Assembly (NCBI RefSeq): GCF_020096995.1 | Contig: NZ_CP083692.1 | Span: forward strand, 1,550,001 to 1,614,000 | DNA: 64,000 nt | Source of the DNA: Leucobacter sp. Psy1 | GTDB taxonomy: Bacteria; Actinomycetota; Actinomycetes; Actinomycetales; Microbacteriaceae | Direction: 5' to 3' | In this document: piece by piece, positions 1-64,000 of the stretch | Layout: each line of letters begins with the position of its first letter | How positions within the stretch are numbered: the first letter of the stretch is position 1 | Notes under the pieces: model-generated | Seen by the model: the letters and a program-made list of their open reading frames with translations, nothing else | What the model was told of the DNA's origin: nothing | Databases searched by the model: none | Position numbers and translations under genes: made by a program

Positions 1-283
1 ACACCTCGACCTCGTGCTGCTGGAAGATGCGCAGGTCCGCCTCCAGATCGCCTGAGTCGCCGACCGAGACGTCGCCAAAGCGTTCAATGATGACGGTGAC
101 GGCGAGCTCGGCCAGGTTGGCGTAGCGCCGGTAAAATGCCGGCGCGGTGGTGTTCGCGGCCGACGTGATCGAGTCGACGCTGAGCTCGGAGAAGCCGCGC
201 TCCTCCATCATGGTCTTGGCTGCTTCGAGGAGCTTCTTGCTGATCTGTGTGTCGAACGGGCGACCACCGCTTGTCGGGCTCAT
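1..283 (-). CDS. TetR/AcrR-family transcriptional regulator, N-terminal part (cut by window edge)
   Basis: The protein starts at the ATG complementary to 281-283, and its C-terminus lies beyond the left edge. The visible ~94 residues begin MSPTSGGRPFDTQ and hold a TetR-type helix-turn-helix: a first helix around ISKKLLEAAKTMMEERG, then a recognition segment around SVDSITSAANTTAPAFYRRY. TetR proteins are dimeric DNA-binding repressors with a C-terminal ligand domain, which cannot be seen here. A perfect palindrome lies 3 bp upstream of the start, consistent with autoregulation. The regulated target and ligand are unknown. The family call is firm; function beyond DNA binding is not. Confidence 0.85.
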   Translation of the reverse strand, partial: MSPTSGGRPFDTQISKKLLEAAKTMMEERGFSELSVDSITSAANTTAPAFYRRYANLAELAVTVIIERFGDVSVGDSGDLEADLRIFQQHEVEV

Positions 284-286
284 TCG

Positions 287-298
287 GATAACGTTATC
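287..298. promoter_or_regulatory. 12-bp perfect palindrome, putative TetR operator
   Basis: The sequence gataacgttatc is its own reverse complement and lies 3 bp upstream of the TetR start codon. Placement and symmetry fit an autoregulatory operator of the divergently reading TetR gene. That role is inference. No second copy was noticed in the window. Confidence 0.5.
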
Positions 299-525
299 AG
301 GTCAAAATAATGTCCCGCTATGGGTTGCGCTCCAGCGCGAAACGTGGTTCGGAGGAGCGCTACTGCGCGAACAGCGCCGCACTCCGAACACCGCCGCGGC
401 GTCGGCGCGAGCATGGCACGGAAGTCCCGACAGCCCGTGCGAAAGCGCGCCCGGGCGGCAGTGTGCGTCGACGTGTAGCGGATCTCATCGTCCTCCCGCA
501 ACCCCTCACACGTCGCATACGCGTC

Positions 526-534
526 GGGTACGGT
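526..534 (+). promoter_or_regulatory. Putative csbD promoter (-10 region)
   Basis: The stretch gggtacggt lies ~41 bp upstream of the CsbD start. It contains GGGTAC, resembling the GGGTAY -10 of SigB/SigF-type stress promoters, and overlapping TACGGT, which would fit a housekeeping -10. No clear GTTT -35 is seen, so the stress-sigma reading is tentative. Apart from the TetR palindrome I see no gene or other signal between 299 and 525. Confidence 0.35.
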
Positions 535-574
535 GGAGGAGAACGTTGTGCACTACCAACCGAGGAGGTATGAC

Positions 575-772
575 ATGTCAGCAGACGACAAAGCCGACAA
601 CAAGGCCGAGAAGTTCGGCGGCAAGATCAAGGAAGCCGTCGGCAAGGTGACCGGTGACAAGGAGACCGAGGCGGAGGGCGCCACGCAGGCGAAGAAGGCC
701 GACGTCAAGGACACCGTGAACGACGCTACCGACTCGGTCAAGGGCGCATTCAAGGGAGCGAAGGAGGAGTAG
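575..772 (+). CDS. CsbD family stress-response protein
   Basis: This 65-residue, highly charged protein (MSADDKADNKAEKFGGKIKE...) has the CsbD signature: a K/E-rich segment with GGKIKEAVGKVTGD, then a second KxDVKDTVNDATDSVKGAFKG amphipathic stretch. CsbD proteins are small, soluble, poorly understood proteins induced in general stress. The start at 575 is chosen because a strong gaggagg Shine-Dalgarno sits at 562-568; an upstream in-frame ATG would add 14 unrelated residues. It stands alone and is followed by a bidirectional hairpin terminator. Confidence 0.9.
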   Translation: MSADDKADNKAEKFGGKIKEAVGKVTGDKETEAEGATQAKKADVKDTVNDATDSVKGAFKGAKEE

Positions 773-793
773 TTTTCGGACTCCTCTGCACCG

Positions 794-821
794 GGGCCGG
801 ATCGAGTCATCGATCCGGCCC
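794..821. terminator. Bidirectional hairpin terminator between csbD and the GNAT gene
   Basis: A perfect 12-bp stem (794-805 with 810-821) closes a gtca loop. It lies between the convergent csbD and acetyltransferase genes. The T-run is weak, as is common in high-GC genomes. Confidence 0.75.
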
Positions 822-836
822 TTGCTGTGTACCCCG

Positions 837-1403
837 CTACTTCGGGGGACGCTGCCCGTCTCGCTCGGGGACCGGAGGTCCGGCGGGGAAGTCGCGCCGC
901 GTCAGGTCCATGAGCAGGCCGTCCTCGAGCGCGCCGCCCGGACGCACCTGGTAGTCGCGGAGCACGCCGACGCGCTGGAAGCCCAGTCGCTCGTAGCTGC
1001 GGATGGCTCCAGAGTTGTGAACGTTCGGGTCGAGGGTGATCCGGGTCATCCCCTCGGCGAACTCTCGCCCGATCGCGATCGCGAGCGCCTCCTCGCCGAT
1101 CCGGCGTCCGCGCACGTCGGTGCTGATGAAGATGTGCATCACGGTCGTCGGGTACTCGGGGTCGTCCCCGCGGAACACGCACAGCACGCCGACCGTTCGA
1201 CCGTCGACCTCGATGATGCGCGTCGTCTCCGGCCGGTCGATGAACTCGCTCCGCACCCGCTCCACGTCGTAGCCGACCCACCACTCGGCCACCTCGGGCT
1301 CGGAGAGGATCGATGCCAGCGGCACGGCATCGCCGTCAAGCGGGTCCCTGAGGGTCACGAGCGGTCCGTGCAGCGGTGATGAGGTATTTGAATCAGGTGC
1401 CAT
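837..1403 (-). CDS. GNAT family N-acetyltransferase
   Basis: About 188 residues with the GNAT fold: an acetyl-CoA pyrophosphate-binding segment RGRRIGEEAL after the beta-strand VMHIFISTDV, and the C-terminal motif NVHNSGAIRSYERLGF. The N-terminal half (VTLRDPLDGDAVPLASIL, EVAEWW) resembles AAC(6')-like and RimJ/RimL-type enzymes that acetylate amines using acetyl-CoA. The substrate cannot be read from sequence, and a resistance role should not be assumed. The start at 1403 has a ggtggag Shine-Dalgarno about 9 nt upstream; an ATG at 1418 would add five residues. It is divergent from the DinB-fold gene, with 47 bp between them. Confidence 0.85.
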   Translation of the reverse strand: MAPDSNTSSPLHGPLVTLRDPLDGDAVPLASILSEPEVAEWWVGYDVERVRSEFIDRPETTRIIEVDGRTVGVLCVFRGDDPEYPTTVMHIFISTDVRGRRIGEEALAIAIGREFAEGMTRITLDPNVHNSGAIRSYERLGFQRVGVLRDYQVRPGGALEDGLLMDLTRRDFPAGPPVPERDGQRPPK

Positions 1404-1450
1404 GCTGACATTCTCCACCTATTCCGGGTGCGGGGGTGGAGGATGGGTGC

Positions 1451-1963
1451 ATGAACTCCATCGACATCCTCCTCGACCTCGCCGCGCGTCCGCTCGAGGC
1501 GGCCCGCGCGCTCCATCCGCAACTCACCGCCGAGCTGCTGAACGCGCACCCGCATCACGACAACTCGGTCGCCTGGCTGCTGTGGCACGCGGCGCGCGAG
1601 ATCGACGCCCAGGTGTCGCATCTGTCAGGTGACGAGCCGGTCTGGACCGCGCAGGCTTTCGACAGTCGGTTCGAGTTCTCGGCCGAAGCGAACGACATGG
1701 GTTACGGTCACTCGCCGCGTCGCGCGCGGGAGATCGTGACGGCGGACGCCGGACTGCTCTTCGCGCACCTGGAGGCGGCCGTCGAGGCGCAGCGCGCCTA
1801 CATCGGTGGGCTGGATCCAGCGGAGCTCGACGCTGTCATCGACGACTCGTGGGATCCGCCGGTGACGCGCGGTGCGCGTCTCATCAGCATCTCGGCCGAC
1901 GCCGTCGCCCATCTCGGTCAGGCCTCCTACATCGTCGGCATGGACGAGGACGCCTTCGAATGA
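1451..1963 (+). CDS. DinB-fold (DUF664-like) protein
   Basis: This 170-residue protein has the four-helix DinB/YfiT layout: an N-terminal helix, then LLWHAAREIDAQ with a candidate metal-binding His, and a late helix SADAVAHLGQASYIVG carrying another candidate metal His. Actinobacterial relatives include mycothiol-dependent enzymes and DUF664 proteins; the substrate is unknown. The ATG at 1451 follows a ggagg Shine-Dalgarno at 1438-1442; an ATG at 1436 would add MEDGC and lacks a better site. It is convergent with the glutamate dehydrogenase gene and shares a strong terminator with it. Confidence 0.8.
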   Translation: MNSIDILLDLAARPLEAARALHPQLTAELLNAHPHHDNSVAWLLWHAAREIDAQVSHLSGDEPVWTAQAFDSRFEFSAEANDMGYGHSPRRAREIVTADAGLLFAHLEAAVEAQRAYIGGLDPAELDAVIDDSWDPPVTRGARLISISADAVAHLGQASYIVGMDEDAFE

Positions 1964-1992
1964 CGGGGCGGGCACTGCGGCCCGCCCCGTCA
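1961..1992. terminator. Bidirectional terminator between DinB-fold gene and gdh
   Basis: A perfect 12-bp GC-rich stem (1961-1972 with 1981-1992) has an 8-nt loop. Its first base is the T of the DinB-fold stop codon, and it ends 8 bp before the 3' end of the convergent glutamate dehydrogenase gene. Confidence 0.8.
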
Positions 1993-2000
1993 CTCCTCCG

Positions 2001-5000
2001 TCAGCGCACCAGGGAGCGGAGCTGCCGGAGCGCGACCGAGAGCGCCGCAATGCCGGGTGCATCGAGCGTGTGCACCGTTTCGAGCGCCTCCACGGCACGC
2101 GCCGCCTGGTTGCCGCCCGCGGCGATCCAGTCGGCGACTCGCTGCGCCGGATCATTCCCCGTCGTGGTATCGAGCACCGAAGCGGTCAGCGCCACGACGA
2201 CCGAGTACAGATCGTCGCGCAGGGCCGCCCTGGCCATCGAGTCCCACCGATCCTCCTGCGGGAGTCGCGTGACGTTCGTGAGCAGGTCGTCGAACCGGAT
2301 GAGTGCCGACAGCTCGAAGTACACATGGGCCACCGTCGATGCGTCCCACTCGCGGACGCGGGCGAGCTCGGCGATGTCGAGCAGCGACAGCGACGCGAGC
2401 AGACCGGCACCGGAGCGGGCGAGCTCAGGAGCCATCCCAGCGGCCTCGAACTCGGCGACCTGAGCACGGAACGCCTCGAGTTCGTCGCCGCGGAGCAGGT
2501 CGTCCATGCAGTGCGCTGACGCCGCCACCTGCTCCCGGAAGCTGTCGATCTCGGTGCCGACATCGATGCGGTCGGGCCGGTGCTGAACGAACCAGCGCGC
2601 CGAGCGGTCGAGCAGGCGTCTGAACCCGAGGTAGAGGCCGGTCTGGGTCTCGGTCGCGACCACGGTATCCGTCGCCTCCACCTGCTCGACGAAGCCGCGA
2701 AGGTCGAAGACCTCGCGCGAGACGACATAGGCGCGGGCGATTTGCTCGCTGCTCGCGCCTGTCTCGTCCGCCGCGCGGTAGGCGAACGTGATGCCCCCGC
2801 GATTCACCATCGAGTTTACGACCGAGTTCACGATGATCTCACTGCGCAGCGGGTGGGCGTGCAGCTCGTCGCCGTAAGCCTCACGGATCGGCGCGGGGAA
2901 GTACTCGGCGAGCGTCCGCTCGAACCACGGATCGTCGGCGAAGTCGGTCTCCGCGAGGTCGGACTTGAGCGCCAGCTTCGCGTAGGCGACCAGCACGGCG
3001 AACTCCGGACGGCTGAGGCCGACCCGCTGCTCGATCCGTGCTGCCACCTCCGCGGCGTCCGGGAGGTACTCGAGCTCGCGGTCGAGCTCGTCGCGACCCA
3101 CGAGCCACTCGATGAGCCGCTCGTGAATCGGCAGCATCACCGCGGCGTTGGCGCGCGAGTTGCCGAGGAGCACGTTCTGCTCATAGTTGTCGCGGAGCAC
3201 CTGCTCGGCGACCTCGTCGGTCATCGAGCGGAGGAGCTCGTTGCGGGCCTCGAGATCCATCCGGCCGGACTGGACAAGTCCGTTCAGGAGGATCTTGATG
3301 TTCACCTCTTTGTCGGAGGTGCCGACGCCTGCGGAGTTGTCGATGGCATCGGTGTTGATCTGTATCCCCGACTGCGCCGCTTCGATGCGCCCCCGCTGGC
3401 TCACGCCGAGATTTCCACCTTCGCCGACGACACGGACCCGCAACTGCGAGCCGTCGACACGGATCGCGTCGTTACCGCGATCTCCGATCTCGGCGTTCGT
3501 CTCAGCGCTCGACTTCACGTAGGTGCCGATGCCGCCGTTCCAGAGCAGGTCGACCGGGGCGAGGAGGACAGCGCGCTTGAGCTCCGTCGGGGTGAGCTTC
3601 GCGATCGAGGGATCGAGCCCGAGCGCTACCCGCATCTCCGGCGTGATCCTGATCGACTTCGCCGTGAGCGGGAACACGCCGCCCCCGGACGAGATGAGCT
3701 CGGCGTCGTAGTCCGCCCACGACGAGCCCGGCTGCTCGAACAGCCGCTGGCGCTCCGCGTACGAGGTCTCCGCGTCGGGAGAGGGGTCGACGAAGACGTG
3801 CCGGTGGTCGAACGCCGCGACGAGGCGAATGTGCTGCGAAAGCAGCATGCCGTTGCCGAAGACATCGCCCGACATGTCGCCGACGCCGACGACGGTGAAG
3901 TCCTCGCTCTGAGTGTCGTGTCCGAGCTCGCGGAAGTGCCGCTTCACTGACTCCCACGCGCCTCGAGCGGTGATCCCCATGCCCTTGTGGTCGTATCCGT
4001 CCGAGCCGCCGGAGGCGAAGGCGTCGTCGAGCCAGAACCCGTACTCTGCGGAGATGCCGTTCGCGATGTCCGAGAACGCCGCGGTGCCCTTGTCGGCAGC
4101 GACCACGAGGTAGGGATCGTCGCCATCGCGTCGGATGACGCGATCCGGAGCCACGATCTCTCCGCCGTCGCGATTATCGGTGATGTCGAGCATGCCGCGG
4201 ATGAACGTGCGGTATGCGGCCTTGCCCTCGGCCAGCCAGGCCGCGCGGTCGCTGATGTCGGGAAGTTGCTTGGCCACGAAGCCGCCCTTCGACCCCGTGG
4301 GCACGATGACGGCGTTCTTCACCATCTGCGCCTTCACCAGGCCGAGCACCTCGGTGCGGAAGTCCTCACGACGATCGCTCCACCGCAGCCCGCCACGGGC
4401 GACCTTGCCGAACCTCAGGTGCACGCCCTCGACCTGGGGCGCGTACACCCAGATCTCGGCCATCGGGTGGGGTTTCGGCAGTCCAGGCACTCGGGCGCAG
4501 TCGAGCTTCATCGAGACCCATGGCTTCGGTTGGCCCGCGGCATCGCGGGTGTAGAAGTTGGTGCGCAGCGTGGCCTGGATGACTCCGACGAACGAGCGGA
4601 GGATGCGATCGTGGTCGAGACTGGCGACGTCGTCGAGCGCCTCGAGGAGGCCATCCGCAAGCACTTGGGTGCGCGACTCGCGGGCGTCGGTGTCTGTCGC
4701 GTCGGGCGCGGTCGTCTCCGGGTCGAATGCGGCGCGGAAGAGATCGACGAGGCCCGATGCGATCTTCGGGTTCGCGGTCAGCGCGGCGTCGATGTATTCG
4801 GTCGAGAACGCCGAGCCGATCTGCCTGAGGTAGTGGCCGATCGAGCGGAGGATCACGATGTCCCGCCACTCGAGTCCGGCTCGGAGCACGAGCGCGTTCA
4901 GGCGGTCGCTCTCGGCTGCGCCCGACCATGCGGCGCGGAATGCGTCTTCGAACGCCGACCCGCGTGCCGCATCGCCCCACAGCGCCGCGTCGGTCACGGT

Positions 5001-6845
5001 CAGACCGAAGTCGGAGAGGTGACGAGTCTCCCCGTTCGCGAGCTCGATGGAGTAGGGCCGCTCATCGATCACGTCTACGCCGAGAGCGGTCAGCATCGGC
5101 AGCACCCGGGTGAGGGGGTACTCCCGCATCGCCGCGACCGAGAGTCGACGCACGGTCGGGTCGGCCCCCGCGGGTGCGTAGAGGTGCACGCCGATATCGC
5201 TCTCGTCGGCGAGTCCCTCGAGGCGCGCGATGTCGCCCACGGCGTCGGCGGGCGAGACCGCCTCCTTGTACGCCTCGGGGAAGGCGGCGCTGTACCGGCT
5301 CAGGATCTCCCCGGCCTGCTCCTCGCCGTAAAAGTGGTGGAGCGCATCGACGAGGCCCGACTCCCAGGTGCGGATCGCGTCCTCGATCTGCTGCTGCAGC
5401 TGCTGCTCATCGACCTCGGGAATCGATGCGCCCTTCGGCATGCGCACGACGAAGTGGAGCTGCGCGAGCGGCGAATCACCCACGCGGGTGGTGTGCTCGA
5501 TACGCTCCGCGCCGAACGTCTCGCGCAGCAGCGCTTGGATCCGCAGCCGCACCGTCGTGTTGTAGCGGTCGCGGGGGAGGAAGACGACCGCGGAGACGAG
5601 GCGGCCGAACTCGTCCTTGCGCAGGAAAGCGCGCGCTCGACGGCGTTCGTGGAGGCGGCTGACCTCGGTCGCGACCTCGAGCAGGTGCTCGACCGTGTCC
5701 TGGAACAGTTCATCGCGCGGGTACTGCTCAAGCGTCTGCAGAAGATCCTTGCCTGAGTGCGAGGTCGGGGAGAACCCGGATGCGGCGATGACGTCGCGCA
5801 CCTTCTGGCCGGCGATGGGGAGGGTCAGCACCGACGTCGCGTAGGCGGCAGAGGTGAACATGCCGAGAATCCGCCGCTCGCCGGTGACGTTGCCAGCGTC
5901 GTCGAAGGTGCGCACACCGATGTAGTCGAGGTATACATCGCGGTGCACCGTCGCGCGCGAGTTGGCCTTCGTGATGGTGAGGAGCCTCGGTTCACGGGCG
6001 GTGCGCCGTGCTTCGGGCCGCAAGCGCACGACGTCTGAGGACTGCTGGCGCAGGATCCCGAGCCCGGTGTGGGGGAGGGGGCGCAGCACCTCCTCGTCGT
6101 CGACGGTGTCGAGAGCGTACTCCCGGTAACCGAGGAAGGTGAAGTGATCGTCCGCGAGCCAGTTGAGGAACTGGACGGTGGGCTCGACCGTCGCCTGGTC
6201 AACCGTGGAGGGGGCCTGGGTGCGCAGATCCGTCACGATGTCGAGGCACGCCCGGCGCATCGGACGCCAGTCCTCGACGGCGCTGCGCACGTCGTCGAGG
6301 ACCTTGCGCAGGTGCTCGACGAGCTGCTCGCGATCCTCCTCGGTCGCCAGCCGATCGATTTCCAGGTGCATCCACGACTCGAGTTGACCGCCGTGGGCAG
6401 CGGTCTCGATAAGCGTGCCGTGATCGTCGCGCCGCACGGAGACGAGCGGATGGACGAGCAGGTGGACGGTCGACCCGAGGCGGGCGATGGCCGCAGTGAC
6501 GGAGTCGACGAGGAACGGCGAGTCGTCGGTGCAGATGTCGACGATGGTGCGGCGCGAAGTCCAGTGGTGCTCCCGCAGCGTCGGTGTGAAGACCCGGATG
6601 AGGGTTTCCCCCGGCGAGCGCCGCGCGCCGAGCTCGACCATCGAACGGATCGCTCCAACCACGTCGCGTGGCTCGCGTTCGCTGAGGGTCTCGGTGGCGA
6701 CTTGACCGAGGAGGTGCTCTACCCCCCTCCGCAGATCGGGGTCGAGGTCGCCGGCGGCCTCGAGAATCTGAGCGCGGACCTGGGCGGGGGCAGACACGAT
6801 GCGTATCGACCTTTCCTCGTCGGGGGGAGTGACAGACACCGCCAT
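2001..6845 (-). CDS. gdh: NAD-specific glutamate dehydrogenase, large (~180 kDa) type
   Basis: About 1614 residues, the normal size of the large bacterial GDH family (Streptomyces GDH/GdhB type). It catalyses NAD-dependent oxidative deamination of glutamate to 2-oxoglutarate and ammonia. A long N-terminal part with ACT-like regions is followed by the catalytic core: PTGSKGGFVAKQLP, YDHKGMGITARGAWESVKRHF and VVGVGDMSGDVFGNGM, typical of the glycine-rich, lysine-containing active-site and NAD regions. The start is uncertain. The ATG at 6845 is chosen because longer forms overlap the divergent HAD gene, but no Shine-Dalgarno is obvious. A GTG farther in, reading VSAPAQVRAQ, is an alternative. 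No adjacent regulator is evident. Confidence 0.92.
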   Translation of the reverse strand: MAVSVTPPDEERSIRIVSAPAQVRAQILEAAGDLDPDLRRGVEHLLGQVATETLSEREPRDVVGAIRSMVELGARRSPGETLIRVFTPTLREHHWTSRRTIVDICTDDSPFLVDSVTAAIARLGSTVHLLVHPLVSVRRDDHGTLIETAAHGGQLESWMHLEIDRLATEEDREQLVEHLRKVLDDVRSAVEDWRPMRRACLDIVTDLRTQAPSTVDQATVEPTVQFLNWLADDHFTFLGYREYALDTVDDEEVLRPLPHTGLGILRQQSSDVVRLRPEARRTAREPRLLTITKANSRATVHRDVYLDYIGVRTFDDAGNVTGERRILGMFTSAAYATSVLTLPIAGQKVRDVIAASGFSPTSHSGKDLLQTLEQYPRDELFQDTVEHLLEVATEVSRLHERRRARAFLRKDEFGRLVSAVVFLPRDRYNTTVRLRIQALLRETFGAERIEHTTRVGDSPLAQLHFVVRMPKGASIPEVDEQQLQQQIEDAIRTWESGLVDALHHFYGEEQAGEILSRYSAAFPEAYKEAVSPADAVGDIARLEGLADESDIGVHLYAPAGADPTVRRLSVAAMREYPLTRVLPMLTALGVDVIDERPYSIELANGETRHLSDFGLTVTDAALWGDAARGSAFEDAFRAAWSGAAESDRLNALVLRAGLEWRDIVILRSIGHYLRQIGSAFSTEYIDAALTANPKIASGLVDLFRAAFDPETTAPDATDTDARESRTQVLADGLLEALDDVASLDHDRILRSFVGVIQATLRTNFYTRDAAGQPKPWVSMKLDCARVPGLPKPHPMAEIWVYAPQVEGVHLRFGKVARGGLRWSDRREDFRTEVLGLVKAQMVKNAVIVPTGSKGGFVAKQLPDISDRAAWLAEGKAAYRTFIRGMLDITDNRDGGEIVAPDRVIRRDGDDPYLVVAADKGTAAFSDIANGISAEYGFWLDDAFASGGSDGYDHKGMGITARGAWESVKRHFRELGHDTQSEDFTVVGVGDMSGDVFGNGMLLSQHIRLVAAFDHRHVFVDPSPDAETSYAERQRLFEQPGSSWADYDAELISSGGGVFPLTAKSIRITPEMRVALGLDPSIAKLTPTELKRAVLLAPVDLLWNGGIGTYVKSSAETNAEIGDRGNDAIRVDGSQLRVRVVGEGGNLGVSQRGRIEAAQSGIQINTDAIDNSAGVGTSDKEVNIKILLNGLVQSGRMDLEARNELLRSMTDEVAEQVLRDNYEQNVLLGNSRANAAVMLPIHERLIEWLVGRDELDRELEYLPDAAEVAARIEQRVGLSRPEFAVLVAYAKLALKSDLAETDFADDPWFERTLAEYFPAPIREAYGDELHAHPLRSEIIVNSVVNSMVNRGGITFAYRAADETGASSEQIARAYVVSREVFDLRGFVEQVEATDTVVATETQTGLYLGFRRLLDRSARWFVQHRPDRIDVGTEIDSFREQVAASAHCMDDLLRGDELEAFRAQVAEFEAAGMAPELARSGAGLLASLSLLDIAELARVREWDASTVAHVYFELSALIRFDDLLTNVTRLPQEDRWDSMARAALRDDLYSVVVALTASVLDTTTGNDPAQRVADWIAAGGNQAARAVEALETVHTLDAPGIAALSVALRQLRSLVR

Positions 6846-6846
6846 C

Positions 6847-6860
6847 CTAGCGTCCGCTAG
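6847..6860. promoter_or_regulatory. Inverted repeat in the gdh/HAD divergent intergenic region
   Basis: The sequence ctagcgtccgctag has 6-bp arms separated by 2 bp and abuts the chosen gdh start. It could be an operator or part of overlapping promoters, since TAGCGT is used as a -10 elsewhere in this window. No binding protein is identified. Confidence 0.3.
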
Positions 6861-6916
6861 CATGGCGGGCAGGGTGCGAGAGCACCGCAGAGCGAGGGAT
6901 TGAGGAGCGTGCATCG

Positions 6917-7750
6917 ATGAGTCCGAGCCCCTGGTCAGACGCGATCCCGCTGGGGCGAGATCTCCGTCTCGTGGTGTGCGACATGGATGGGACGCTGCTC
7001 GATGGCGAACAGCGGATCCCGGATGACTTCTGGGCGGTCTCCGAGCGACTCGCCGACCGAGGCATCGCGCTCGTTCCGGCGAGCGGGAGGCAGTACGCAA
7101 CGCTGCAGCGCATGTTCGCCGAGGAGCAGAGCGTCACCACCTTCATCGCAGAGAACGGCAATCTCGTGGTCCGCGACGGGGAAGCCGATGTCGTCGGGTG
7201 CCTGCCGCAGGAGTTGGTCCTCAGCGTCGCGGAGCGGGTGCGGGGGGCCGGCGACCGAGACCTGGGTCTCGTGTTCTGCGGGAGGCGGAGCGCGTACATC
7301 GAGCGCAGCGACGCGGCGTTCGTCTCTGAAGCGGAGCGCTATTACGCCCAACTGGAGGTCGTCGACGACCTGACGGAGGTGGACGACCTGCCGCTGAAGC
7401 TCGCGGTCTACGCGTTCGACGGCGCGGAGTCCGCGGCGCAGGACGTGCTGAGCGGGATACCCGGGACGCACGAGGTCGTCGTATCGGGCGAGCACTGGGC
7501 CGACATCATGAACCCCGACGTGAACAAGGGAGTCGCGCTGCGCGAGCTCCAGCGTGCGCTCGGGGTCACGCCGGCGCAGACGGCGGCCTTCGGCGACTAC
7601 CTCAACGATCTCGAGATGCTGGAGGCAGCCGAACTGTCATTCGCGATGGAGAACGCACACGCCCGCGTCAAGGCCGGTGCGCGCTTCTCGGCCCCTTCGA
7701 ACCGTGCGCACGGCGTGGTCCGCGTGCTCGAGCAGCTGCTGGAGGCGTAG
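6917..7750 (+). CDS. HAD-superfamily phosphatase, Cof type
   Basis: This 277-residue protein has the haloacid dehalogenase motifs in order: VVCDMDGTLLD (nucleophile D22, acid D24), VPASGRQYATL (motif II), NKGVALREL (motif III Lys) and FGDYLNDLEML (metal-binding motif IV). The large central cap insertion is of the Cof type (class IIB), members of which dephosphorylate sugar phosphates, FMN or PLP; the substrate here is unknown. The start follows a ttgaggag Shine-Dalgarno. The epimerase gene follows with no gap (stop 7748-7750, ATG 7751), so they are probably one operon. Confidence 0.88.
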   Translation: MSPSPWSDAIPLGRDLRLVVCDMDGTLLDGEQRIPDDFWAVSERLADRGIALVPASGRQYATLQRMFAEEQSVTTFIAENGNLVVRDGEADVVGCLPQELVLSVAERVRGAGDRDLGLVFCGRRSAYIERSDAAFVSEAERYYAQLEVVDDLTEVDDLPLKLAVYAFDGAESAAQDVLSGIPGTHEVVVSGEHWADIMNPDVNKGVALRELQRALGVTPAQTAAFGDYLNDLEMLEAAELSFAMENAHARVKAGARFSAPSNRAHGVVRVLEQLLEA

Positions 7751-8653
7751 ATGAGGATCGTCATCGGCGGCGCCTCCGGCATGATCGGCACGGCGCTGCA
7801 GCACGAACTCCTGGCCCGCGGCGATGAGGTCGTCGCCCTAGTGCGGCGACCCGCGCGGAGGCCGGAGGAGCGGAGTTGGGATCCTGCCGAGCGGACCCTC
7901 GATCCGGAACACCTCACCGGCGCCGACGCCGTTGTGAATCTCTCGGGCGCGTCGCTCTCCCGGTTGCCGTGGACGCGAGCGTACCGTCAGGAGATCCTCG
8001 ACTCGCGGGTCGATGCGACGGCGACAGTGACGGCGGCCCTGCGCTCACTCGCTGAGGCAGGGGACGCCGTGCCCACGCTCGTGAGCGGCTCCGCCGTCGG
8101 GTTCTACGGAGACCGGCCGGGGGAGATCCTCGATGAGCGATCGGCGCGAGGTTCGGGATTTCTCGCCGACGTCGTGGATCGGTGGGAGCGCGAGGCGCGG
8201 TCGGCGCCGGCCGCGACGCGTGTCGCGCTGATCCGGACCGGGATCGTCATCGGCGACGGAGGCGCCGGCCGAGTGCTCCGGCGGATCGCCCGCCTCGGTG
8301 TCGCCGGCCCCATCGGTCCGGGGACCCAGCACTGGCCGTGGGTCAGCCTGCGCGACGAGGTCGACGCCATCGTCCACCTGATCGACGGGGATCGCGAGGG
8401 AGTGGTCAACGCGGTTGGACCCGAACCAGCGACCGCCGCTGACATCGTCCGGGCGGTGGCACGTGAGACGCGACGCCCCTACTGGGCTCCGCTGCCCGCG
8501 CCAGTCGTTTCCGGTCTGCTCGGCACCGGGGGTCGCGAGATGCTGCTCGCCGATCAGCATGCTCGTCCGGCGGCGCTCGAGGCTGCAGGATTCGCGTTCC
8601 GGCATCGGACGGTCGACGAGGCGATCCGCGCGGAACTGGTGCCAGGCGCGTGA
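7751..8653 (+). CDS. TIGR01777-type SDR-family epimerase (YfcH/SDR39U1-like)
   Basis: This 300-residue protein starts directly with a Rossmann motif, GGASGMIGTAL, followed by VVNLSGASLSRLPWT and SGSAVGFYGDR, both diagnostic of the YfcH/SDR39U1 family. A short C-terminal DUF1731-like tail is also present (GREMLLADQHARP). Members are NAD(P)-binding extended SDR proteins of unknown substrate. It abuts the upstream HAD gene and its stop overlaps the GTG of the next gene by 4 nt, so the three genes are probably translationally coupled. Confidence 0.88.
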   Translation: MRIVIGGASGMIGTALQHELLARGDEVVALVRRPARRPEERSWDPAERTLDPEHLTGADAVVNLSGASLSRLPWTRAYRQEILDSRVDATATVTAALRSLAEAGDAVPTLVSGSAVGFYGDRPGEILDERSARGSGFLADVVDRWEREARSAPAATRVALIRTGIVIGDGGAGRVLRRIARLGVAGPIGPGTQHWPWVSLRDEVDAIVHLIDGDREGVVNAVGPEPATAADIVRAVARETRRPYWAPLPAPVVSGLLGTGGREMLLADQHARPAALEAAGFAFRHRTVDEAIRAELVPGA

Positions 8654-9078
8654 GGCTCTGGTCGCTGCACCCCAGGCAGCTCGACCGGGTCGGCCTGGTG
8701 GCGTGCTGGCGTGAGTCCCTGCTGGCGCAGAACGTGCTCGCCGGGAAGACGCGGGGGTACCGCAATCATCCGCAGTTGACGCGCTTCCGCGCCACCGAGT
8801 TCCCCCTGAACGCCGTCGGAGCGTACCTGGTGGGCCTCCAGGGGGAGGCGACGCGACGCGGGTACCGCTTCAACGAGGAGAAGATCCTCGACTCGTCGGA
8901 CCTCGGCGGTGCGATTCCCGTGACGAACGGGCAGCTCGCGTACGAGTGGGAGCACCTCGGACGCAAGTTCGAGCAGCGCAGTCCGGAGCTTGTCGAGGCG
9001 TGGCGCACCGGAACACCTGAGCCCCATCCGCTGTTCGCGCCCCGCCCGGGTGGCATCGAGGAGTGGGAGCGGCCGTGA
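8650..9078 (+). CDS. Pyrimidine dimer DNA glycosylase (endonuclease V-like)
   Basis: A 142-residue protein starting at a GTG that overlaps the previous stop (GTGA). The opening MRLWSLHPRQLDRVGLVACWRE and the segment TRGYRNHPQLTRF are the signature of the T4 endonuclease V/Pyr_excise family. These enzymes cut the glycosidic bond at UV-induced cyclobutane dimers and nick the abasic site using the N-terminal amine. The mature protein must lose Met so that residue 2 is exposed; here residue 2 is Arg, whereas T4 has Thr, so activity needs testing. Family membership is confident. Confidence 0.82.
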   Translation: MRLWSLHPRQLDRVGLVACWRESLLAQNVLAGKTRGYRNHPQLTRFRATEFPLNAVGAYLVGLQGEATRRGYRFNEEKILDSSDLGGAIPVTNGQLAYEWEHLGRKFEQRSPELVEAWRTGTPEPHPLFAPRPGGIEEWERP

Positions 9079-9173
9079 CAGTGCCCGAAGCGACGGGATT
9101 CCCGTCGTCGCGTGCGAGCCGGATACACTGACCTGTGGTCGGCGAGCGCCGGCCGCAGACGCAGGGAGCTGGT

Positions 9174-10319
9174 GTGACGGGGGAAACGGTGAGTGAAGCC
9201 GAGGCTGCACCGACGCCGCGTCGTCCTGTCAGGAAGCGGCGCTCCCAGCGGTGGATCTGGGTGCTGCTCAGTCTGCTCGCCGTGCTGCTGCTCGGCGGGG
9301 GGATCTCGCTCCCGCTCATCCTGCACCAGTCCGATTCGCGCCAGTACGCCGACGTCATCGCCGAGAGCATCGCGGTGCGAGACGATCTGCGCGAAGTGGC
9401 ACCGCGAGCCGACGCGGCCGAGCTGATCGCGCACCTGCGCGTCGAGGCCTCGGACGGTGCCGTCGAGACCCTTCAGACGATCGGTGACGCGGAGGAGCCG
9501 ATCCTGACCCCGGAAGTAGCTGAAGCGGTGAGCGCAGCCGCCACGACGCTCAGCGACGCCCGCGCGACCGCTCCAGCCGTTCCCGACCCCACACTCGTCG
9601 AGCAGTACGACGCGGCACTGGTGGCCGACGATTCCACCCTCCCGACCTCCCCGTTCGACCTCGAGGTTGACGACGTGGTCGTCGCGCTCGACATCCGCCC
9701 GTCGGCGAGCAAGGTGCGACCAGTGCCCGAGGCCGAGGTCGGGGCGAAGGCGATCGCAGACGCCCGATCGCAACTCGAGGCGGATCGTACCGCCCTCGAG
9801 GAGACGACCAGCCGGTTCGAATCGGCCGTCTCGATCGGCGATGGCGTCGCGGCATCGGTGGCGGCCTCGCTCGGTCCCGTGCAGGCGGCCGCCGAATCGG
9901 TCCCCGAGCAGGCGGAGATCGTCTTCCAGGAGTACTTCGCAGCCGTCGAGGAGCACGAGGGAATCGTGGAAGCCGCCACGACGCTGGAGGATCTCCTGGC
10001 AGAGGAGGCCTCCGTGAGCGACGCGGATCGGGCGCTGCGTCTGGCCTCGGGAGTGGCGAACTACGTGACGGCGGCGGATGCTGCGCGCGAGGCGCAGGAA
10101 GAGTACGTTGAGCAGACGCCGGAGACGACGCCGTCTGACCCGGCGCCTCAGGTTCCCGGTCCCAGTGATCCCGGCTCCGGAGCAGCATCGGCCGAGGGAA
10201 CGGCCGACACTGATTCCGGCGACGGCGCGGAGGCCGAAGTGGCGAGCGGCGGAGCGGCGCCTGAGGACGGCTCGGCGGCCGGCGAACCGGACACGGAAGC
10301 CGAGACCGCAGCGGGGTAG
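9174..10319 (+). CDS. Single-pass membrane protein with extracytoplasmic helical domain, unknown function
   Basis: I do not recognise a family. From the GTG at 9174 (gggag Shine-Dalgarno 5 nt upstream) the protein has ~381 residues: a short basic N-terminus with RRPVRKRRSQR, one membrane helix (WVLLSLLAVLLLGGGISLPLIL), a long Ala/Glu/Asp-rich helical region, and a Pro/Gly/Ser/Asp-rich acidic tail. The topology suggests the bulk lies outside the cell. An upstream GTG at 9135 lies 6 nt after a TACACT hexamer (9124-9129) and could be a leaderless start adding 13 residues. It precedes lepA by 26 bp. Confidence 0.7.
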   Translation: MTGETVSEAEAAPTPRRPVRKRRSQRWIWVLLSLLAVLLLGGGISLPLILHQSDSRQYADVIAESIAVRDDLREVAPRADAAELIAHLRVEASDGAVETLQTIGDAEEPILTPEVAEAVSAAATTLSDARATAPAVPDPTLVEQYDAALVADDSTLPTSPFDLEVDDVVVALDIRPSASKVRPVPEAEVGAKAIADARSQLEADRTALEETTSRFESAVSIGDGVAASVAASLGPVQAAAESVPEQAEIVFQEYFAAVEEHEGIVEAATTLEDLLAEEASVSDADRALRLASGVANYVTAADAAREAQEEYVEQTPETTPSDPAPQVPGPSDPGSGAASAEGTADTDSGDGAEAEVASGGAAPEDGSAAGEPDTEAETAAG

Positions 10320-10331
10320 CCCAGGACGTGG

Positions 10332-10337
10332 GATAAT
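10332..10337 (+). promoter_or_regulatory. Putative lepA -10 element
   Basis: GATAAT ends 9 nt before the lepA ATG, so transcription would begin at or within about two bases of the start codon. No separate Shine-Dalgarno is visible between them. Confidence 0.5.
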
Positions 10338-10345
10338 GGCGGACA

Positions 10346-12196
10346 ATGTCTCCACGCACCGCACATCCCCCAGCCCCGGCCGCGACCGCGCCTGCGGTGA
10401 TCCGCAACTTCTGCATCATCGCGCACATCGACCACGGGAAGTCGACGCTCGCCGACCGCATGCTGCAGATCACCGGAACCGTTCCCGAGCGCGAAATGCG
10501 CGCGCAGTACCTCGATCGGATGGACATCGAGCGGGAGCGCGGGATCACGATCAAGTCCCAGGCGGTGCGCATGCACTGGGATGCAGACGGTACCGCGTAC
10601 GCGCTCAACATGATCGACACGCCGGGACACGTCGACTTCAGCTACGAGGTGTCGCGCTCGTTGGCCGCGTGCGAGGGAGCGATCCTGCTCGTCGATGCGG
10701 CGCAGGGCATCGAGGCCCAGACGCTGGCGAACCTGTATCTCGCGATGGAGCACGACCTGGAGATCATCCCGGTGCTCAACAAGATCGACCTGCCCGCTGC
10801 GGAGCCCGAGCGCGTCGCGCGGGAGATCACCGACCTCATCGGGGGAGACCCGGCAGACATTCTCGCCGTCTCGGGCAAGACCGGTGCGGGCGTGGAGGAA
10901 CTGCTCGACCGCGTCGTCGAGCGTGTGCCAGCACCCGTCGGCGATGCTGACGGCCCCGCCCGCGCCATGATCTTCGACTCGGTCTACGACTCGTACCGCG
11001 GTGTCGTCACGTACGTGCGCATGGTCGACGGGCGACTCGAGCCCCGAGAGAAGATCCAGATGATGTCGACGGGCGCCGAGCACGAGGCGCTCGAGATCGG
11101 CGTCTCATCGCCAGAGCCGCAGGCGACACGCGGACTCGCCGTCGGCGAGGTCGGCTACCTCATCACCGGGGTGAAGGACGTGCGGCAGTCGAAGGTGGGC
11201 GACACCGTGACGGCGAAGCGGCACCCGGCGACCGAGGCGCTGCCGGGGTACACCGATCCGAAGCCCATGGTGTTCTCGGGGCTCTACCCGCTCGACGGGA
11301 GCGACTACCCGATCCTGCGCGAGGCGCTCGACAAGCTGAAGCTCTCTGACGCGGCGCTCCAGTACGAGCCGGAGACCTCTGTGGCGCTCGGATTCGGGTT
11401 CCGCTGCGGGTTCCTCGGCCTGCTCCACCTCGAGATCATCTCGGAGCGCCTGCGTCGCGAGTTCGATCTCGACCTCATCGCGACGGCGCCGAGCGTGATC
11501 TACGAGGTGACTCGTGAGGACGGCGGCGTCGTCACCGTCACGAACCCATCGGAGTACCCGGATGGCAAGATCGCGAGCGTCCGTGAACCCATGGTGCGCA
11601 CGGCGATCCTCGTGCCGAAGGACTACGTCGGCACCATCATGGACCTGTGCCAGTCGCGCCGCGGCAGTCTGCTCGGCATGGAGTACCTGGGCGAGCGAGT
11701 AGAGCTCCGGTACGCCATGCCGCTCGGCGAGATCGTGTTCGATTTCTTCGACCATCTGAAGAGCCGGACGCAGGGGTACGCCAGCCTCGATTACGAGCCC
11801 ATGGGGGATCAGGAGGCCGATCTCGTGAAGGTCGACATCCTGCTCCAGGGCGACAAGGTCGACGCGTTCAGCGCCATCGTCCACCGGGACAGCGCGTACC
11901 ACTACGGGACGATGATGGCGGAGCGCCTGCGCAAGCTCATTCCGCGGCAGCAGTTCGAGGTGCCCATCCAGGCGGCGATCGGTGCCAGGGTGATCGCACG
12001 CGAGACGATCCGCGCGATCCGCAAGGACGTGCTCGCGAAGTGCTACGGCGGCGACATCAGCCGCAAGCGCAAGCTGCTCGAGAAGCAGAAGGAAGGCAAG
12101 AAGCGCATGAAGATGGTGGGGCGCGTGGAAGTGCCGCAGGAGGCGTTCATCGCGGCGCTCTCCGGCGACGTGGAGGGCAAGGAGGTCAAGAAATGA
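10346..12196 (+). CDS. lepA: Elongation factor 4 (LepA), ribosomal GTPase
   Basis: This 616-residue translational GTPase has the G1 motif AHIDHGKST near residue 26, the [14 protein letters not shown] switch region, and NKIDLP. The LepA-specific C-terminus runs through the [18 protein letters not shown] stretch. LepA binds ribosomes, can back-translocate them and aids 30S assembly and growth under ionic stress. Length matches the family. The DUF1990 gene overlaps its stop (ATGA). Confidence 0.97.
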
Positions 12197-12966
12197 GCCC
12201 GGCCTCCCAGCGCAACCAGCCGGTTCGCCGGCGCAGCACGCACCAGGGGATGCCGATGGCCTATGCGGCCGTTGGCGCCTCGAGCGCTCCCGACCTCATG
12301 CGGTTCCCGCCAGAGGACACGACGCCGTACGAGGACGAGGTGAAGCTCGGCAGCGGGCAGGATCGGTTCCTCGTCGCCTCGAGCCTCTTGATGACGTGGG
12401 GCGCGCAGCGCGGAGCCGGGTACACCGTCTCCGATATCGACCCGGGCGAGGGTGAGCAGTACACCGGCCTCACCTTCGACGAGGGCGGACGCCCCGAGAG
12501 CTCGGGGCACGCCGAGCACCAGTACGGGCCGGACGGCGAACCGTACCTCACGGCGGGCACGACCGCTGTGATCGACCGTGGCGCAGGCGAGACGCCGCAC
12601 GCCATCATGGTCGTCTACACCGTCGACGAGCCGCGCCGAGTGGGCTTCGCCTGGGGCGCCGCCGACGAGACGGGGGCGATCGGCGAGCAGCTCCTCACGG
12701 TCGAGTACCGCGACGACGACTCGGTGTGGGCCTGCGCGCGCGGGTTCATGGCCGCCGCGCAGAGCGGTCTGCTCGGTTTGAAGGGCCGGGCAACGCTGAA
12801 GTCCGAACTCGCGGCAGCGCACGCGCAGCTCCGCGCGCTCGCCCCGCACGCGGTCGTTGAAGCCGGCCTGCTGCCGACCTCGTCTGGGTCGGCGCCGGCC
12901 GAGTCGGTGGTGATGGAGGACGGACCGGCAGACGCCTCGCCCTCCGATGAGCGCGAGCTGCCGTAA
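12193..12966 (+). CDS. DUF1990 family protein
   Basis: A 257-residue protein starting at an ATG that overlaps the lepA stop by 4 nt. The central part ([61 protein letters not shown]) matches my recollection of the DUF1990 family, small proteins of unknown biochemistry. An N-terminal basic extension and a Ser/Asp-rich tail flank the domain. Its position between lepA and hemW and the tight overlap suggest co-expression, not a shared function. Confidence 0.75.
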
Positions 12967-12969
12967 CCG

Positions 12970-14193
12970 GTGCCGAGCATACTGCCAGACGGCGACCCGG
13001 CCCCCGAGGACGGCGCACTGCCCGACTCGGTGGTCGTCGGCGCCGAGGATCGCCCGTTCGGCGTCTACGTCCACGTGCCCTACTGCCGGGTACGGTGCGG
13101 ATACTGCGACTTCAACACCTACACGGCGAGCGAGCTCGGCGGCACGAGTCGCGCCGACTACGCGGCGCAGGCCGCCACTGAGATCGCTTTCGGCGGCGAC
13201 GTGCTCCGCCGCGCAGATCTGCCGGAGCGTCCGGCGTCCACGGTGTTCTTCGGTGGCGGCACCCCGACGCTGCTGCCCGCCGAGGATCTGGTGCTCATGC
13301 TCGACCGGATCCGGTCGGTCTGGGGCCTCGCCCCCGACGCCGAGATCACGACCGAGGCCAACCCGGATTCGGTGGACAGCGCCTACCTGTCGAGGCTCGC
13401 GGCCGCCGGATTCACCCGGGTGAGTTTCGGCATGCAGTCGGCGGTGCCGTCGGTGCTCGCGACGCTCGATCGCACGCATGCGCCGGAGCGGGTACCGCTC
13501 GTCGTCGAGTGGGCCCGCGAGGCCGGGTTGCAGGTGAGCGTCGACCTGATCTACGGCACGCCGGGGGAGACGCTCGACGACTGGTCCCGGTCGGTCGATA
13601 CCGCTCTCGAACTGGCGCCCGACCACATCTCCGCGTACGCTCTCATCGTCGAGAACGGCACCAAACTCGCCGCGCGGATCCGTCGCGGTGAGATCGCGGC
13701 CCCCGACGACGACCTGCACGCCGAGATGTACGAGCTCGCCGACGCCCGTTTCGGCGAGGCGGGGTACGACTGGTACGAGATCAGCAACTGGTCGACCTCC
13801 CTCGCGACGCGGTCGCGGCACAACCTCTCCTACTGGACGGGTGCCGACTGGTGGGGCGTCGGTCCAGGGGCTCACAGCCACGCGGGTGGTGTGCGGTGGT
13901 GGAACGTGAAGCATCCGCGCGCCTACGCCGAGCGCATCGCCGCCGGTGTGTCACCGGCACACGCGCGAGAGCTGCTCGACGCGGGATCGCGGCGGAGCGA
14001 GCGCGTGCTCTTGGAGACCCGCATCGCCGATGGGCTCCCCGCGGACGTGCTCGAGGCCGATGAACGCCGTGCGATCCCCGAGCTCATCGCGGAGGGACTC
14101 ATCGACGGCAAGGCGGCGATCCGGGGCAGGGTGACGCCGACGCTGCGCGGCAGACTGCTCGCCGACACGGTCGTCCAGCGACTCCTCCGTTAG
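12970..14193 (+). CDS. hemW: Radical SAM coproporphyrinogen III oxidase-like / heme chaperone HemW
   Basis: This 407-residue radical SAM protein has the CxxxCxxC cluster motif in YCRVRCGYCDFN. It also has FGGGTPTLLP (SAM binding), TTEANPDSV, SFGMQSA and DLIYGTPGET, all hallmarks of HemW. HemW binds heme and a 4Fe-4S cluster and is thought to deliver heme; it lacks proven coproporphyrinogen dehydrogenase activity. The start is GTG, 3 bp after the DUF1990 stop. It lies just upstream of hrcA-dnaJ, as in many actinobacteria. Confidence 0.93.
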   Translation: MPSILPDGDPAPEDGALPDSVVVGAEDRPFGVYVHVPYCRVRCGYCDFNTYTASELGGTSRADYAAQAATEIAFGGDVLRRADLPERPASTVFFGGGTPTLLPAEDLVLMLDRIRSVWGLAPDAEITTEANPDSVDSAYLSRLAAAGFTRVSFGMQSAVPSVLATLDRTHAPERVPLVVEWAREAGLQVSVDLIYGTPGETLDDWSRSVDTALELAPDHISAYALIVENGTKLAARIRRGEIAAPDDDLHAEMYELADARFGEAGYDWYEISNWSTSLATRSRHNLSYWTGADWWGVGPGAHSHAGGVRWWNVKHPRAYAERIAAGVSPAHARELLDAGSRRSERVLLETRIADGLPADVLEADERRAIPELIAEGLIDGKAAIRGRVTPTLRGRLLADTVVQRLLR

Positions 14194-14209
14194 GTGGACG
14201 CTCCTGCGG

Positions 14210-14241
14210 TAGGATTGGCACTCGGGGTTTGCGAGTGCCAG
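14210..14241 (+). promoter_or_regulatory. hrcA promoter with CIRCE operator
   Basis: A TAGGAT -10 element (14210-14215) overlaps a 27-bp inverted repeat (14215-14241): TTGGCACTC, a 9-bp spacer, then GAGTGCCAG. This matches the CIRCE operator pattern (TTAGCACTC-N9-GAGTGCTAA) with compensating changes that keep the symmetry. HrcA, encoded 38 bp downstream, is the known CIRCE repressor, so the operon is very probably self-repressed and heat-induced. Confidence 0.92.
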
Positions 14242-14278
14242 ACACCCTGACGAGTGACGGCGGAGGAGAGGAGGACGC

Positions 14279-15313
14279 ATGGTTTCCGGACGCAGTCTCG
14301 ACGTGCTGCACGCGATCGTGAGCGATTACGTGTCGTCCAACGAGCCCGTCGGCTCGAAGTCCATCGTTGCGCGGCACCAGTTCGGCGTGTCCGCGGCGAC
14401 GATCAGAAACGATATGGCGCTGCTCGAGGAGGAGGAGCTCATCGCGGCCCCGCACACCTCGTCTGGCCGTGTGCCGACCGACAAGGGCTACCGCACCTAC
14501 GTCGATACGCTTGCGCGCATCCGGCCGCTGAGCCAGGCGCAGCGCGCCGCGATCGAGGTCTTCCTGCAGGAATCGCGCGACCTCGACGACGTGATGGTGC
14601 GCACCGTGAGATTGCTCGCGCAGCTCACGAACCAGGTCGCCGTGGTCCAGTACCCCTCGCTGCGGAAGACGACGGTCAGGCACATCGACCTCGTCGCCGT
14701 CGGCGAGGATCGTGTGCTGTGCGTCCTGATCCTCGGGAGCGGGGTCGTCGAGCAGCAGATCGCGCGCCTGCCAGCTGAACAGGTGACCGAAGCCTGGGTG
14801 CACGGTCTCAGGCAGCGGATCGCCGGGTCGATCGTCGGGAGCGACGTCGAATCCGCCGTGTCAGGGGTGCAGTCCCTCGTGGAGACGCTCGACGACTGGG
14901 CGGCGCCAGACGAATCCGAGCTGGTCCGCCGCGTACTCGACGTCGTGATCGACCAGCTGCGCGCCAACCGCACCGACCGCATCGCGATCGCGGGGGCGGC
15001 GAACCTGTCGAGGCCGGGCGAGTTCACGGGCGACCTCCACAGCGTGCTCGAGGCGATCGAGGAGCAGGTGACCCTGCTCAAGCTCTTCGGCGAGCTCGCC
15101 CACGGCGACGGCGATGTAGCAGCATCGATCGGGCGGGAGAACGCCCCGTACGGGTTGAGCGCGGCGGCAGTGATCGCATCGAGCTACGAGAGCGACGGGG
15201 AGTCGATCTCTCGCCTCGGCGTGCTCGGGCCGACCCGTATGGACTACGCCGGGAACATCGCGGCGGTGCGCGCCGTTGCACGGTACCTGAGCCGTGCGCT
15301 CGGCGACGAATGA
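14279..15313 (+). CDS. hrcA: Heat-inducible transcriptional repressor HrcA
   Basis: This 344-residue protein has an N-terminal winged helix (RSLDVLHAIVSDYVSSNEPVG, SAATIRNDMALLEEEELI, HTSSGRVPTDKGYR) that is diagnostic of HrcA, followed by the GAF-like and dimerisation region. HrcA represses chaperone genes through CIRCE and is kept active by GroEL. The start follows a strong ggaggagaggagg Shine-Dalgarno. A CIRCE site lies immediately upstream and dnaJ follows, so this is a class I heat-shock operon. Confidence 0.97.
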   Translation: MVSGRSLDVLHAIVSDYVSSNEPVGSKSIVARHQFGVSAATIRNDMALLEEEELIAAPHTSSGRVPTDKGYRTYVDTLARIRPLSQAQRAAIEVFLQESRDLDDVMVRTVRLLAQLTNQVAVVQYPSLRKTTVRHIDLVAVGEDRVLCVLILGSGVVEQQIARLPAEQVTEAWVHGLRQRIAGSIVGSDVESAVSGVQSLVETLDDWAAPDESELVRRVLDVVIDQLRANRTDRIAIAGAANLSRPGEFTGDLHSVLEAIEEQVTLLKLFGELAHGDGDVAASIGRENAPYGLSAAAVIASSYESDGESISRLGVLGPTRMDYAGNIAAVRAVARYLSRALGDE

Positions 15314-15388
15314 CTGACGGGCGCTCGCGCGCACGCGCGGTGCCCCGAACCGGACTGAACGAACGACGAACCAGAGGAGCTGCACACG

Positions 15389-16495
15389 GTGGCTGACCAC
15401 TACGAGACGCTGGGACTCTCGCGCGAGGCGAGTGCGGACGAGATCAAGAAGGCGTACCGCAAGCTCGCGCGGCAGCTGCATCCAGACGTGAATCCGAGCG
15501 AGGAGGCGGCGGAGCGCTTCAAGAGCGTGACGCACGCCTATGACGTGCTGAGCGATCCGGATCAGCGGCGCCGCTACGACATGGGAGGCGGCGAAGGCGG
15601 CGGAGGAGCCGCGGGATTCAGCGACATCTTCGAGACTTTCTTCGGCGGCGGAGGATTCGGCGGCGGCACGGCGGGACCCCGTTCGCGTTCCCAGCGCGGC
15701 GATGATGCGCTGATTCGCGTCGATGTCACGCTCGACGAGGTCATCTTCGGGGCGCAGCGCGACGTGACCGTGAACACGGCCGTTATCTGCGAGACCTGTC
15801 AGGGCAGTTGCTGCCAGCCGGGCACCCACCCGGTGACCTGCGAGATCTGCGGGGGCCAGGGCCAGGTCCAGCGGCAGGTGCGGTCGCTCTTCGGCAACGT
15901 CGTCACCATGCATCCCTGCGGCAACTGCTCCGGTTTCGGCACCGTCATCGAGCACCCCTGCGTCGAGTGCGGGGGCAAGGGACGCGTCCGGGAGCGCCGC
16001 ACCATGTCGATCGACGTCCCCTCCGGCGTGGACACCGGCACGCGCATGCAGATGCGCGGCGGGGGAGAGGTCGGGCCGGGTGGCGGCCCGAACGGCGATC
16101 TCTTCATCGAGTTCCGCGTCGCGCACCACGACATCTTCAGTCGCGACGGTGATGACCTGCTGTCGACGATGCACACGAGCATGGTCGATGCGATTCTCGG
16201 CACCCAGGTCACCGTCGAGGGGCTCGACGGCGAGATCGTCGTCGACCTGCCAGCGGGGTCCCAGTCCGGCGACGTCATCACGGTGAGGGGCCGCGGGATC
16301 CAGGGGTTGCAGACCACGCATCGCGGCGACCTGAAGATCGCGCTGCAGGTGCACACGCCGACGCGGCTCTCGAACCGCGAGAAGGATCTCGTCCGGCAGT
16401 TCGCGGCGCAGCACGGAAACGAGTCGCCTGCGCTCGGCGAGTTCCAGCAGAGCTTCTTCGGTAAGATCCGCGACCGCTTCTTCCGCCAGGGCTGA
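15389..16495 (+). CDS. dnaJ: Chaperone protein DnaJ (Hsp40)
   Basis: This 368-residue type I J-protein starts at a GTG after an agaggagc Shine-Dalgarno. The J domain has HPD at residues 31-33. It is followed by a Gly/Phe-rich linker, four zinc-finger repeats ([32 protein letters not shown]) and the C-terminal substrate-binding domains. The first repeat ends in Cys, not Gly, a form I recall from other actinobacterial DnaJ2 proteins. DnaJ delivers unfolded clients to DnaK and stimulates its ATPase. As the hrcA-linked copy it is likely the DnaJ2-type paralogue; no dnaK or grpE is in the window. Confidence 0.96.
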
Positions 16496-16500
16496 ATCGC

Positions 16501-17265
16501 GTGGCGAACCTCTACCTCGTCCCCGCAGGGTCGCTCGACGCTTCGCGCGCCGGCGATGCGGTGCACGTCGACGGGGAGGAGGGGCGCCACGCCGTTCGCG
16601 TGAGCCGGCTCCGCGCTGGCGAGGCGATCGCACTGGCCGATGGGGGCGGCGTGCGTGTCAACGGCATCGTCGAGCACGTCGGGAAGGACGCGTTCTCGGT
16701 CCGGATCGACGAACCTGAGCGGGAGCCGGAACGAGTGCCGTCGCTGACGCTCGTGCAGGCACTCGCCAAGGGCGATCGCGACGAACGCGCCGTCGAGCAG
16801 GCGACCGAGTTCGGTGTCGACGCCATCGTCCCGTGGCAGGCCGAACGCTCCGTTTCCCGGTGGAGCGGTGACGCCGCGAAGGCCGCGAAGGGCGAGGCGA
16901 AGTGGCAGCGCATCGCCCGGGAGGCCGCCAAGCAGTCGATGCGGGCGCGCGTCCCGGCGATCCTGCCGCTCACGCACCTGGACGATCTCTGCTCCGGCAT
17001 CGAACCGGGGGTCAGGGAGACGCTCGTGCTGCACCCGCGCGGCACGCATCGGTTGAGCGAGTGGAGCGCAGGCGGAGTCGGGGAGGGTTCGCTGCGCGAG
17101 ATCCGGCTTGTCGTCGGGCCGGAGGGCGGCCTCTCCGACGCCGAGATCGAGCGTCTGGTCGCTGTCGGCGCACGCGTGACGACCCTCGGCGACTCCGTGC
17201 TCCGCACCTCGAGCGCCGGGCCGGCCGCCCTCGCCGTGCTGAACGTGGCGCTCGGCCGTTGGTGA
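16501..17265 (+). CDS. rsmE: 16S rRNA (uracil-1498-N3)-methyltransferase RsmE
   Basis: This 254-residue SPOUT-class methyltransferase starts at GTG. It has an N-terminal PUA-like part (EGRHAVRVSRLRAGEAIALADG), then the SPOUT knot with LVVGPEGGLSDAEIERL and a final LGDSVLRTSSAGPAALAVLN. RsmE methylates U1498 of 16S rRNA using SAM. It starts 5 bp after dnaJ and so belongs to the hrcA-dnaJ-rsmE operon, a common arrangement. Confidence 0.96.
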   Translation: MANLYLVPAGSLDASRAGDAVHVDGEEGRHAVRVSRLRAGEAIALADGGGVRVNGIVEHVGKDAFSVRIDEPEREPERVPSLTLVQALAKGDRDERAVEQATEFGVDAIVPWQAERSVSRWSGDAAKAAKGEAKWQRIAREAAKQSMRARVPAILPLTHLDDLCSGIEPGVRETLVLHPRGTHRLSEWSAGGVGEGSLREIRLVVGPEGGLSDAEIERLVAVGARVTTLGDSVLRTSSAGPAALAVLNVALGRW

Positions 17266-17283
17266 CGGTCGCGGCGCGGAAGG

Positions 17284-17289
17284 TACACT
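17284..17289 (+). promoter_or_regulatory. -10 element for a leaderless HIT transcript
   Basis: TACACT ends 7 nt before the HIT ATG at 17296, so the predicted transcription start coincides with the A of the start codon. No Shine-Dalgarno lies between them. Confidence 0.65.
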
Positions 17290-17295
17290 GATCTC

Positions 17296-17646
17296 ATGGC
17301 AGCAGAGACGGTATTCGGCAAGATCGTGTCGGGCGAGATTCCCGTCGAGATCATCGCGGAGACGGAGCGGGTGATCGCGTTCCCCGACCAGTCGCCCCAG
17401 GCGCCGGTGCACGTGCTTGTGATCCCGAAGACCACCGAGTACCCCGATGTCGCGGAGCTCGCGGCCGGCGACCCCTCCCTGCTCGCCGAGATGGTCGACG
17501 TGGCCAAGCAGGTCGCGGCGCAGCACGGCGACGGCGATTTCCGGCTGCTCTTCAACAACGGTTCCGGCGCAGGTCAAACGGTCTTCCACGTTCACGCACA
17601 CGTCTTGTGCGGCGGTCTTGAGGAGCGCAGCCTCGTTGGATCCTGA
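17296..17646 (+). CDS. HIT domain nucleotide-binding protein
   Basis: A 116-residue histidine triad protein with HVHAH at residues 98-102, preceded by NNGSGAGQTVFH, as in the Hint branch. Hint proteins hydrolyse nucleoside phosphoramidates and acyl-adenylates. The gene appears to be transcribed leaderlessly from its own promoter. Its 3' end overlaps the TTG start of phoH by 11 nt, so the two are likely coupled; a HIT-phoH-ybeY order is usual in actinobacteria. Confidence 0.95.
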   Translation: MAAETVFGKIVSGEIPVEIIAETERVIAFPDQSPQAPVHVLVIPKTTEYPDVAELAAGDPSLLAEMVDVAKQVAAQHGDGDFRLLFNNGSGAGQTVFHVHAHVLCGGLEERSLVGS

Positions 17647-18625
17647 GTTGCAGCGGACCATCTCGCTGACCGGTGTTGATCTCGCCGCCTTCCTCGGAGA
17701 CCGAGAGCAGCTGATCGGTCAGCTCGAGTCCGAGCACCCAAGCGTCAGCTTCCACGTGCGCGGTGACCTGCTCACGGTGCGCGGTCCCGTCGACGCCGTG
17801 CGAGAGGTCGAGCAGGGCGTGGGCGAAATGCTCGAACTGGCGCGACGGAACGGGGCGGTGAGCCGCTCCGACGTGAAGGAGGTGGGGCGCTTGGTTCGAG
17901 AGGGCAACGGACCAGGAGCCGCGCAGATGCTGGCCGAGCCGATCCTGACGGTGCGCGGCAGGGCCGTGCGCCCGCAGACTCAGGGGCAGCGGGAGTACGT
18001 GCGCGCCATGGACGAGCACACCGTCGTCTTCGGGATCGGGCCGGCAGGTACCGGTAAGACCTATCTCGCGATGGCCAAGGCGGTGCAGTCGCTGCAGCGC
18101 CGCGAGGTGTCGAAGATCATTCTGACGCGTCCCGCCGTCGAGGCGGGGGAGCACCTCGGCTACCTCCCCGGCACCCTCGAGGACAAGATCGACCCGTACC
18201 TGCGGCCGCTCTTCGACGCGGTCGGCGCGATGATGGAGCCCGACCTCGTTCCGCGCCTGATGGCGAGCGGCACCATCGAGGTCGCACCGCTCGCGTACAT
18301 GCGCGGGCGCACCCTCAACGAGTCGTTCGTGGTGCTCGACGAGGCCCAGAACACGACTCCCGAGCAGATGAAGATGTTTCTCACCCGGCTCGGGTACGGC
18401 TCGAAGATCGTCGTGACCGGAGACCTCACGCAGGTCGACCTGCCGCACAAGTCGAGCGGGCTCAGGCAGGTGAGCCGAATCCTGCGCGGCGTCGACGACA
18501 TCCACTTCTCCGACCTCACGGCGGACGACATCGTTCGCCACAGCCTCGTGGGTCGCATCGTGGATGCCTACGACGCCCACGATGCCCGCGACACCAGCAG
18601 CGACCAACGGAGTGCAAACGTATGA
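17636..18625 (+). CDS. phoH: PhoH-like ATPase
   Basis: I place the start at the TTG at 17636, because an aggag Shine-Dalgarno lies 10 nt upstream (17621-17625) and it gives the family's usual ~330 residues. An ATG farther upstream in frame would run through the HIT gene. The N-terminal KH-like region is followed by the P-loop GPAGTGKT (135-142), Walker B FVVLDEAQN and the VVTGDLTQVD motif. PhoH/YbeZ proteins are ATPases linked to RNA metabolism with YbeY, whose gene follows with an ATGA overlap. Confidence 0.92.
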   Translation: MDPELQRTISLTGVDLAAFLGDREQLIGQLESEHPSVSFHVRGDLLTVRGPVDAVREVEQGVGEMLELARRNGAVSRSDVKEVGRLVREGNGPGAAQMLAEPILTVRGRAVRPQTQGQREYVRAMDEHTVVFGIGPAGTGKTYLAMAKAVQSLQRREVSKIILTRPAVEAGEHLGYLPGTLEDKIDPYLRPLFDAVGAMMEPDLVPRLMASGTIEVAPLAYMRGRTLNESFVVLDEAQNTTPEQMKMFLTRLGYGSKIVVTGDLTQVDLPHKSSGLRQVSRILRGVDDIHFSDLTADDIVRHSLVGRIVDAYDAHDARDTSSDQRSANV

Positions 18626-19083
18626 CCGTCGAGATCAACAACGAGGCCGGTACGGCCGTCGACGAGGCAAAGCTCCTGCGGCTCGTCGCCTTCGTCCTGG
18701 AATCGATGCACGTGCACCCCGACACCGAGCTCGGGGTGATGTTCGTCGACGAAGCGGCGATGGAGCGGCTCCACGTGCAGTGGATGAACGAGCCAGGCGC
18801 GACCGATGTGCTCAGCTTCCCTATGGATGAGCTCCGCCCCGGTCGCCCAGACGCCGTGACGCCGGTCGGGATCCTCGGCGACATCGTCGTCTGCCCGCAG
18901 GTCGCCGAGCGCCAGGCCGAGGCCGCCGGGCACGACACCGAGCGGGAGATCATGATCCTGCTCACGCACGGCATGCTGCACCTCCTCGGGTTCGACCACG
19001 CGACCCCCGACGAGGAGGCCGAGATGTTCGGGCTGCAGCGCGACCTGATCCTGAGCTTCGCCATGCGCGAGCGTTCGCGATGA
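18622..19083 (+). CDS. ybeY: Endoribonuclease YbeY (rRNA maturation factor)
   Basis: A 153-residue zinc metalloprotein with the UPF0054 signature LLTHGMLHLLGFDH; the metal ligands are H116, H120 and H126. TDVLSFPMDE and LGDIVV are also typical. YbeY takes part in 16S rRNA 3' maturation and ribosome quality control. It overlaps both phoH and the CNNM/CBS gene by 4 nt, giving a tightly coupled cluster. Confidence 0.96.
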   Translation: MTVEINNEAGTAVDEAKLLRLVAFVLESMHVHPDTELGVMFVDEAAMERLHVQWMNEPGATDVLSFPMDELRPGRPDAVTPVGILGDIVVCPQVAERQAEAAGHDTEREIMILLTHGMLHLLGFDHATPDEEAEMFGLQRDLILSFAMRERSR

Positions 19084-20456
19084 GCGGGCTCGTCGTCGCC
19101 CTGCTGCTCATCGCGGCATTCGCCCTCCTCGCGGTGGGCGCGCTGTTCGCCGCGTCGGATGCCGCGCTGGGGGCGAGGTCGAAGGCCGAGCTGCTCAGCC
19201 TCGCCGACGACCAGCACCGCAGCAGCCGTGCCGTCCGGGCCATCGCAGAAGACGAGAGCACGCACCGCAGTGCGCTGAGCTTCGCCCGCGTGTTCGCCGA
19301 GACCTTCGCCGCCGTGCTCATCACGCTCGTGGTGGCCTACAGCCTCGAGTACCTCTGGCTCGAGCTCGTCATCGCAACGATCGTCATGACGGGTCTCTCG
19401 TTCGTGCTCGTCGGGTCCAGCCCCCGATCAGTCGGCACCCTGTACCCCGACGAGGTCATCAGGTTCTGCGCTCCGGCGATCCACGCGATCCGTGTGCTGC
19501 TCGGTCCGCTGACGACGGCGCTCATCCGTTTCGGCAACCGCGTGACCCCCGGAGTGGCGCGGAACGCGCCGATCCGCGATGAGCAGCAGCTGCTCTCGAT
19601 GGTGGATCAGGCCGCCGAGCAGGAGCTGCTCGAGGACGACGACCGCGACTACATCCACTCCATCGTCGAGTTCGGCGAAACGCGCGTGCGCGAGATCATG
19701 GTGCCGCGCATCGACATGATCACGGTGGACGCCGAGCTCACGGTGCGCGAGGCGCTCGAACAGCTCCTCGCTTCGCGGCACTCGCGACTCCCGGTCGTGT
19801 CCGACGACTCCGACGACGTCATCGGCGTGGTCCACCTGCGCGATGCCAGCGGCTACGTGCTCCGCAGGCCGGAGGAGGCGGAGGTCTCGGTGGTGACGCG
19901 CATCATGAAGCCGGCCATGTTCGTGCCGGAAGTGCAGGTCGCAGACGATCTGCTCAAGCAGATGCAGCTCGAGGCCAACCATCTCGCGCTCGTCGTCGAC
20001 GAGTACGGCGGGATCTCGGGTCTGGCGACGCTCGAGGACCTCATCGAGGAGCTGCTCGGCGACATCACCGACGAGCACGACCGCGAGGTTCCCGAGGCCG
20101 TGGAGCAGCCGGACGGCTCGCAGCTCGTCAGCGCCCGTATGACGGTCGACCGTCTGGGCGAGCTCTTCGGGATCGAATTGGACGATGACGACGTCAACAC
20201 CGTCGGCGGGCTCGTGTCGAAGTACCTCGGTCGGCTCGCCGAGGTCGGCGACCGCGTCGAGGTGCACGGTATCGCGCTCACCGCCGTCGACACCGAGCGG
20301 CGCAGGCAGCGTCTGGTCACCGTTCGCGCGGAGTGGGTGGGCCTGCCGGTCACCGGACCGCTCTCCGGGCTCATCGAAGCCGTCGATCCGCGCTCGTCCT
20401 CCTCGGACGAGCGTCAGGCATCCGCGTACCAGCACCACCGAGAGGATCGCCCGTGA
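19080..20456 (+). CDS. Hemolysin-family/CorC-like CNNM-CBS membrane protein
   Basis: This 458-residue protein has an N-terminal CNNM membrane domain. Helices occur at about residues 3-25, 75-95, 98-118 and 125-150. It is followed by tandem CBS domains (VREIMVPRIDMITVD, RLPVVSDDSDDVIGVVHL, LALVVDEYGGISGLATLEDLIEEL) and a C-terminal CorC/HlyC transporter-associated domain. Family members are linked to Mg2+ efflux or homeostasis; hemolysin is a historical name. It is placed between ybeY and era with 4-nt overlaps on both sides. Confidence 0.92.
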   Translation: MSGLVVALLLIAAFALLAVGALFAASDAALGARSKAELLSLADDQHRSSRAVRAIAEDESTHRSALSFARVFAETFAAVLITLVVAYSLEYLWLELVIATIVMTGLSFVLVGSSPRSVGTLYPDEVIRFCAPAIHAIRVLLGPLTTALIRFGNRVTPGVARNAPIRDEQQLLSMVDQAAEQELLEDDDRDYIHSIVEFGETRVREIMVPRIDMITVDAELTVREALEQLLASRHSRLPVVSDDSDDVIGVVHLRDASGYVLRRPEEAEVSVVTRIMKPAMFVPEVQVADDLLKQMQLEANHLALVVDEYGGISGLATLEDLIEELLGDITDEHDREVPEAVEQPDGSQLVSARMTVDRLGELFGIELDDDDVNTVGGLVSKYLGRLAEVGDRVEVHGIALTAVDTERRRQRLVTVRAEWVGLPVTGPLSGLIEAVDPRSSSSDERQASAYQHHREDRP

Positions 20457-21361
20457 GCGACACACCCTACCGCGCCGGATTCGTCACCTTCGTCGGGCGC
20501 CCTAACGTCGGCAAGTCGACGCTCACGAACGCGCTCGTCGGCGAGAAGGTCGCCATCACCAGTCCGAAGCCGCAGACCACCAGGCGGGCGATCCGGGGGA
20601 TCGTGCACCGTCAGGACGGCCAGCTCATCATCGTGGACACGCCAGGTGTCCACCGGCCGCGCACCCTGCTGGGAGAGCGCCTGAACGCCCTCGTGGAGTC
20701 GATTCTCGGGGACGTCGATGTGATCGGCTTCTGCGTCCTGGCGAATGAGAAGCTCGGGCCGGGGGACCGGTTCATCAGCGAGCGTCTCGACGACTTCCCT
20801 CGCGCGAAGAAGGTCGCGATCCTCACCAAGACGGATCAGGCGAGCCGCACCGAGATCGTGGACCAGCTCGCCCGTATCGGGGCGCTTCGCGAGTGGGACG
20901 CCGTCATTCCGATCTCCTCGACGGCTGGGGAGCAGCTCGACGTGCTCTCCGACGTGCTGCTCGATCTCATGCCGGAGTCCCCGCAGCTCTACGAAGACGC
21001 CCAGGTGACCGACGAGGGCGAGGACGACCGGATCGCCGAGCTCATCAGGGAGGCAGCCCTCGACGGCGTGCGCGACGAACTGCCCCACTCGCTCGCTGTC
21101 ACGGTCGACGACCGTGTCGAGCGGGAGGCAGATGGTGACGATCCCGGGCTCCTGGAGCTGTACGCGAGCCTCTACGTCGAGCGTGACAGCCAGAAGGGCA
21201 TCGTGATCGGCAAGGGCGGATCACGGCTCCGCTCGGTGGGCGAGCGCGCCAGGCACGAGATCGAAGCGCTGCTCGGTCGCCGGGTCTACCTCTCGCTCCG
21301 GGTCAAGGTGCTGAAGGAGTGGCAGCGGGATCCGAAGCTGCTCGGGCGTCTCGGCTTCTAG
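20453..21361 (+). CDS. era: GTPase Era
   Basis: The start is the GTG at 20453, overlapping the previous stop, giving 302 residues. G motifs: GRPNVGKST (15-23), KPQTTRRAIRGIV (G2), DTPGVH (G3) and LTKTD (G4). The C-terminal KH domain has GIVIGKGGSRLRSVGERAR. Era binds the 3' end of 16S rRNA and supports 30S assembly. A longer in-frame reading upstream lies inside the CNNM gene and is not credible. In many relatives recO is near era; none is found here. Confidence 0.97.
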   Translation: MSDTPYRAGFVTFVGRPNVGKSTLTNALVGEKVAITSPKPQTTRRAIRGIVHRQDGQLIIVDTPGVHRPRTLLGERLNALVESILGDVDVIGFCVLANEKLGPGDRFISERLDDFPRAKKVAILTKTDQASRTEIVDQLARIGALREWDAVIPISSTAGEQLDVLSDVLLDLMPESPQLYEDAQVTDEGEDDRIAELIREAALDGVRDELPHSLAVTVDDRVEREADGDDPGLLELYASLYVERDSQKGIVIGKGGSRLRSVGERARHEIEALLGRRVYLSLRVKVLKEWQRDPKLLGRLGF

Positions 21362-21371
21362 CGGCTCCTGC

Positions 21372-21377
21372 TATAGT
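21372..21377 (+). promoter_or_regulatory. -10 element for leaderless leuA leader transcript
   Basis: TATAGT ends 7 nt before the ATG of the leucine leader peptide, so transcription would begin at that ATG. The hexamer lies 11 bp beyond the era stop codon. Confidence 0.7.
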
Positions 21378-21383
21378 GGCGTC

Positions 21384-21428
21384 ATGCTGTTCGGCTCGCT
21401 TCTCCTTAGCCGCCGCGACGAGACCTAA
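21384..21428 (+). CDS. Leucine leader peptide of leuA
   Basis: A 14-codon open frame, M-L-F-G-S-L-L-L-S-R-R-D-E-T, has three consecutive Leu codons (ctt ctc ctt, 21399-21407) right before the 5' arm of a long hairpin. Short Leu-rich leader peptides before leuA have been described in actinobacteria, where ribosome stalling on Leu codons reports leucyl-tRNA supply. The ATG appears to be the transcript's first codon. It is too short for ordinary gene finders. The call rests on sequence and known precedent; regulation is inferred. Confidence 0.82.
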   Translation: MLFGSLLLSRRDET

Positions 21429-21453
21429 ACTTCAGGCCTCCCTCGTCGCGGCG
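21411..21453 (+). promoter_or_regulatory. leuA attenuator hairpin (LEU-type element)
   Basis: A perfect 12-bp stem (21411-21422 with 21442-21453) encloses a 19-nt loop. The 5' arm lies in the last codons of the leader peptide, so a ribosome stalled at the Leu codons would cover it and open the stem. No T-run follows, so classic transcription termination is unlikely. Bases 21452-21456 (cgttc) also complement gaacg at 21493-21497 just before the leuA start, which allows an alternative translation-blocking fold. Confidence 0.75.
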
Positions 21454-21467
21454 TTCGTGTTGGCTGA

Positions 21468-23916
<2,449 letters not shown>

Positions 23917-23920
<4 letters not shown>

Positions 23921-24915
23921 CGGGCGAGCTCTCGGCGCAGGCGAACTCGGGCGAACTCGGCTTCGAGGGTGCGCTGCGACCTGGCTCCCTTGAGGAGTTC
24001 GTCGGTCAGTCTCGGGTGCGGCAGCAGCTTCGCCTCCTCCTCGACGCCGCAACGATGCAGCAGCGGACCCCCGACCACATCCTGCTCGCCGGCCCCCCTG
24101 GCCTCGGGAAGACGACGCTCTCGATGATCGTCGCGGCTGAGCTCGAGAAGCCGCTGCACCAGACCTCGGGCCCCGCCATTCAGCACGCCGGCGATCTCGC
24201 AGCAGTCCTGTCGGCGCTCACGCCAGGCGAAGTCCTCTTCATCGACGAGATCCACCGCATGGCCAGGAGCGCCGAGGAGATGCTCTATCTCGCGATGGAG
24301 GACTTCAAGATCGACATCATGGTCGGCAAGGGGGCCGGAGCGACGTCGATTCCGCTCGAGATCGCACCCTTCACGCTCGTCGGCGCGACGACGCGCGCCG
24401 GGCTCCTGCCGAATCCGCTGCGGGACCGCTTCGGATTCACGGCCCATCTCGAGTTCTACTCCGAAGACGAACTGGCGAGCGTCGTGTCCCGTGCCGCTCG
24501 GCTGCTCGACTTCGGCATTGCGGACGCCGGAGTGACCGAGATCGCCGGCCGGTCGCGCGGCACACCACGCATCGCGAACCGGCTGCTCCGTCGGGTGCGC
24601 GACTACAGTCTCGTGCACGGTGTCGCCGGCGGCACCGAGGCCGTACAGGCCGCACTCGCGCTTTACGACGTGGACGAGCAGGGCCTCGACCGGCTCGACC
24701 GCGAGGTGCTCCGCGCCGTTGTCGAGCGCTTCGGCGGCGGCCCCGTCGGGCTCTCCACTCTGGCGGTTTCAGTCGGGGAGGAAGCGGAGACCATCGAGTC
24801 GGTCGTCGAGCCGTTCCTGGTCAGGGCCGGGCTGCTCTCGCGCACGCCGCGCGGTCGCACCGTGACCCGGTTGGGGTGGGAGCACACAGGCATCCCCATG
24901 CCTCCCGTCAGCTAG
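23917..24915 (+). CDS. ruvB: Holliday junction DNA helicase RuvB
   Basis: This 332-residue AAA+ motor overlaps ruvA by 4 nt. It has P-loop GPPGLGKT (residues 59-66), Walker B with FIDEIHR, sensor GATTRAG, the arginine-finger region LRDRFGF and a C-terminal winged helix ([23 protein letters not shown]). It drives branch migration with RuvA. Length and motifs are complete. The 3' end carries the -10 element of yajC. Confidence 0.97.
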
Positions 24916-24918
24916 ACT
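24913..24918 (+). promoter_or_regulatory. Putative yajC-secD-secF promoter (-10)
   Basis: TAGACT overlaps the ruvB stop codon. The ~45-nt leader that follows contains a small perfect hairpin (24929-24934 with 24938-24943, GAA loop) whose role is unknown, before the gaaagga Shine-Dalgarno of yajC. Confidence 0.5.
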
Positions 24919-24971
24919 GGGGTGGTTTGCGCCCGAAGGGCGCTTCCCCCGACCCCATCGAAAGGACCACC

Positions 24972-25412
24972 GTGGATCCGATTTCACTCGTCATGATCGC
25001 CCTCATCGGCGTGCTCATCATCTTCATGTTCCGCAACGGCAAGAAGCGTCGTCAGGCGATGGAGCAGCTGCAGAGCGGCCTGCGCCCGGGTGCAGGCGTC
25101 ATGCTCCAGTCCGGCATCTTCGGCATCGTGGAGTCGGTGGACGAGGAGAACAATCGGGTGACGATCCTGAGCGGCGACAGCACGCTGGTCGTCCACCGCA
25201 ACGCGATCGGTCAGATCACCGATCCGGTCGACGCGCCGGTCGTCGAGGAGCCCGTGGTCGCTCCCGATGACGACCCCGAGTTCAGCCCGAAGGTGGTGGA
25301 GGAGGAGATCGTCGTCATCGATGAGGATCGCCGCGCCGCCGAATCGGACACCGCAGAGCGTTCCGCAGAAGAGGGCGACGATCGCCCGAACGGCGAAGCG
25401 CCGAAAGCGTAG
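24972..25412 (+). CDS. yajC: Preprotein translocase subunit YajC
   Basis: A 146-residue protein starting at a GTG with a gaaagga Shine-Dalgarno. One N-terminal membrane helix (about residues 4-20, ISLVMIALIGVLIIFMF) is followed by a basic RNGKKRRQAM stretch and a small YajC domain (GAGVMLQSGIFGIVESVDEE). A long acidic C-terminal tail, variable in actinobacteria, completes it. YajC associates with SecDF and the Sec translocon. It is followed by secD and secF in the standard order. Confidence 0.92.
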   Translation: MDPISLVMIALIGVLIIFMFRNGKKRRQAMEQLQSGLRPGAGVMLQSGIFGIVESVDEENNRVTILSGDSTLVVHRNAIGQITDPVDAPVVEEPVVAPDDDPEFSPKVVEEEIVVIDEDRRAAESDTAERSAEEGDDRPNGEAPKA

Positions 25413-25460
25413 TCCCAGCTCCACTCCTCCTCACCCTCTGTTCCCGGAAAGCGGTTCACC

Positions 25461-27182
25461 TTGGCGTCATCACCTGCCGTGAAGAAAGCGTGGCGTTCGC
25501 TCACCCTGCTCCTCGTCCTCATCGTGGGTCTCGTCGGTGTCATCGCGATCGGCGTGGCCAAGGGTGAGACGGGTTGGGCGCCGAAGCTGGCGCTCGACCT
25601 GCAGGGCGGCACGCAGATCCTGCTCGCCCCGAAGCTGACCGACGGTGGCGGCGCCGTGAGCGGCGAGCAGCTCGACCAGGCCGTGAGCATCATCCGCGAC
25701 CGCGTCGACGCCTCGGGTGTTTCCGAGGCCGAGGTGACCACGCAGGGCAGCCAGAACATCTCGGTGGCCATCCCCGGCCAGGCGGACGAGGAGACGCTGG
25801 CCCGCATCTCGGCCTCGGCGAAGCTCGACTTCCGGCCGGTGCTCGCGATGGACGCCGCAGGATCGCTCACTCCTGAGGGCGAGGAGGACGCCGCCGCGGA
25901 GGGCGAGCCCGCACCGGCCGAGGATCGCGATCCTGATCCGTTGCCCGAGGGCGCGGGCGACCTCGAATGGATCACCCCTGCGCTGCAGCAGGAGTTCGAG
26001 GACTTCACCTGCGACTCCGATGCGGCGCTCAACGCCGGCGAAGCCGCGACCGACCGCCCGCTGGTCACCTGCGACGAGACCAATCAGGTCAAGTACATTC
26101 TCGGTCCGGTCGAGCTCGACGGAGACGTCATCACGGACGCCACGGCGCAGGCCGAGACTACGCAGCAGGGCGCGACGACCGGCGGGTGGGCCGTTCAGCT
26201 GCGCATGACCGATGCCGGCGGCAAGGCGTTCGGCGAGATCAGTTCACGGATGTTCGGTGCTCAGCCCCCGCAGAACCAGTTCGCGTTCGTGCTCGACGGC
26301 CGAGTCGTCTCGGCGCCCACCATGAACGCGCAGATCCTGGACGGTCGCCCGTCGATCTCAGGCGACTTCACGCAGGAGGACGCCGAGGTGCTGGCGGATC
26401 AGCTGAAGTTCGGCGCGCTTCCGATCGGGTTCGAGACGCAGAGCCAGGAGGACATCTCGGCGACGCTCGGTTCCAACCAGCTCCAGGCGGGCCTCATCGC
26501 CGGCATCATCGGTCTCGCCCTCGTGGTCGTCTATTCGCTGTTCCAGTACCGCGTGCTCGGCACCGTGACCATCATGTCGCTCGGCATCGCCGCTGTGCTG
26601 ACGTACCTCCTGCTGACCTTCTTCTCCTGGCGGCAGGGGTACCGATTGAGTCTCGCCGGCGTCGCCGGCATTATCGTGGCGATCGGCTTCACGGCTGACT
26701 CCTTCATCCTGTACTTCGAACGCGTCCGGGACTCCATACGAGACGGGTTCGCATTGAACTCCGCCGTCGACCAGGGGTGGAAGAAGGCGCTGCGCACCAT
26801 CCTCGCCTCCGACGCGATCAACATCATGGCCGCGGTCATCCTGTTCATCTTCGCGGTCGCGAACGTGCGAGGTTTCGCGTTCACACTCGGACTGACGACG
26901 CTCATCGACATCATCGTGGTGATGGCATTCACGCACCCGCTCATGACGCTGCTCGCGCGGACGAAGTTCTACCGCGAGGGGCACCCGGCATCCGGCCTCG
27001 ATCCGCGCCGGCTCGGCGCGGTCTACCGTGGCCGCCTGCAGTTCCGCGCGCCCGTCGCGACCGGCGGGCGGGGCAAGAGCAAGAAGAATCTCGGCAGCCG
27101 CAAGGAGGCCGAGCGCCGGCAGACAATCGCCGAGCGCAAGGCCGCGGAAGCGGGCGTCGAACCCGCCGGAAAGGAGAGCTGA
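25461..27182 (+). CDS. secD: Protein translocase subunit SecD
   Basis: This 573-residue protein starts at a TTG with a ggaaag Shine-Dalgarno 9 nt upstream; a GTG six codons in is an alternative. The first membrane helix (LTLLLVLIVGLVGVIAIGV) precedes the DLQGGTQILL motif. A large periplasmic-side P1 domain follows with a Glu/Ala/Pro-rich insertion around residues 135-165. The remaining five membrane helices include FTADSFILYFERVRDSIRDG. With SecF it uses the proton motive force to pull exported proteins through SecYEG. Confidence 0.95.
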   Translation: MASSPAVKKAWRSLTLLLVLIVGLVGVIAIGVAKGETGWAPKLALDLQGGTQILLAPKLTDGGGAVSGEQLDQAVSIIRDRVDASGVSEAEVTTQGSQNISVAIPGQADEETLARISASAKLDFRPVLAMDAAGSLTPEGEEDAAAEGEPAPAEDRDPDPLPEGAGDLEWITPALQQEFEDFTCDSDAALNAGEAATDRPLVTCDETNQVKYILGPVELDGDVITDATAQAETTQQGATTGGWAVQLRMTDAGGKAFGEISSRMFGAQPPQNQFAFVLDGRVVSAPTMNAQILDGRPSISGDFTQEDAEVLADQLKFGALPIGFETQSQEDISATLGSNQLQAGLIAGIIGLALVVVYSLFQYRVLGTVTIMSLGIAAVLTYLLLTFFSWRQGYRLSLAGVAGIIVAIGFTADSFILYFERVRDSIRDGFALNSAVDQGWKKALRTILASDAINIMAAVILFIFAVANVRGFAFTLGLTTLIDIIVVMAFTHPLMTLLARTKFYREGHPASGLDPRRLGAVYRGRLQFRAPVATGGRGKSKKNLGSRKEAERRQTIAERKAAEAGVEPAGKES

Positions 27183-27183
27183 C

Positions 27184-28260
27184 ATGGCACGCTCATTCTC
27201 TGAGTGGGGCAATGCGATCTACACCGGCGAGCAGTCGGTGGAGTTCGTGCGCGGGCGCAAGCTCTGGTACGGCATCGCCGTCGTGCTGGTCATCATCTCC
27301 ATCGTCGGGCCGTTCCTGCGCGGCGGATTCGTCTTCGGCATCGAGTTCACCGGAGGCAGCCAGTTCCAGGTGCACCTCGACTCGTCGGTCGAGAACGATC
27401 AGCAGATCGCCGAGGATGCCATTGCTGAGGTCCTGCCGACGAGCACGCCGCGCGTCAGCCACGTGGGCCAGACCGATGTGCGCGTGCAGCTCGAGGATCT
27501 GAGCGAGACCGAGAACACCGAGGTCTCCGCAGCACTGCAAGAGGCGTTCGCGGTCGACGAGTCGGATGTCACGTACTCCTTCGTCGGGCCTGCCTGGGGG
27601 CAGGACATCACCAAGCAGGCGCTCATCGGTGTCGCGGTGTTCCTGATCTTCGCGGCTCTGGTCATGGCCGTGTACTTCCGGACCTGGAAGATGGCTGCCG
27701 CGGCGCTCATCGCGCTGGTGCACGACCTCATCATCACGGCGGGCATCTACGGCATTACCGGTTTCGAGGTCACGCCTGCAGCGCTGATCGGCTTCTTGAC
27801 GATCATGGGCTACTCGCTCTACGACACGGTGGTGGTCTTCGACAAGATCCGCGAGAACACCTCCCCGGGTGCATTGAATGACACCCGGACCTTCTCGGAG
27901 TCGGTAAACCTCGCCGTCAACCAGACCCTGGTCCGCTCCATCAATACCTCGGTCGTCGGCCTGCTGCCCGTCGGCGGCATTCTCTTCATCGGCGGATACT
28001 GGCTCGGTGCCGCGACGCTGCGCGACATCTCGCTCGCGCTCTTCATCGGCATCCTCGTCGGAGCCTACTCGACGATCTTCGTGGCGGCTCCCGTCTACGC
28101 AGACATGCGCTCCCACGAGCCGGCACTCAAGAAGCGCGATGCCCGCGTGCTCGAGATCCGCGAGCAGAACGCCGCGGACGAGGCGGAAAGGGCAGATGCA
28201 ACGGCCCAGGCGGGGGCCGCTCCCGGTGGCGCTGAGAGCGAACGGGGTACCGGCGTCTGA
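27184..28260 (+). CDS. secF: Protein translocase subunit SecF
   Basis: From the ATG at 27184, one base after the secD stop, the protein has 358 residues with six membrane helices. Signatures are the FGIEFTGGSQFQVHL segment, MGYSLYDTVVVFDKIREN and NQTLVRSINTS, all typical of SecF. The tail is charged. It pairs with SecD in the accessory export motor. The secD-secF spacing implies co-translation. Confidence 0.96.
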   Translation: MARSFSEWGNAIYTGEQSVEFVRGRKLWYGIAVVLVIISIVGPFLRGGFVFGIEFTGGSQFQVHLDSSVENDQQIAEDAIAEVLPTSTPRVSHVGQTDVRVQLEDLSETENTEVSAALQEAFAVDESDVTYSFVGPAWGQDITKQALIGVAVFLIFAALVMAVYFRTWKMAAAALIALVHDLIITAGIYGITGFEVTPAALIGFLTIMGYSLYDTVVVFDKIRENTSPGALNDTRTFSESVNLAVNQTLVRSINTSVVGLLPVGGILFIGGYWLGAATLRDISLALFIGILVGAYSTIFVAAPVYADMRSHEPALKKRDARVLEIREQNAADEAERADATAQAGAAPGGAESERGTGV

Positions 28261-28312
28261 CCCCGGGCGGTATGGTGATCCCTCCGGATTCGTGATCGAC
28301 GCAGACGTGGTG

Positions 28313-28318
28313 TAACGT
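28313..28318 (+). promoter_or_regulatory. Putative rel promoter (-10)
   Basis: TAACGT lies 28 nt before the rel ATG in the 86-bp gap after secF, giving a leader of roughly 22 nt that includes the cagggggtgg Shine-Dalgarno. A TATGGT at 28271-28276 is an alternative. Confidence 0.35.
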
Positions 28319-28346
28319 TCAATCATTCATCTCCAGGGGGTGGCGC

Positions 28347-30623
28347 ATGGCAACGAGTGATGTCGCGGGGACAGGTACGTCCTCGCTCCGCAGACTGGTG
28401 CCGCGGATCTTCTCGAGAGCGAGCGCTCCTGGCGCCGTCGAAGAGGTCATCCGGACCGTTCGCGCGGCCCACCCCAAGGCGGACCTTTCGGTCATCGACC
28501 GTGCCTACGTCGTCGCCGAGCAGGCTCACCGCGGTCAGAAGCGACGCAGCGGCGAGCCCTACATCACCCACCCGATCGCGGTTGCGCAGATCCTCGCCGA
28601 GCTCGGGGTCGCACCGGTCGCGGTCGCAGCCGCGCTTCTCCACGACACCGTCGAGGACACCGAGTACTCGCTCAGCGAGTTGTCCGACGAGTTCGGCGAC
28701 GAGATCGCCATGCTCGTCGACGGGGTGACGAAGCTCGACAAGGTCAAATACGGCAGCTCGGCCCAGGCCGAGACGGTGCGTAAGATGGTCGTCGCGATGT
28801 CGAAGGACATCCGCGTGCTCGTCATCAAGCTGGCCGACCGCCTGCACAACGCCCGCACCTGGGGCTTCGTCTCATCCGACTCCGCGAAGCGGAAGGCGCA
28901 GGAGACTCTTGAGATCTATGCGCCGCTGGCGCACCGGCTCGGCATCCAGTCGATCAAGACTGAACTCGAGGATCTCTCGTTCGCGGTGCTGAAGCCGAAG
29001 CTGTACGCGGAGATCGAGAATCTGGTCGTCCAACGGAACCCGCAGCGCGACGAGCTCGTCGGCGTCGTCATCGGCTCGATCGAGCAGGATCTCCGCGATG
29101 CGCGGATCCGAGGCGAGGTCACGGGGCGGCCGAAGGAGTTCTACTCCATTTACCAGAAGATGATCGTGCGCGGCCGCGACTTCGACGACATCTACGATCT
29201 GGTCGGCATTCGCGTCCTGGTCAACTCCATTCGCGACTGCTACGCCGTGCTCGGTGCGGTCCACGCCAGGTGGACTCCGATTCCCGGCCGCTTCAAGGAC
29301 TACATCGCCTCGCCGAAGTTCAACCTCTACCAGTCGCTGCACACGACCGTCATCGGCCCTGACGGCCGTGCCGTCGAGATTCAGATCCGCACGTTCGAGA
29401 TGCACCAGCGCGCCGAGTACGGAGTCGCAGCGCACTGGAAGTACAAGCAGCAGAGCACGCAGAAGCAGGCGGGCGCGCAGGCCGCGACGGCACCGTCCTC
29501 TGACATGGCGTGGCTCGCCCACATCTCCGACTGGCAGGCCGAGACCGAGGATCCTGGCGAGTTCCTCGATGCGCTCCGATTCGAGATCGGCGCAAAGGAG
29601 GTCTACGTCTTCACGCCGAAGGGCCGCGTGATCGGGCTGCCCGAGGGCGGTACGACCGTCGACTTCGCCTACGCCGTCCACACCGAGGTCGGCCACCACA
29701 CCATGGGCGCCAGGGTGAACGGGCGACTCGTGCCGCTCGAGACGCCGCTCCAGAACGGCGACGTCGTCGAGGTCTTCACCTCCAAGGACCCTGAGGCCGG
29801 GCCGAATCAGGACTGGCTCCGCTTCGTCAAGAGCAAGCGCGCGCAGAACAAGATCAGGCAGTGGTTCACGAAGGAGCGGCGCGACGAAGCGATCGAGCGC
29901 GGCAAGGACGAGATGACGCGTGCCCTGCGGAAGCAGGGGTTGCCGCTCCGCCAATCGCTCAACTCCGAGTCGCTCCAGCAGGTCGCACTGCAACTGCACT
30001 ACACCGACGTGACTGCGCTCTACGCCGGTATCGGTGAGGGGCACGTCTCCGCCCAGTCGGTCATCGAGAAGGTGGGGGCGCTCGTCGCCGAGGATCAGGC
30101 GTCGACCGAGCCAGCCGTCACGGCGCAGCAGCCGGATCGCATCTCGCGTCCGACCGAACCGAAGATCGACTCGAACAGCGGTGTGGTCGTGAAGGGCGCC
30201 TCCGACGTTCTGGTGAAGCTCGCGAAGTGCTGCACGCCCGTGCCCGGCGATGAGATCCGCGGGTTCATCACGAAGGGTCAGGGGATCTCGGTGCACCGCA
30301 CCGATTGCCAGAACTTCATCGCGCTCGAGTCGCAGCCGGATCGCATCGTCGAGGTGGAGTGGGCGCCGACCTCCAAGAGCGTCTTCCTCGTGCAGATCCA
30401 GGTCGAGGCGCTCGACCGCTCCGGACTGCTGCTGGACGTGACGCGCGTGCTGAGCGAGCACCACGTGAACATCCTGTCGGCGTCGGTGCAGACGTCCCGG
30501 TCGCGGCTGGCGATCAGCCGCTTCATCTTCGAGATGGCGAATTCGACCCACCTCGATCGCGTGCTGAACGCCGTGCGGCGCATCGAGGGCGTCTACGACG
30601 TCTACCGGACGCACTCGAACTGA
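28347..30623 (+). CDS. rel: Bifunctional (p)ppGpp synthetase/hydrolase Rel
   Basis: This 758-residue stringent-response enzyme has an N-terminal HD hydrolase domain (H75, H99-D100, then VEDT), the synthetase domain with RPKEFYSIYQKM and GRFKDYIASPK, a TGS domain (VYVFTPKGRVIGLPEGGT), a CC/ZBD region with KCCTPVPGDE, and a C-terminal ACT domain (ALDRSGLLLDVTRVL). The intact HD box and the RFKD segment both argue for a bifunctional enzyme that makes and degrades (p)ppGpp. It appears to have its own promoter after secF. Confidence 0.97.
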   Translation: MATSDVAGTGTSSLRRLVPRIFSRASAPGAVEEVIRTVRAAHPKADLSVIDRAYVVAEQAHRGQKRRSGEPYITHPIAVAQILAELGVAPVAVAAALLHDTVEDTEYSLSELSDEFGDEIAMLVDGVTKLDKVKYGSSAQAETVRKMVVAMSKDIRVLVIKLADRLHNARTWGFVSSDSAKRKAQETLEIYAPLAHRLGIQSIKTELEDLSFAVLKPKLYAEIENLVVQRNPQRDELVGVVIGSIEQDLRDARIRGEVTGRPKEFYSIYQKMIVRGRDFDDIYDLVGIRVLVNSIRDCYAVLGAVHARWTPIPGRFKDYIASPKFNLYQSLHTTVIGPDGRAVEIQIRTFEMHQRAEYGVAAHWKYKQQSTQKQAGAQAATAPSSDMAWLAHISDWQAETEDPGEFLDALRFEIGAKEVYVFTPKGRVIGLPEGGTTVDFAYAVHTEVGHHTMGARVNGRLVPLETPLQNGDVVEVFTSKDPEAGPNQDWLRFVKSKRAQNKIRQWFTKERRDEAIERGKDEMTRALRKQGLPLRQSLNSESLQQVALQLHYTDVTALYAGIGEGHVSAQSVIEKVGALVAEDQASTEPAVTAQQPDRISRPTEPKIDSNSGVVVKGASDVLVKLAKCCTPVPGDEIRGFITKGQGISVHRTDCQNFIALESQPDRIVEVEWAPTSKSVFLVQIQVEALDRSGLLLDVTRVLSEHHVNILSASVQTSRSRLAISRFIFEMANSTHLDRVLNAVRRIEGVYDVYRTHSN

Positions 30624-30663
30624 GCGCCTGCCGAAGCCGGCGTCCTCGTCGTAGCGCGAGTGG

Positions 30664-31221
30664 TCAGAGCCGTGCGAGACGTTCCGCGATCCGTCTGAGG
30701 CTCGTCGACCGACCTGAACGGAGTTCGTGATCCGGGATCGTCCGCACGCCCCCTGGAATTCCGGCCGCGAGGACCCTGCAGGCGATGAGCGACGGGAGCG
30801 GAAACTCGGGTTCGCCGTCGGTCGCTGCGTCGTGGATGAGATCGATGAGCGTTCGTCGCGGAGTGGTCACCGCGATCGCACCGAATCGTACCCGGTCGCG
30901 CTCGGGGCACGGCCGGTGGGTCAGGGTCAGTCCCGCGTCACGCGTCGGTTCGCGCCGACGTCGATCCGGTACCGTGGCGTACAGTGCGGGGCCGGTACGA
31001 CGTGCAGCGCCCCAGACCCACGCGGCGGTGAGGTGCGACGCGATGCGGCCATGTGTGAGACGGCCGGAGAGTGCATGCGCCCGCACGCGAGGCGAGTCGG
31101 GCCACCCCACCGGCCGTACTCCCGGGCCGCACCGTACGAGGTCGCCGCGCATGAGGGCGGCGTGCACGATGGTCGGCGGCAAACGATCGAGGGCGGGCGG
31201 GTCAGGCAGCGGGAGAGTCAC
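30664..31221 (-). CDS. AbiEi-antitoxin-like conserved hypothetical protein
   Basis: A 185-residue protein starting at GTG. I do not recognise it with certainty. The layout resembles actinobacterial proteins annotated as AbiEi-like antitoxins or DUF559-associated N-terminal regions: a start like ALMRGDLVRCGPGVRPVGW, a HLTAAWVWGA helix, and TTPRRTLIDLIHD late in the protein. No AbiEii nucleotidyltransferase or nuclease partner is adjacent, and no DUF559 nuclease motif is seen at the C-terminus. It lies 63 bp downstream of the DUF349 gene on the same strand and is convergent with rel. Confidence 0.5.
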   Translation of the reverse strand: MTLPLPDPPALDRLPPTIVHAALMRGDLVRCGPGVRPVGWPDSPRVRAHALSGRLTHGRIASHLTAAWVWGAARRTGPALYATVPDRRRREPTRDAGLTLTHRPCPERDRVRFGAIAVTTPRRTLIDLIHDAATDGEPEFPLPSLIACRVLAAGIPGGVRTIPDHELRSGRSTSLRRIAERLARL

Positions 31222-31284
31222 GCTTCCAGCATGGACTCTCGATCGTCGGCACCGCAGGTCGTGCTGCCGACCTGTGGAGAAGCG

Positions 31285-32520
31285 TCAGTCGCCGATGGCA
31301 GCGAGCCAGCTGCGCTGCGTCTCGAGTGCGCGCTCGGCATCCTCGAGTGCGCGGCGGTCGCCCGATGCGCGCGCGGCGTTCACCTGCGCTTCGAGCTCGG
31401 CGATCGACGATTCGAGCTGGCCTCGCAGTCCCTCGCTGCGCGCCTTGGTCTCCGGGTTGGTGCGGCGCCAGTGCTCCTCCTCGAGACCCTTGACGTGGTC
31501 CTCGATCCGGCGAAGTCTGCCCTCGATGTCGCGGAGGGCCTCGCGGGGAACGCGTCCGATCTCGTCCCAGCGACGCTGCACGTCGGCCAGGCGCTTCCTC
31601 GCGGCGGCGTGGTCGTTCTCCTGCAGCAGCGGCTGCGCCTCGTCGAGGAGAGTCTGCTTGGCTGCGAGATTGGCGACCTGCTCTTCGTCGACCTGTGCGT
31701 CGATCGACTTCTTCGCGTCGAACAGGACGTCCCCGGCAGCCTTGAAGCGCGCCCAGAGCTGGTCGTCCAGCTTCCGGCTCGCGCGGCCGGCCGCCTTCCA
31801 GTCGTCGAGCAGATCGCGGTAGGCGGGAATCCCGTCGGCCCCCTTCGGCGCGAGCGCTTCGGCAGCGGCGATGATGCGCTCCTTGCGCTGCTTGACGTCG
31901 CGGTTGTTCGCGTCCATCTGCGCGAAGTGGGCGCGACGCGCGGAATCGAACGACTGTCGGGCGGCACGGAAGCGCTTCCAGAGCGCATCGGCCTGCGACT
32001 TCGGAATCTGCGGGCCGCCCTTCTGGGCCTGCTGCCAGTCGGTGAACAGCTGCTCGAAGGCCTGCCCGGTGTCCTTCCAGCGGATGGACGACTCGGGCTG
32101 CGCTGCGAGTCGTTCGGCTTCGATCACGATGGCCTCGCGCTGCGCGGCGGCCTCCTGCTTCGCTGCTTCGCGCTCGGCGCGCTGCTTCTCGGTGAGCTCT
32201 TCGGCTCGGCCGGAGAGCTTCGCGACCCGATCCCGAAGCGACGCGAGATCGCCGACGGCAGCCGGCTCGATGAGCTGGGCCTGCAGCTTGGCGACGGTGT
32301 CGCTCACATCGGCTGGCGCAGTGCCACGGGAGATGCGCTGCTCGAGCAGGGTCACCTGGCCCTCGAGGTCGGCGTACTTGCGGGTGAAGTAGGCGAGCGC
32401 CTCCTCGGGAGTGCCATCGGGGAACTCTCCGACGGCGCGCTCGGTCTCGCCCTCGCGAACGTACACCGTGCGGTTCTCGTCCACTCGGCCCCAGGGCGTC
32501 TCATTCGTCGCTTCGCTCAC
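31285..32520 (-). CDS. DUF349 domain protein
   Basis: About 411 residues, almost wholly helical and coiled-coil, with tandem DUF349 repeats. The visible pattern is W-x-x-A-G near the repeat start and LWxRFRAARxxF / LWARFKAAGDVLF near the end. The start GTG at 32520 is chosen because an aggtgag Shine-Dalgarno lies 7 nt upstream; a GTG at 32532 is an alternative. The N-terminus PWGRVDENRTVYVREG is typical of actinobacterial members. Function is unknown. It is divergent from rarA. Confidence 0.85.
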   Translation of the reverse strand: MSEATNETPWGRVDENRTVYVREGETERAVGEFPDGTPEEALAYFTRKYADLEGQVTLLEQRISRGTAPADVSDTVAKLQAQLIEPAAVGDLASLRDRVAKLSGRAEELTEKQRAEREAAKQEAAAQREAIVIEAERLAAQPESSIRWKDTGQAFEQLFTDWQQAQKGGPQIPKSQADALWKRFRAARQSFDSARRAHFAQMDANNRDVKQRKERIIAAAEALAPKGADGIPAYRDLLDDWKAAGRASRKLDDQLWARFKAAGDVLFDAKKSIDAQVDEEQVANLAAKQTLLDEAQPLLQENDHAAARKRLADVQRRWDEIGRVPREALRDIEGRLRRIEDHVKGLEEEHWRRTNPETKARSEGLRGQLESSIAELEAQVNAARASGDRRALEDAERALETQRSWLAAIGD

Positions 32521-32626
32521 CGTGCTGCTCACCTGTCGTCTCGGGAGTCGGCGGACGCCGACCGGGCAATGACCATTCCCACTATGCCACACAGGAGGGT
32601 TTCTGGTCGGTGTCCGAGGCGGTCGA

Positions 32627-32632
32627 TAGCAT
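32627..32632 (+). promoter_or_regulatory. -10 element for a leaderless rarA transcript
   Basis: TAGCAT ends 7 nt before the GTG of rarA, placing the likely transcription start on the start codon itself. Confidence 0.6.
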
Positions 32633-32638
32633 GGCGGC

Positions 32639-33997
32639 GTGGCTCATTCTCGACCCCTCGTGCACACGGCACCGCTCGCGGTGCGCATGCGCCCGCGCGC
32701 GCTCGACGAGGTGGTGGGGCAGCAGCATCTGTTGCGATCGGGTTCTCCGCTGCGCACGCTGGCGTCTTCGGAAGGCGGCGGTGGTGGTGCGGTATCGATC
32801 ATCCTGTGGGGGCCTCCCGGCACCGGGAAGACGACGCTGGCGCAGGCGATCGCCCACTCCAGCGGACGCAAGTTCGTGGAGCTCTCCGCGGTCACGGCCG
32901 GTATCAAAGACGTCCGTACCGTCATGGAGCGGGCCCTGAACGACCGCGATCTCTTCGATACCTCGACGGTGCTGTTCCTCGATGAGATCCACCGCTTCAC
33001 GAAGGCCCAGCAAGACGCACTGCTCCCCGGCGTGGAGAACGGCTGGGTCACGCTCGTCGCGGCGACGACCGAGAACCCGTCGTTTTCCGTCATCAGTCCG
33101 CTCCTGTCCCGATCCCTGCTCCTCACGCTCGAACCGCTCGATGACGAAGATCTCCGTCGACTGGTGGAGCGCGCCGTGAGTGAGCCGCGCGGGCTCGACG
33201 GAGCGGTCCACCTCACCGAGGAGGCGTTGACCGCGATCGTGCGGCTCGCCTCGGGTGACGCCAGGCGGGCCCTCACGGCACTTGAAGCCGCGGCTGCTTC
33301 GGCCCTCGGGGCCGCGGCAGAAGCGGATGACCCGGACGACGCGGAGCCCGATGCGCCGGACGTCGTCGAGGTGACGGCCGAGATCGTCGCGGAGTCGGTC
33401 GATCGGGCGCTGCTCCGCTACGACCGCAACGGCGATCAGCACTACGACGTGATCAGCGCCTTCATCAAATCCATGCGCGGGTCGGACCCCGATGCCGCAC
33501 TGCACTACTTGGCCCGCATGATCGAGGCGGGGGAGGACCCCCGGTTCATCGGCCGGCGCCTGATCGTGCACGCCGCCGAAGACGTCGGCATGGCCGACCC
33601 GCAGGCGCTGGAGGTCGCCGTCGCAGCCGCGCAGGCCGCACAGCTCATCGGCCTGCCGGAAGCCCGTATTCCACTCGCCGAGGCGACGATCTACATCGCG
33701 ACCGCGCCGAAGTCGAACGCCACCATCACCGCTATCGACGCCGCGATCGCCGACGTGAAGGCCGGCAAGTTCGGCCAGGTACCGAAGCACTTGCGCGACG
33801 CTCACTATCCCGGAGCGAAACGACTCGGGCATGGGAAGGGGTACCGATACCCGCACAGCGATCCGCGCGGCGTCGTCGGGCAGCAGTACCTCCCGGACGA
33901 GCTGGCCGACCGTGTCTACTACCAGCCGGCAGCGCACGGACATGAACGCGATCTCGCGGAGCGCCTGGAGAAGATCCGGCGGATCACGCGTCTCTGA
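32639..33997 (+). CDS. rarA: Replication-associated recombination protein RarA (MgsA) AAA+ ATPase
   Basis: This 452-residue clamp-loader-like ATPase starts at GTG. Motifs: [16 protein letters not shown]-loop GPPGTGKT (58-65), Walker [23 protein letters not shown] (sensor 1) and [12 protein letters not shown] (sensor 2). The C-terminal MgsA tetramerisation domain has [30 protein letters not shown] and [14 protein letters not shown]. RarA acts at stalled replication forks and interacts with SSB. Its stop abuts the -10 hexamer of rpsD. Confidence 0.95.
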
Positions 33998-34003
33998 TAG
34001 ACT
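33998..34003 (+). promoter_or_regulatory. rpsD promoter (-10)
   Basis: TAGACT begins at the base after the rarA stop codon and would yield an rpsD leader of about 195 nt. Confidence 0.55.
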
Positions 34004-34205
34004 GTTCGCTGGCCAACATCACCTCCGCCGCTGGCTGCAGTCGGAGGAACGGTGGCAGGGTCCCAGTAGCCGGGTTTCTGCAATGGTCGTTCCCTCACCG
34101 AAGACGGTTTGCTGCGTCGCGTGCATTGCGCGGACGAACGCGTGAATGCGGGCGCAGCGTGGCCGAGAGAACAAGAAATACGTACAGAAACCCGAAAGGA
34201 ATCAC
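34004..34205 (+). promoter_or_regulatory. Long untranslated leader of rpsD
   Basis: About 200 nt separate the inferred promoter from the rpsD GTG. It contains no convincing ORF, though an in-frame ATG at 34146 would add 20 residues absent from S4 homologues. Ribosomal protein S4 often binds its own mRNA leader in other phyla, so an autoregulatory structure is plausible. I cannot match the sequence to a known leader motif. Confidence 0.35.
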
Positions 34206-34835
34206 GTGTCGACTACGTCGCGTACCCGTTCACAGACCCGCCGCTCGCGCGCGCTGGGCATTGCCCTCACCCCGAAGGCCGCTCGCTACATGGAGAAGCG
34301 TCCCTACGCTCCCGGTCAGCACGGTCGCACCAAGCGCAAGAGCGACAGCGACTTCGCCGTCCGGCTGCGTGAGAAGCAGCGTCTGCGGGCGCAGTACGGC
34401 ATTCGTGAGAAGCAGCTCACGATCGCCTTCGCCGAGGCCCGTCGTCAGGACGGCCTGACCGGTGAGAACCTCGTCGAGCTGCTCGAGATGCGTCTCGACG
34501 CGCTCGTGCTCCGTGCCGGCTTCGCTCGCACGACCGCACAGGCTCGTCAGATGGTCACCCACCGTCACATCCTCGTCGACGGCAAGATCGTCGATCGCCC
34601 CTCCTTCCGCGTGAAGCCGGGTCAGCTCATCCACGTCAAGGAGCGCTCCGAGTCGATGGAGCCGTTCCAGGTGGCTGCCGCAGGCGGACACGCCGAGGTG
34701 CTCCCGAACGTTCCCGGTTACCTCGAGGTCGAACTCGACAAGCTCCAGGCGCGCCTCGTGCGCCGCCCGAAGCGCTCCGAGGTTCCGGTGACCTGCGAAG
34801 TGCAGCTGGTCGTCGAGTACTACTCGGGCCGCTAA
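34206..34835 (+). CDS. rpsD: 30S ribosomal protein S4
   Basis: This 209-residue primary 16S-binding protein starts at a GTG with a gaaagga Shine-Dalgarno. It opens with STTSRTRSQTRRSRALGIAL, the actinobacterial form without zinc-binding cysteines. The S4 RNA-binding domain lies around residues 98-160 (MRLDALVLRAGFARTTAQARQ, THRHILVDGKIVDRPSFRVK). It stands alone, not in the rpsM-rpsK-rpoA cluster, and is followed by a strong terminator. Confidence 0.97.
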   Translation: MSTTSRTRSQTRRSRALGIALTPKAARYMEKRPYAPGQHGRTKRKSDSDFAVRLREKQRLRAQYGIREKQLTIAFAEARRQDGLTGENLVELLEMRLDALVLRAGFARTTAQARQMVTHRHILVDGKIVDRPSFRVKPGQLIHVKERSESMEPFQVAAAGGHAEVLPNVPGYLEVELDKLQARLVRRPKRSEVPVTCEVQLVVEYYSGR

Positions 34836-34846
34836 GGTCTGTTCTG

Positions 34847-34878
34847 CAAGAGGGGGTGCCGCGAGGCGCCCCCTCTTG
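34847..34878 (+). terminator. rpsD intrinsic terminator
   Basis: A 14-bp stem (34847-34860 with 34865-34878, one G-T pair) has a gcga loop, 11 nt after the rpsD stop. The T-run is weak. Confidence 0.85.
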
Positions 34879-34892
34879 TCATAGGCGGACGC

Positions 34893-34898
34893 TACACT
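34893..34898 (+). promoter_or_regulatory. Putative -10 element ahead of small ORF and membrane-protein gene
   Basis: TACACT ends 8 nt before an ATG at 34906 and about 64 nt before the start of the small membrane protein gene. Confidence 0.5.
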
Positions 34899-34905
34899 GA
34901 TGCCT

Positions 34906-34983
34906 ATGTTTTCCCTGCTCCGCATCGGGGCCGGGTCGGCACTCGTTGGAAGGAATTTCGTATGGGCAAGCTGTTCTGGCTGA
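34906..34983 (+). CDS. Possible 25-residue leaderless upstream ORF
   Basis: An ATG located 8 nt after a TACACT -10 opens a 25-codon frame (MFSLLRIGAG...). It ends in TGA at 34981-34983, inside the next gene and in a different frame. The overlap of ~22 nt with the 34962 gene would allow translational coupling. There is no homology evidence, so it may be chance. Confidence 0.3.
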   Translation: MFSLLRIGAGSALVGRNFVWASCSG

Positions 34984-35198
34984 TCGTGGGAGTCGGCCTC
35001 GGATTCGTCGGAGCGCACTTCGTCAATCAGACGCCCGAAGGTCGTCGATTCTTCGATCGCGTGAGTCAGGGAGCCCGAGAGATTTCGGACGCCGTCTCCG
35101 CCGGCTACCACGGTGTGGAGGCCGAGGCGAAGGACGTCCTCGACAACGTCGAGCATACGCTCGCCGAGGCCGACGCCGACGCGCGCCCGAACGAGTGA
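34962..35198 (+). CDS. Small single-pass membrane protein (YtxH-like)
   Basis: A 78-residue protein with one N-terminal membrane helix (LFWLIVGVGLGFVGAHFV), then an amphipathic charged region (RRFFDRVSQGAREI, VEAEAKDVLDNVEHTLAEAD). Composition resembles YtxH-like small stress/envelope proteins, but I cannot assign it firmly. A ggaagg Shine-Dalgarno precedes the ATG. It lies between rpsD and alaS with 42 bp before alaS, and an overlapping upstream ORF may couple its translation. Confidence 0.75.
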   Translation: MGKLFWLIVGVGLGFVGAHFVNQTPEGRRFFDRVSQGAREISDAVSAGYHGVEAEAKDVLDNVEHTLAEADADARPNE

Positions 35199-35240
35199 CC
35201 CCACACCTTCCTCACCTCTTCTCCCCGAAGGACTTCATTC

Positions 35241-37895
35241 ATGCAGACCGCTGAGATCCGTCGCCGCTGGCTCGACTACTTCGAACGCAACGGGCACACC
35301 GTCGTTCCGTCGGCATCACTCGTGAGCGACGATCCGAGCCTCATGTTCACGGTCGCGGGCATGGTCCCGTTCGTGCCCTACCTCTCCGGCCTGGTGCCCG
35401 CCCCGTACGCGCGCGCGACGAGCGTGCAGAAGTGCATCCGCACCAACGACATCGAAGAGGTCGGCAAGACGCCGCGTCACGGCACGTTCTTCCAGATGTG
35501 CGGCAACTTCTCCTTCGGCGACTACTTCAAGGAGGGGGCCATCCGCTTCGCGTGGGAGCTCCTGACCTCGTCCGAGGCCGATGGCGGCCTCGAGTTCGCG
35601 CCGGAGGACCTCTGGGTGACGGTCTACGAGGAGGACGACGAGGCGCGCGCCATCTGGCGCGACATCATCGGCCTCCCCGACGAGCGGATTCAGGGTCTCG
35701 GCAAGGACACCAACTACTGGTCGACGGGACAGCCAGGGCCTGCAGGTCCGTGCTCCGAGATCTTCTTCGATCGCGGTCCCGCCTACGGCATCGACGGCGG
35801 GCCGGCGACGGACGACGACCGCTATGTCGAGATCTGGAACCTCGTGTTCATGCAGTACGAGATCACCGACGTGAAGTCGAAGACCGACTTTACGATCGTG
35901 GGCGAACTGCCGAAGCAGAACATCGATACCGGTATGGGCCTCGAGCGCGTCGCCTTCCTCAAGCAGGGCGTCGACAACATGTACGAGATCGACCAGGTCA
36001 GGCCGGTGCTGGATCGCGCGGCCGAGCTCGCCGGCAAGACGTACGGCGCGAACCACGACGACGACGTGCGTCTCCGCGTGGTCGCCGATCACGTGCGGTC
36101 GGGTCTGATGCTCATCTCCGACGGCGTGACGCCGTCGAACGAGGGTCGCGGATACATCCTGCGCCGCTTGCTGCGACGGGTCATCCTCTCGATGCGCCTG
36201 CTCGGCGTCGAGGGTGCGACGTTCCCCGAGCTCTTCCCGGTCTCCCGCGACGCCATGCGCGACGGGTACCCCGACGTCGAGCAGAACTTCGAGTTCATCT
36301 CGCGCGCCGCGTACGCCGAGGAGCGTACCTTCCTGCGCACCCTGCACTCCGGCATCGAGATCCTCGACGAGGCCGTCAGCCGCGCGCAGCACGATCGGAC
36401 CGAACTCGCCGGCGACACGGCGTTCCTGCTGCACGACACTCACGGATTCCCGATCGAGCTCACGCTCGAGATCGCGGAGGAGGCCGGAGTGACGGTGGAC
36501 GAGCGAGTCTTCTCGTCCCTCATGCAGGAGCAGCGCGACCGCGCGAAGGCCGACGCGAAGGCCAAGAAGGGTCAGCGCGCCGACCTCTCCGTCTACAAGG
36601 AGCTGCGCGGACTCGGGGAGACCCTGTTCACGGGCTACACCGAGCTGCAGCACGAGAGCCGCGTGCTCGGACTCGTCGTCGACGGCGCGTCCGCACGCGA
36701 GGCGCACGAAGGCGACATCGCCGAGGTCGTCCTCGCCGAGACCTCGCTCTTCGCGGAGTCCGGTGGCCAAGACTCGGACCAGGGCCTCATCGTGGGCGAC
36801 GGGTTCGAAGCCGAGGTGCTCGACGTGCAGAAGCCCGTGCCAGGCCTCATCGTGCACACCGTCAAGGTCACCGTCGGCACCATCGGTCTCGATGCGCGCG
36901 CCGAGACCCGCGTCGACGCCGACTACCGTCGCGGAGCGACGCAGGCGCACTCGGGTACGCACATCGTCCATGCTGCGCTGCGCGATGTCCTCGGTCCGAA
37001 CGCGCACCAGTCCGGCTCGTACAACAAGGCGGGGTACCTGCGACTGGACTTCACCCACTCAGAGGCGCTGTCACCTGAGACGAAGAGCGAGATCGAGGAG
37101 ATCTCGAACCTCGCGATCCGGTCCGACTACGACGTCGTGACCCGTGAGATGGGTCTCGACGAGGCGAAGGCGCTCGGCGCCATGGCGCTGTTCGGCGAGA
37201 AGTACGGCGATCGCGTACGCGTCGTTGACATCGGGGGTCCCTGGTCTCGTGAGCTCTGCGGCGGCACCCACGTGTCGAGTTCGGCCGAGATCGGCATGAT
37301 CAACCTCGTATCGGAAAGCTCCGTCGGCTCCACGAACCGACGCGTCGAATCCCTCGTCGGCCTCGAAGCGTTCCGCAACTTCGCTGCCGAGCGGGCGATC
37401 GTCCAGCAGCTCACGAGCGGGCTCAGGGTGCCCAGGCTCGAGGTCGTCTCGAAGGTGCAGGATCTGACGGCGCAGCTCAAGGCCGCCGAGAAGAAGATCG
37501 CGACATTCGAGGCTCAGCAGCTGGCGCAGCGGGTACCTGAACTGATCGCAGGTGCTGAGCGCATCGGCGACGTGCGAGCCGTCATCACCTCGCTCGGAAC
37601 CGTCGGGTCCTCTGACGAAGTGCGCAGCCTCGCGCTGCAACTGCGCGAGCAGTTCGGCGGCGAGGCCGGAGTCGTGGCCTTGGCCGGAGACGCGGGCGGC
37701 AAGCCCGTCGTCATCACTGCGACCACCGCAGCTGCGCGGGAGACCGGCGTCAAGGCTGGCGATCTCGCGAAGCTCGGCGCCGGAGTCCTCGGCGGTGGAG
37801 GCGGCGGAAAGCCCGACCTCGCCCAGGGCGGCGGCACCGATCCAGCGCGCATCGATCCGGCCCTTGCCGAGATCCGCCGCAGCCTGCAGGGATAG
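35241..37895 (+). CDS. alaS: Alanyl-tRNA synthetase
   Basis: This 884-residue class II synthetase has an N-terminal catalytic core (FTVAGMVPFVPYLSG, TFFQMCGNFSFGDYFK, GPAGPCSEIFFD) and a tRNA-recognition region. The editing domain carries the zinc-site HSGTHIVHAALRDVLG and CGGTHVSSS motifs. The C-terminal coiled coil and C-Ala domain end in a Gly-rich GGGGGGKPDLAQGGG stretch. It charges tRNA-Ala and clears Ser/Gly mischarging. The next gene, ruvX, starts 1 bp after the stop. Confidence 0.97.
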   Translation: MQTAEIRRRWLDYFERNGHTVVPSASLVSDDPSLMFTVAGMVPFVPYLSGLVPAPYARATSVQKCIRTNDIEEVGKTPRHGTFFQMCGNFSFGDYFKEGAIRFAWELLTSSEADGGLEFAPEDLWVTVYEEDDEARAIWRDIIGLPDERIQGLGKDTNYWSTGQPGPAGPCSEIFFDRGPAYGIDGGPATDDDRYVEIWNLVFMQYEITDVKSKTDFTIVGELPKQNIDTGMGLERVAFLKQGVDNMYEIDQVRPVLDRAAELAGKTYGANHDDDVRLRVVADHVRSGLMLISDGVTPSNEGRGYILRRLLRRVILSMRLLGVEGATFPELFPVSRDAMRDGYPDVEQNFEFISRAAYAEERTFLRTLHSGIEILDEAVSRAQHDRTELAGDTAFLLHDTHGFPIELTLEIAEEAGVTVDERVFSSLMQEQRDRAKADAKAKKGQRADLSVYKELRGLGETLFTGYTELQHESRVLGLVVDGASAREAHEGDIAEVVLAETSLFAESGGQDSDQGLIVGDGFEAEVLDVQKPVPGLIVHTVKVTVGTIGLDARAETRVDADYRRGATQAHSGTHIVHAALRDVLGPNAHQSGSYNKAGYLRLDFTHSEALSPETKSEIEEISNLAIRSDYDVVTREMGLDEAKALGAMALFGEKYGDRVRVVDIGGPWSRELCGGTHVSSSAEIGMINLVSESSVGSTNRRVESLVGLEAFRNFAAERAIVQQLTSGLRVPRLEVVSKVQDLTAQLKAAEKKIATFEAQQLAQRVPELIAGAERIGDVRAVITSLGTVGSSDEVRSLALQLREQFGGEAGVVALAGDAGGKPVVITATTAAARETGVKAGDLAKLGAGVLGGGGGGKPDLAQGGGTDPARIDPALAEIRRSLQG

Positions 37896-37896
37896 C

Positions 37897-38391
37897 GTGC
37901 GGCCAGGAACACGCCTCGGGGTCGACGTCGGCAAGGCGCGTGTCGGCGTCGCCCGCAGCGACCCGCACGCCATGCTCGCGACACCGGTCGAGACGGTCGC
38001 GCGCGATGCGAGCGGAAGCGCCGATATCGCGCGGATCCTCGAGATCGCCGATGAAGCAGGAGCCGTCGAGATCGTCGTCGGCCTCCCGCTGAACCTGCGG
38101 GGCGAGTACACGCCGTCCACCGAAGATGCCGAGGCGTTCGGCGACCGCTTGGCCGCGGCGCTTCGCGATCTCGGCGTTCCCGTGAGATTCGTGGACGAAC
38201 GCCTGTCCACCGTCTCGGCGCAGGGGCAACTCCGGCAGGCCGGACGCAAGACGAAGCAGAGCCGTGCCGTGATCGACCAGGCCGCGGCCGTCGTGATCCT
38301 GCAGCACGCCATCGACACCGAACGCTCGCGCGGCAACGCGCCTGGGCGCCTGGCCGAAGCCGGCGCGCCCGAGATTGGAGACGAACGATGA
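37897..38391 (+). CDS. ruvX: Holliday junction resolvase-like protein RuvX (YqgF)
   Basis: A 164-residue RNase H-fold protein starting at GTG. Motifs: LGVDVGKARVGVARSD (first catalytic Asp), VEIVVGLPLNLRGE, VRFVDERLSTVSAQ and DQAAAVVILQ (C-terminal Asp). YqgF/RuvX is implicated in 16S rRNA 5' processing and possibly junction resolution. With no ruvC beside ruvAB in this window, its presence is worth noting, but it is near-universal. It overlaps mltG by 4 nt. Confidence 0.94.
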   Translation: MRPGTRLGVDVGKARVGVARSDPHAMLATPVETVARDASGSADIARILEIADEAGAVEIVVGLPLNLRGEYTPSTEDAEAFGDRLAAALRDLGVPVRFVDERLSTVSAQGQLRQAGRKTKQSRAVIDQAAAVVILQHAIDTERSRGNAPGRLAEAGAPEIGDER

Positions 38392-39482
38392 ATCGACGTG
38401 CCCAACGAGACCCTCGTCAGACCCGCAAACGGCTCCTCATTTCGCTCGGCGTCGCCGTGGTACTGCTCGGCGGGCTCGCCGCGGCTGGCGGGTACCTCTG
38501 GTCGCACTACGGGTCGCAGATCTCGCTCGCGCTCGGATGGACCAGCAACGACTACGAGGGGGAGGGCAGCGGCGAGGTCATCGTCGTGATCCAGGAGGGC
38601 GAGATCGGCCAGGACATCGCGGCGACGCTCGAAGAGCACGATGTCGTGAAGACCTCCGACGCCTTCTATTCGCTGCTCCTCGAGCGTCCGAACGTCGAGT
38701 TCCAGCCGGGCGCCTACCAGGTGCGTGAGCAGATGAGCTCGGCCTCCGCGCTCGAAGCGCTGCAGAACCCCGATAACCGTGTCCCGCTCACCGTCACGAT
38801 CCCCGAGGGCTTCACGGTCGAGCAGACGCTCGAGCGCATTTCCGAATCCATCGACATGCCGCTCGAGGACCTGCAGGCCGCGGCCGAGAATCCGGCGGAG
38901 TTCGGTGTGCCGAGTGGCGTCGACACGCTCGAGGGCTGGTTGTTCCCCGCGACCTATGAGTTCGAGATCGACACGACGCCGACCGAGGCGATCCAGCGGC
39001 TCGTGGATGAGCAGCGCGCAGTGCTCGACAGTCTCGACGTCGCCGAGGACGATCGTGAGCGCGTCCTGACGATCGCCGCCATGGTGCAGAAGGAGAGCGG
39101 CATCGCCGACGACTTCGGCAAGGTCTCCCGCGTGATCCAGAACCGTCTCGATGACGGCATGCGCCTCCAGATGGACTCCACCGCGCAGTACGGCATGGGA
39201 GAGCACAGCGACGGCAGCGTCTGGTCCACCGACGAGGCTCTGAAGGACGACAACCCCTGGAACACCTACGTTCACACCGGTCTGCCGAAGGGGCCGATCT
39301 CGAACCCCGGTCGCGCGGCGATCGAGGCGGCGCTCCAGCCGACCCAGGGGGACTGGCTCTACTTCGTCGTGTCGCCGGGCGGCACGGGAGCGTCGACGTT
39401 CTCGGTCACGGCTTCCGAGCACGAGCAGGCCGTCTCCGAGTACCGGGAGTGGTGTGAGACCACGCCGGACAGCGGGTGCTGA
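38388..39482 (+). CDS. mltG: Endolytic transglycosylase MltG
   Basis: This 364-residue membrane enzyme has a basic start (RRAQRDPRQTRKRL) and one membrane helix (~residues 16-37). A LysM-like subdomain follows (VIVVIQEGEIGQDIAATL). The YceG catalytic domain has TIPEGFTVEQTLERIS, LEGWLFPATYEF, the catalytic Glu in AAMVQKESG, and GPISNPGRAAIEAAL. It cuts nascent glycan strands to end peptidoglycan elongation. Overlaps join it to ruvX and aroE. Confidence 0.95.
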   Translation: MNRRAQRDPRQTRKRLLISLGVAVVLLGGLAAAGGYLWSHYGSQISLALGWTSNDYEGEGSGEVIVVIQEGEIGQDIAATLEEHDVVKTSDAFYSLLLERPNVEFQPGAYQVREQMSSASALEALQNPDNRVPLTVTIPEGFTVEQTLERISESIDMPLEDLQAAAENPAEFGVPSGVDTLEGWLFPATYEFEIDTTPTEAIQRLVDEQRAVLDSLDVAEDDRERVLTIAAMVQKESGIADDFGKVSRVIQNRLDDGMRLQMDSTAQYGMGEHSDGSVWSTDEALKDDNPWNTYVHTGLPKGPISNPGRAAIEAALQPTQGDWLYFVVSPGGTGASTFSVTASEHEQAVSEYREWCETTPDSGC

Positions 39483-40354
39483 TGGACGGGACACCGCGCG
39501 GCGTGCGGGCTGCGGTGCTCGGCTGGCCGATTGCGCACTCGCGATCCCCGCTGATCCACACGGCTGCGTACCGGGCGCTCGCGCTGCCCTGGGACTATCG
39601 AGCGATCCGGATCGGTGAATCCGGACTCCGTGCGTTTCTCGAGGGACGCGACGCGAGCTGGATCGGATTCTCGCTGACGATGCCATTGAAGGAGGAGGCG
39701 CACCGCGTCGCGGCATCGCTCGACCCCGTCGCGATGGAGAGCGGGGTCGTGAACACGCTGCTCCGGACGGGCGAGGACGCCGGCACCCCTGCCTGGGCGG
39801 GCTTCAACACCGACGTGGCGGGTCTCGCGCACGCCATCGATCGCGCCGGGCTCGATGCGCGGCGTACGATCGTGCTCGGCGCCGGGGCCACAGCGGTCTC
39901 CGGAGTGCTCGCCGCCCGGCGGCTCGGTGCCGAATCGGTGTGCGTGCTCGCGCGTCGGGCGGAGGCGGCCCACGATCTCGCGCGACGGTTCGACTCAGCG
40001 GGGGCGGCTTCCGCGCTCACCGCGCACGGATACGGGCTCGACAGTGTGCAGGCGGCATCAGCCGTGCACGACGCGACGCTCGTCATCTCGACGCTTCCGG
40101 GCCCCGCAGGGGAAGCCCTCGAACTCCCCTCTGGCATGACGAACGTACCGCTGTACGACGTCGCATACGATCCCTGGCCCTCGCCGCTTGCGCAGCGGTG
40201 GGATGCGGCGGGCGGAACAGCCCACGCCGGGCTCGACATGCTCGTCGAACAGGCCGTCGTGCAGGTGCGCATCTTCACGTCGGGGGATCCGGAACTCCCG
40301 CTGCCGGACGAGGAGCGCGTGCGCGCGGAAATGGCGGCCGCCGCGGTGTCATAG
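39482..40354 (+). CDS. aroE: Shikimate dehydrogenase
   Basis: About 290 residues from the ATG at 39482, which shares its A with the mltG stop; a GTG two codons upstream is also possible. AroE reduces 3-dehydroshikimate with NADPH. Motifs: [14 protein letters not shown] (shikimate binding), TMPLKEEA (catalytic K70), [12 protein letters not shown] and the NADP-binding [20 protein letters not shown]. It is the first of four shikimate-pathway genes in order aroE-C-K-B. Confidence 0.93.
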
Positions 40355-40357
40355 GAT
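40352..40357 (+). promoter_or_regulatory. Putative internal aroC promoter (-10)
   Basis: TAGGAT overlaps the aroE stop codon and ends 8 nt before the aroC ATG, consistent with an internal, nearly leaderless aroC-aroK-aroB transcript. Confidence 0.5.
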
Positions 40358-40364
40358 GGTCCCT

Positions 40365-41561
40365 ATGCTGCGTTGGCTCACTGCCGGGGAATCCCACGGC
40401 CCGGAACTCATTGCTGTGCTCGAGGGGCTGCCCGCGGGCGTCCCCGTTTCACTGGAGGGGATCCGGGAGGATCTCGCCCGACGCAAGCTCGGCTATGGAC
40501 GCGGTTCACGCATGAAGTTCGAGCAGGACGAGCTGCACCTCTCCGGTGGCGTGGTGCAGGGCGTCAGCATCGGCGGGCCCGTCGCGATCCGCATCGGCAA
40601 CACCGAGTGGCCGAAGTGGGTCGAGGTGATGAGTGCTGAGCCGACCGACCTCTCCGAGCGGTCTCGGGGCCGCGGCGCGCCGCTGACGCGTCCGCGTCCG
40701 GGTCACGCCGATCTGGCCGGGATGCAGAAGTACGGCTTCGAGGAGTCGCGTCCGGTGCTCGAGCGCGCGAGCGCGCGCGAGACGGCGGCCAGGGTCGCGC
40801 TGGGCGCGGTCGCGCGAGCATTCCTCGCCGAGCTCGGCATCCGCCTCGTCAGCCACACGGTCTCGATCGGCGGCGTCGCCGTGCCCGAGGGGACCGAGCT
40901 GCCGCGGCCGGAGGATGTCGCGACGCTCGACGCGGATCCGCTGCGCTGCGCCGACGCCGCGACGAGCGAGCGCATGGTCGCTGAGGTCGACGACACGAAG
41001 AAGTCAGGCGACACCATCGGCGGCGTCGTCGAGGTGCTCGCATACGGTCTGCCCCCGGGGCTTGGCTCCTACGTTCACTGGGACCGACGGCTCGATTCCC
41101 GCCTCGCCGGTGCCCTCATGGGCATTCAGGCGATCAAGGGCGTCGAGGTCGGCGACGGTTTCGAGACGACCCGACGACGCGGTTCCGAGGCGCACGACGC
41201 TCTGCACGTCGGCGAGTCGGGCATCACCAGGGACACGGGACGCGCCGGCGGCATCGAGGGCGGCATGACGACGGGCCAGATCCTGCGCGTGCGCGCCGGC
41301 ATGAAGCCGATCGCGACGGTGCCACGTGCGCTCCCGACCGTCGATGTCGCGACGGGAGAGGATGCGAAGGCGCACCATCAGCGCAGCGATGTGTCCGCAG
41401 TGCCTGCCGCAGGCGTTGTCGCAGAGGCGATGGTCGCGCTCGTGCTCGCGGACGCCGTGACCGAGAAGTTCGGTGGCGACAGCCTCGCGGAGACGCGTCG
41501 CAACCTCGAGTCCTATCTCGCGAACATCCCGGAACGGCTGCGGGCGCCGATCGAGTCGTGA
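40365..41561 (+). CDS. aroC: Chorismate synthase
   Basis: This 398-residue FMN-dependent enzyme converts EPSP to chorismate. Signatures: [46 protein letters not shown], the [17 protein letters not shown] segment and [10 protein letters not shown] near the C-terminal third. The ATG at 40365 matches the start of homologues; an ATG 9 nt upstream would add MVP. The stop overlaps the aroK GTG (GTGA). Confidence 0.97.
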
Positions 41562-42298
41562 ACGAGCCACGCCGCGCCGGCCGCCCGGTCGGCCCACCCG
41601 AGACGAGACCCGTACCGACGCCGCCGTCGTTCGCGCCGACGGCGAGACGGGAGCGCTCCCGTACGGCGAGCGGCGGTCGCCCTGCGCGCCGTCGACGGGG
41701 TGGCCAGCGCCTGCCCGAGCGCGCCATCGTCTTCGTTGGCCCCATGGCCGCGGGCAAGACGAGCCTCGGCAAACGCGTCGCGCGCGAGCTCGGCATTCCG
41801 TTCGTCGATACCGACGCGCAGTTCGTCCGCAAGTACGGACCGATCGCCGAGTTCTTCGTGACGCACGGGGAGGACGAGTTCCGCAAGCGGGAGGCCGAGG
41901 TCATCGCACACGAACTCGCGGAGGCGGGTGCTCGCATCGTCGCGCTCGGCGGGGGAGCAGTAATCCACGAGGGCACCAGAGCTCTGCTGGCACAGCACCC
42001 GGTCGTGCTCCTCATGACCACGCAGGAGGCGGTGCTGCGCACCGCGAACCTCTCCAAGCGCCCGCTGCTGCGCGATGACCCGACCTCCTGGGGGCGGATC
42101 CTCAAGGAACGCCGTCCGCTGTACGACGCCGTCGCCGATGTGACCTTCCGCACCGATCGTGCGACGAAGGACCAGCTCACCGAGCGCGCCTCCCGGTGGG
42201 TCGCGGCGCAGGGCCGCAAGGCCTGGCGCGAGCGCAACCGCACGCAGGAGAAGACCCCCAGCCCCGAACCCCTGAAGGAGTCACGATCCGATGACTGA
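41558..42298 (+). CDS. aroK: Shikimate kinase with basic N-terminal extension
   Basis: 246 residues, versus ~170 for typical AroK. Residues ~1-55 form a Pro/Arg-rich, probably disordered extension ([27 protein letters not shown]). The kinase then has the P-loop GPMAAGKT (61-68), [11 protein letters not shown] (shikimate-binding Asp), [11 protein letters not shown] (Arg), [10 protein letters not shown] and the lid KRPLLRDD. A charged C-terminal tail is also longer than usual. It overlaps aroC by 4 nt and aroB by 8 nt. No internal start with a good Shine-Dalgarno just before the kinase domain was evident. Confidence 0.92.
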
Positions 42299-43373
42299 CG
42301 CCCCCACCCGCATCTCGGTGACGGGATCCGAATCGTACGAGATCGCCGTCGGACGGGGGATCGTGAGCACCATCGCCGACGCGTTCGACGAGCGCGTCGC
42401 CAAGGTGCTCATCATCCACACGCCGACCGTCGGCCGCGTCGCGGAAGATCTCAGGGAGTCACTCCAGAACCAGTACGAGCAGGTGCTGCTCGCTGAGGTG
42501 CCGGACGCCGAGTCCGCGAAGCGGGTCGAGGTCGCGGCGTTCTGCTGGGGGATCCTCGGCCAGGCAGATTTCACGCGGAGCGACGCCATCATCGGTCTGG
42601 GCGGCGGGGCAGTCACCGATCTCGCCGGCTTCGTGGCGGCCACCTGGTTGCGCGGTGTGCAAGTGGTGCACGTGCCCACGACGGTGCTCGGCATGGTCGA
42701 TGCCGCGGTCGGAGGCAAGACAGGTATCAACACCGCCGAGGGGAAGAACCTCGTCGGTGCCTTCTACGCCCCTCGTGCCGTGATCTGCGACCTCGATCTG
42801 CTGGAGACGCTGCCGAAGAATGAGATCCTCGCAGGCTTCGCCGAGGTCGCGAAGGCCGGGTTCATCGCCGATCCGAAGATCCTTGACCTCATCGAGGCCG
42901 ATGTCGACCGGGCGACCGACCCCTCGACCCCCGAGTTCCGTGAAGCCCTCGAGCGCGCGATCGCGGTGAAGGCAGCGGTCGTCTCCGAGGACTTCCGCGA
43001 GGGCGGCACCCGCGAGATCCTGAACTACGGGCACACCCTCGGGCACGCGATCGAGCACGCCGAGCGCTACCAGTGGCGACACGGTGTCGCCGTCGCCATC
43101 GGCATGATGTTCGCGGCGGAGCTCGGTCGCATGGCGGGGTCGCTCTCGGACGAGGCCGTCGAGCGGCACCGTCGCGTACTGACGCTCCTCGGGCTGCCCC
43201 AGGCGTACCCGGCCGGGCGCTGGCCAGGACTCCTCGCGACGATGCAACGGGACAAGAAGGCTCGCGCCGGAATGCTCCGCTTCATCGTGCTCGACGACAT
43301 CGCGAAGCCGCGCGTGCTCGCCGGAGTCGACCAATCGGTGCTGCAGTTCGCCTACCAGGAGATCGCGAGCTAG
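42291..43373 (+). CDS. aroB: 3-dehydroquinate synthase
   Basis: A 360-residue NAD- and Zn-dependent enzyme that converts DAHP to 3-dehydroquinate. Motifs: IIGLGGGAVTDLAGFVAATW, VPTTVLGMVDAAVGGKTGIN and LNYGHTLGHAIEHAERYQWRHG (zinc-binding His). The ATG lies 8 nt inside the aroK 3' end, so the genes are translationally coupled. In many actinobacteria aroQ and pepQ follow; here a convergent AAA ATPase gene begins 33 bp later. Confidence 0.97.
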   Translation: MTDAPTRISVTGSESYEIAVGRGIVSTIADAFDERVAKVLIIHTPTVGRVAEDLRESLQNQYEQVLLAEVPDAESAKRVEVAAFCWGILGQADFTRSDAIIGLGGGAVTDLAGFVAATWLRGVQVVHVPTTVLGMVDAAVGGKTGINTAEGKNLVGAFYAPRAVICDLDLLETLPKNEILAGFAEVAKAGFIADPKILDLIEADVDRATDPSTPEFREALERAIAVKAAVVSEDFREGGTREILNYGHTLGHAIEHAERYQWRHGVAVAIGMMFAAELGRMAGSLSDEAVERHRRVLTLLGLPQAYPAGRWPGLLATMQRDKKARAGMLRFIVLDDIAKPRVLAGVDQSVLQFAYQEIAS

Positions 43374-43406
43374 CGTTCGATCGCTGATCGCTGCCCTGTC
43401 GCGGGT

Positions 43407-44885
43407 TCAGACCGCGAAGCCCTGCCCCTGCAGCACGAGGGCGAGCACCCTGCGGTCCTCACGATGCATGATCCCCTCGACGAAGCGGCCGAGCGCCTGA
43501 TCGAGCGTGACGGCGCCTCCGCTGCCGGCGACCTTCTGCAGGATGGCCACGAGGGTGCGCGGGGCGAGCACTGACTCCTCGAGTCCTGGGCGCCCGTCGA
43601 TTTCGCGCTCAGTGGTGACGTAGCCGTCGAAGCCCTCTCCGTGCGTTCCGGCGAAGACCTGCTGACTGATGAAGGCCGCGCGGCTCACCCGCTCGATGTC
43701 GGCTGCGGTCAGGCCGCGGGGAAGTTCACCGTGCCGGTCAACCACGGCCGCGGTGGCGAGCAGCGCATTCTCCGCGGGGAAGTCGGTGTAGTCGTTTCCC
43801 GTGTCGGGGTAGTGCACGCGGTAGGCGTTCGCGCCGAAGCGGTTGATGAGCTCCGCGCTCAGCCGATCGAGACCGCGGTACCGGTGCGGAGTCTGCTCGT
43901 TAGCGGTCGCGAGAATCGCGAACCCCGGCGCGATGGTGATCACCCGCCCCGCGTTCTCCTGGACGGCGTACCGGTCGCCGGGTCGCAACTGGAGAATGCG
44001 GTTGAGTCGCTTCAGGAACTCCGCCGGCATCGCGTTGATCTCGTCGAGGATCAGGGCGCGACCCTGCGTCATCGCGCGCAGGAGCGGGCCGGCGACGAAC
44101 GTGCTGACCGTCGCCCCGCCGTCGGATCGGAGCTCGTGCGCGCCGATGACCTGTGCACCGGTGATATCGCCGTACCCGGAGACGAACTCGCTGTCCGTGC
44201 CCGTCGCTCGCGCCGCGAGGTGCTCGGCGAGCGCCGTCTTCGCTCCTCCCGTCTCGCCGAGCAGGAGCACGGGGTCTCCTCGGCGGGTCGCCGGCAGCGC
44301 CTCCGAGATGATCCGGCGCATCTGCTCCGTGAGGAGGACGCCTCCACGCAGTTGGTGCGCCGCCTCCCTGAGCCGCATTATCGACAGGGCGTCGAGGACT
44401 TCGTCTCTGACCTGTGTGGAGACGATGCCGGGCTCCCAGCCGTCCTTCTCGGTGGGCTGATCGGCGGCGGCGCGGAGATCGGTCACGCGGTCATGCTCGG
44501 CAGCGGTCAGCGCCCTGCCGGAGGCCGCGGCCCGCGCCATCAGCTGATCCGCATTCGCGCGACGAAGCGAGCGTGCGCGCTCGGCCCGCCTCGCGTCAAC
44601 AGCGATGCGGAGCGCGGCCGCCCGGGCATCCAGCGCGGACGAGATGATCGGCCCGTGCACCGGATCGGCGAGCAGGGTCGATAGGCGAGACTCGAGGTCG
44701 GCCTGTGCTTCGCTGAGCAGTGCGAGAGTGTCGGCATCAGGATGAAGGGCGCCGACTCGCTCGGCCTCGACACCCTCGAACCCGAGGCGCTCGACTTCGG
44801 CATCGCGGGCGCGGCGCGTCAGACGGAGTTCGTGCCTGAGGCGAGCGGCTTCGTGGACCACGGGATCGGCGGCGACTGGCAGCAT
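43407..44885 (-). CDS. AAA_5/MoxR-like ATPase with helical N-terminal extension
   Basis: This 492-residue protein has ~180 N-terminal residues predicted mostly helical/coiled-coil (ARLRHELRLTRRARDAEVERL, AEAQADLESRLSTLL). An AAA+ module of the dynein/midasin/MoxR kind follows: P-loop GETGGAKT (210-217), Walker B ALILDEINAM (D281, E282), sensor 1 ILATANEQ (N329) and ELINRFGAN with the likely Arg finger. The sixth P-loop position is Ala, not Gly. Such ATPases work as chaperones with VWA partners (NorQ/NorD, CobS/CobT, RavA/ViaA). The divergently adjacent gene encodes a VWA protein. The client is unknown. Confidence 0.85.
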   Translation of the reverse strand: MLPVAADPVVHEAARLRHELRLTRRARDAEVERLGFEGVEAERVGALHPDADTLALLSEAQADLESRLSTLLADPVHGPIISSALDARAAALRIAVDARRAERARSLRRANADQLMARAAASGRALTAAEHDRVTDLRAAADQPTEKDGWEPGIVSTQVRDEVLDALSIMRLREAAHQLRGGVLLTEQMRRIISEALPATRRGDPVLLLGETGGAKTALAEHLAARATGTDSEFVSGYGDITGAQVIGAHELRSDGGATVSTFVAGPLLRAMTQGRALILDEINAMPAEFLKRLNRILQLRPGDRYAVQENAGRVITIAPGFAILATANEQTPHRYRGLDRLSAELINRFGANAYRVHYPDTGNDYTDFPAENALLATAAVVDRHGELPRGLTAADIERVSRAAFISQQVFAGTHGEGFDGYVTTEREIDGRPGLEESVLAPRTLVAILQKVAGSGGAVTLDQALGRFVEGIMHREDRRVLALVLQGQGFAV

Positions 44886-44946
44886 GACGTCACGCTATCA
44901 GCCGGCAGGGCCGGTCCCGGGCCACGGGGCACTTCGCCGGTAGGGT
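44885..44946. promoter_or_regulatory. Divergent leaderless promoter pair of the AAA and VWA genes
   Basis: On the minus strand TAGCGT (44892-44897) ends 7 nt before the AAA gene ATG. On the plus strand TAGGGT (44941-44946) ends 7 nt before the VWA ATG. Both geometries predict leaderless mRNAs. A perfect tgacgtca palindrome at 44885-44892 covers the predicted AAA transcription start and could be an operator. Confidence 0.6.
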
Positions 44947-44952
44947 GGGCGC

Positions 44953-46812
44953 ATGTGTGAGTCATCCGCTGGACGAGGTGCGTCGCTCCGCTCGCGCTTC
45001 TCGGCGGCCGGCCGGCTGCTCGGAGCGCGGATACTCATCGACGACGGCGAAGATTGGCGCGTCGAAGACGACACGATCCAGGTGGGTCTCGGCTTCTTCT
45101 CGGCGCGCGGGCACTCCGATGACGAAGCGGAGGCACTGGCTCTGCTCGAGTTGTGGGGAGCGGTGCGTGATGCCAGGATCGACCCGATACGGGTGCGGCG
45201 ACGCCGATCGCTCGCGACGCTGCATCCGGAACTCGAACCCCTCCTCGCCGCACTCGACCGCATGCAGGCGACGAGCGGGGTCCTCACGGCGCTTCCCGCC
45301 GTGCGCGCGAGTCTCGCGGCCGCGGTGCGGCGGACGGTTCCGGACGACATCCGTGCCTGGCCGCGGCACCTGCAGTGGGTCTCCTTCCTGCTGACGCTGC
45401 AGCTCGCCCCAGAACGGAGACCGCGGATCGGTGCCGAGGTGCAAGCGGCGGTGGAAGCCGCGTTCGGTTCCGCCGATGTCGCGCAGGCGGGAGAGCTCCT
45501 GCGGATGGCTGTCGCTCCGGCGACAGGACGGACGTCACTGCAGCGGCTCGAGCGCGGCCTTGCGCTGACGCTCGGCCCGTATCGGCGGTTGCTCGAGCTC
45601 GACCGGGAGGACGTCGGTCTGGCTGCCGCCGGCGGTCAGGCGGATCCGGCCGATGACGACGCGGCAGAGGCGCTTCCCCCGGATGCCGGCGCCGGCACCG
45701 GTGAAGCGGATGCGGCGGAGGAGGAACTCGAAGCCGCCGCAGATGACGAGGCTTCGGTGGCCGGGGCCAGGGATCTGTTCGCGGCTGCGCAGTCCGGCTT
45801 CCTGGACCGTGTGCTCGCCACACCGCTGCCCGCGCAGGGCCCGCTCGTCTCGGCAGTGCTGGAGGAGGCTGCGCGCGTCGAACGGGAAACGGGAGAGGCC
45901 GAGCGCGTCGCCGGCGGCGCCGGGCGCGACGCCGTCGCGTTGGCCGAGTACCGGCACCGCTCGGACGATCGGTCCGCAGCGATCGACCGCATGCGCGCGG
46001 TTTGGCAGGAGGTGATCGCCGATCGCACCGCGCCGAGACGGGCGTCCACGCGCACGCCTCACGCGGAGGGGGAGGAACTCCACGCAGACGCGCTCGCGAG
46101 CGCGCTCGCGGAAATCCACGCCGGGGCGCCGCGTCCTGAGGTGTTCAGACGCCGTATTCGACAGCCCCGTCGCGCTGAGCAGCCCGGCAGCACCGACTAC
46201 GTGCTGGCGATCGACCGGTCGGGCTCGATGTGGGGCCGGCCATCGGAGGCCGCCGCTGATGCTGCGCTCATCATGCTCGAAGGACTCGCGGGCGCCCAGC
46301 GAGACATCGCGCACGCCGAGCGCGTATCCGGCGGAACGCTCGAACTCGGCATCCGGACCGCCCTGATCGCGTTCGACGCGACCCCGGTACTCGTGAAACC
46401 GCTCGCCGGCGCGCTGACCGACGAGTCTCGTCTCGCGCTGCACAGCGAGATCCGGAGCCCAGCTGGCGGAACGAACGACGCCGCTGCGCTCGCGCTGGCT
46501 GGCCGCGAGCTCGGCGTCACGGGAGACGACGACCGCGGCGGATCCCGGCCGGGCGCTGGGGCAGACGGACTCGCGCGGCGACGCATCGTGATCCTCGTCA
46601 GCGACGGCGACTCCAACGATCCAGGTGCTGCGGACGAGCGGTTGCGCGTCCTCCGCGCGGCAGGGGTCGAGGTGTTCGGCATCGGCATCGGATCCGAGGA
46701 GCTGGTGCGGCGGTACGCACCGACGAGTATCGGCATCGGCGATCCCGAACAAATTCCCGCGGCCGTGCAGGAGCTCGTCGACCGAAGCGTGAGGCCGCTG
46801 CGGTCGACCTGA
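44953..46812 (+). CDS. VWA domain protein, partner of the AAA ATPase
   Basis: This 619-residue protein has a helical N-terminal region (~1-220), an acidic low-complexity linker (~221-270, rich in Asp/Glu/Ala), a second helical part, and a C-terminal von Willebrand factor A domain. The MIDAS is DRSGSM (D421, S423, S425), with a later GGTND (Thr) and LVSDGDSND (Asp). The design (helical region, acidic linker, C-terminal VWA) recalls CobT and NorD, which pair with AAA ATPases CobS and NorQ to insert metals or remodel enzymes. No cobalamin or denitrification gene is nearby, so the target is unknown. The start is chosen from the leaderless promoter. Confidence 0.85.
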   Translation: MCESSAGRGASLRSRFSAAGRLLGARILIDDGEDWRVEDDTIQVGLGFFSARGHSDDEAEALALLELWGAVRDARIDPIRVRRRRSLATLHPELEPLLAALDRMQATSGVLTALPAVRASLAAAVRRTVPDDIRAWPRHLQWVSFLLTLQLAPERRPRIGAEVQAAVEAAFGSADVAQAGELLRMAVAPATGRTSLQRLERGLALTLGPYRRLLELDREDVGLAAAGGQADPADDDAAEALPPDAGAGTGEADAAEEELEAAADDEASVAGARDLFAAAQSGFLDRVLATPLPAQGPLVSAVLEEAARVERETGEAERVAGGAGRDAVALAEYRHRSDDRSAAIDRMRAVWQEVIADRTAPRRASTRTPHAEGEELHADALASALAEIHAGAPRPEVFRRRIRQPRRAEQPGSTDYVLAIDRSGSMWGRPSEAAADAALIMLEGLAGAQRDIAHAERVSGGTLELGIRTALIAFDATPVLVKPLAGALTDESRLALHSEIRSPAGGTNDAAALALAGRELGVTGDDDRGGSRPGAGADGLARRRIVILVSDGDSNDPGAADERLRVLRAAGVEVFGIGIGSEELVRRYAPTSIGIGDPEQIPAAVQELVDRSVRPLRST

Positions 46813-46878
46813 GCCGATCTTGACGCGCGGCATCCGGGTCTCACCGCCGAGGTGGTGTGAGATGAGGAGGGGCGTGAG

Positions 46879-47829
46879 ATGAGCGGAGATGAGTGGCGGG
46901 GGCGAGCGGCGTGGGATGATCGGAGGATGCAGGATTGGGAGTACGACGCGGATCGGTTGCGCAGCGCCCGAGGGATGTTCCCCGATCTCGCGGCGCGCCT
47001 CGATGCAGCGCTCGCGCGATACGGTCGATCGAGCTCCGCGGGTAGCTCTCAGGAGCGCGGACCTGGGACGGGCAGTGCGGACGACCTCGACGCCTGGCTC
47101 GACGCCGGCGCTGCGCGGCTCCGGTCAGGTGAATTCGCCGCTGCGGGGTTCTCCGAGATCGTCGACTCGGACGCGCGCACGCGCGCCGAACGCGACTTCG
47201 CCGCAGCGCGCACCGTAGCGGGATGGGCGGGTATCGAGCTGCCCGAACCGGAAGCGTTCGCTGCCGCTGGAATCGATCTCGTGAGACTCGGGGAGCGGCT
47301 TGCCGCCGATCCGGATCTCGTCGCCGTGCCGGCACCATTCGGTCTCGGACGCGAAGCCTGGGATGAGCTCTTCGTCCGCGCTGCCGAGCGATTTCCGACC
47401 GTGCTCACGGGGCAGCGCGGTCTCGCGCTGTCGCAGGAGGCTGAGCGAGAGTTCACCCTGCTCGATCAGCCGGCTGCGGAAGCCGTGATCCGGGTCGGCG
47501 GGGGCGTCGACGAGCGCGGTACGCGGACGCCCTCGTGGACGCTGCGCCTCATCCCCGCGAGCCCCGCCCCTCCGCTGCTCGGACTGGGCTTCGCGCACGG
47601 GCCCCATGTGACCCTCCCTGAGATGCTCATGCTACAGCTGAGTCGGCTGGCGGACGGTGAGAGTGATCCGCTCGATTCGAACAGCTTCACCTGGCTCGCA
47701 CATCCGCTCGGGGACGGCAAGCTCGGGGCCAGGCACATTTTCGACGACGCTGAGGGCGTCGTGCGGGTGAGCACCCGCGGTGTCTTCAACCAGGGACCGC
47801 ACATGGGGGCCAGGCAACCGGTCTCCTGA
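46879..47829 (+). CDS. Uncharacterised protein downstream of the AAA-VWA pair
   Basis: 316 residues, family not recognised. An excellent gaggagg Shine-Dalgarno (46864-46870) precedes the ATG. The N-terminal half is helical and charged (DWEYDADRLRSARGMF, LAARLDAALARYG) with a Gly/Ser-rich linker near residues 50-65. The C-terminal third looks beta-rich (SWTLRLIPASPAPPLLGLGF, RHIFDDAEGVVRVSTRGVF). It has no Cys, no signal peptide and no membrane helix, so it is probably cytoplasmic. It follows the VWA gene by 66 bp on the same strand and may be the client, adaptor or effector of the AAA-VWA machine; that is inference. Confidence 0.75.
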   Translation: MSGDEWRGRAAWDDRRMQDWEYDADRLRSARGMFPDLAARLDAALARYGRSSSAGSSQERGPGTGSADDLDAWLDAGAARLRSGEFAAAGFSEIVDSDARTRAERDFAAARTVAGWAGIELPEPEAFAAAGIDLVRLGERLAADPDLVAVPAPFGLGREAWDELFVRAAERFPTVLTGQRGLALSQEAEREFTLLDQPAAEAVIRVGGGVDERGTRTPSWTLRLIPASPAPPLLGLGFAHGPHVTLPEMLMLQLSRLADGESDPLDSNSFTWLAHPLGDGKLGARHIFDDAEGVVRVSTRGVFNQGPHMGARQPVS

Positions 47830-47841
47830 GCGTGCGACCGG

Positions 47842-48408
47842 CTACTCCCAGACGCTCGGAGCTTCGGCGCGCGTCGCAGGGAGCCGCACCGCCTCGGCCC
47901 ACTCGAGGATGTCGGCCGGGACCGTGAGCAGCGCGGGGTCGGCTCCGGTCCGCTCGATCACCTCGGACATCGGCACGGTGCCGCCCGACCGGCGGAGGAT
48001 TCTGGCACGCACGACGGCGCGCGCGTAGACCTCAGGGCGACGCCGGGCGTCGGGCCGGACGAAGCGCTGCTCCATGTAGACGGCACGGTCGTCGAACCCG
48101 AGGATCCGCGACTCGATCCAGAAACGCTGCCACGGGTTCAGCGACTTCCGGTACGAGATGGTCTGGCTCACGACCACGGGATACCAGCGCTCCCGCCTGA
48201 ACACGTCGAGCACGCCGTTCCGCTGGATCAGGTCGAAACGACCGACGTCCATGATGGACAGGTACTTGCCGTTGTTCACGTGACCGAGCACGTCGAGATC
48301 GGTCGGCCACACGCGGAAGCGGGAGCGCGAGACCGCTTCGAAACCGATGCGGCGGCCTCGGGGACCGACGAAGAGCAGGTGCCACAGAGTGCGGAAGAGC
48401 ATGTGCAT
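47842..48408 (-). CDS. Hotdog-fold acyl-CoA thioesterase (4HBT/THEM6-like)
   Basis: 188 residues with the single-hotdog signature VWPTDLDVLGHVNNGKYLSI and a following VGRFDLIQR helix. YPVVVSQTISYRKSLNPWQ is also typical of THEM6-like thioesterases. These hydrolyse acyl-CoA or aryl thioesters; the substrate is unknown. Leaderless start: TAGGCT at 48415-48420 ends 7 nt before the ATG. It is convergent with the unknown gene, 12 bp from it, and divergent from efp. Confidence 0.85.
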   Translation of the reverse strand: MHMLFRTLWHLLFVGPRGRRIGFEAVSRSRFRVWPTDLDVLGHVNNGKYLSIMDVGRFDLIQRNGVLDVFRRERWYPVVVSQTISYRKSLNPWQRFWIESRILGFDDRAVYMEQRFVRPDARRRPEVYARAVVRARILRRSGGTVPMSEVIERTGADPALLTVPADILEWAEAVRLPATRAEAPSVWE

Positions 48409-48414
48409 GGGGGG

Positions 48415-48420
48415 AGCCTA
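48415..48420 (-). promoter_or_regulatory. -10 element for a leaderless thioesterase transcript
   Basis: On the minus strand TAGGCT is followed by six C residues and then the ATG, placing the likely transcription start at the start codon. Confidence 0.6.
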
Positions 48421-48500
48421 GTCTGCGGATTCGTACGAGCCCGAGCGCGCTGTGGGAACGCCACAACCGCCAGTGCTGAGAAGCGCCGGCGGCGAGGATG

Positions 48501-48506
48501 TAGGAT
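48501..48506 (+). promoter_or_regulatory. Putative efp promoter (-10)
   Basis: TAGGAT lies 54 nt before the efp ATG, giving a leader of ~47 nt with an accggag Shine-Dalgarno. Confidence 0.45.
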
Positions 48507-48559
48507 GGTCTGGCGCGATCCCGCGCCCGAATCGTACTGAACCGGAGACTACACGGCAC

Positions 48560-49123
48560 ATGGCATCCTCGAACGACATCAAGAACGGCACCGTCATCAA
48601 GGAGAACGGTCAGCTCTGGAGCGTGGTCGAGTTCCAGCACGTGAAGCCTGGCAAGGGCGGGGCGTTCGTGCGCACCAAGCAGAAGAACGTGCTGTCGGGC
48701 AAGATCATCGACAAGACCTACAATGCCGGAGCGAAGATCGAGACCGCGCTCGTCGACCGTCGCGACTACCAGTACCTGTACCAGGACGGCAACGACTTCG
48801 TCTTCATGGACCAGGCCGATTACGATCAGCTGACCGTGTCGGGCACTGTCGTCGGCGACGCCTCGAAGTTCATGCTCGAGAACCAGCAGGTGCAGATCGC
48901 CCTGCACGAGGGGGACCCGCTCTACGTCGAGCTGCCCCCGTCGGTCGTGCTCGAGGTCACCTACACCGAGCCAGGGCTGCAGGGGGACCGTTCGACCGGT
49001 GGTACCAAGTCGGCGACGGTCGAGACCGGCGCCGAGATCCAGGTGCCGCTGTTCCTCGAGACCGGCACCCGCGTCAAGGTCGACACCCGTACGGGTGACT
49101 ACCTCGGCCGCGTCAACGACTAG
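48560..49123 (+). CDS. efp: Translation elongation factor P
   Basis: 187 residues with the three beta-barrel domains of EF-P. The tip loop [12 protein letters not shown] carries the Lys that is post-translationally modified in some bacteria. [22 protein letters not shown] and the C-terminal [18 protein letters not shown] are signatures. EF-P relieves ribosome stalling at polyproline. It begins the efp-nusB-pyr run, with nusB 9 bp downstream. Confidence 0.97.
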
Positions 49124-49132
49124 GCGCGGGGA

Positions 49133-49549
49133 GTGAGCGCACGCACCAAGGCCCGCAAGCGCGCCCTGGACATGCTGTTCCAGGCCGACGTTCGCGGCGA
49201 ACGGCTCTCGGCCGTCGTCCATGCCGAGGCTCAGCGAGCCTCGGGCGAACCCGATCGAATGGCCTCGTGGCTCTATGCCCGCGAGATCGTCGACGGGGTC
49301 GATGATCACCGCGACGAGATCGACGAGCTCATCGCGACGTACGCGCAAGGCTGGACGCTCGAGCGCATGCCGAACATCGACCGGGCGCTGCTGCGGCTCG
49401 CGAGCTGGGAGATCCTGCACAACGCCGAGGTCCCCGCCGCCGTCGCGATCGATGAGGCCGTGGAGCTCGCCAAGGAGCTCTCGACCGAGGACTCCGGTCG
49501 GTTCGTGAACGGTGTGCTCGGTCGCATCGCAGAGCACCGCGCGGCCTAG
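49133..49549 (+). CDS. nusB: Transcription antitermination factor NusB
   Basis: 138 residues starting at GTG, all-helical. The basic start ARTKARKRALDMLFQADVRG and MPNIDRALLRLASWEILH with VPAAVAIDEAVELAKEL are diagnostic. NusB with NusE binds boxA RNA for rRNA antitermination. It lies 9 bp after efp, so the two are probably co-transcribed; pyrR follows after 118 bp with its own promoter. Confidence 0.96.
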   Translation: MSARTKARKRALDMLFQADVRGERLSAVVHAEAQRASGEPDRMASWLYAREIVDGVDDHRDEIDELIATYAQGWTLERMPNIDRALLRLASWEILHNAEVPAAVAIDEAVELAKELSTEDSGRFVNGVLGRIAEHRAA

Positions 49550-49591
49550 TCTTCGCCCGCAGTCGGGCGCGGCGCCACCCGGTGTGCCAGC

Positions 49592-49612
49592 GCGCACCTG
49601 GTGCGCTATGAT
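49592..49612 (+). promoter_or_regulatory. pyr operon promoter with palindrome in the -35/-10 spacer
   Basis: TATGAT (49607-49612) is a good -10. Directly before it, 49592-49606 reads gcgcacc-t-ggtgcgc, a perfect inverted repeat with 7-bp arms, placed where a repressor could block RNA polymerase. No cognate regulator is identified. Confidence 0.55.
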
Positions 49613-49627
49613 CGACGGAGGCTTTTC

Positions 49628-51168
<1,541 letters not shown>

Positions 51169-51172
<4 letters not shown>

Positions 51173-52575
51173 CCGCCCCCGATACGAGCCTGCTGATCCG
51201 AGGCGCTCGCCTCGCGGGCGATCTCACCGATCGCGGTGCGAACGGGACGGCGCCCGATCTTGCGTCGGCGCCCGTCGTCGACCTCCGTATCGCCGGAGGC
51301 ATCATCGCCGAGCGGAGCGCTCCCGGATCGCGGCTCGACGCCCGAGAGGGCGAACGCGTGATCGAGGCGGACGGTCTCGTCGCCTTGACGGGTCTCGTGG
51401 ATCTCCACACCCACCTGCGCGAGCCGGGGTTCGAGCAGTCGGAGACGGTACTGACCGGCACGCGCGCGGCAGCCGCCGGCGGGTTCACGACCGTCTTCCC
51501 GATGGCCAACACCATGCCCGTCGCCGATACCGCCGGCGTGGTGGAGCAGGTGCAGGCCCTCGGTGACGCAGCCGGGTACGCGACCGTGCGGCCGATCGGT
51601 GCGGTGACCGAGGATCTGGCGGGTGAGCGGCTCAGCGAGATCGGCGCCATGGCGCAGTCCCGCGCAGCGGTGCGCGTCTTCTCGGACGACGGGAAGTGCG
51701 TGCACGACCCGCTGCTCATGCGGCGCGCGCTCGAGTACGTGAAGACGTTCGACGGCGTCATTGCGCAGCACGCGCAGGATCCGCGCCTGACCGAGGGCGC
51801 CCAGATGAACGAGGGCGTGCTCTCCAGCGAGCTGGGGCTCAAGGGCTGGCCGGCCGTCGCCGAGGAGTCGATCATCGCCCGCGACGTGCTGCTCGCCGAG
51901 CACGTCGGCGCGCGCCTGCACATCTGCCACCTCTCGACGGCGGGCTCCGTCGAGGTCATCCGGTGGGCGAAGGCACGGGGCGTGCAGGTGACGGCAGAGG
52001 TCACGCCGCACCATCTCATCCTGACCGAGGAGCTTGCGAGGACGTACGATCCGCGCTACAAGGTGAACCCGCCTCTGCGCAGCGACCGAGACGTCCGCGC
52101 GCTTCGGGAGGCCGTGGCCGACGGTGTCATCGACATCATCGCGACGGATCACGCTCCGCACCCCGTTGAGGCGAAGGAGTGCGAGTGGGACGCCGCGGCG
52201 TTCGGCATGGTCGGCCTGGAGTCGGCTCTGCCGATCGCGATCCTGACGCTCATCGAGGGCGGGCACGCGAGCTGGGCGGAGGTCGAGCGCCTGCTTTCGC
52301 AGCAGCCCGCGGAGATCGGTCGGCTCGAGGGGCACCCGACGGAGCTCGCCGCGGGGCAACCGGCCGACCTCGTGCTCGTCAACCCTGGCGCATCGAGCGT
52401 CTTCGACCTCGCTCGCCTGCAGGGGCGCAGCGTGAACTCGCCGTTCCTCGGCATGGAACTGCCTGGCAGGGTCCACACCACGATCCGCCGTGGCGTCGTG
52501 ACCGTGGACGACGGCGTGCTCGTCGACGCGGAGACCGTCGCCGCTCACGCCGCCACCTGGGTCGCCTCCCGATGA
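51169..52575 (+). CDS. pyrC: Dihydroorotase
   Basis: 468 residues from the ATG at 51169 (aggagg Shine-Dalgarno nearby), slightly longer than usual because of an N-terminal insertion around residues 15-32. It is a class I (type I) amidohydrolase: [10 protein letters not shown] (metal-binding His pair), [18 protein letters not shown] and IATDHAPHP (catalytic Asp). It cyclises carbamoylaspartate to dihydroorotate. Its 4-nt overlaps with pyrB and the next gene support one transcript. Confidence 0.96.
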
Positions 52576-53117
52576 ACGCAACAACGCTCGCGACGATCAT
52601 GGGGATCTGCGCGATCCCCATACTGGCGGCCATGTGGTTCGCCTGGCGCGCGCGCCTGCGCCGCGACCGGGAGGTGCCGCTCGCGCAGCACGCCCCCGCG
52701 GGCCGTATCGTCGCCGAGATCCCGCGTATCAGCTACATCTCGACGACACCGGCCGGGTCCCCGTTCGAGCGCATCGCGCTGCCGGGTCTCGCGTACCGCG
52801 GGCAGGCCGCCGTGACCATCCGCACCGATGGCGTCACGGTTGCCGTGAATGGCGAGCAGCCGGTGCACGTCGCGGCCGAGGACGTGGCCGGTGCGGCGAC
52901 GTCACGGGCTCGCGTCGGTAAGGCGGTCGAGCGCGACGGTCTCGCCCTGCTCCTCTGGCGCTCGGGGGACCGCGAGCTCGAGTCGGGGTTCCGGGCGCTC
53001 ACCTCGGCCGACCAGCACACCTTCATCACCGCGATCGATGAGATCGCCGCACACACTTCAGATACTCCACGGCCGCTTCAGGCCGACGAACCCCACACCA
53101 CCCAGGAGGATGCGTGA
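52572..53117 (+). CDS. Pyr-operon single-pass membrane protein, unknown function
   Basis: 181 residues with an N-terminal membrane helix ([21 protein letters not shown]), a basic RARLRRDR stop-transfer, and a cytoplasmic domain that looks beta-rich and PH-like ([39 protein letters not shown]). Similar proteins occur between pyrC and carA in other actinobacteria, from recollection; their role is unknown. It overlaps pyrC and carA by 4 nt each, so it is translated with the pathway enzymes. Confidence 0.8.
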
Positions 53118-54292
53118 CTCCCACACCCACCGCGGAGATCCCCGCCGCCGTGCTCGTTCTCGAGGACGGCACCCGCTACACCGGTAAGGCCTACGGCGCG
53201 ACCGGTCAGACGCTCGGCGAGATCGTCTTCTCCACCGGCATGACCGGCTACCAGGAGACTCTCACCGACCCGTCGTACGCCGGCCAGATCGTGCTCATGA
53301 CGGCTCCCCACATCGGCAACACCGGCGCCAACGACACCGACATGGAGTCGCGCAAGATCTGGGTTTCCGGGTTCATCGTGCGCGATCCCGCCCGCCGCGT
53401 CTCCAACTTCCGCTCGGAGCGTCCACTGGACGACGACCTCGTACGTGACGGCGTGGTCGGCATCTCGGGCATCGACACCCGTGCGGTGACGCGCCACATC
53501 CGGTCGGCCGGTGCCATGCGGGCGGGCGTGTTCTCGGGTGAGGCGCTCGAGCTCAGCGACGCGGAGCAGCTGGCGCTCGTCACGAGTCAGGACGGGATGG
53601 CAGGGAAGAACCTGTCCGCCGAGGTCACGACGCCCGAGCGCTACGATGTGCCGGCCGCCGAGGGCGTCGAGCGCGTCGGCTCGATCGCCGTTCTCGATCT
53701 CGGGGTCAAGCGCGCGACGATCCAGTACCTCTCCGAGCACGGGTTCGACGTGATCGTGCTCCCCGCGACCACGACCCCAGACGAGCTCAGGGAGATCGCC
53801 CCCGACTCGCTCTTCTACTCGAACGGACCGGGAGATCCTGCCGCGAGCGACGCGCAGGTCGAGGTGCTCCGCGAGCTCCTGCGCGACGGTGTGCCGTACT
53901 TCGGCATCTGCTTCGGCAACCAGCTGCTCGGGCGGGCGCTCGGCTTCGGCACGTACAAGCTGCCCTTCGGCCACCGCGGCATCAATCAGCCGGTGCTCGA
54001 CAAGCGCACCGGGCGCGTCGAAATCACGGCTCAGAACCACGGTTTCGCGGTCGATGCCCCGCTCGAGGGCGAACTCGAGTCGTCCGAGGGATTCGGCCGG
54101 GTCCAGGTAAGCCACTACAGTCTCAACGACCACGTGGTCGAGGGACTCGAGTGCCTCGACATCCCGGCCTTCTCCGTCCAGTACCACCCCGAGGCCGCGG
54201 CCGGGCCGCACGACGCCTTCTACCTCTTCGACCGCTTCCGCGCGCTGGTTTCCGACCGCGCCGCAGGCACCTCGACCCAGGAGACCAAGTAA
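53114..54292 (+). CDS. carA: Carbamoyl phosphate synthetase small (glutaminase) subunit
   Basis: 392 residues starting at GTG. The N-terminal domain has [20 protein letters not shown]. The class I glutaminase has the nucleophile C266 in [15 protein letters not shown] and the His/Glu of [10 protein letters not shown]. It supplies ammonia from glutamine to CarB. The stop is followed at once by the carB ATG. Confidence 0.97.
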
Positions 54293-57585
<3,293 letters not shown>

Positions 57586-57589
<4 letters not shown>

Positions 57590-58473
57590 GCGTGCTGTCG
57601 TTCGGTGACCGGCTCGCTGCGGAGTTCGCAGCGAGCCGGCACCTGTGCGCCGGGATCGACCCGCACGCCGGCTTGCTGGGCGATTGGGGGCTCGACGACG
57701 ACGCAGCGGGCGCAGAGCGCATGGGCAGGGATGTGGTGGCCGCCGCCGCCGGAGTGGCGGCGTGCGTGAAGCCTCAGATCTCATTCTTCGAGCGGTTCGG
57801 CTCGGCAGGATTTGCGGCGCTCGAGCGGGTGCTCGCCGACGCGCGCTCCGCCGGCCTGATCGTGATCGCGGACGCCAAGCGCGGTGATATCGGCTCCACG
57901 TTCGCGGCGTACGCCGAAGCCTGGCTGAGCGAGGGCTCTCCGCTCGAGGCCGATGCGCTCACGGTGTCGCCCTACATGGGCGCGGGCATGCTCGCCCAGG
58001 CGGACGGCGCCGTGCGTGCGCACGGGAAGGGGCTCTTCGTGCTCGCGGCGACCTCGAACCCCGAGGCGCGTGCCGTGCAGACCGCGGTGCGGGAGGACGG
58101 CCGCACGGTTGCCTCGGCAATGGTGGCCGACGCCGTCGAGGTGAATCAGGAACTTGCGCCCGCCGGCATCGGCACAGGCGCCGTCGGTTCGCTCGGGGTC
58201 GTTCTGGGGGCGACGCTGCGCCTCGCCGAATTCGGAATCGACACCGACGCGTACGATGACGGACCTGCGCTCCCGGTGCTCGCGCCGGGCTTCGGCCACC
58301 AGGGCGCCCGCATCGAGGACGCTGCCGAACTGTTCGGCGGACTCGGCCGTGCGCTCCTCGCGAACGAATCACGGAGTATCCTCTCGGGAGGACCGAGTGG
58401 GCTTGCCGCTCGGGTGCAGGAGCGGGCCGCAGCCATCGCGGCCGCGCTGAGTGACGGGAAAGGACTGGCATGA
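57586..58473 (+). CDS. pyrF: Orotidine-5'-phosphate decarboxylase (class 2)
   Basis: 295 residues, the longer class 2 form found in actinobacteria. Signatures: [29 protein letters not shown] and the catalytic [21 protein letters not shown] (Lys/Asp tetrad). It converts OMP to UMP. Dihydroorotate dehydrogenase (pyrD) and pyrE are not in the window. ATGA overlaps tie it to gmk downstream and GTGA to carB upstream. Confidence 0.96.
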
Positions 58474-59372
58474 GTGATCATCGAGCGCCGGCGATGCCGG
58501 AGGTCGATCGTATCGCAGCGAACCGCGCCGCTATTGAGGCGCGGCGTGCTCGCGCCGAGCTCAAGCGCCGGCTGCGTGCCGGTGAGGTATCGCCTCTGCT
58601 CGTTCTCGGACAGGCGGATGACGCCGAGAGCGCTGCAGCCCGTCTGCGTGTCACGGACTACCTGCTCTCGTTCCCGGCGATCGGCCCGACGAAGCTGGAG
58701 CGACTGCTCGACTCGCTCGCCATCTCGCCGAAGAAGCGCCTGGGCGGTCTCGGCCGTCAGCAGCGCGCCCGCTTGGAGACGTTCGTGCGGGAACGCCTGG
58801 GCGTGACGGTTGGCACCGGAGCGCCGCTCACGGTGCTCGCCGGACCCACCGCAGTCGGCAAGGGGACCGTCGCCGCCTACATCCGCGAACACTTTCCCGA
58901 GGTGAAGCTCTCAGTGTCGGCCACGACCCGGGCGCCCCGCCCCGGCGAAGTCGAGGGGCAGCACTACTTCTTCGTCGATGACGAGGGCTTCGACCGTATG
59001 CTCGCGCAGGACGAGCTGCTCGAGTGGGCCACCGTGCACAATTCGTACCGGTACGGCACGCCGCGCGGACCCGTTCTGGAGGCCGCGGCGAACGGTGAAC
59101 TCGTGCTGCTCGAGATCGACTTGCAGGGGGCCCGCCAGGTGCGCGCGAGTATGCCCGACGCTCGGCTCGTCTTCCTTGCCCCGCCGACATGGGACGAGCT
59201 CGTCAACCGGCTCGTCGGCCGGGGCACCGAGGGCGAGGAGGAGCGGACCAGGCGCCTCGAGACGGCGAAGGTCGAACTCGCCGCCGCCGACGAGTTCGAC
59301 GCCGTCATCGTGAACGATGAGGTGCCCAAGGCTGCCGCCCGCCTGGTGGAGCTCATGCGGGGCGACGGATAG
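58470..59372 (+). CDS. gmk: Fusion of actinobacterial IHF (mIHF) domain with guanylate kinase
   Basis: 300 residues, against ~200 for guanylate kinase alone. Residues ~20-110 match mIHF/sIHF, the actinobacterial nucleoid protein: [17 protein letters not shown], then the helix-hairpin segment [16 protein letters not shown] and [14 protein letters not shown]. The kinase follows: P-loop GPTAVGKGT (125-133), [20 protein letters not shown] (GMP-binding) and [12 protein letters not shown]. Gmk phosphorylates GMP to GDP. In mycobacteria and Streptomyces mIHF is a separate gene just before gmk; here one frame covers both with no stop or second start signal. Confidence 0.93.
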
Positions 59373-59418
59373 TCCGATGGTCGTCTTCGCCGAGGCCGAC
59401 CTGCAGGGAGTGACCTCG

Positions 59419-60336
59419 ATGACCGCCTTCGAGGCCATCGGGATCCCGATGGCGCTCGTGGGAGCGGTGCTGCTCGCGTTCGGTGCGCAGTTCCAGTCGC
59501 GCGGCTTGAACAAGGTCGAGCGGATCACGGGCCAGAGCGCCGGGTCCGGGCTGTCGCTCCGGCACATCCTGAGCCTCCTGAAGCGACCGTCGTGGGTGAC
59601 CGGCACGCTGCTGCTCGGCCTCGCCGTGGTCTTCCAGATCGGCTCGCTGTCGTTCGCACCGCTCATCGTGGTCCAGCCCATCGGCGTGGTCGCGCTCGTC
59701 ATCACCACGACGCTCAACGCGCGCATGTCCCGGGTGCACATCGGCGGACGCGCGCGCATCTCGCTCGCGATGTGCGTTATCGGGATCGTCGCGTTCGTGA
59801 CGATCGCGGCGTTCAATGCGACGAACCGCGAGGTGACCGACGCCAAGCTCATCACGATCCTCATCGCGTTCTCGGTCGTGCTGGTCGGAGCGGTGGTGCT
59901 GTTCCTCGCTGTCAGGCACCGCAGGGTCGCCCTGTTCTACATTGTCGGCGCCGGAGTGCTCTACGGCTTCGTCGTGACCTTCGCGAAAGCCGTGATCGGG
60001 CGCCTGCAGCAGGGGGAGTTCGAGTGGCTCACCTGGCTGTGCGTCGCTGCCCTGCTCATCGGCGCCCTGCTCGGCATGGTCTTCGTGCAGAACGCCTACT
60101 CGTCAGGCCCGCCCGATCTCGTCGTCGCCGGTCTCACGGTCATCGACCCGCTCGTCGCCGTGCTCATCGGCATCACGGTGCTCAACGAGGCCGCGAACGC
60201 CACCTGGTGGGCGATGATCCTCTGGGGACTGTCGGCCGTCGTCGCCGTCATCGGCGTGCTCGGGCTCGCCCGCTTCCACCCCCAGGTCGGCAAGTCGCAC
60301 ACCGACCCGACCGGGCCGGTGCAGGTTCCACGGTAG
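59419..60336 (+). CDS. DMT/NIPA-like multi-pass membrane transporter
   Basis: About 305 residues from the ATG at 59419 (agggag Shine-Dalgarno 8 nt upstream); ATG 59377 would add 14 residues. About nine membrane helices, beginning IPMALVGAVLLAFGAQFQ. It includes FAPLIVVQPIGVVALVITT and DLVVAGLTVIDPLVAVLIGI, the paired-repeat pattern of drug/metabolite and NIPA-like carriers. The substrate is unknown; Mg2+ has been proposed for eukaryotic NIPA relatives. It is followed by a terminator shared with the convergent gene. Confidence 0.82.
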   Translation: MTAFEAIGIPMALVGAVLLAFGAQFQSRGLNKVERITGQSAGSGLSLRHILSLLKRPSWVTGTLLLGLAVVFQIGSLSFAPLIVVQPIGVVALVITTTLNARMSRVHIGGRARISLAMCVIGIVAFVTIAAFNATNREVTDAKLITILIAFSVVLVGAVVLFLAVRHRRVALFYIVGAGVLYGFVVTFAKAVIGRLQQGEFEWLTWLCVAALLIGALLGMVFVQNAYSSGPPDLVVAGLTVIDPLVAVLIGITVLNEAANATWWAMILWGLSAVVAVIGVLGLARFHPQVGKSHTDPTGPVQVPR

Positions 60337-60355
60337 GAATCCCGCACCGGCCCGG
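60311..60355. terminator. Bidirectional hairpin at the end of the transporter gene
   Basis: A perfect 12-bp GC-rich stem (60311-60322 with 60344-60355) has a 21-nt loop that includes the transporter stop codon. The convergent small-protein gene ends 20 bp further on. Confidence 0.65.
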
Positions 60356-60375
60356 AGGGTGGTGCCGCAGCGCGG

Positions 60376-60645
60376 TTAGCGCTCTTCGTTCTGCAGGGCG
60401 AGGCCCAGTGCGAACAGAGTCGGGGCGGCTGCGCACGCCGTGCGCGATGCGCCGCCCTCGCTCCGGTTCCGGGAGAAGAGCCAGCCGATACCGGCGAACG
60501 CGACGGCGACCAGACCAGCGGCGAACGCGTGGTTGCTCCGGATGCCGAAGTCGCCGAGCGTGCGGATCGGGTTGAGATCCGCAGCCTGCTCAGCCCGCTT
60601 GCGTGCCTTCTTCAGTGCCTTCTTCGCGTCTTTCCGAGTGCTCAT
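60376..60645 (-). CDS. Small membrane protein, unknown function
   Basis: 89 residues from the ATG at 60645 (ggagg Shine-Dalgarno at 60654-60658); a TTG two codons earlier is possible. A very basic N-terminus (STRKDAKKALKKARKRAEQ) is followed by one or two hydrophobic segments (FAAGLVAVAFAGIGWLF, AAPTLFALGLAL). I do not recognise the family. It lies between the transporter and a tRNA gene and is probably monocistronic. Confidence 0.65.
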   Translation of the reverse strand: MSTRKDAKKALKKARKRAEQAADLNPIRTLGDFGIRSNHAFAAGLVAVAFAGIGWLFSRNRSEGGASRTACAAAPTLFALGLALQNEER

Positions 60646-60824
60646 CCGCAATGCCTCCGTCGTGGGTCAGGGCGCGGGTCTCGCGCCGCATGTTCTTCCA
60701 TTCTGGCGTACGCGACTGGACACGCGCACACCCTTGCGGCGCGCAGTGTTTTCCGACACGCGTATGGGACGGTTCGCGTACGGCGATCTCATCCGCGTAC
60801 GGCTCCGACAGGAGGAGCGGGCAG

Positions 60825-60898
60825 TAGGGCGTGCGGGACTTGAACCCGCGACCGACGGATTATGAGTCCGCTGCTCTAACCGGCTGAGCTAACGCCCC
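60825..60898 (-). tRNA. tRNA with CAU anticodon (tRNA-Ile2 or elongator tRNA-Met)
   Basis: A complete 74-nt cloverleaf on the minus strand. It has a 7-bp acceptor (GGGGCGT with ACGCCCT, one G-U), a D-arm, anticodon stem GCGGA/TCCGT around loop CTCATAA, T-arm GCGGG-TTCAAGT-CCCGC and discriminator A. CCA is not encoded. The anticodon CAU allows Met, or Ile after lysidine modification by TilS. A G27-U43 pair and the general likeness to E. coli tRNA-Ile2 lean to Ile2, but this is not decisive. It is not an initiator: the three consecutive G-C pairs at the base of the anticodon stem are absent. Confidence 0.93.
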
Positions 60899-60964
60899 GC
60901 ACAACCGTTCCAGCTTACCGGAGGCAGAGCCTTACGCCGCACGCAGCGGCCTGCGACGCACCCG

Positions 60965-62365
60965 TCAGCGCTTGCGCACGCTCGGGCGCGAGCGTGCGAC
61001 CGAGGCGAGGGACGTGCGGACCGGGGTGCCGAGCGTGAGGCCGAGTGAGGCGCCGGTCGCGAGCGCGAGGCCGATCGTCATCGCTGCAACGAGCGACCCA
61101 GCCGCGATGAGCATTCCGTCGGTCGAGCCGTCGGAGTGCACGATGCCGAGCAGGCCGCGGAAAACGGCTGCGCCAGGCACGAGCGGGATGATGGCGGCCG
61201 TCGTGACCGCGACGGATGGGAAGTGCAGCCGGTGCGCCACGAGCGCACCGACGAAGCTCGCGCAGAACGCGCCGATACCGCTCGCCACGCCATCTCCGAG
61301 GTTCAGCGTCGTGGCGATCAGGAAGCCGCCGATGCCGATGCAGCTGAGGAGCCCCGAGGCGACCATTGTCCGAAAGCCTGCGCCGTTGTAGACGGCGACG
61401 GCGACCGACGCGATGAGTGCGCCGACGAGTACCGAGCCCACCGTCGCGAACTGCAGGGGTTCCGAGGGCAGTGGCATGGGATAGCCGAGCACGCGCCCGA
61501 CCTCGAGGCCGAAGAGGATCCCGAGCACCACGCCGAGCGTCTGCATCGTGAGGTCCAGGATGCGCCCGGTCGCCGTCAGCGCGAACCCGTCGATGGCGTC
61601 CTGCGCGGCACCGACCACGGCCATTCCCGCGAGCATCAGCATGATGCCCGCCGATACGATGATCGAGGCTCGGACTCCGGTGAAGGGAGCGACGCCCGCG
61701 GCTCCGAGCGCACTGACGACCACCGCGACCGCCGTAACCGCGAACCCGCCGGCGATCTGCGTGAAGAAGATCGGAACCCGACTGCGCGCCAGCCCCGCCT
61801 GGACGAGCGAAGCGCAGAGCGCCGCGAGGAACGTCAGGACGAGGATGGTGATGGACGCCCCGAACATGACCGCGACGCCTGTCGCGAGCACCGCCCGCGA
61901 CAGGAGCACGATTGAGGACCGATAGAGGAAGGGCGTACGGCGGATCGCCCGATAGGAGATGCGCGCCTCGTCGAGCGGCATGCCCGCTTCAATGTCGACG
62001 AGTAGTGCCTGCAGCCGCTGGAGCTTCAGGTGATCGGGGATCCCGGACTTGATGACGCGCATCAGAGTCGTCGGCCACTCATCCTCCGACCGGTGGTGCG
62101 ACACCGTGATCGAGGTGTAGGTCACGTTCACGTGCACCACGCCGAGCCCGTAGGCGCGAGCGACGCGCGATACCGCCAGCGTCACCTCGTGCGCCGAAGC
62201 CCCGGCGACGAGCATGGAGTCCCCGATGCGCATCGAGAGATCGAGCACACGGATGATGGTGCGCTCGTTCACGACCTGGAGCACCTCGGTCTGAGGGCTC
62301 TCCTGCGCGGTGGTGTGGAACACTCGGCTCACCGCCGAGAACACGCGGAACGGACGCATCGACAT
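60965..62365 (-). CDS. ThrE-family threonine/serine exporter
   Basis: 466 residues. A cytoplasmic N-terminal part (~1-140) with VLDLSMRIGDSMLVAGASAHEV and VHVNVTYTSITVSHH is typical of the DUF1212/ThrE fusion. About ten membrane helices follow, including the repeat GIMLMLAGMAVVGAAQDAIDG and AAIIPLVPGAAVFRGLLGI. Corynebacterium ThrE exports threonine and serine using the proton gradient. It starts 3 bp after the GntR regulator's stop, so that regulator probably controls it. Confidence 0.88.
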   Translation of the reverse strand: MSMRPFRVFSAVSRVFHTTAQESPQTEVLQVVNERTIIRVLDLSMRIGDSMLVAGASAHEVTLAVSRVARAYGLGVVHVNVTYTSITVSHHRSEDEWPTTLMRVIKSGIPDHLKLQRLQALLVDIEAGMPLDEARISYRAIRRTPFLYRSSIVLLSRAVLATGVAVMFGASITILVLTFLAALCASLVQAGLARSRVPIFFTQIAGGFAVTAVAVVVSALGAAGVAPFTGVRASIIVSAGIMLMLAGMAVVGAAQDAIDGFALTATGRILDLTMQTLGVVLGILFGLEVGRVLGYPMPLPSEPLQFATVGSVLVGALIASVAVAVYNGAGFRTMVASGLLSCIGIGGFLIATTLNLGDGVASGIGAFCASFVGALVAHRLHFPSVAVTTAAIIPLVPGAAVFRGLLGIVHSDGSTDGMLIAAGSLVAAMTIGLALATGASLGLTLGTPVRTSLASVARSRPSVRKR

Positions 62366-62368
62366 CGC

Positions 62369-63124
62369 CTATCGAGGCTGCGGATCGTAGCCGGCGTCGA
62401 TGAGCGAGGTCGCGCGCTCAGTCTGCGGCGTGAAGTCGAGCATGTCGGTGGCGAGACCGAGGTCGCGATCGACGTGCAGCGCCATCGAGTGCGCGGCGTC
62501 CCGGACATCCCGGGCGACGATCGCGTCGTACACGGCGCGATGGTCGAGCTGCATGGTCGCCGGCGTCGTCCCGAGAATGACCTGTCCCGTCCGGCTCGCG
62601 TTCTGGAGCACCGTCATCACTCCCATGTAGAGGTCGAGCAACAGGGTGCTGCCGCTCGCCTCGACGATGATGTGATGGAACGACGCTGTTTCGGTGCTCG
62701 CCTGGCACCCCTCGACGTCGATCCGGTCCGGATCCTCACCCCGCGAGAGCGCAGCGCGCAGACGCTCGAGATGCGCCTCGGTGCGGTGAACCGCGGCGTG
62801 CTGGGCCGCCTCGATCTCGAGCGACCGCCGGTAGACCAGTACCTCCTCGAGGTCGTGGTCCGCGAGGAACTGCGTCAGGATCGACGTGACGGGCGTCCGC
62901 GCGCGAACGAACGTGCCGCTGCCGGGAATCGCCTCGAGCATTCCGAGGTTCGCCAGCGTGCGGACGGCCTCGCGCACCGTCGACTTGCCGACCCCGATCA
63001 TCGCCATGAGCTCGGGCTCTTTCGGAATCGGCGCATTGAGCGGCCACGCCCCGCTCGTGATCCGCTCGCGCAGGTACTCGAGCGTATCTCGCGACTTCTG
63101 CGATGCGCGGGGGGCGTTCGACAT
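62369..63124 (-). CDS. GntR/FadR-family transcriptional regulator with FCD domain
   Basis: 251 residues. The winged helix-turn-helix (YLRERITSGAWPLNAPIPKE, GVGKSTVREAVRTLANLGML, IPGSGTFV) is followed by a helical FCD ligand domain (~90-230) with metal-site type residues in FHHIIVEASGS and QLDHRAVYDAIVARD. FCD regulators sense small organic acids or amino acids. A cgaggat Shine-Dalgarno and a TATAGT -10 lie upstream. Gene order suggests control of the ThrE exporter. Confidence 0.93.
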   Translation of the reverse strand: MSNAPRASQKSRDTLEYLRERITSGAWPLNAPIPKEPELMAMIGVGKSTVREAVRTLANLGMLEAIPGSGTFVRARTPVTSILTQFLADHDLEEVLVYRRSLEIEAAQHAAVHRTEAHLERLRAALSRGEDPDRIDVEGCQASTETASFHHIIVEASGSTLLLDLYMGVMTVLQNASRTGQVILGTTPATMQLDHRAVYDAIVARDVRDAAHSMALHVDRDLGLATDMLDFTPQTERATSLIDAGYDPQPR

Positions 63125-63162
63125 GCGATCCTCGGGTCAGCGGGCGGGCGTGTGGCGTCTCA

Positions 63163-63168
63163 ACTATA
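63163..63168 (-). promoter_or_regulatory. GntR-thrE operon promoter (-10)
   Basis: On the minus strand TATAGT lies 38 nt before the GntR ATG, giving a short leader of about 32 nt. Confidence 0.55.
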
Positions 63169-63184
63169 CCGACCGCGCATCGAA

Positions 63185-63217
63185 GCTGAGTGGACGGCGC
63201 GGGGCCGCCCACTCAGC
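63185..63217 (-). terminator. fabF terminator
   Basis: A 14-bp stem with one mismatch (63185-63198 with 63204-63217) has a 5-nt loop, 13 nt past the fabF stop and just before the GntR promoter. Confidence 0.75.
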
Positions 63218-63230
63218 TCACCGGACGGCG

Positions 63231-64000
63231 TCAGACCGAGCGGAATGCGGCTACGGCGTTGTGCCCGCCGAAGCCGAACGAGTTCGAGATCGCGAGCTGG
63301 GGCCCATCGGAGAGCGGCTGCGGATCACCGGAAACGGTGAGCGGAATCTCGGGGTCGCGATCGACGAGGTTGATCGTCGGGGGAGCGGTGCGCTCCGCGA
63401 TCGCCAGAACCGTGAAGATCGCTTCGAGCGCACCCGTACCGCCGAGCAGGTGACCGGTGGAGGCCTTGGTAGCTGAGACGGGGATCTCGTTGACCCGTTC
63501 ACCGATCACGTTGCGCAGCGCAGTGTACTCGGCGATGTCGCCGACCGGCGTCGACGTGGCGTGGGCGTTGATGTGGGTGACGTCATCCGCCGTGGCCCCG
63601 GCCTGGGCGAGCGCGAGCTCGACGGCGCGGCTCGCACCGCGTCCCTCGGGGTCGTTCGCCGTGATGTGGTACGAGTCAGCCGTCACGCCGCCGCCTGCGA
63701 GTTCGGCGTAGATATGCGCCCCACGGGCGAGGGCGCGCTCCTCGGTCTCGAGGACGAGCGCGGCAGCGCCCTCGGCCATGACGAACCCGTCACGGCTCGT
63801 CGTGTACGGGCGCGACGCGGTCGCGGGATCGTCGTTGCGCCGCGACAGCGCCTGCATCGAGTTGAATGAGGCGAGCGTGATCGGATGGATCGCTGCTTCC
63901 GAGCCGCCGGCGATAACCACGTCGGCCAGGCCGCTCTGCAGGTGCTCGTAGGCGTTGCTCAGGGATTCGGTGCTGGAGGCGCAGGCGGACGCGACAGTGC
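63231..64000 (-). CDS. fabF: 3-oxoacyl-ACP synthase II (FabF), C-terminal part cut by window edge
   Basis: The frame stays open to the right edge, so ~256 C-terminal residues are visible. The active-site Cys lies in SACASSTESLSNAYEHL near 63970. The two catalytic His are in INAHATSTPVGD and KASTGHLLGGTGALEAI, followed by NSFGFGGHNA. KAS II extends acyl-ACP by condensation with malonyl-ACP in fatty acid synthesis. In actinobacteria it commonly follows fabD-fabH-acpP; those genes would lie beyond the edge. Confidence 0.96.
   Translation of the reverse strand, partial: TVASACASSTESLSNAYEHLQSGLADVVIAGGSEAAIHPITLASFNSMQALSRRNDDPATASRPYTTSRDGFVMAEGAAALVLETEERALARGAHIYAELAGGGVTADSYHITANDPEGRGASRAVELALAQAGATADDVTHINAHATSTPVGDIAEYTALRNVIGERVNEIPVSATKASTGHLLGGTGALEAIFTVLAIAERTAPPTINLVDRDPEIPLTVSGDPQPLSDGPQLAISNSFGFGGHNAVAAFRSV

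Follow-up and report, generated by a model that had tools for sequence, protein, structure and literature searches.

A lineage-specific three-gene set of Leucobacter as a probable three-component MoxR/AAA-VWA remodelling machine

Leucobacter sp. Psy1 carries a stand-alone, lineage-specific set of three genes, kept by nearly all sampled members of its genus, which encode a MoxR/AAA_5-type ATPase (AAA), a VWA protein with a MIDAS motif, and a third protein assignable by sequence to no known family. These probably act together as a lineage-specific three-component MoxR/AAA-VWA remodelling machine. To our knowledge, few clients of MoxR-VWA pairs have been described, and here one genus keeps such a pair together with a single small protein dedicated to it; two old versions of the set exist, and candidate client genes adjoin the second. 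No description of the trio was found in an open-access library, which gave no paper linking Leucobacter with MoxR; parts of PMC9976466, PMC7159879, PMC10907252, PMC10769870 and PMC13036017 have been drawn upon.

The window, i.e., the whole stretch of 64,000 nucleotides that was analysed (1550001-1614000 on one 3.25 Mb contig), appears by eye to be ordinary core genome. Within it, the genes for AAA (43407-44885, minus strand, 492 aa) and the VWA protein (44953-46812, plus strand, 619 aa) are divergent, with a gap of 67 bp between their start codons (44886-44952), and the latter is followed, 66 bp after its stop and in the same direction, by the third gene (46879-47829, plus strand, 316 aa). The three reading frames were also picked by a codon-usage gene caller, which starts the third gene at 46927 (300 aa); the start at 46879 is preferred because of a GGAGG-like site seen by eye just upstream. 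On one flank aroB ends at 43373, and on the other efp lies at 48560, with a 4HBT_2-type thioesterase gene (Pfam; 47842-48408, minus strand) between the third gene and efp. Because AAA is read away from VWA, on the minus strand, the trio does not form one operon or transcription unit. A divergent gap of 51-88 bp, with starts chosen by script, recurs in 13 of the 24 divergent loci measured. A palindrome, TGACGTCA (44885-44892), overlaps the AAA start codon beside this gap. Scans returned no promoter site, one terminator against 1.0 expected, and a tRNA as the sole Rfam match. Of the 58 loci examined (the window, L016-L021 and L081-L131), 36 have the thioesterase gene downstream of the third gene and opposite to it in direction; it also occurs in a Leucobacter genome without the trio (G194).

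The original prediction of a MoxR/AAA_5-like ATPase was confirmed by an AAA_5 domain over the curated Pfam cut-off (E 9.2e-20) with both Walker motifs, in a single AAA module preceded by an N-terminal extension of ~180 residues. The P-loop GETGGAKT (residues 210-217), in which alanine takes the position of the consensus's last glycine, has its pattern in 52 of 53 AAA homologues longer than 400 aa, and that of Walker B (281-282) is present in all 53. The whole midasin chain is matched with an E-value of 4e-36; midasin as the nearest relative of AAA was rejected, given that this value adds up several AAA modules, and by profile NorQ (35.5 bits) scores above the best single midasin module (22.0 bits). 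In one genome (G161; L057 and L130), the AAA gene is split over two frames, and in L057 that of VWA is short; this may be an assembly error, the genome being 89% complete.

The divergent VWA domain and its MIDAS residues D421, S423 and S425, likewise predicted, were recovered: the window protein matches Pfam VWA over its curated cut-off (E 9.7e-8), and in an alignment of 27 VWA proteins D421 and S425 are invariant and S423 is nearly so. The D-x-(S/A)-x-S pattern occurs in 54/54 homologues, strict DRSxSM in 52/54, the MIDAS T pattern in 51/54 and that of the second D in 52/54. The protein thus carries the VWA domain with DxSxS...T...D of MIDAS-type co-chaperones, and is midasin/NorD-like with its MIDAS intact. 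Its predicted layout, which we take to be CobT-like, comprises a helical head (1-222), a low-confidence acidic linker (223-265), further helices (266-359), a pre-VWA segment (~360-410) and the C-terminal MIDAS domain (~411-616). The last element of the model ends at residue 616 of 619, and no effector domain lies C-terminal to the vWA. VWF A1-type rows align as well from residue 342-352, a point against the putative finger discussed below. AAA and VWA stand side by side in 55 of the 58 loci, the other three being cut by contig ends.

It might be proposed that AAA and VWA are a known cofactor-insertion pair (CobST, NorQD, CbbQO, CoxDE or RavA-ViaA) whose client is encoded elsewhere, the third protein being a local accessory. 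This would agree with the match of AAA to a PHROG family annotated for porphyrin biosynthesis (E 1.5e-20), and with its similarity to NorQ (E 1e-9). On the VWA side, the VWA_CoxE model matches 15 of 27 members (the window protein being unmatched at E <= 0.1), CobT_C is matched weakly by three of the 27 (E 0.17 and 12 bits for the window protein, below the cut-off of 21), and the VWA profile picks up a solved CobT chain (E 5e-5). RavA/ViaA rows were absent at E <= 1 from NCBIfam and Pfam, libraries which may not contain those models. However, the CobN client is missing from 53 of 54 Leucobacter genomes, the window genome included, and the genome that has it lacks both AAA and the third gene; RuBisCO is missing from 51 of 54, again including the window genome. 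This scarcity argues against CobST and CbbQO roles, and both were discarded on these grounds. Moreover, an AAA of this kind (E <= 1e-15) appears in 10 of the 329 genomes, and 2 of the 85 genera, of a wider sample of the family. Altogether, with CobN and RuBisCO as the clients searched, a known pair whose client is encoded elsewhere is rather unlikely.

The third protein was expected to resemble no recognised family, and searches agree: no Pfam model exceeds its curated cut-off (lowest E-value 0.24 with the window protein and 0.024 with 27 homologues), NCBIfam, PADLOC and PHROGs gave no match for the window protein, and the best PDB sequence reached an E-value of 0.059. A helical N-terminus precedes an alpha/beta domain (~143-316), and residues invariant in the 27 aligned homologues include H243, E248, D266, FTW270-272, R285, D289, R296, R300, G306, H308, G310 and R312. 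There is a weak hint of a C-type-lectin-like fold in the predicted model, whose best two structural-aligner matches concur on the C-type lectin/FGE-sulfatase fold. By eye, the R...RxxxR...GxR tail resembles the end of FGE-sulfatase domains. However, when the profile was compared with that of 25 FGE-sulfatase proteins, the match (E 0.05) covered 23 residues outside the tail and scored 20.1, against a best of 18.2 among 60 column shuffles, and the two tails did not match each other. A C-type lectin/FGE-sulfatase identity was not adopted and stands as a hint.

The existence of a stand-alone set is sustained by the co-occurrence and co-duplication of the three genes. Among 54 Leucobacter genomes, AAA is present in 49, the third gene in 48 and both in 47, and all three genes are found in 54 of the 58 loci, the remainder (L121, L124, L129 and L131) being cut by contig ends. 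AAA without the third gene (G179, G190) and the third without AAA (G188) are found in fragmented assemblies, and both are absent from G182, G186, G192 and G194. Restricting the count to the 45 good-quality genomes, each gene is present in 44, and G194 lacks both. The third gene is not found mostly apart from the pair: its own pattern, searched across 84,980 species, retrieved 27 loci, every one from a Leucobacter record or a Microbacteriaceae/Actinomycetota bin, with VWA at 26 and AAA at 25 of them; the loci that lack one or the other are truncated at contig ends. In a sample of 150 genomes of the family, the third gene occurs in five, and a strong AAA in those same five; another genome (G064) has one distant AAA match adjoining, by eye, a VWA-like gene. 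In a sample of 396 genomes of the phylum, with five other family members among the rows listed, the third gene is found in one (the window's own, E <= 1e-5) and AAA in two (E <= 1e-20). Carriage of the trio by phages or plasmids was rejected, with nothing confirmed for AAA or the third gene in viral contigs, for the third in plasmids or phages, or for VWA in plasmids; the best 20 of 132 plasmid records matched by AAA, and both phage records, are partial and below 33% identity, several of them being annotated as NorQ-type.

Taking into account that the three genes are kept, duplicated and lost together, they probably make up one machine. Nevertheless, this co-occurrence comes almost entirely from one genus and one locus, where neighbours are co-inherited anyway; the correlation with efp is low, yet efp, with a median p-distance of 0.08, is a weak control.

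The proposed insertion of the module between aroB and efp is borne out by 16 genomes from 16 other genera, in which 0.1-2.1 kb separates these two genes and nothing in between matches the module. Both genes flank the set in 27 of the 58 loci, efp alone in 12 and aroB alone in four. In G194, in which VWA was searched at this locus alone, a MocR-type regulator and other genes replace the trio at the junction. This regulator (in L173) is YczR-like, with a score under the cut-off, and is flanked by aroB on one side and the thioesterase gene on the other.

A paralogous set, here called type II (that of the window being type I), is found in six genomes (G051, G121, G153, G165, G176 and G191), with AAA and VWA co-directional and the third gene convergent. 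Trees of 52 loci, built by a careful method for AAA and VWA and by a quick one for the third gene, each split five type II rows from the other 47, with supports of 100/98 (AAA), 100/99 (VWA) and 97 (third), although for AAA and the third gene the tree tool warned that long branches of type II come together. Loci left out were L121, L124, L129 and L131 (contig ends), L130 (frameshift) and L126 (length/stop filter). In G051 and G121 the type I set adjoins a dnaB-type gene, and G051 has an aroB-efp junction without the module. The separation in the three trees and this placement suggest that the trio moved and duplicated as a unit.

The surroundings of type II have led to a proposal about the client. 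In four of the six loci (L019, L021, L125 and L126), the gene order is SerC-type transaminase, B6 kinase-like, DegT-family aminotransferase and AAA, continuing with VWA, the convergent third gene, YggS or alanine racemase, and a PtsJ-like regulator of B6 salvage, the array ending by eye in a GabT-like gene; the neighbours in L021 and some in L126 were assigned by likeness, and the model scores of the B6 kinase-like and PtsJ-like genes lie below cut-off. In these same four loci, the DegT gene lies directly upstream of AAA, its stop codon and the AAA start overlapping as TGATG. Between the two genera, DegT shares 72-73% identity, and its catalytic-lysine motif is intact in the two copies read (L019 and L125). 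A SerC-type gene lies ~5 kb or less from AAA in all six type II loci (assigned by a family model above its cut-off for L019, L125 and L127, and by sequence likeness for L021, L126 and L128). The type II sets of G165 and G153 are accompanied by SerC- and LysA-type genes, and by a glutamine amidotransferase in G165 (by likeness in G153); both genomes have a second SerC at another place, which shares 52-53% identity with that of L127. A segment of ~6.9 kb in L128 (4,086-10,969) is without counterpart in the 400 kb compared of G152, a genome with one AAA match only, where the flanks lie ~0.57 kb apart with an unrelated 192-aa frame between them, an arrangement that fits insertion or replacement alike.

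Thus, the trio might be an activase or cofactor loader of B6-dependent enzymes, inserting PLP or freeing blocked PLP, with the third protein as adaptor. The linked DegT/SerC-type enzymes would be the clients of type II, and unlinked PLP enzymes those of type I. The overlapping DegT stop, the constant SerC-type neighbour, the B6-related flanking genes and the extra SerC copies all favour this proposal, which we consider unlikely on balance. Its more precise version, an ATP-driven activase in which an AAA ring, a VWA lever and the third protein as new adaptor or sensor would load PLP or release dead-end adducts, much as CbbQO acts on inhibited Rubisco, is slightly less likely still. LdcI is a PLP enzyme. 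Precedents are offered by ClpX and cofactor access in ALAS (PMC7077987, PMC10743472) and by RavA and the lysine decarboxylase LdcI (PMC6987120). On the other hand, the proposal rests on the type II neighbourhoods: no PLP gene was recognised by eye in the gene lists beside type I, and the L127 and L128 stretches hold no DegT, B6 kinase or PtsJ-like regulator. Moreover, neighbourhood does not amount to interaction. Even so, PLP enzymes provide a concrete new client hypothesis for MoxR-VWA pairs.

Returning to the three-component remodelling machine, its base lies in the gene content and motifs, the fold predicted for VWA, and the shared inheritance and duplication of the three genes, and its working is drawn by analogy with NorQD and midasin. 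AAA would form a hexameric ring on which VWA would dock, perhaps inserting a finger into its pore. The MIDAS metal site would grip an acidic residue of the partner, so that ATP turnover could, by way of the acidic linker, twist or pull the latter. Facing the substrate as dedicated partner, the third protein would be itself the client or else an adaptor presenting it; the original prediction held it to be client or effector, and it could rather be an adaptor. The trio would offer a compact three-protein system suited to the in vitro study of MIDAS capture and client remodelling.

Compared with known systems, the trio is a new three-part form of the MoxR-VWA remodelling machines, with a new third component. 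It differs from NorQ-NorD, which inserts iron into nitric oxide reductase, in the long N-terminal extension of its AAA and its dedicated third gene, with no nor gene recognised in the window's gene list, and from midasin (Rea1/Mdn1), whose single chain contains several AAA modules. It resembles CobS-CobT in its CobS-like AAA (by PHROG) and the weak CobT matches of its VWA, but the window VWA falls below the CobT_C cut-off and CobN is nearly always missing. A distantly related AAA-VWA pair is found in 3 of 60 genomes, probably Eggerthellaceae (G561, G627 and G638), whose AAA also has an N-terminal extension; by profile, the G561 proteins are 31% identical to the trio's AAA (265 columns, E 1.2e-20) and 20% to its VWA (471 columns, E 4e-7). 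No third gene is recognisable in their stretches (L132, L136 and L137), which counts against the three-part reading, since an AAA-VWA pair can thus exist without it. A molybdopterin oxidoreductase occurs in each stretch (Pfam in L132; likeness in L136 and L137), which may be chance, this group being rich in such enzymes, and a trigger-factor-like gene adjoins AAA in L132 and, by likeness, in L137.

Finally, the MoxR-vWA ternary conflict systems (VMAP, iSTAND, FtsH, beta-propeller) share with the trio a MoxR, a vWA and a conserved third protein, as well as paralogous sets within one genome. A defence system of this kind, with the third protein as a C-type-lectin-like ligand sensor, is quite improbable. 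Neither the third protein nor its homologues have a Pfam match of any weight, and no effector domain is present. VMAP-type systems keep, according to PMC7159879, the strict order VMAP, MoxR, vWA, whereas AAA is divergent in type I, and in type II AAA and VWA precede a convergent third gene. In contrast to those systems, the trio is divergent and kept almost genus-wide.
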